Positions 1-23,625 of a DNA stretch of 23,625 nucleotides are shown in pieces. The position numbers were made by a program, and so were the translations under genes. Each line of letters starts with the position of its first letter. The first letter of the stretch is position 1. The notes under the pieces are model-generated. The model had not been told where the DNA came from. It made no database searches and was given only the letters and a program-made list of their open reading frames with translations. The DNA is from a virus: positions 1 to 23,625 of the IMG/VR virus record IMGVR_UViG_3300017773_000146; one strand, written 5' to 3'.

Positions 1-3000
1 GCTACGCTGTCAAGAAATTCTATAACTTCAGCATCTGAAGCTTTTAAGATTGATAAATCTGTACCAATTATACCGTCTAACTTTAGTAACTTTATTAAAT
101 CATTTAACCATTGCTTAACTGATTTTTTACTAGCTACATCAAGATTTGAATAATACTCAGAAAGTATACCAAAAAGTTCTGCTATACTTTCCTCACTTTG
201 TATACCAGAAGGGTATTCACTAGAAAACTTTTCTAGTTTTTTTAATAGTTCTGGGGATGCTACTTTTTTTACAGATTCAAGCATCCTGTCTGTCAACGCT
301 TTTACTTTAGCTTCATTTATATTTCCACTTAATAATAAAGCATGGAATACTTCGTGTGCAACAGTTCTCTTATTAGATCCTTTTATGTTGATGTGTATCT
401 TTGCTCCACCTTCTACTTTTTCATAAAACCCTGAAGATAAACCACCTGTAGCTTGCATAAAAGATGCATTACTATCATGCATAATAAACTCTACGTTAGG
501 TAAAATTTTACGTAGCGCTTTTTTTGCTCTTCGTACTTGCTTTGATACCCTTGATTTTTTAGTATTAAATTCAATCTTCTCTCCCTCCGTCATTGGAGCA
601 TCTTCCTCTATTTTTACATCTTCTTGCGTTGTTGGAGCTTCTTCTACTTGGGTTGGTTCTTGATCCTCCTTAGTATCTGTATCTGTTTCTTCTTCGGTAA
701 CATCTTCAGTTTTTCTAAGTTTGTCAAATTGCTCTGTTTCTTTTTTAAATTGTTCATCTTTTTGTAATTGTTCGTTTACTAATTCTTGTTGCTCAGGTGT
801 TTGTATTTGTTTTAATTGTATTTGATACGCTGCGTCTACAGCATCAGAACCCTTCAACATTATAGTTTTGCCATCGTCAGATTTTAAAGAGACAGCTTTT
901 ACATTTCCATCATCATCATATTCTACACCTTGATTTTCTAAATTATCTTGTATGTTGTAATCAGTATTGTCTACTGATATTTTACCTTCAGGTGTTATAG
1001 ATATACGCTCTTGTTCTATTGATAAACCTGGAACATTAGTGTCCATTAATTCTTCAGCAACACCTAACTCGTATATTCTGTTTGTACCTTTCTCTTCAAA
1101 AACAAGTTGTTGACCATCTATATAAGTTTCTCCAACCAATGTTTCTCCATCTCTAACTAAAGTTGAAGGTCTATTAATAACATCACGAACAATTGTAGAA
1201 GGAGCATCTTGTTTTTTCTTTTCTTGTGCTTTCTTTTCTTCTGCTTTCTTTTCTTCTACTTTTTTATTTTGTTTTATTTTTTTCTTTATATTTTCTTCAC
1301 TTCTATATTTGTTTTCTTGTTTGAGTTGTTCAACAGCAATAGCTCTTTCAGATACATCTTTATCGTTAGAAATTATTTTAAGTTCCTCATCAATCTCATT
1401 TAACCTATTTTTAACATCGTCAGGTATTAATGATTTATCAGAGTTTTTAATAGAGTTTTCTAACTTTGATTTTTCTAATAACAAATCAAAAGAATCAGTA
1501 ACATTTAATGTAGAGCTTGGTATAGTCTTCAATATTTTAACTACTTCTTCATGTTTATTTAAAACATTTTGTGCTTCTTGCTTAGAAATACTTCCAGCTA
1601 ATATTTGAACCTTTAATCGTTTAGTTAAGTTAGTTCTAACGCTAGGATCATTAGCCATATAATGCATACCTTTTAAAATTTCTGCATCAATTTTACTTGA
1701 CCTAACACCATCTCTCATTAGCCCTATAGAATTTCCAAACCCTGACATCATTCCACCACCAGCAGCCTCCCAAAACGCTCCTTCCCCTCCTCTTCCTAAA
1801 GTTTCCATAGAAAAGAAATCTTCTGGATTTTCATATTTAAATGCAGATTCTCCACCTAATTTATTGTAAAGACCTTTTACACCTATACTAGAAATCTCTT
1901 GTAAGAATCCAGTTTCACCTTCGGTAATTGCACCACCAACAATTCTAATAGCTCTATTTGCTATTAAAGAATTTGTTTCAGCTAAAATAAGCTGGTTAAA
2001 TTTTCGTTGGGTCATTTTCCCTGTAGCTTTACCAAGCACACTTTTTATTACTTTTGCTGCAAAAGATTTAGCTGCAGCATTTTTTGAAATTAAAGAAGTA
2101 AAACCAAATCTTTCAAGCGCACCTTGAATTACACCTATAGTTGCTCCTGTCACAAGTAAATCTGTCATAGGCATATCCTTAAAGTTAGGGTCATCTATAA
2201 CTTCATCCACAACAGCATCAAAAGATTGAGCAAACAAAGCAGCAAAACCAGCAGGACCACTAAGAAGTGTAGCGCCCATTGCTGGTAAAGACCTAAGCAC
2301 ACCTGTTCCAGCTGTAAAAAAGCCACCTCTCTCTTCAGCTGAAAAATATTCATCAGTAACAGGTGCTCCAATATTTTCTGTAAGAGATCCTGTTATTGTT
2401 TTTTTTATATCAGTTAAAAGTTGTTTTCTTCCTTTTTCTCTATCAGCATATCCAACAAAATCTCCAACAGTGCCTCCGAAAATTTTTTGTACAACGGGGT
2501 CTGTAGTTCTTTTATATTGTAACATTAAATCACCTAAATCATATCCCGTTACAGCTAAATAAGTAGCTCCACTAGCTATATCCTCAAGGCCTGCTAAAAG
2601 AGAATTTAAAACAGCACCTTCTGTCGTACCTATATTTTCATCTCTTTCTATTTTTCCTTTTATAGCAATTCCAGATGCTACGTCTATACGTTTTTGTAAG
2701 TTCATAAGGGCCTCACCTTTAGGAACATTTTTATTAAATTTTTCTATAGATTCTTTATAGTCTTCTCGTTCTTCTTTAGTAAGGTATCCTTTCTTTTTAT
2801 ATAACTCTTCGTAACCTTTTACTTTATCATTATAAAAATTTTGGTCTACGTTTATATTGTTAATTTGATTACTAATGTTATTTTGAAAATCTTGATAAAT
2901 AACACCGTCTACAGAAGCTCTTGGGTTTGTTAGTTGGCTAACCATAGCTTGTGCTTCATCTTGATTTTTACCAACTCTATTGTTCCATATATAATTAGCA

Positions 3001-4280
3001 AGCATCCCTGCTCCCATTATTTCTGTTTCTTTTCTGAATGGATCTAAATCTACAAGTAATCCCTTCTTGTCAAACTTAGAATAAACTCTCATAGCATCTC
3101 CGCCACTAGTTTCTTCAGCAAATATTCCATATTGACTATAAGTGTCGTTTATTAACTTTACTACCTCCTCTTCTGATTTACCTATTAGCTCTGGGTTTAT
3201 TACTTTTAAAAAGTCACCTCTTTCTTTTTTTAATTTTTCTATTTTAGAAAATTGAGAATCAGATTGTATTTCAAAATTTCTTTTTTCTTTTTGTTTTGTT
3301 TTTTCTTCATCTGTAAGAAAATACCTGTTTAAATAATCTATTCCTCCATCTCCTTTTACCTCTGCCCATTTTTTAGAGCCTGGAGTTTTTCTATACCATA
3401 AACCATCTACGTTTTTGTATTCATTGTCTTCTTTATCTGGTAATCCTGTATATATTTTACCTCCTGATAAATTTGACTCTACTGTACTTTCTTGTTGTAA
3501 TTTTAAATTTGCCTCTCTTAATGTGCCCTCTAAAAAATAATTATTTAAAGCATTTATACTGCCTTTATTTGTTATTTTATTAAACGAGCCATCTCCATCT
3601 GCTAACTCTCTATACCAATCTCCATTTTTTGTATAATAACGATTTTTTTCTTTACTAGGATAGCCATCAAAAACTACATTTCCTTGTAGTATATTTTCCT
3701 CTTCTTTACTTAACTTTATGTTAAGCTTGTTTTGAAGATACGTATTGTATTTTGGTTTTTGTTTTTCTAGCTCTATACTTTCCTTCTTTTCCTTTCGAAT
3801 TCTATCTTGCTCACTTTCACGATTTAAATCACTTGGATTTAGGTTGTATTTTTTATTAAAATATTCTGGGTCATCTGTTTGAGTATAAGCGCCAGTTATT
3901 GGGTCTTGGACAAATCCACCAGCCTCCATCTTTTCTTGTTCTTCTCTTCTAACCTCAGCTTGCTTTTCTTCTTGTTTTTTCTTTCTATATAAATCTAGAA
4001 CTTCCTCTTGTTTTTTAGGTTCATATTTTTCTTGGGGTACTTCTTTACTAATGTTTATCTTATCTAAGATACTTGAACCATCCGAAGGCTGATCCTTCTT
4101 TTGAGCTTCTGTATCCGATGTAAAATTGATGCTTGCTTGTTCTGAAAGAGATGCAGTAGTTGTTGTAACGACTTTTTTTTGACTTTTTTTTTTATAATCG
4201 TCAATAACACTTTGTATAAGCTCATCACTCTCACCGTTTTCAACCATTGTTGCAATTAACTTTTTAAGTTCTTCGTCCAT
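1..4280 (-). CDS. Giant virion/ejection-type protein with zincin metallopeptidase motif (3' end beyond window)
   Basis: The frame is open for 1426 codons from an ATG at 4280 to the left edge without a stop, so the C-terminus is missing. Visible parts are a basic N-terminus and two copies of a module of about 73 residues, with G-x-P-x-K-E near residues 206 and 279, each followed by a WYR and ending in LN-x-YFL. A Gly/Ala-rich hydrophobic stretch lies near 650-725, with another small-residue patch near 837-852. A Lys/Glu-rich segment lies near 994-1025 and an acidic linker near 1194-1233. HEVFH follows at 1309-1313, preceded by a GFY...IHIN strand and followed about 54 residues later by EESIAEL. 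HExxH plus a downstream Glu is the zinc site pattern of gluzincin-like peptidases in phage 'polyvalent' proteins. As last gene after the 215- and 522-aa proteins, it sits like T7 gp16, so I infer an internal protein ejected with the DNA that cuts peptide bonds in the cell envelope or in virion proteins. Substrate unknown. Confidence 0.85.
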   Translation of the reverse strand, partial: MDEELKKLIATMVENGESDELIQSVIDDYKKKSQKKVVTTTTASLSEQASINFTSDTEAQKKDQPSDGSSILDKINISKEVPQEKYEPKKQEEVLDLYRKKKQEEKQAEVRREEQEKMEAGGFVQDPITGAYTQTDDPEYFNKKYNLNPSDLNRESEQDRIRKEKKESIELEKQKPKYNTYLQNKLNIKLSKEEENILQGNVVFDGYPSKEKNRYYTKNGDWYRELADGDGSFNKITNKGSINALNNYFLEGTLREANLKLQQESTVESNLSGGKIYTGLPDKEDNEYKNVDGLWYRKTPGSKKWAEVKGDGGIDYLNRYFLTDEEKTKQKEKRNFEIQSDSQFSKIEKLKKERGDFLKVINPELIGKSEEEVVKLINDTYSQYGIFAEETSGGDAMRVYSKFDKKGLLVDLDPFRKETEIMGAGMLANYIWNNRVGKNQDEAQAMVSQLTNPRASVDGVIYQDFQNNISNQINNINVDQNFYNDKVKGYEELYKKKGYLTKEEREDYKESIEKFNKNVPKGEALMNLQKRIDVASGIAIKGKIERDENIGTTEGAVLNSLLAGLEDIASGATYLAVTGYDLGDLMLQYKRTTDPVVQKIFGGTVGDFVGYADREKGRKQLLTDIKKTITGSLTENIGAPVTDEYFSAEERGGFFTAGTGVLRSLPAMGATLLSGPAGFAALFAQSFDAVVDEVIDDPNFKDMPMTDLLVTGATIGVIQGALERFGFTSLISKNAAAKSFAAKVIKSVLGKATGKMTQRKFNQLILAETNSLIANRAIRIVGGAITEGETGFLQEISSIGVKGLYNKLGGESAFKYENPEDFFSMETLGRGGEGAFWEAAGGGMMSGFGNSIGLMRDGVRSSKIDAEILKGMHYMANDPSVRTNLTKRLKVQILAGSISKQEAQNVLNKHEEVVKILKTIPSSTLNVTDSFDLLLEKSKLENSIKNSDKSLIPDDVKNRLNEIDEELKIISNDKDVSERAIAVEQLKQENKYRSEENIKKKIKQNKKVEEKKAEEKKAQEKKKQDAPSTIVRDVINRPSTLVRDGETLVGETYIDGQQLVFEEKGTNRIYELGVAEELMDTNVPGLSIEQERISITPEGKISVDNTDYNIQDNLENQGVEYDDDGNVKAVSLKSDDGKTIMLKGSDAVDAAYQIQLKQIQTPEQQELVNEQLQKDEQFKKETEQFDKLRKTEDVTEEETDTDTKEDQEPTQVEEAPTTQEDVKIEEDAPMTEGEKIEFNTKKSRVSKQVRRAKKALRKILPNVEFIMHDSNASFMQATGGLSSGFYEKVEGGAKIHINIKGSNKRTVAHEVFHALLLSGNINEAKVKALTDRMLESVKKVASPELLKKLEKFSSEYPSGIQSEESIAELFGILSEYYSNLDVASKKSVKQWLNDLIKLLKLDGIIGTDLSILKASDAEVIEFLDSV
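342..356 (-). other. HExxH zinc-binding motif (HEVFH) in the giant virion protein
   Basis: These five codons read His-Glu-Val-Phe-His at residues 1309-1313. They follow a short hydrophobic strand containing IHIN and begin a hydrophobic helix (ALLLS). The Glu pair at residues 1363-1364 or Glu1368, in EESIAEL, is the likely third ligand region. The surrounding pattern is typical of zincins and hard to explain by chance, but catalytic activity is inferred only. Confidence 0.7.
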
Positions 4281-4293
4281 CTTATTTCTTTTT

Positions 4294-5862
4294 CTATTTT
4301 TCTAATTGCTTAAGATAATAAGCTTTTTTTTCAGCATCAGTCATACCTTCTGTTGGCTTATTACTTCCCCCTCCCATTTCTGCGTCATATACACCTCTAT
4401 ATTTACCCATTTTATCTACGCTAAGTTCATTTAAATATGTAGCGAAATCTGCCTCTGTTTCTAATACTCCTATACGACCTCTATACTCATCAGAGCCTCT
4501 TTTTAAATTAAGTCTTTCATCTTCAGTAGGAGGTTTGTAAATAACAAACTTTCCGTTTTCAATTTTTAACTGATAGCCAGGTTTCAATAAAGCCTTCATT
4601 CCAGAAGGGTTTTTATCGTCATATGCCTCTCTAAATATTTTATAGCTATCTGGTATTTTACCGAAGGTGATTTTTGATTTGTCACTATCACTCCCGCTTT
4701 TTCGTTTATATGGCCTTGATTGTTTGGATGAAACCGTCATATCTACAGCTCTACCTACCATATCTTTAGCTTCTTGTAAAGCTTCTTTCCAACTAGGATC
4801 ATCTGTATCTATAACTAAATTATTTGACCCATCAGGCTTCCATTTTATTAAGAATTTTTCTTGGTCTTTTATAAATTGCTCTTCTTCTTCTTTGGTCATT
4901 TCTCTACCTTCAACATCATCATATTCAAAATCTCCATTTGGGAGTTTTCTATCTGTTTTTATACTATATCCATTTGACAAAGCAATCTTTGCTTCATCTA
5001 ACCTTTCTTGAATTATTTTTTGCTTCTGCTCCTCATTAAAATATCCTTCATAATCTTGAAAATATTTATATTCAGTTAGCTCACCACCACCATTATCTGC
5101 AAGTACACTATAAGCTTTTTCAGGAGTATTTGTTAGTTGGTGCATTAAAGATGCTTTACTAGAGTCAAATAAACCTTCTTTTCCTTTAGCTATATCTGTA
5201 GTTACAACTCCAGTTTTTTGGTCTACAGTTGTATTACCTTTCCAATTTTTAGCTACTTCTGCAACTTGGTCACTTACTTTTACTAATACAGCCCTTAAAT
5301 TTGAAGGGTTATTTAAATTTTTAACATTTTGTTTATCTATTATATTATTTTTTTCATCTCTTTTTATTGTGTAACCCGTACCATCTAAACCAGTATAATA
5401 TTCAACGCCATTCATATCAGCATTTTGTGCAAAATATTGCATTTTTAAAGCACTACCATCACCCGTTTTCCCTTCCGCATCTTCTTTGTTGAATAAGTCT
5501 ATAGTTTTGTCATAGTTTAAACTTGTGGTTGTAAATGCTCTATATGAATCTTCTGCGTTATTTTTAAATAATTTATACTGCTCTGCTGTTATCTCTCCGT
5601 TTGCAAGTTGTTGGTTCAAGCTAAACAATTGATTTTTAATACCATATAAACCATTAGTAGCAACCTCTTGATAAGATTTGTTTTGACCAATAGCAAAATT
5701 TGACATAGTCCTAAAAGTTTCATTAGCTTCACTTTGTATCTTTTCTCTTTTTTCTCTACGCTTATCTTGAGCACCTGCTATAGTTCTAGATAGCCCAGCA
5801 AATAAAGAACCTAAATTAGGGCTAGGCGTTATAATCATATCTTCTTCTTCTTCTTCTGCCAT
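4294..5862 (-). CDS. Internal virion protein candidate, 522 aa (T7 gp15 position)
   Basis: I do not recognise a catalytic domain. The N-terminus is very acidic (five Glu in residues 3-7). A predicted helical, highly charged segment follows (SRTIAGAQDKRREKREKIQ near 25-43), and the protein is rich in Gln, Asn, Lys and Glu with no signal peptide or membrane segment. The central part is soluble and mixed in character, and the C-terminus ends in a Lys-rich helix. It starts 12 nt downstream of the 215-aa gene and stops 14 nt before the start of the giant protein, so the three are surely co-transcribed. Order and size class resemble T7 gp14-gp15-gp16, where gp15 forms part of the DNA-ejection tube across the periplasm. 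That role is inferred from position alone. It could also be another virion cargo protein. Confidence 0.75.
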   Translation of the reverse strand: MAEEEEEDMIITPSPNLGSLFAGLSRTIAGAQDKRREKREKIQSEANETFRTMSNFAIGQNKSYQEVATNGLYGIKNQLFSLNQQLANGEITAEQYKLFKNNAEDSYRAFTTTSLNYDKTIDLFNKEDAEGKTGDGSALKMQYFAQNADMNGVEYYTGLDGTGYTIKRDEKNNIIDKQNVKNLNNPSNLRAVLVKVSDQVAEVAKNWKGNTTVDQKTGVVTTDIAKGKEGLFDSSKASLMHQLTNTPEKAYSVLADNGGGELTEYKYFQDYEGYFNEEQKQKIIQERLDEAKIALSNGYSIKTDRKLPNGDFEYDDVEGREMTKEEEEQFIKDQEKFLIKWKPDGSNNLVIDTDDPSWKEALQEAKDMVGRAVDMTVSSKQSRPYKRKSGSDSDKSKITFGKIPDSYKIFREAYDDKNPSGMKALLKPGYQLKIENGKFVIYKPPTEDERLNLKRGSDEYRGRIGVLETEADFATYLNELSVDKMGKYRGVYDAEMGGGSNKPTEGMTDAEKKAYYLKQLEK

Positions 5863-5873
5863 TATTATTTTTT

Positions 5874-6521
5874 TTAACCTATATTTGGATCATCACCAAA
5901 AGGATTAGAAAATATAACATCCTCTGCACCCGTATTTTCATTTATACTTCCTCCACCTATATTAGTATCTAAACCTTGAGATTTATTTTTAGCAAGTTTA
6001 TCGCTCTCTAGCCCTGTAACTAAAGCGCCTGCGCTATCAAATGCACCAGTTACAGATGCTGCCATATTTGCTTGAGCCTGTTGAGCTGCTTGCATATTTG
6101 CTTGAACAGAAGCTAACTCCATAGCTCCTTTTCGTTGCGCTTTTCTAGCCTCTATACCTTGCTCTGCACTAGCCTCTGCTGCGTCTCTTTCGTACTCTAA
6201 TTTTGCTTGTTTTTCTGCTGCTTTTAGTTTTTGATCTCTACCAGCCTTCACTATGTTTGTTACTTGAGCTGCACCAGCCTCACCTAAATCTTGAGCTGCC
6301 ATTAACGCGTCAGCCTCACTTTGAGAAGTTTCTTCAAAAGCTAGCCTTGATACATCTGGAGCTTGTAGCGCCTCAAAAGGATTTGCTTCACTTATACTAG
6401 CAGCTCTATTTCTAGCTGCTCTAGCTCTACTTTCGGCTTTGTCTTTTTGCTCATTTTCATAAATCATTTGTCCAGCTGATGCTGCAAGACCTATAACCGC
6501 TATTGCTGTTGCTGCTGCCAT
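5874..6521 (-). CDS. Internal virion protein candidate, 215 aa, alanine-rich helical (T7 gp14 position)
   Basis: The first 20 residues are hydrophobic and small (a run of Ala, Ile, Val, Gly), followed at once by a long Ala/Lys/Glu/Arg/Gln-rich region that should form a coiled coil to about residue 155. A Gly/Asn-rich, probably flexible tail ends the protein. This arrangement of an N-terminal hydrophobic helix plus an amphipathic helical body is the usual look of small phage internal core proteins such as T7 gp14 (196 aa), which forms the outer-membrane pore of the ejection apparatus. The start is 2 nt from the stop of the GNAT-like gene. Function is inferred from composition and position. A general structural or assembly protein is the main alternative. 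Confidence 0.75.
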   Translation of the reverse strand: MAAATAIAVIGLAASAGQMIYENEQKDKAESRARAARNRAASISEANPFEALQAPDVSRLAFEETSQSEADALMAAQDLGEAGAAQVTNIVKAGRDQKLKAAEKQAKLEYERDAAEASAEQGIEARKAQRKGAMELASVQANMQAAQQAQANMAASVTGAFDSAGALVTGLESDKLAKNKSQGLDTNIGGGSINENTGAEDVIFSNPFGDDPNIG

Positions 6522-6522
6522 A

Positions 6523-6930
6523 TTACACTTTTTTTATCATCTCAGTACAGTTGGTGCTACCCATAATGTATCCACACTCTTTATAACTGTCCATCAATAA
6601 GTTGTTTTTTAAAGATGTAAAAATATACTTACATCCTTTATCTTCTGCTATAAGAGAAAGAGTTTCTATTAAAAGTTCTATAGCACTCTTTCTATCTTTT
6701 TCTTTATACTCAAAGTTTGACACTATATACTCCACCCATGCTGTACTTGAATTTGTTAAATATATAAAACCAGCACAAACATCAATATCTCCTTTTGACA
6801 CCATAATACCACAAGTGCCTTCTTGTGGAAGCATATCTTTTGGAGGAGGTGTCCATCTCCAATCTCTCCACCACCTTACTAATGTGTTTTCGTAATCTCC
6901 TTTTTCTAGTGTCCTCCAATTAAATTCCAT
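6523..6930 (-). CDS. GNAT-like (acyltransferase-fold) protein, 135 aa
   Basis: The protein has the strand-helix order of a small N-acetyltransferase: an N-terminal helix with aromatic residues (Trp20, Trp21 and Trp24, then Pro-Pro-Pro), a GIMV strand, an AGFIYLT strand, then WVEYIVSN followed by a charged loop and the helix KSAIELLIE, and finally YIFTSLKNN and YKECGYI. The canonical Arg/Gln-x-x-Gly-x-Gly/Ala acetyl-CoA loop is degenerate (EYKEKDRKSA), so catalysis is uncertain. Similar short GNAT-like proteins occur next to internal virion genes in marine podoviruses, and the position matches T7 gene 13. A promoter-like motif lies 14 nt upstream, so it may head a transcription unit with the three genes that follow. 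It may be a virion assembly factor that kept the fold and not an active enzyme. Confidence 0.7.
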   Translation of the reverse strand: MEFNWRTLEKGDYENTLVRWWRDWRWTPPPKDMLPQEGTCGIMVSKGDIDVCAGFIYLTNSSTAWVEYIVSNFEYKEKDRKSAIELLIETLSLIAEDKGCKYIFTSLKNNLLMDSYKECGYIMGSTNCTEMIKKV

Positions 6931-6943
6931 AATAATTAATACC

Positions 6944-6953
6944 TACAAAGATA
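6944..6953 (-). promoter_or_regulatory. Promoter-like motif TATCTTTGTA before the GNAT-like gene
   Basis: The minus strand reads TATCTTTGTA in the 29-nt gap before the start at 6930. It contains the Bacteroidota -7 element TAnnTTTG, and transcription would start about 10 nt before the ATG. I see no TTG at the expected -33 spacing, so this is a half-site prediction supported by its recurrence elsewhere in the window. Confidence 0.5.
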
Positions 6954-6959
6954 TAAAAA

Positions 6960-7694
6960 TTAAGGGTAACTTTTCATTGCATCCGAAGAAACTGTAAATA
7001 ATTCTACAGAATCTTTACTATCACTTGTTAATTTTACCTCCATATAAGAACCTCTAGCTCCATAAGACTCTGCGGTACTATCTTTTACAGCAACAACAAA
7101 ATCTCCATTTGCGTTTGGTGTAACAGCGGCAGCGGATACTGTAATTGTTGTAGAAGTTAAACTAGCTATGGTGCCTACCTTTTGTAAAGCAACATTACCT
7201 GGGTCAGCCGATATATATATAGTGTCATTTACCATTACTGAAGATGGTATAGGATTTGCAAATGTAAAAACTAAACTGTTATAGGCAGCTACACCTACAC
7301 CTTGTGTTGACATAGCTTTCAAATCAACAGTATCTGCCGCTCTTCTTATGTGACCATAATACTCTCCCTCTTTAAGATTAAAGTAGCTACGCTCTACAAC
7401 ACCTGTAGTAAAATCAGTTGTTATATCTGCCTTCCAAGCTACATTACTCCATAACGCTAAAGTTTTATAAACTTTATTATCAGCAACGTCTTGATTGAAG
7501 ATAGGAGTTATAGTAGATGTATACTGGTCCCCATAATAATTATTTCTAACACTATTTGTGTTGTGTTTATATAGTTGCCCATATTTCCATGTGTACAAAG
7601 AATTGTTAAGACCTATCATCCAGTCTGGTTTATAAGAGTGAAATGAAGTCCATCCTTTTGCTGCTACCGAGTAGCTTATTGTTTCTACAGCCAT
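6960..7694 (-). CDS. Tail protein domain of the 'FHSYKPDW' type, 244 aa
   Basis: The N-terminal half has a strongly aromatic signature: GWTSFHSYKPDW near residues 14-25, then LNNSLYTW, GQLYKHN and, further on, RNNYYG. This pattern is familiar, from memory, from the C-terminal part of the large tail (stabilisation) proteins of crAss-like and other Bacteroidota phages. The C-terminal half is Ser/Thr/Val-rich and beta-predicted. Here the domain is a free-standing gene, separated from the 1555-aa tail protein by the adhesin and the glycosyltransferase-like gene. The likely role is a structural tail component that contacts the hub. The gene begins 9 nt after the preceding stop, with a TAACTTTGTA motif overlapping that stop. 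Confidence 0.75.
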   Translation of the reverse strand: MAVETISYSVAAKGWTSFHSYKPDWMIGLNNSLYTWKYGQLYKHNTNSVRNNYYGDQYTSTITPIFNQDVADNKVYKTLALWSNVAWKADITTDFTTGVVERSYFNLKEGEYYGHIRRAADTVDLKAMSTQGVGVAAYNSLVFTFANPIPSSVMVNDTIYISADPGNVALQKVGTIASLTSTTITVSAAAVTPNANGDFVVAVKDSTAESYGARGSYMEVKLTSDSKDSVELFTVSSDAMKSYP

Positions 7695-7696
7695 AT

Positions 7697-7706
7697 TACA
7701 AAGTTA
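7697..7706 (-). promoter_or_regulatory. Weak candidate promoter motif TAACTTTGTA before the 244-aa gene
   Basis: The same 10-base pattern as at the other sites, overlapping the stop codon of the glycosyltransferase-like gene. It lies only 2 nt from the ATG at 7694, so any transcript would be nearly leaderless. It may be a coincidence and is listed mainly because it matches the shared TANCTTTGTA form. Confidence 0.25.
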
Positions 7707-8633
7707 AGAAATTAAAATAGATGTTTTAGCACTTTTTTGTATAGCATCAAAATATTTTATTGAGCATCTGTTTGGATCTAAATCTAACTGCTCATTATAA
7801 GGTAATTTTTCTATATACCCAGCCTTGTAAAACATCTTACTTTTATCATCGACAACACCTGCATTGTGAAAAAAAGAAACGCTGTCCCACTTATCTATAT
7901 GACAAGTAGCCCAACAAAAATCAAATTCTTTTGGTACAATTACATTATGTTTATACTTCCAAGCGTTCCAAAGCTCAGACCACATACTAGCTGTCCATAT
8001 CTGAATGTCATTAACATCTTTATCTCCGTAGTTGTTTTTCTCTTGCAGTAACCAATTGTAAAGATTAACAGCATCTTCTTCAACTTCAGCCCAATACTCA
8101 TGCGTTAAGTTTTTCATAAGCTTCTGTGCTCCACCAGAATTTTTTTGGTTTGCTCTAACAGCACAAGCACATAACCCTACAACTTTAGCCATACCTTCCA
8201 ATAAACCTTTCCCTTTACTTTCTATGTACTCTGCACCTACGTAAGATACAGTATCTGAAAAGTACCAATTATCATCGTGCTGAAATTTACTAAAATCAAA
8301 ATACTTAGTAAATATAAAATCGCAATCGTGAAAAAATATAGCTGCCTCAGATAGCTCTGGAAATCTTTTAAAATGTTTTTTTAGTATATGTGCTTGGATT
8401 GCAGGAGGGTAATTACATTCACCCATCTCATCTAGGTAAAAGAAAAATCTAACATGTGGGTATTTCTGCTGTAGATTTATCCATGAATCTGGAATAAAAT
8501 CTATATAGGAAGCTATCACTTCAATGTTATTACCATTATAACCTAACCCAAGAAAATTATCTAGGTACACCTCTGTTTGCCAAGCATAATAATCATTAGC
8601 TGGCTGTGCCGACATTTGAACTAATCGTTTCAT
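7704..8633 (-). CDS. Glycosyltransferase-like protein (GT-A type)
   Basis: I place the start at 8633, giving 309 aa, because its ATG overlaps the TGA of the adhesin gene as ATGA and the product then opens directly with a KRLVQMSA beta strand. A frame extending to 8660 would add nine residues inside the upstream gene. Motifs, numbered from this start: AIFFHDCDFIF near 98-108 with the Asp-Cys-Asp of a DxD metal/nucleotide-sugar site, SGGAQ near 166-170, a Trp-rich helix near 213-225 and FFHNAGV near 254-260. These fit a GT-A glycosyltransferase fold. Similar genes sit among tail genes of marine phages. It may glycosylate a virion protein (the preceding protein is Thr-rich) or modify host glycans. 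The acceptor cannot be told from sequence. Confidence 0.7.
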   Translation of the reverse strand: MKRLVQMSAQPANDYYAWQTEVYLDNFLGLGYNGNNIEVIASYIDFIPDSWINLQQKYPHVRFFFYLDEMGECNYPPAIQAHILKKHFKRFPELSEAAIFFHDCDFIFTKYFDFSKFQHDDNWYFSDTVSYVGAEYIESKGKGLLEGMAKVVGLCACAVRANQKNSGGAQKLMKNLTHEYWAEVEEDAVNLYNWLLQEKNNYGDKDVNDIQIWTASMWSELWNAWKYKHNVIVPKEFDFCWATCHIDKWDSVSFFHNAGVVDDKSKMFYKAGYIEKLPYNEQLDLDPNRCSIKYFDAIQKSAKTSILIS

Positions 8634-11600
8634 GGGCAAGTTACACCATCGCTTCTCCAAGCACCAGCACCACTATTCCAGTGGTATGCGTTAGATGAAC
8701 CTATTTGAATATAAGATCCACTTGTAGGAACTCCTGTGGAGTTGTTATTTAACCAAACTTTTTTACCACTCCCACCCACTGGTCCATCAACATAATAAGT
8801 TCCAATAACTCCTGTACATACTGTTGAAGAATCAGCACTGAATCTTAGCAACACCTCTGTAAGCGGAGCTAAAGTAGTTGTAGTCGTTGTTGTTGTAGTA
8901 CTTGTAGTTGTAGTAGTTGTAGTACTTGTAGTTGTAGTTATACCAGTACAATCATTACAATTATCATATTCGAAAACTATTGTTGTTGTCTCTGAACTAC
9001 TTGAAGACACACCTGTAATAGTGTAACAAGATCCATTAGCACCTTTAACAACAGTTCCGTTAGCTATATCATCTAAACCTGTAAACTTCAGTACAGTTGT
9101 AGAGCCTCCTCCACAAGGAGTTGAGTCGTAGTATTTTACACTTGCTGTTGTAGTGGTAGTTGTAACCCCTGAACAAACTTGAACATCTAATATTTGACCT
9201 GTACTAGAGATATGTAAAACCTCAGCGGTACCATTAGAATCTTTACGCCATAAAGAAGAACCGTCAAATGGTGTTGTTCCTCCTGAATCTGTAAAGACAA
9301 AGTCATTTGTAGTTGGGTATGAACCAGAACCATCATGATAGTAAGTAGTAAAAGGAGACCCTCCATTTAAGCAAGCTCTAAGAGCTGTAGTAAATCCATC
9401 TGTATCCATAGTAAAAGAACTTATAGGTACAGCTGTAGTTGTTGTAGTAGTTGTAGTGGTAGTTGTTGCACCTAAACAAACATCACAACTAGCATAAGTA
9501 ATGGATCCCGTAGTGTCTATAGTTTGATAAGGATATGACCCTGATGCTGTTGCTGCTATTGTCCAACAATTACCATCTACCGTTTTAACAATGTTTGTAG
9601 CTGATGGTACACTAGAGCCAGAAGGATAATGTAATTTTGCTGTTGTAGTTCCATCACTACAAAGAGTGGCTGTAAAGTAACTTCCAGTTGCTGGTATTGT
9701 AGTTGTAGTAGTTGTACTAGTTGTAGTAGTAGTTGTAGTAACGCTCGCTGGACACTCATTCTTCTCTATAACTCTACCTGAAGAATCTACCTTTATAGAG
9801 TAAGTAGAATTGTTTATATAATACCATTGATTATTACCTACAAATCCATTAGAACCATTAGGGTTTCGATAAATTCTATCATTAAGATCTGGAACCCTTG
9901 CGCTACCATCGTGATACATTATTATAAGAGGAGGAGCTAAAGCACAAGCAGCGTCACCAGTATCCATTGGATTATCAGAACCTATTCCAAACCCAGTAAA
10001 ACTATAAGAGTTTACTACATTTATATCTATTGTTTTAGCTGCACTTGTACCTTTACAATTTGTAGCTGTAAAAGTTATAGGATAAGTACCTGTTTCTTGT
10101 GGTTTACCAGAAAGCTCTCCTGTAGATGTATCAAATTTCATACCTCTTGGTAATGTTTCAGATATACATACACCTACATTAGTCACCGTTCCTGAACCTG
10201 AAGTTATAGAAGGAGTTGTAGAAGAACATACAGATGATTTCTGTTTTCTACCAACTATATCTGTAATAGATGTTCCGTTACAATCTGTATATGTATACAC
10301 GACCCCATTATCTCCACCGAATACATCAAAATTATTACAAGATGATGTTAAAGTAAATGAAGTTGGGTTACCTGAAGCTAATAAATTTATATTTGAATCT
10401 GTTGAGCTTAATAATGTAATATCTCCTTGAGATATAAATGGTACAGCAAATTCTGTACAGTTACAAGAACCAGTGTTTGTTACAATACCAGAGCTATCTA
10501 TTAATAACCAAGTAGCAAACACAACTGGAGCTCCTGCACACGTTGTTGAATCTGATAAGTAATACTTACCATCACCATTAAAAATAGCAGACTCACCACC
10601 ACCAGTAAATGAAGTTTCCCCGTTAGCTGTAGCACCCGTTATTAAAGTGATAGCTGTATTACCAGCAGTACCATGGGTAGTTTGAGTTAGCGTGAATGAT
10701 GTTTGAGTTCCTGTGTTAGTCGTAGGTACAACAGTCATATCTAGCTCTCCAGCAGCAATTGCAGCCATTGCAGCTATATGAAGTGCTTGAGTAGCTTTAC
10801 GTACTTCATCCCCCCCACTAATATCTCTAGTATTAACTCTCCACGCATGATCACCAACGCTAGCAGACACATCACCAAAGTTAAGGGTAGGATCTGTAGT
10901 AAATGTCACTGTAGAACCGTCTGCATTTCTTAGTATCATAGATGTACCACTAGCATTATTTAACGCTGCGGTACCTATAATTGTCGCTGTAGCTGATGTT
11001 GAGATACCGCTAGAGTCATTATATATTTTATCACCAATTTGAGGTAATGTATTTACTCCATTATGATAATAAGTTGTTGTAGGACACTCAGCACAAGCTA
11101 AAGTTGATGTTGCTTTTCCGTCAGTATCTATAAAAAAACTTTTTAAAGAAGGTGTTATAGTATTTAAAGCCCACTTTGTGCTTGCTAATGGTGAGTATGC
11201 AACTATCTGACCTTCAAGGCTATCAGTTGTTTTTTGAATTAAAGCTCTACCTATACCATTATTTACCGAACCGTTATATGGGTTAGATAACTTTATGTCG
11301 TCTGCTGATACACCAGCAGCTATTAATGCGTTGTAATTTGCTGTAGAATTTAATCCCACATAACCAGTATCAACTAATGTAGCTGTCCCATTTTTTATTA
11401 TAAACCTAGCTGGTGTGTCCGTAACATCATAATCTATCCCTGTAAGCCCAATGCCCGTACCAAAATCTACATCAATATTCTTTGTAACTAAACCACCACT
11501 ATAAGATGCAGCTCCAGTGCCCATACTGTCTGTGTAGTCCCATATTAAATATAGATGTTTATATTGATTTGGGTTACTAAAAACAAAAGATCCCTCATAT

Positions 11601-11926
11601 TTACCAGAAACAACAGCGACAGGTACCTCTGTAGCTAAAGAGATAACAGTATCTTTATCTTCCTCTGTATACAGTATGTCTGTTACAAGATAGTAAAGCT
11701 TATTGTTCATTGATGGCTGTAAATCTTTAACACCTGACCCAGCTCCAATAGTGCCTGTCTTCATTGTTACAGTTGCTCCATCGTAGGGTATTTCATTAAT
11801 ACCGCCATTGCCTCTTCTTGGAGAGTAAAGAGAAAATCCAGTGTTTTTATTTAGAACAACATTATCAAATGAATATTCTGAGCTACCTGTATATACAAAA
11901 GTTTGATTTGTTTTAATTTCTGACAT
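8630..11926 (-). CDS. Modular cysteine-rich tail fibre/adhesin with Ig-like domain and poly-Thr linkers, 1098 aa
   Basis: The N-terminal 260 residues are a beta-rich unit, presumably the virion anchor. After it come repeated modules. Type A modules (a YHDG or YYHNG core, a Cys near each end) lie at about 264-490, 643-725 and 836-918, with a related one at 1022-1098. Type B modules (four Cys, ending C-x-x-C) lie at 749-817 and 929-994. An Ig-like putative (He_PIG-type) segment, with LPRGMKFD and GELSGKP, lies at 578-638. Poly-Thr runs separate the C-terminal modules. Residues 311-443 are a domain shared with the 1555-aa protein and interrupt the first A module. There are 24 Cys, mostly at conserved module positions. 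The start overlaps the previous stop as TAATG. Role: probably receptor binding or cell-surface adhesion. The modules are low in similarity to anything I can name. Confidence 0.8.
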   Translation of the reverse strand: MSEIKTNQTFVYTGSSEYSFDNVVLNKNTGFSLYSPRRGNGGINEIPYDGATVTMKTGTIGAGSGVKDLQPSMNNKLYYLVTDILYTEEDKDTVISLATEVPVAVVSGKYEGSFVFSNPNQYKHLYLIWDYTDSMGTGAASYSGGLVTKNIDVDFGTGIGLTGIDYDVTDTPARFIIKNGTATLVDTGYVGLNSTANYNALIAAGVSADDIKLSNPYNGSVNNGIGRALIQKTTDSLEGQIVAYSPLASTKWALNTITPSLKSFFIDTDGKATSTLACAECPTTTYYHNGVNTLPQIGDKIYNDSSGISTSATATIIGTAALNNASGTSMILRNADGSTVTFTTDPTLNFGDVSASVGDHAWRVNTRDISGGDEVRKATQALHIAAMAAIAAGELDMTVVPTTNTGTQTSFTLTQTTHGTAGNTAITLITGATANGETSFTGGGESAIFNGDGKYYLSDSTTCAGAPVVFATWLLIDSSGIVTNTGSCNCTEFAVPFISQGDITLLSSTDSNINLLASGNPTSFTLTSSCNNFDVFGGDNGVVYTYTDCNGTSITDIVGRKQKSSVCSSTTPSITSGSGTVTNVGVCISETLPRGMKFDTSTGELSGKPQETGTYPITFTATNCKGTSAAKTIDINVVNSYSFTGFGIGSDNPMDTGDAACALAPPLIIMYHDGSARVPDLNDRIYRNPNGSNGFVGNNQWYYINNSTYSIKVDSSGRVIEKNECPASVTTTTTTTSTTTTTTIPATGSYFTATLCSDGTTTAKLHYPSGSSVPSATNIVKTVDGNCWTIAATASGSYPYQTIDTTGSITYASCDVCLGATTTTTTTTTTTAVPISSFTMDTDGFTTALRACLNGGSPFTTYYHDGSGSYPTTNDFVFTDSGGTTPFDGSSLWRKDSNGTAEVLHISSTGQILDVQVCSGVTTTTTTASVKYYDSTPCGGGSTTVLKFTGLDDIANGTVVKGANGSCYTITGVSSSSSETTTIVFEYDNCNDCTGITTTTSTTTTTTTSTTTTTTTTTLAPLTEVLLRFSADSSTVCTGVIGTYYVDGPVGGSGKKVWLNNNSTGVPTSGSYIQIGSSNAYHWNSGAGAWRSDGVTCP
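8873..8938 (-). repeat. Poly-threonine linker 4 (longest)
   Basis: About 22 residues (997-1018 of the adhesin), all Thr except two Ser, encoded by a mixture of ACT and ACA codons. It joins the second B module to the C-terminal module. The codon mixture makes it a length-variable triplet tract open to slippage or recombination. Confidence 0.85.
9146..9163 (-). repeat. Poly-threonine linker 3 (short)
   Basis: Six Thr codons (residues 922-927) between the third A module and the second B module, directly after the C-S-G-V that ends the A module. It is the shortest of the four linkers. Confidence 0.8.
9434..9466 (-). repeat. Poly-threonine linker 2
   Basis: Eleven consecutive Thr codons (residues 821-831) between the first B module, which ends C-D-V-C-L-G-A, and the third A module. 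Confidence 0.85.
9698..9739 (-). repeat. Poly-threonine linker 1
   Basis: Fourteen residues (730-743) of Thr with one Ser, between the second A module, which ends in E-C-P, and the first B module. Confidence 0.85.
10598..10996 (-). repeat. Duplicated ~130-aa domain, copy in the adhesin
   Basis: Residues 311-443 run from TATIIG to SFTGG and match residues of the 1555-aa tail protein at roughly 80 per cent by eye, including long identical blocks such as FTTDPTLNFGDVSAS and AAIAAGELDMTVVP. The DNA copies differ at many third codon positions. The pattern ends in the FTGG that is familiar from a beta-domain recurrent in marine phage tail proteins. Function unknown. Confidence 0.9.
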
Positions 11927-14900
11927 TATCTTTTATCTTTATTTCCTATTACCCAAGGGTGTACTATTATTTCTTCTCCTGGTGCTTGTGTAACAACATA
12001 AGTAACTGTTTCTGATCCACAAAATGTTATAGTTATTGTTGCTGTTCTAACAGCACTAGTAGTATTATTAGCAACTTGCAAAAATACATTTTGATTACCA
12101 AATCCTGAGGTAGGGCAGTTTGTTACCCAACCAGAACCAGCACTGTACTCTATACCTACTGTCCAAGAAGTATTACTAACTATTGTAAAATCTTCACCAT
12201 GATTACTTTCTATGCCAACCATATCGGATGTATTAGAAGGGTAGTCTCTACCATAAACACTTAGTAAAAGACTGCATGGTCTAGATGTTTCTTCGTTAGT
12301 AGCTAAAACATATGTTTGAGTGCTTGGATCAAAAACACCTAATTTTTGTTCTTCTGAATTGTCGCGCATTAAATTTCTAAAGTAGTTTCTCATTCCTAAA
12401 TTAGATATCGGAACAATGCTAGTTCCTTCTATTGTTAATACAGCACCTCTTCTTTCATCTGCCCAATAAAAACTATTACCCCACTCTGCAAAGCTTTCTG
12501 GATTAAAACTTATACCCCACTCACCTGTATCAGAAACTTGATTTCCTAAAACTTGTGGTGTAGTAGTAACAGTACCACCACCAACAGCGTCACTTAAAAG
12601 GTTTTTACCATACAAAACTCTACTAACCTTATCCTCTTGAAGAACAAGTAAGTCAGTATTTCTTGCATGTATTTTTTGAATACTACCAAACTCTAAATCT
12701 AAATTCTTAAAGTTAACTATAGAAAGATTAAATTCATTCAGTCCATTTGTAGATGTTTTATCTCTATAAGTACTACTATAAGTAAGCGATGCTTCTTTGC
12801 GTTGCTTTTCGTATCCCTCAATATTAGTGCTAGCTCTTGGACTATAATCTAAGTTTGTTAAGTTAAACGCATCTCTTATTCTATCTGATTCTAAACCATT
12901 ACCAAAAGAATATGCATTATAAGTGCTATTTTGATTTGTTGTTGGGTTTATTAATATTTGAGCTGCTTGAACCGCAGTTTGGTCTTTTTCTATTAGAGAA
13001 TCATGATGAAACCCTATTTGACCAACAGAGGCAGCACCACCACCAGGATACGCAAGGTTTATAACTACATTGTATTTATCAATAACCTCTATTACAGTAT
13101 GTGTTCCTGCTAACGCTGGAGTTACAGTGCTATGTACTTCGACTTCATCTCCAGCTTGAAATGTGTGAGGATAAATATCACTTGGTGTTGTACCTGGTGT
13201 CACTTGACCTAAAACAGTATAAGTTCCAGCTATTGGATTAAAAGCATTTATAGGCACAGAACGACCAGAAAAACCTTGGTATTTCCAAAGAACTTTATGT
13301 ACCCCACCAATTACATCATATGTTCTACTTGTTTCATGATATATATCTGCATCTGAAATTACTGGAACTGTTTCGCATTGAGCAATAGAACCACTATTCT
13401 GTTGTATTGTTATTTTAACACTAAATCCTGTACTTACTTGCGAAAGCAACCCCAAACCACCAAGTAGACCATTAACATAACCTGTTTGAAGTTCATGAGT
13501 TAATCTAGTTCTACCAGAAACTATCATTTTAACTGGATATTCTTTTGTATCATTTGTAAGTCCTGAATTTGTTAAAACATTACCTACAAAAGTTCCACCT
13601 TGAGTTATCTTTCCTAATACACCTCCATTATTATTAGCACTATTAAACTCGGACATTGCTCCTCTTCTAAAAGTAACTGTTTCTGGCCCAAAAGGTCCAG
13701 GACCATATGGAAAAACAGCTTCTGATGAACCTGGAATAGGAACCCCTACACTCCATTCAAAAAGCTCAAAAGCACCAGATTCTATAAACCACTCTTCTAT
13801 ATTTTCATACTTAGCTTCAGAAGGTGGAAATGTTATAGGAGCTTGGTTTGCCACTGAAGTACCACTAAATCTCATTGTTATCACAGCTCCTATTTCTATA
13901 GCTTTATCTTTTTCAGGATAAATAGGGTCATTATCACTAAAAGTAGGCCCAGGAAATACCGCTGCACCACACCACTGATCAGCTAGTAGCTGATTACCAG
14001 TTTTAGGTATGCCTTCACCACCAAAATAATTACCTGTAAAATGACCATCACTTCTGCAAGATATTTTATATTGATCACCTGGAACCCAATTTGTAGCAGG
14101 TGAAAAAAATAATGTTAAAACAGTATAGGCACCATATTCTATAGTTTCTTGTCCACCGCCAGCAGGTATATTTTTATAAATCCAATTAGAACTTGGAGTA
14201 GCAGGTATTTCAAATGTATATTTGAATTCTGTAGAACTAATAACTTCAACTGTCAACCTTAAATCTCCAGGTCCTGTTGCTGGAGGAGTGTACAAATTAT
14301 TATTAGCAACTGAAATTAAATTAGCACCGCTGCCAGTTCCTTGATTATCTGGATAATATATAGGGTCTTCAGCTACTGCAAACCTATGATGAACAGGATA
14401 GTCCTCTTCAGGTATTACTGGTACAGGTGGAACATTTTGATTATTAGGGTCGCTTGCAGGAGGTAATATAACTGGTGGTAAACTACAATCTCCCGAATAA
14501 ACATAGTCAGTTGAATTATAACTAGCAAATTCATTTGCATCATCTACCTTTATTTTAAAGTATAATCCTTTATCGACATTAATACTAACCACAGAAAGAC
14601 CACCTGTTAAAGAAGGTGTTGTTGTTGTTGTTATTGGACCTGTTTGCACATCTACTTCAAGAACCTTATATTTTTTATTACTTAAAGTAGGCCCATTTGC
14701 TGTTGATTTAAATATTATATAATCACCAGCTCTTACTTTATCTCTATCAAAATCATTTATTTTAAAGTATCTAAACATACCTAAAACATAAAACTTTACT
14801 GGAAATATATTGTAATATATACCTTTATTTTGTTTTATAACAAGCCTATAACACGTTGCAAAACTTGGTGGTTTATTATTTATCTCTACAGATAAACTGT

Positions 14901-16593
14901 TTCCTGTTATAGATTGACTTGGTGGAATATATACTGTAGGAGAGGCATCGTTCTCTGGAGCTGTCAATACAGTAGTAAACCTACCATATTTATCTCCATA
15001 TTGCACCCCTATCTCGTAATCTCTATCACTTCTAAATGTTTGTATAGCCTTACCACTTTCTGTTTCTTTAGAGACATATTTTACAGAATAATCTGGTGTT
15101 ATTATTACACCTGAAGAGTCTACTATATCATATGATTGCTCATAATTACCATATACAATTCTAGTATCTATAAAAGATTGAGCTTTTGCTTTTAGAGGAA
15201 CATTATCAAATAATCTTCCTAATTGACCTGAAGGTAAAGTTCTATATGTTTTATTGTTAGAAAATCTATAAGTATGTACATTGTTGTTTGGAATACTTAG
15301 TGCTTTTTTATCAAAACTTTCTACTACCGATATGACAGTACTTTTAGTGTCACGCATCAGTATCTCAACTTTTTCAACAAATTGACTACCTGTCTCAAAA
15401 GATATATCTACCGCATTATGACTATTCAACATACCTTTATTTTCTCCAACACCAAAATCTAGTACATAAGTCGAAGGTATAAAGGCCGCTCCAGAAAATG
15501 GAGACATTGCACTATATTGATTGTCTACATATTTAAACCTATATGAAAACTGAACAAATGTTTCTTTTAAATTATTTTCTTGATTTCCTGTTGCAATCAT
15601 ATCAATCATAGGAGCGTTTAAAGGCGGCTCTAATATTACTGATATATCGTCATCAATTCTATTATCATCTATATCATAACCTTTAGCTCTAGCAATATTT
15701 ATTCTTCTAGGTGGATTAAAATTATCAGTCCAATATAAAAAACCATCTACGTAATTTATACCAGTAACATAATAATCTTGACTAAAATTAAGCTTGCTTG
15801 CTGTAGCTGGATTGTTTTTGTTTGACTGTAGTACTCTAGTAATCTTATTAGTTTTTTCATTATACTCAAACACACCATCAAGTTTGTCTGACGCAACTAA
15901 GTAATAAATTAAATTATCAGATTCAAAAGTTACCGCTCCAATAGTTCTTGCGTTTTGTGTATTATCAACTCCACCAGTAAATGAAGAGGGTCCAGTAGCT
16001 CCAGTCATTAAAGTTATTGGTGTGTTACCAATAGTACCATCATTATTTTGAGTAAGAGTAAATTCTGTTTGTGTACCTGTATTAGTAGCAGGGACAACGG
16101 TCATGTCCAATTCTCCAGCGGCTATCGCTGCTAATACAGCAATATGTATTGCTTGGGTAGCTTTCCGAACTTCATCACCACCACTAATATCTTTAGTGTT
16201 AATTCTCCATGTATGGTCTCCAATACTTGCAGATACATCGCCAAAATTCAAGGTTGGGTCTGTGGTAAATGTAACCGTAGAGCCATCAGTATTTACTAAT
16301 ACTAATGATGTTCCATTAGCATTGTTTAATGATGCTGCACCTACTATTGTAGCTGTAGCAGCTGTTGAAACACTTAATATTTCCCCTGTTACATTATTTA
16401 AATCGCCATCTCCAGTTACGGGATCCCCTACTCGTTCATTACCCTTTTTATTTCTAACAGTCCCAGCATCATCTCCCTCTGAGTGTATAATATCTACATT
16501 TAAAGCATCACGATAAGATCCGTTAGGCACTAGACTTTCATCTAGGTCCTTGTTCATCGTACCTTTAAGAAAATTATTAGTTAATTCTGCCAT
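11926..16593 (-). CDS. Large tail protein, crAss-like 'stabilisation' type, with C-terminal BACON-like domain, 1555 aa
   Basis: The N-terminus (NNFLKGTMNKDLDESLVPNG near 6-25, then YRDALNV) and the FLYWTDNFNPPRRINIARAK stretch near 285-304 recall, from memory, the large tail proteins of crAss-like and related Bacteroidota phages. It is probably a beta-propeller-like hub or shaft protein. Residues 77-208 are the domain shared with the adhesin, inserted between the N-terminal signature and the propeller-like part. The C-terminus, about 1468-1538, reads as a BACON domain: SNTSW, GWVTNCPTSGFGN, an RTATITIT strand and a VVTQAPG end. The expected 'FHSYKPDW' tail domain is missing here and is found in the 244-aa gene. 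The start shares one base with the preceding stop (TAATG). Confidence 0.8.
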   Translation of the reverse strand: MAELTNNFLKGTMNKDLDESLVPNGSYRDALNVDIIHSEGDDAGTVRNKKGNERVGDPVTGDGDLNNVTGEILSVSTAATATIVGAASLNNANGTSLVLVNTDGSTVTFTTDPTLNFGDVSASIGDHTWRINTKDISGGDEVRKATQAIHIAVLAAIAAGELDMTVVPATNTGTQTEFTLTQNNDGTIGNTPITLMTGATGPSSFTGGVDNTQNARTIGAVTFESDNLIYYLVASDKLDGVFEYNEKTNKITRVLQSNKNNPATASKLNFSQDYYVTGINYVDGFLYWTDNFNPPRRINIARAKGYDIDDNRIDDDISVILEPPLNAPMIDMIATGNQENNLKETFVQFSYRFKYVDNQYSAMSPFSGAAFIPSTYVLDFGVGENKGMLNSHNAVDISFETGSQFVEKVEILMRDTKSTVISVVESFDKKALSIPNNNVHTYRFSNNKTYRTLPSGQLGRLFDNVPLKAKAQSFIDTRIVYGNYEQSYDIVDSSGVIITPDYSVKYVSKETESGKAIQTFRSDRDYEIGVQYGDKYGRFTTVLTAPENDASPTVYIPPSQSITGNSLSVEINNKPPSFATCYRLVIKQNKGIYYNIFPVKFYVLGMFRYFKINDFDRDKVRAGDYIIFKSTANGPTLSNKKYKVLEVDVQTGPITTTTTPSLTGGLSVVSINVDKGLYFKIKVDDANEFASYNSTDYVYSGDCSLPPVILPPASDPNNQNVPPVPVIPEEDYPVHHRFAVAEDPIYYPDNQGTGSGANLISVANNNLYTPPATGPGDLRLTVEVISSTEFKYTFEIPATPSSNWIYKNIPAGGGQETIEYGAYTVLTLFFSPATNWVPGDQYKISCRSDGHFTGNYFGGEGIPKTGNQLLADQWCGAAVFPGPTFSDNDPIYPEKDKAIEIGAVITMRFSGTSVANQAPITFPPSEAKYENIEEWFIESGAFELFEWSVGVPIPGSSEAVFPYGPGPFGPETVTFRRGAMSEFNSANNNGGVLGKITQGGTFVGNVLTNSGLTNDTKEYPVKMIVSGRTRLTHELQTGYVNGLLGGLGLLSQVSTGFSVKITIQQNSGSIAQCETVPVISDADIYHETSRTYDVIGGVHKVLWKYQGFSGRSVPINAFNPIAGTYTVLGQVTPGTTPSDIYPHTFQAGDEVEVHSTVTPALAGTHTVIEVIDKYNVVINLAYPGGGAASVGQIGFHHDSLIEKDQTAVQAAQILINPTTNQNSTYNAYSFGNGLESDRIRDAFNLTNLDYSPRASTNIEGYEKQRKEASLTYSSTYRDKTSTNGLNEFNLSIVNFKNLDLEFGSIQKIHARNTDLLVLQEDKVSRVLYGKNLLSDAVGGGTVTTTPQVLGNQVSDTGEWGISFNPESFAEWGNSFYWADERRGAVLTIEGTSIVPISNLGMRNYFRNLMRDNSEEQKLGVFDPSTQTYVLATNEETSRPCSLLLSVYGRDYPSNTSDMVGIESNHGEDFTIVSNTSWTVGIEYSAGSGWVTNCPTSGFGNQNVFLQVANNTTSAVRTATITITFCGSETVTYVVTQAPGEEIIVHPWVIGNKDKR
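11980..12192 (-). other. BACON-like domain in the tail protein
   Basis: Residues about 1468-1538 show the BACON order: an N-terminal strand ending SNTSW, a W-x-x-x-x-P-x-S-G turn, an RTATITIT strand and a closing T-Q strand. The family is typical of Bacteroidota surface proteins and of crAss-like phage tails, where it is thought to bind glycans or mucin-type surfaces. Confidence 0.7.
15967..16365 (-). repeat. Duplicated ~130-aa domain, copy in the 1555-aa tail protein
   Basis: Residues 77-209 correspond to residues 311-443 of the adhesin. Both copies open with S-T-(S/A)-A-T-A-T-I and close with S-F-T-G-G, so the boundaries are sharp. Most differences are conservative or silent, which indicates selection on the protein. 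Confidence 0.9.
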
Positions 16594-17471
16594 TATCCTT
16601 TATTCCACTTGTTTTGTCCTCTGAGAGTCATTAATAAATCAAGTTGACTCATACCATTCATTCTTACTCTAGCGTTTCTGTAAAGAGCTCTTTGCTTCTG
16701 TCTAGCTCTTGTTTTTACACTGTCAGCAACATCTACCTTAGCATCTAAAAGTTCGTACGTTATATATGCGTATATATATCTCTCAAAAAACTTATTAATA
16801 TTTATTAAGCTATCGTTTCCACCTTCCATACCGTCAGATATATATTCTAGTACAAATGTAACACCTGACATCGTAGAATCAAAATCAATAACTCCAGCCG
16901 CACGATTCACCCTAAACGTAGGGTTGTTATTAGCTGTAGCTGTATCTAAATAATACTTTGATCCTATATGATAACCGTAATAACAATCATCGTCTGTTGT
17001 ATCTTCTGTTATATTATTTATTCTTGAACGCTCTAACTCTGATGAGTTTTCTAATAAAACCTCGCCATTATTATCAAAAAGTATCTGATTACTATTGTCT
17101 CTTAAATAAACATCCGCAGACATAGCGTTTCTATTTTCCATCATAGGATACAAAACGCCATCCTTTAATTTTGATATTCTTATAAAATCAACATAATCTG
17201 AGGGCATAACGTATTTTAGGCTAGACTCTACTACATCCTCTACTATCTTAGTAGATTTAAATGCATCGTAGTTTAATTCTTTTACTGCTTGCTTCGCTGT
17301 AAATCTAACCTTGTAAGCTTGTACGTTATCTACCTTTTGATCTTCACCCACATACATAAGCATGTAGTTTTTAACTATATCTTTTAATGATATATACTGA
17401 TAAGAACCATGGTTTTCTGATGCTGCTCCTCCACTGCCTAAATAATATTGATAATCTGTTAAATATGCCAT
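16593..17471 (-). CDS. Head-tail connector/ring-type protein, 292 aa
   Basis: Helix-rich at both ends with a beta middle. Notable segments are FTAKQAVKELNYDAFK near 53-68, KYVMPSDYVDFIRIS near 86-100, a VIDF...FVLEYISDG strand pair in the third quarter, and a basic C-terminal helical region ending in MTLRGQNKW. From memory this is the type of adaptor or tubular protein that follows the capsid genes in Bacteroidota podoviruses and crAss-like phages, forming one ring below the portal. It starts 3 nt after the previous gene stops, and its own stop overlaps the next start. The fold assignment is by pattern only, and a tail tubular protein is the near alternative. Confidence 0.75.
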   Translation of the reverse strand: MAYLTDYQYYLGSGGAASENHGSYQYISLKDIVKNYMLMYVGEDQKVDNVQAYKVRFTAKQAVKELNYDAFKSTKIVEDVVESSLKYVMPSDYVDFIRISKLKDGVLYPMMENRNAMSADVYLRDNSNQILFDNNGEVLLENSSELERSRINNITEDTTDDDCYYGYHIGSKYYLDTATANNNPTFRVNRAAGVIDFDSTMSGVTFVLEYISDGMEGGNDSLININKFFERYIYAYITYELLDAKVDVADSVKTRARQKQRALYRNARVRMNGMSQLDLLMTLRGQNKWNKG

Positions 17472-17474
17472 GCC

Positions 17475-18191
17475 TTATTTTTGTTCTTGTTTTTCTTGTA
17501 TTTCATCAGACTTAGCTGCTTTCACTACTTGCGGATCGCTTATCTGAACACCAGAGTACTGTAATATTTTTAAAACTAAATTTGTTTCCTCATCTTGTAG
17601 TAACTCAAAATCTTGATAGTCTGAACTTTGAGAGTTAAAAAGTGGTTCCCCGCCCGTTAAGCTTACATATGTCCACTTTGGGTCTCTTGGATATCTTATA
17701 TAATTTATTATTTGATTGCTAGCTATAGTTGTAGGATATATTTTTATTTGGCTTTCAGGAGTCCAAGTTGTGTTATTTTTTATAACATATACAGGGTAGT
17801 CCGCAGTTGGTGTAGTGTCTAACGAAGATGTTAGCTTTAAAAGTTGATGCTCTTCAACTCTATCTACAACTACGCCATCCGCTGAAATAACCCCTAATGA
17901 ATAAGCATCTGTAGGTAATTCAAAATGAGTCGTAGTACCATTATATGTTAATGTAGACTCTGTTCTAAATCTATTTATTGCCTCTGCTATTCTACTAGGG
18001 ACATCACCTAATCCACTATTATACAAACGTGCGTTACGTTTTTTTACAGCTATACTATAATCATACATATACTGTTCAAATATTTCCATTTGAGCATTCT
18101 TAGCATAAAGATTAAACTGCTCTGGTGTTATGTAACCGTTGTTATCTTTACTTAGGATTGCAAGTACAGTATTTCTTACGTCATTAATCAT
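17475..18191 (-). CDS. Head-tail connector/ring-type protein, 238 aa
   Basis: The N-terminus has an adaptor-like helical pattern: NNGYITPEQFNLYAKNAQME near 17-36, then FEQYMYDY. The middle is a beta domain with FELPTDAYSLG, YPVYVI, IKIYP and INYIRYPRDPKW. The C-terminus is helical (LLQDEETNLVLKILQYSGV) with a charged tail. This combination is familiar from ring proteins of crAss-like phages, although I cannot say which ring. The gene is the first in the long tail operon: it follows a terminator and a TATCTTTGTA motif, and the spacing suggests a leader of about 10 nt. Confidence 0.75.
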   Translation of the reverse strand: MINDVRNTVLAILSKDNNGYITPEQFNLYAKNAQMEIFEQYMYDYSIAVKKRNARLYNSGLGDVPSRIAEAINRFRTESTLTYNGTTTHFELPTDAYSLGVISADGVVVDRVEEHQLLKLTSSLDTTPTADYPVYVIKNNTTWTPESQIKIYPTTIASNQIINYIRYPRDPKWTYVSLTGGEPLFNSQSSDYQDFELLQDEETNLVLKILQYSGVQISDPQVVKAAKSDEIQEKQEQK

Positions 18192-18205
18192 GCTGATGAG
18201 TTTTA

Positions 18206-18215
18206 TACAAAGATA
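18206..18215 (-). promoter_or_regulatory. Promoter-like motif TATCTTTGTA before the 238-aa connector gene
   Basis: The minus strand reads TATCTTTGTA, containing TAnnTTTG, immediately downstream of a terminator and 14 nt before the start at 18191. It would head the connector-tail unit. TTG triplets lie upstream but not at the 17-23 nt spacing usually quoted for Flavobacterium promoters. Confidence 0.55.
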
Positions 18216-18224
18216 AACAAAAAA

Positions 18225-18255
18225 AGGGCAATATCTAGAAACAAAAAAAAGCCCT
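18225..18255 (-). terminator. Second, overlapping terminator-like hairpin
   Basis: On the minus strand, AGGGC (from the 3' arm of the stronger hairpin) can pair with a downstream GCCCT across a loop of about 21 nt, followed by seven T. It is short and cannot form together with the full first hairpin, so it may be a backup terminator. Confidence 0.35.
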
Positions 18256-18270
18256 ACAATATGTAGAGCT
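18242..18270 (-). terminator. Rho-independent terminator after the 111-aa gene
   Basis: On the minus strand AGCTCTACA pairs with TGTAGGGCT around a TAT loop (nine pairs including one G-T wobble), followed directly by eight T. This is a textbook intrinsic terminator located 33 nt past the stop codon of the 111-aa gene. Confidence 0.85.
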
Positions 18271-18303
18271 CTTTTAATAATAGTTGTTAGTTAGCTATTA
18301 AGC

Positions 18304-18639
18304 TTAAAATACTAATTGATCATACTCAATTTGTGAACAAGCGTTAGCTGTTTTACCCGTCATATCATAAATAGGGTTAGTCCAACTTGTAGTTAATGCA
18401 GCTCCGATTGAGTCAATTATAGCATTTACAGCTACTGCGTTTGCAGCTGCATCCATAGTACCGAAGGTAAGCTTATAAGCTAAAACTTCAGAGGCATTAG
18501 TTACACCTAGACCAACATGAGTAGTAAATATAGCTACTTGGTTAGTATTGTCAGGTCCTAATATAACCCTTGAAATGGTTGATGTGTCAATCAATACTTG
18601 TTGAGCATCAGAAACTTTAAATCTTAAATACTTTTTCAT
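18304..18639 (-). CDS. Small virion protein candidate, 111 aa (own transcription unit)
   Basis: I do not recognise the family. The product is neutral and beta-like at the start (MKKYLRFKV), contains VILGPDNTNQVAIFTTH in the middle and an Ala-rich helix (AANAVAVNAIIDSIGAALTT), with no signal peptide. It is the only gene here flanked closely by both a promoter-like motif and a strong terminator, which suggests a separate, possibly abundant transcript. With its location just after the capsid gene, a capsid decoration or cement protein is a reasonable inference, unproven. The start is preceded by an A/T-rich leader (seven T then AAA) typical of Bacteroidota genes that lack a Shine-Dalgarno site. 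Confidence 0.75.
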   Translation of the reverse strand: MKKYLRFKVSDAQQVLIDTSTISRVILGPDNTNQVAIFTTHVGLGVTNASEVLAYKLTFGTMDAAANAVAVNAIIDSIGAALTTSWTNPIYDMTGKTANACSQIEYDQLVF

Positions 18640-18666
18640 TTTAAAAAAATTAATGAGTTAATAAAG

Positions 18667-18676
18667 TACAAAGATA
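18667..18676 (-). promoter_or_regulatory. Promoter-like motif TATCTTTGTA before the 111-aa gene
   Basis: The minus strand reads TATCTTTGTA just after the stop of the 251-aa gene and 27 nt before the start at 18639, so the leader would be about 20 nt. It contains the TAnnTTTG -7 element. No well-spaced -33 TTG is seen. Confidence 0.55.
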
Positions 18677-18685
18677 CAAATTATA

Positions 18686-19441
18686 TTACAACTCTTCTAG
18701 CAGTGAAACTAGCTCGTTGTATTTCTTTACACCTTCCTTATCATTGTGAAAATAATCGGTAAGAGCATCTACGTGATTCTCACCGAAAGGAACTCTAAAC
18801 AAAAGTTTTTTATTGTCCTTCAAGTTATACCAAACCTCTGAGTTCTTTTTTCTAAATGTTATAAGCTTAGCATCTATAATGTTAGCTATAGTATTATCAG
18901 TCTCAACCTCTACATTGTCAAACATGTCTAAAAACTCTACTGGATATCTTTTAGCGAAAACTCTAACGTCACGCTTTATCTCATCCGCATACATTTTATC
19001 AACTTTATTAGGAGCAATATAACGCATTACAGACTCTAATTCTTTCATGCTTAACTCTCTAGATAATTTTTGAGCTTCAAAGTCAAGATCCATTGCCTCT
19101 ACTTCTTTTTTAGCCTCTGCTTCATGATTCATTTCATAAAAAAGAGAACCTCCATTTTTTACGTTGTCTGGGTGGTGATCTAAAAATTTTTGAAGAGTCA
19201 TTTTTCTGTTTTCAACAACTAAAACCCCATCAATAAAAACAATTTGACCTAGCCTTGCTTGTCCATCTTGCTCATCTTGAAAAATGCTTGATTGATTTGT
19301 AGCGTATCTTAACGCTCTATTTTCTTTTTTTTCTTTGTCTAACCACGTTAAGTCCTTGCTTCTTGAATGCTTAGTTGCAATCATACATGTTAGTGGTGTC
19401 TTACCGCCAGAAAGGCGATATATTCTTGTGTTTGATTTCAT
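18686..19441 (-). CDS. Conserved head-region protein of unknown function, 251 aa
   Basis: No enzyme motif is visible. The N-terminal half has ALRYATNQSSIFQDEQDGQA near 43-62, followed by IVFIDGVLVV and LQKFLDHHPDN. I recall this 'RYA-NQ ... DEQ ... FL--HP' signature from a protein that follows the capsid gene in several Bacteroidota phages. The C-terminal half is charged and helical (ELSMKELESVM, DVRVFAKRYPVEFLDMF) with no membrane segment. It starts 24 nt downstream of the T-tract of the capsid-gene terminator and has no TAnnTTTG motif of its own, so it is probably made by read-through and at a lower level than the capsid protein. It could be a head completion or assembly factor. Confidence 0.7.
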   Translation of the reverse strand: MKSNTRIYRLSGGKTPLTCMIATKHSRSKDLTWLDKEKKENRALRYATNQSSIFQDEQDGQARLGQIVFIDGVLVVENRKMTLQKFLDHHPDNVKNGGSLFYEMNHEAEAKKEVEAMDLDFEAQKLSRELSMKELESVMRYIAPNKVDKMYADEIKRDVRVFAKRYPVEFLDMFDNVEVETDNTIANIIDAKLITFRKKNSEVWYNLKDNKKLLFRVPFGENHVDALTDYFHNDKEGVKKYNELVSLLEEL

Positions 19442-19464
19442 TGTATTTAAATTTTATTATAATT

Positions 19465-19502
19465 AAAAAAAATAAAGGGAGAAGAAGTATTCCCCTCCCT
19501 TT
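19465..19502 (-). terminator. Rho-independent terminator after the major capsid gene
   Basis: On the minus strand AAAGGGAG pairs with CTCCCTTT (eight pairs, extendable inward with G-T pairs), followed by A and a run of eight T. It begins 11 nt after the capsid stop codon. A terminator just after the capsid gene is a common way to set capsid protein apart from weaker downstream expression, as in T7. Confidence 0.85.
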
Positions 19503-19513
19503 AATATTCACTA

Positions 19514-20956
19514 TTAAGCGTTAAATAGGAAGAAGTTGTTAGCTCCTAAAGTGCAAAGTGCTCTTTCAGACAAGAAGTGTACCTCCATTGCATCCAAATC
19601 ACTTGTTGCAGCTCCACCAGCTGAACCTGTCATCCATGTTTTATACTTACGAGATTCTGCTTGAGACTCTCTATATCGTACGTGTAAGAATGGACGCTTA
19701 GCATTCTTACCCATTACTTGATCGTAAACAGTCATTGTTCCTGCTGGAACCATGATACCATTTATTGCACCTCCTGTGATACCTCCACGAAGCGTAGCAT
19801 CGTTTAAGTATTTCCAGTCAGTTTTGTAGAACTCATATCCTCTAGTGAAACCATCAAAACCTAAGTTTAATGCCATGCTTTCATCGTTATCGAAAAGACC
19901 ATATGAAGTACCACCCGCTCCGTAAGAGTTTTGTGCCGCTAACATATCATCAATATCGAATCCGAACTGACGGTTCAAGAAAAGCACGTTTTCAGCGATA
20001 GCTCCTTGCTTGTCAAGTCTTTCAACGATAGAATCAATATCAGCTAATGTAGATGGATTACCTCCAGACCATACATTACCTCTGTCGTTTACAGTATAGA
20101 ATAAACCTTCTGTACCACCTTGAGCATCATTTCCAGCTGCATTACCAAAGTGCTTAGCAGCTGCTCCAGTAGCCACTGCTGGCTCTGCTTCAACTAAAGC
20201 CATTTCCATGTAATCTTCAAAACGAAGACGAGTTTCATGTTCAGACTTTATGTACCATAAGTATCCAGCTGCTCCATTTTCTGAAGTAACCTCTACCCAT
20301 CCGATTTGTGCCATATCAGAACCTGAAACAAGATACTTATCTTTAATAATAATTGGTTTATTATCAAAAATAGTAGATTCAGCTTCTAAAGCTCCAATCA
20401 TCCCGTTTGTTCCTTTTGCAAATTCAGAACCATAAACATATGCTATAATATCTGAAGCTGCTGCTCCAAAAGGAGTTGCTCCTAATACTTCGTAGTAAGC
20501 TACTCTAAAAGCATTTACTGTACCTGCTGTTGTATCTGCTGCTCCTACTGCTGTAATAACAGCTTTTTTAGTTAATCCAGCTGAAGCTGATGAAAGTAAA
20601 ACAGTTTGTCCTACTCTAAATGTACAAGTAACTACTCCAGCAGCATCATTTGGCACTGTAAATTCATCACTTGTATTTGCTACAAAATTAGCTTGTGTAC
20701 ATCCATCATACTTAGTATGAAGACGTCCTTGCTCTGACCATTTAATAAGGTCTGAGTTAGATGGAGACTCTGCTCCTACCATTCGCAAAAATGATGCGAT
20801 TGATCTGTTACCATAACGCTCGAACTCTTGTTCGTGTGTATCTGGAAGATACTGACTCAAGAAATCAAAGTTAGTTATGTAATTATTAGGTGTTGCCACC
20901 TTGCTTGGTGCAGGAGTTATATTTACTCCTGGACTAGCCGCTACTGATCCAGCCAT
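19514..20956 (-). CDS. Major capsid protein (HK97-fold type), 480 aa
   Basis: The N-terminal region has FDFLSQYLPD followed by FERYGNRSIASFLRMVGAES, then LIKWSEQGRLHTKYDG. From memory this is a hallmark of capsid proteins of crAss-like and other Bacteroidota podoviruses. The length is usual for that group. The middle is Ala/Gly/Val-rich beta sequence, and the C-terminus has KRPFLHVRYRESQ and a final LCTLGANNFFLF. Gene context agrees: it directly follows an acidic scaffold-like protein and portal, and is followed by a strong terminator. The codon pattern is visibly less AT-biased than in neighbouring genes, as expected for a highly expressed protein. The leader is A/T-rich without a Shine-Dalgarno site. 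I see no obvious protease-cleaved delta domain. Confidence 0.85.
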   Translation of the reverse strand: MAGSVAASPGVNITPAPSKVATPNNYITNFDFLSQYLPDTHEQEFERYGNRSIASFLRMVGAESPSNSDLIKWSEQGRLHTKYDGCTQANFVANTSDEFTVPNDAAGVVTCTFRVGQTVLLSSASAGLTKKAVITAVGAADTTAGTVNAFRVAYYEVLGATPFGAAASDIIAYVYGSEFAKGTNGMIGALEAESTIFDNKPIIIKDKYLVSGSDMAQIGWVEVTSENGAAGYLWYIKSEHETRLRFEDYMEMALVEAEPAVATGAAAKHFGNAAGNDAQGGTEGLFYTVNDRGNVWSGGNPSTLADIDSIVERLDKQGAIAENVLFLNRQFGFDIDDMLAAQNSYGAGGTSYGLFDNDESMALNLGFDGFTRGYEFYKTDWKYLNDATLRGGITGGAINGIMVPAGTMTVYDQVMGKNAKRPFLHVRYRESQAESRKYKTWMTGSAGGAATSDLDAMEVHFLSERALCTLGANNFFLFNA

Positions 20957-20982
20957 AATTTTTAATTTTTAAATGTTAGTTA

Positions 20983-22122
20983 TTATTTATTTTTACTTTT
21001 AATAACCAAGCGATTTCCGCTACCAGGATTTACAACACGATATTTTTGTGGTTCAGATACATTCTGTTGTGTTGATTTAGCTTTCATATCTACATTCTTT
21101 GCTTCCTTTGCATCTTTTGTTATTGCATCGGCAGCACCTTTTTCGTATGCAAACTTAAATAAAGCGTCTGGATCCATTGCTGCATTCAAAGCTTTATGAT
21201 AAGCGTTAGCATCTTTAAGTAGACCGTCTTTATCTAGATGTCTATTTATAAAATTCATTGCATCAGATTGAACGTCTTTAACCTTATCAACATCATTTAT
21301 TTTAAAAGTAACTTTCTCTTCTCCTACTTCGTATCCGAAACCTTCGAAATTTTTAGAGAAAAGTTCGTTTGTCTTTTTAGAAAAATGTTCCGACCTTCTT
21401 GTTATGTCTTCCTTGTTTGCTTCTTGTTGCTTGGTACTTTGCTTGTACTGCTCGAAAAGTTCTTTATCTTCATTAGAAATAAAACCGTCTCTTGACTCAA
21501 GAGGTGCTTTATATTTTTCCTTTTGATCATTAAAGAATTTTCTTGCTTCTGCAAGCATTTTCTTTTTTGCTATTTTTTTACTTCGTATTTCTACATCGTC
21601 ATCTATCTCATCATCAAAATTAAATTTTTGCTCCATTTCAAATGAAACATCATCTCTATCAAACTCAGGATTTTGTGCAGATATATACTCAGATATAATA
21701 GCATCTGGAGAATCGTTGTCAAAATTTCGATTAAGTTTAACAAAATCTTCAATTCCTCTTCCTGTCTCCTGTTTATATTTACGTAAGGTTTCTAAATCTT
21801 CAGACAACTCTTTTTCTACAACTTCTTTTTGTAGCAAGTCATCGTAAGATAATTCTTCCTTACCGAATTTTTTTCTAATATGTGAAAGAACGATTTCGTC
21901 ATCCAACTCTACAGGTTTCTCTTCGACAACCTCTTCCTTTTCCTCCGTTTTATTTTCTGCTACTGGCTCCTCTTCTGTTTTATCTTCTGCTAGAGAAACT
22001 TTTGCAATTTCTTCTTTTTGTTCTGTGCCTTGCTCTTCCTCATGCTTAGCAACTAACTCTTGTTCAATTTCTTGTGTTGACTTTTCTATAGCGTCAACAG
22101 ACTTTACTGATTTAAATTCCAT
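20983..22122 (-). CDS. Putative scaffolding protein, 379 aa
   Basis: The first 75 residues are almost entirely Glu/Lys/Val/Thr (EEEQGTEQKEE, TEEKEEVVEE and similar) and should be disordered. The rest is charged and helical, with a C-terminal basic tail (NRLVIKSKNK). A Glu/Lys-rich, coiled-coil protein without globular motifs between the portal and the major capsid genes is the classic position and composition of a tailed-phage scaffold, which binds the capsid protein inside the procapsid and leaves afterwards. No protease motif is visible. It starts 40 nt after the portal stop, behind a TACCTTTGTA motif, and is probably co-transcribed with the capsid gene up to the terminator. A minor capsid protein is the alternative. 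Confidence 0.65.
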   Translation of the reverse strand: MEFKSVKSVDAIEKSTQEIEQELVAKHEEEQGTEQKEEIAKVSLAEDKTEEEPVAENKTEEKEEVVEEKPVELDDEIVLSHIRKKFGKEELSYDDLLQKEVVEKELSEDLETLRKYKQETGRGIEDFVKLNRNFDNDSPDAIISEYISAQNPEFDRDDVSFEMEQKFNFDDEIDDDVEIRSKKIAKKKMLAEARKFFNDQKEKYKAPLESRDGFISNEDKELFEQYKQSTKQQEANKEDITRRSEHFSKKTNELFSKNFEGFGYEVGEEKVTFKINDVDKVKDVQSDAMNFINRHLDKDGLLKDANAYHKALNAAMDPDALFKFAYEKGAADAITKDAKEAKNVDMKAKSTQQNVSEPQKYRVVNPGSGNRLVIKSKNK

Positions 22123-22140
22123 TTTATTATATTTAATTAT

Positions 22141-22150
22141 TACAAAGGTA
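22141..22150 (-). promoter_or_regulatory. Promoter-like motif TACCTTTGTA before the scaffold/capsid unit
   Basis: The minus strand reads TACCTTTGTA in the 39-nt gap between portal and scaffold genes, 18 nt before the start at 22122. A TTTG lies 16 nt upstream of the element, close to but slightly short of the quoted -33 spacing, making it the most complete promoter candidate in the window. Confidence 0.6.
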
Positions 22151-22161
22151 GTAAAAAACTA

Positions 22162-23625
22162 CTAACCAAATGATTCAAGCCCAAAACCATCTAATGTATC
22201 TTCATTAGATTCAAAATTTACAGGCGGTGTGTTATCCTTTCTTTGTCTTATTAAAGCGGACTGTTGTGTTGATTGTTTATCAAGTCTTCTATCTTTTCTA
22301 TCTTCTTTTTCTCCATCTCTTTTACTTAATCCTTGTACTTCAACATCTTTTAATTGCATGTTATAATTGAACTCCTCCTCCATAAGAGATTTTTTAGCAT
22401 CTACCTCAAACTCTAACTTTCTTATATCTGCGTTAGCTTGAGCCTCTACAAGCTGCATTTTACCTTGAATTATTGCTTGTTCTGTTTGCATTTTTGCTTG
22501 AGCTGCTGCTTGTTGTGACCTCATATTTGCATCAGACTGAGCTTGTATTTCTTGCATTTTTTGCTGTTTATCTCGCTCAAACTTTTGTCTACGCTTTAAT
22601 TTAAGCAACTCATTGCCCATTTTAAGGTTTTTACAGTTACGTATATCTATAGCATCTTCAAGTTCAATAGCGTTCTTAGATAAAGCTTGTTGAATATTTT
22701 GCTCTATCAATTGCTTTTCTTCTTCATCTGGAGATACATCTATAAATATTCCAAATGATGCTAAATATAATTTTTTAATATCATCTAAAATAGACACATT
22801 ATACTTACCTATTTGATTTGCAAATTCTTCCTTATCATCAGAAAACTCTAAAATATCTGAAATTCTAAGAGATAGAGCTTCTGCTAATTTTTTAGTTACA
22901 TGTAAACTAGAATTTAATATATGTCTTGTAGCTGTATTTGAATTCAAAGCTGCTAACTTTTGAACCCCAACAAGAGCGTTTGGATCTGGTGTAGAAGCAT
23001 CTCTAGATTCATTAACACCAGTTACATCTCTTATCATATTTAACCAATGATCGTATTGTCTTGTTAATGCTAGTAATTTTGATTGACCAGAATTATTATT
23101 TAACTCTTGTATTGGAACCCTTGCATTATTAAACTCACCCTCTCCTGTATAACTTCTACCTACAACACTACCTGTAGCAAAATACATATCTATAGCCGCT
23201 TGTGCATTATATGTACCTCCGTTACCTAAATCAACCTCATTAACTCCATCAAGGTCTAAAAATATTCCGTCAGGAACCATTTTTTGTTGTATCTGTTGTA
23301 TTTTTAAGTCAGTCATAGCGATTAAGTCAGCATACTTAACCATTCTTTTAACAGTACTATCTATATTACCTTTATACATTCTTGGAGCTGAAGCTATATA
23401 ATTAGGTACTGTCCGTTGAAACTCAGACTCTGGCCTTACCATGTTTCTCATTAGCTCCCACTTTAGTATTTTATTGGAACCTAATACCATAGCACCATCA
23501 TACCATACATCTATTCTTTTTTCAATTCTTTCAAAAAACTCAAACTCACCCTCTGGATTAAAGCTTTCGTCTCTTCTTATCATTCTCTCCCCACCGTTTT
23601 CAAGTATTTTCTTTTTATATATAAA
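22162..23625 (-). CDS. Portal protein (5' end beyond window)
   Basis: An ATG exists at 23583, but the same frame stays open for 14 further codons to the right edge, so the true N-terminus is probably outside the window. Motifs: DVWYDGAMVLG, KWELMRNMVRPE, MVKYADLIAMTDLK and IRDVTGVNESRD followed by NALVGVQKLAALNSNTATRH. These match, from memory, the C-terminal half of portal proteins of crAss-like phages. The C-terminal third is a long Gln/Ala/Glu/Lys coiled coil, then a basic, Asp/Arg-rich tail. Portals form the dodecameric DNA gate at one capsid vertex. Its place directly before scaffold and capsid fits. It ends with TAG. Confidence 0.85.
   Translation of the reverse strand, partial: FIYKKKILENGGERMIRRDESFNPEGEFEFFERIEKRIDVWYDGAMVLGSNKILKWELMRNMVRPESEFQRTVPNYIASAPRMYKGNIDSTVKRMVKYADLIAMTDLKIQQIQQKMVPDGIFLDLDGVNEVDLGNGGTYNAQAAIDMYFATGSVVGRSYTGEGEFNNARVPIQELNNNSGQSKLLALTRQYDHWLNMIRDVTGVNESRDASTPDPNALVGVQKLAALNSNTATRHILNSSLHVTKKLAEALSLRISDILEFSDDKEEFANQIGKYNVSILDDIKKLYLASFGIFIDVSPDEEEKQLIEQNIQQALSKNAIELEDAIDIRNCKNLKMGNELLKLKRRQKFERDKQQKMQEIQAQSDANMRSQQAAAQAKMQTEQAIIQGKMQLVEAQANADIRKLEFEVDAKKSLMEEEFNYNMQLKDVEVQGLSKRDGEKEDRKDRRLDKQSTQQSALIRQRKDNTPPVNFESNEDTLDGFGLESFG

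Follow-up and report, generated by a model that had tools for sequence, protein, structure and literature searches.

A putative zincin-type metallopeptidase domain in a giant polyvalent-type protein of a podovirus with a crAss-type muzzle

The late operon and its nearest relatives

The window analysed here is an entire viral record, a contig of 23,625 b. It contains a single minus-strand late operon, beginning with a portal gene and ending with a giant ORF. The portal protein (22162..23583, −; phrog_6547, E 1e-68, from profile position 349 onward) is possibly cut at its 5′ end. Next comes an E/K-rich protein of 379 aa (20983..22122, −), scaffold-like and flanked by the portal gene on one side and a probable capsid gene on the other. 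The order continues with a 480-aa head protein (phrog_13704), other head and tail proteins, a crAss-type muzzle protein of 1,555 aa (11926..16593, −; PF25731, E 2.3e-13; phrog_14478, E 2.9e-180), further genes for structural and uncharacterized products, a 522-aa protein and finally the giant ORF (3-4280) at the contig end. The C-terminus of the muzzle protein (residues 1467–1537) resembles the Viral BACON_2 domain (E 3.1e-5; 24.2 bits, cut-off 25). A separate 244-aa protein (6960-7694, −) is similar to the crassvirus muzzle C-terminal domain (PF25729, E 2e-13); since the long muzzle gene at 11926-16593 is also present, this protein would represent a split or duplicated muzzle end.

Judged by portal and muzzle, the closest named phages are podovirus ctfjg026 (57% portal identity), Elemovirus, the Pervagoviridae and Pachyviridae of Cellulophaga and Tenacibaculum, and Maribacter phage Panino. 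By these sequence matches the window phage is a podovirus of the Pervagoviridae/Pachyviridae/Elemovirus kind, equipped with a crAss-type muzzle, and its hosts would be aquatic Bacteroidetes-type bacteria.

Motifs of the giant protein and their conservation

The giant ORF (3..4280, −) is open at the left contig end and supplies the N-terminal 1,426 aa of a late/virion protein of polyvalent type. Three motifs are found close to the break: (i) IHIN at residues 1295–1298 (387..398, −), in the strand preceding the putative active-site helix; (ii) the candidate active-site motif HEVFH at residues 1309–1313 (342..356, −) and (iii) EESIAEL at residues 1363–1369 (174..194, −), which starts 54 residues past H1309. 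Recomputing the coordinates placed all three where the original prediction had described them. The 1,426 residues include only 6 His and 148 Glu, for which 0.0026 HExxH motifs are expected by chance, and four of the six His fall within residues 1268–1313. The region directly before the zincin domain (residues 1031–1210) is conserved with two relatives (L037 and L074; 37–42% identity over the joint region) and matches no known family. A polar or charged linker before the zincin is not pronounced in the relatives, where this stretch is only slightly enriched (0.56 versus 0.52 polar).

The whole 1,426-aa protein has no match in Pfam, PHROGs or the PDB (none at E<=1 in the latter), and a scan of IMG/VR viral contigs with the single full-length sequence yielded no relatives. 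The zincin domain alone matches the giants of Elemovirus (38% identity, E 1e-31), and an alignment of the window and Elemovirus domains recovered 126 IMG/VR relatives, of which 80 were kept. H1309, E1310, H1313, E1363 and E1364 are identical in all 71 distinct relative domains found in a first scan seeded on VAHE[VI]FH, a seed that cannot reveal loss of HExxH but does leave the invariance of the two Glu as an informative result. In the IHIN motif, the two isoleucines and the asparagine are nearly invariant. A further scan took the EE..AEL block as its seed and tested HExFH from the other half of the site: 73 of 75 distinct loci keep it, as HEVFH, HETFH, HEAFH, HEIFH, HESFH or HELFH, and the other two are cut by the edge of the contig or of the extraction window. 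Because either seed covers some of the site, the corresponding scan by itself overstates how well that portion is conserved. Loss of the motif in relatives, which would have counted against the original prediction, was thus not seen within the family. The zincin is also the single strongly conserved block of the giants (32 of 37 columns at >=90%), with a top-residue fraction of 0.60 versus ~0.32 in the remaining protein. Genome-contig scans with the domain sequence and with the profile found no cellular relatives and none elsewhere outside phages, and no bacterial origin could be traced.

This pattern bears on whether the domain could have been retained for structure, in packaging or docking, without proteolysis. 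A parallel exists in N4 vRNAP, where the region containing the MPTase is needed for encapsidation though the protein is packaged uncut (PMC5512222). We nevertheless consider a structural role improbable, because the catalytic and ligand positions are all invariant, which a domain kept for structure alone would not require. From the alignment and the model described below, the predicted Zn ligands are H1309, H1313 and either E1364 or E1363, with E1310 as the likely general base.

Fold and family placement

Residues 1214–1426 (3..641, −) were modelled with AlphaFold2 from a 72-sequence alignment, giving a pLDDT of 83.9 and a pTM of 0.67. The predicted order is a helix, a strand, a helix, two strands, the HExxH helix, two more helices and a further one with the Glu pair at its start, which agrees with the zincin core of the MPTases in polyvalent proteins (PMC5512222). 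In model numbering, IHIN belongs to strand 79–85, HExxH to helix 93–104 and the Glu pair of EESIAEL to helix 150–166; the latter two are predicted to be the pair of helices that a zincin uses.

A profile search of the PDB placed IrrE first (E 0.011; PDB 3dte), aligned over the strand and the HExxH helix. The likeness to the Peptidase_M78/IrrE family (PF06114) consists of a strand, an HExxH helix and a Glu helix, but the score of 15.7 bits is below the gathering cut-off of 22, and the HE[VIALTS]FH ... EE..AEL.G.L domain scores below threshold with every Pfam and PHROG model. Zincins dominate the top rows of a structural comparison with the model (Z 4–7), although some unrelated helical bundles score alike, and the best match to a single zincin in Foldseek is weak (E 0.35). 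Structural neighbours in the BFVD include LPD and ART-PolyVal phage proteins. The original prediction read this stretch as a zinc metallopeptidase, and the family search and structure prediction support this: HExxH and the Glu are conserved, the model provides the corresponding helices and IrrE is the top PDB profile match. Assignment as a zincin-type metallopeptidase domain is thus supported at the level of sequence and model.

Architecture of the giants

Complete giants in the relatives range from 1,917 to 3,694 aa. They carry the zincin 0.41 ± 0.06 of the way along, and they continue for roughly 1,600–2,000 aa past the point where the window copy is cut. Because the zincin sits ~0.41 along these proteins, more than half of the window giant probably lies beyond the contig end; at full length it would be ~3,000 aa. 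Among 15 relative giants, LPD23 is found in five, ART-PolyVal in two (and also in the giant of the L011 contig) and the DUF6782 metallopeptidase in two; DUF7178 is present as well. The 80 loci include 13 distinct sequences with a second zincin motif, HE[IVL]QH, which aligns with the first zincin across the active site (hhalign prob 75). It lies downstream of the first (L015, L025, L032, L049, L050, L051, L054, L063, L064, L073, L076, L078 and L079) and often has AGEVEARNVEKR further along. We also considered a virion RNA polymerase and rejected it; D.D[GI]D is present in 4 of the 35 representative giants, and its place in the protein is scattered.

Phage polyvalent proteins combine unrelated enzymatic or LPD domains in a very large protein encoded among virion genes. 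Such combinations are found in the relatives, in the part of the protein before which the window copy ends, and the window giant shares its strand with portal, muzzle and tail genes. Based on the LPD23, ART-PolyVal and second zincin domains in its relatives, the window giant belongs by sequence with the polyvalent proteins. Zincins are the commonest domain of this class and have been sorted into 12 clades (Iyer et al. 2017, PMC5512222). The polyvalent zincin MPTases, including those of P1 DdrB and N4 vRNAP, resemble the window domain in having HExxH and a Glu on a later helix, within giant multidomain proteins encoded by late genes, and the class shares ART, LPD23 and further zincins with the relatives of the window giant (PMC5512222). 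The window domain differs in falling under every Pfam and PHROG threshold.

Probable virion location and the syntenic giants

The giant is the last gene of the tail module, and giants lie beside the same module in Cellulophaga phages phi40:1 (gp101) and phi18:3 (gp123), Tenacibaculum phage Gundel_1 (gp074) and podovirus ctfjg026. The phi40:1 and phi18:3 proteins, at the same gene position, are virion proteins by annotation from experimental MS/MS proteomics; the Elemovirus records label their giants structural but do not state the basis. The N-terminal part of the window giant matches ctfjg026 with an E-value of 1.6e-17, and its similarity to the phi40:1 giant (hhalign prob 74) is suggestive at most. 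By analogy with these counterparts, the window giant is likely to be in the virion, from which we infer that it would be injected with the DNA.

The Elemovirus protein (Flavobacterium phage vB_FspP_elemoA-F, 3,667–3,694 aa), 38% identical over the zincin, also follows a neighbour gene (~450 aa) and has its own versions of the motifs, HEIFH and EEKLSEL. It differs in a DUF3293 match upstream and in an N-terminal part without clear similarity to that of the window giant.

The syntenic giants do not all carry this zincin. HExxH is absent from those of phi40:1, phi18:3 and Panino, although portal and muzzle are common to these phages and the window phage, and in Gundel_1 and ctfjg026 the giant carries another zincin-like motif, HEFGH. 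The HEFGH giants (Gundel_1, L166:31233-38681; ctfjg026, L169:42-11621, −, the latter with two such motifs) point to module exchange at one locus. The three giants lacking HExxH are short (1,691–1,935 aa), consistent with the zincin being tied to extra cargo, though with n=3.

The distribution is difficult to reconcile with a protease of head maturation acting during assembly, a role that the original prediction had left open. An S78 prohead protease was not found in 10 long relative contigs, which leaves room for such a role of the zincin; this negative concerns S78 only, as the S77 search had no positive control. The scaffold-like 379-aa ORF, however, occupies the expected place after the portal gene, and a search of it with Pfam and PHROG profiles found no protease family. 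The zincin itself is outside the known prohead-protease families and is not kept throughout the syntenic group, being missing from the phi40:1, phi18:3 and Panino giants despite the shared portal and muzzle. We therefore regard head maturation as very unlikely.

The neighbouring gene and the transglycosylase question

Adjacent to the giant is the 522-aa protein (4294..5862, −), a probable partner ejection protein; of the 71 relative loci examined, 57 have a homologue adjoining the giant. Its predicted fold has a pLDDT of 75 and no PDB match, and the window copy is a short version lacking a peptidoglycan-hydrolase tail. In some zincin-bearing relatives, longer upstream neighbours end in peptidoglycan-hydrolase-like domains, with matches to phrog_26675 'endolysin' (E 4e-8 and 6e-9) and phrog_873 'endolysin' (E 2.6e-10), and to SLT and Glucosaminidase below cut-off. 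These longer proteins (L012:4226-6835, L015:4577-6904, L023:5120-7450 and L050:4817-7213) have hydrolase-like or exchangeable C-terminal tails. Some of the longest are outside the homology set and are neighbours by position, so that homology to the 522-aa protein holds for the others only. The tails appear exchangeable, being drawn from at least three peptidoglycan-hydrolase-like domains or, in L069 and L083, an S74 chaperone tail.

According to the original prediction the zincin stands in place of a transglycosylase, as carried by T7 gp16. The comparison with T7 is a loose one, since the nearest relatives are ctfjg026, Elemovirus, Pervagoviridae/Pachyviridae and Panino. Both giant and gp16 are large and probably ejected with the DNA, but they have no sequence match, and the window giant and 15 relative giants contain no transglycosylase and no SLT or lysozyme domain. 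In the relatives, moreover, zincin and peptidoglycan hydrolase coexist in the same genomes, and the zincin is therefore no stand-in for a transglycosylase.

A related proposal is that the zincin is a cell-wall peptidase that opens a path for the DNA through peptidoglycan peptides, replacing the gp16 activity. In its favour, the zincin sits in a probable ejection protein, and the window's own proteins have no hydrolase domain recognisable with Pfam or PHROGs. Hydrolase-like tails are nonetheless encoded in the adjacent gene of zincin-bearing relatives, the giant has a polyvalent architecture and the domain does not match M15, M23 or NlpC/P60. To our knowledge, these usual peptidoglycan peptidase families use no HExxH helix. 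We consider cutting of peptidoglycan peptides highly improbable.

A model for the function of the zincin

The reading that we favour, at somewhat better than even chances, is that a competent-looking zincin resides in a packed and injected polyvalent protein of ~3,000 aa and most likely cuts that protein. Residues ~1214–1426 would fold as a zincin whose catalytic competence is suggested by its intact site. Synteny and the MS/MS-detected positional counterparts suggest that the giant is expressed together with the tail genes, enters the head and reaches the host by injection along with the DNA. The zincin would then cleave the giant itself, as Iyer et al. 2017 proposed for the class (PMC5512222), and the cut, made while the protein is being ejected or later, would release the variable modules at the C-terminus (ART, LPD23, a second zincin) from an N-terminal part that serves in delivery.

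Three points speak for self-processing: the fairly fixed position of the zincin, its strict conservation beside exchangeable modules and the precedent of P1 DdrB (PMC5512222). The main counter-example is N4 vRNAP, which has a zincin-like HExxH domain yet is packaged unprocessed (PMC5512222; PMC12633501), and on this example any cut would come after ejection. The three syntenic giants lacking HExxH imply in addition that cleavage is not universally needed.

Ranked next after self-cleavage is an injected effector protease that would cut a host protein, such as a defence or transcription component, soon after entry. An effector role has also been proposed for the zincins of polyvalent proteins (PMC5512222), and giants carrying the zincin also carry ART-PolyVal, a typical effector domain. 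An effector facing varied hosts would be expected to vary and move, however, whereas the zincin is the most conserved part of the giant across very divergent phages and stays near ~0.41 of its length. We thus hold this alternative to be unlikely, though worth keeping in mind.

Implications

This kind of protein has been known since 2017; the window domain falls below all Pfam and PHROG thresholds. A literature search on zincins in crAss-like phages found no paper on this zincin family. As no Pfam or PHROG profile matches the domain above threshold, such giants are annotated merely as 'structural protein'. In 2017 zincins were predicted to process injected polyvalent proteins; this family makes a clear example on which to test the prediction, and its group includes cultured phages (Elemovirus, on Flavobacterium sp. 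BAL314). At one locus, related phages encode a giant with the window-type zincin, with another zincin-like motif or with none, which argues against an essential role in assembly. In a fuller form that we advance tentatively, as a possibility short of an even chance, an unnamed clade of zincins, spread widely among aquatic Bacteroidetes-type podoviruses, would dice an injected polyprotein of ~3,000 aa, within the host, into a delivery piece and exchangeable C-terminal effector pieces.
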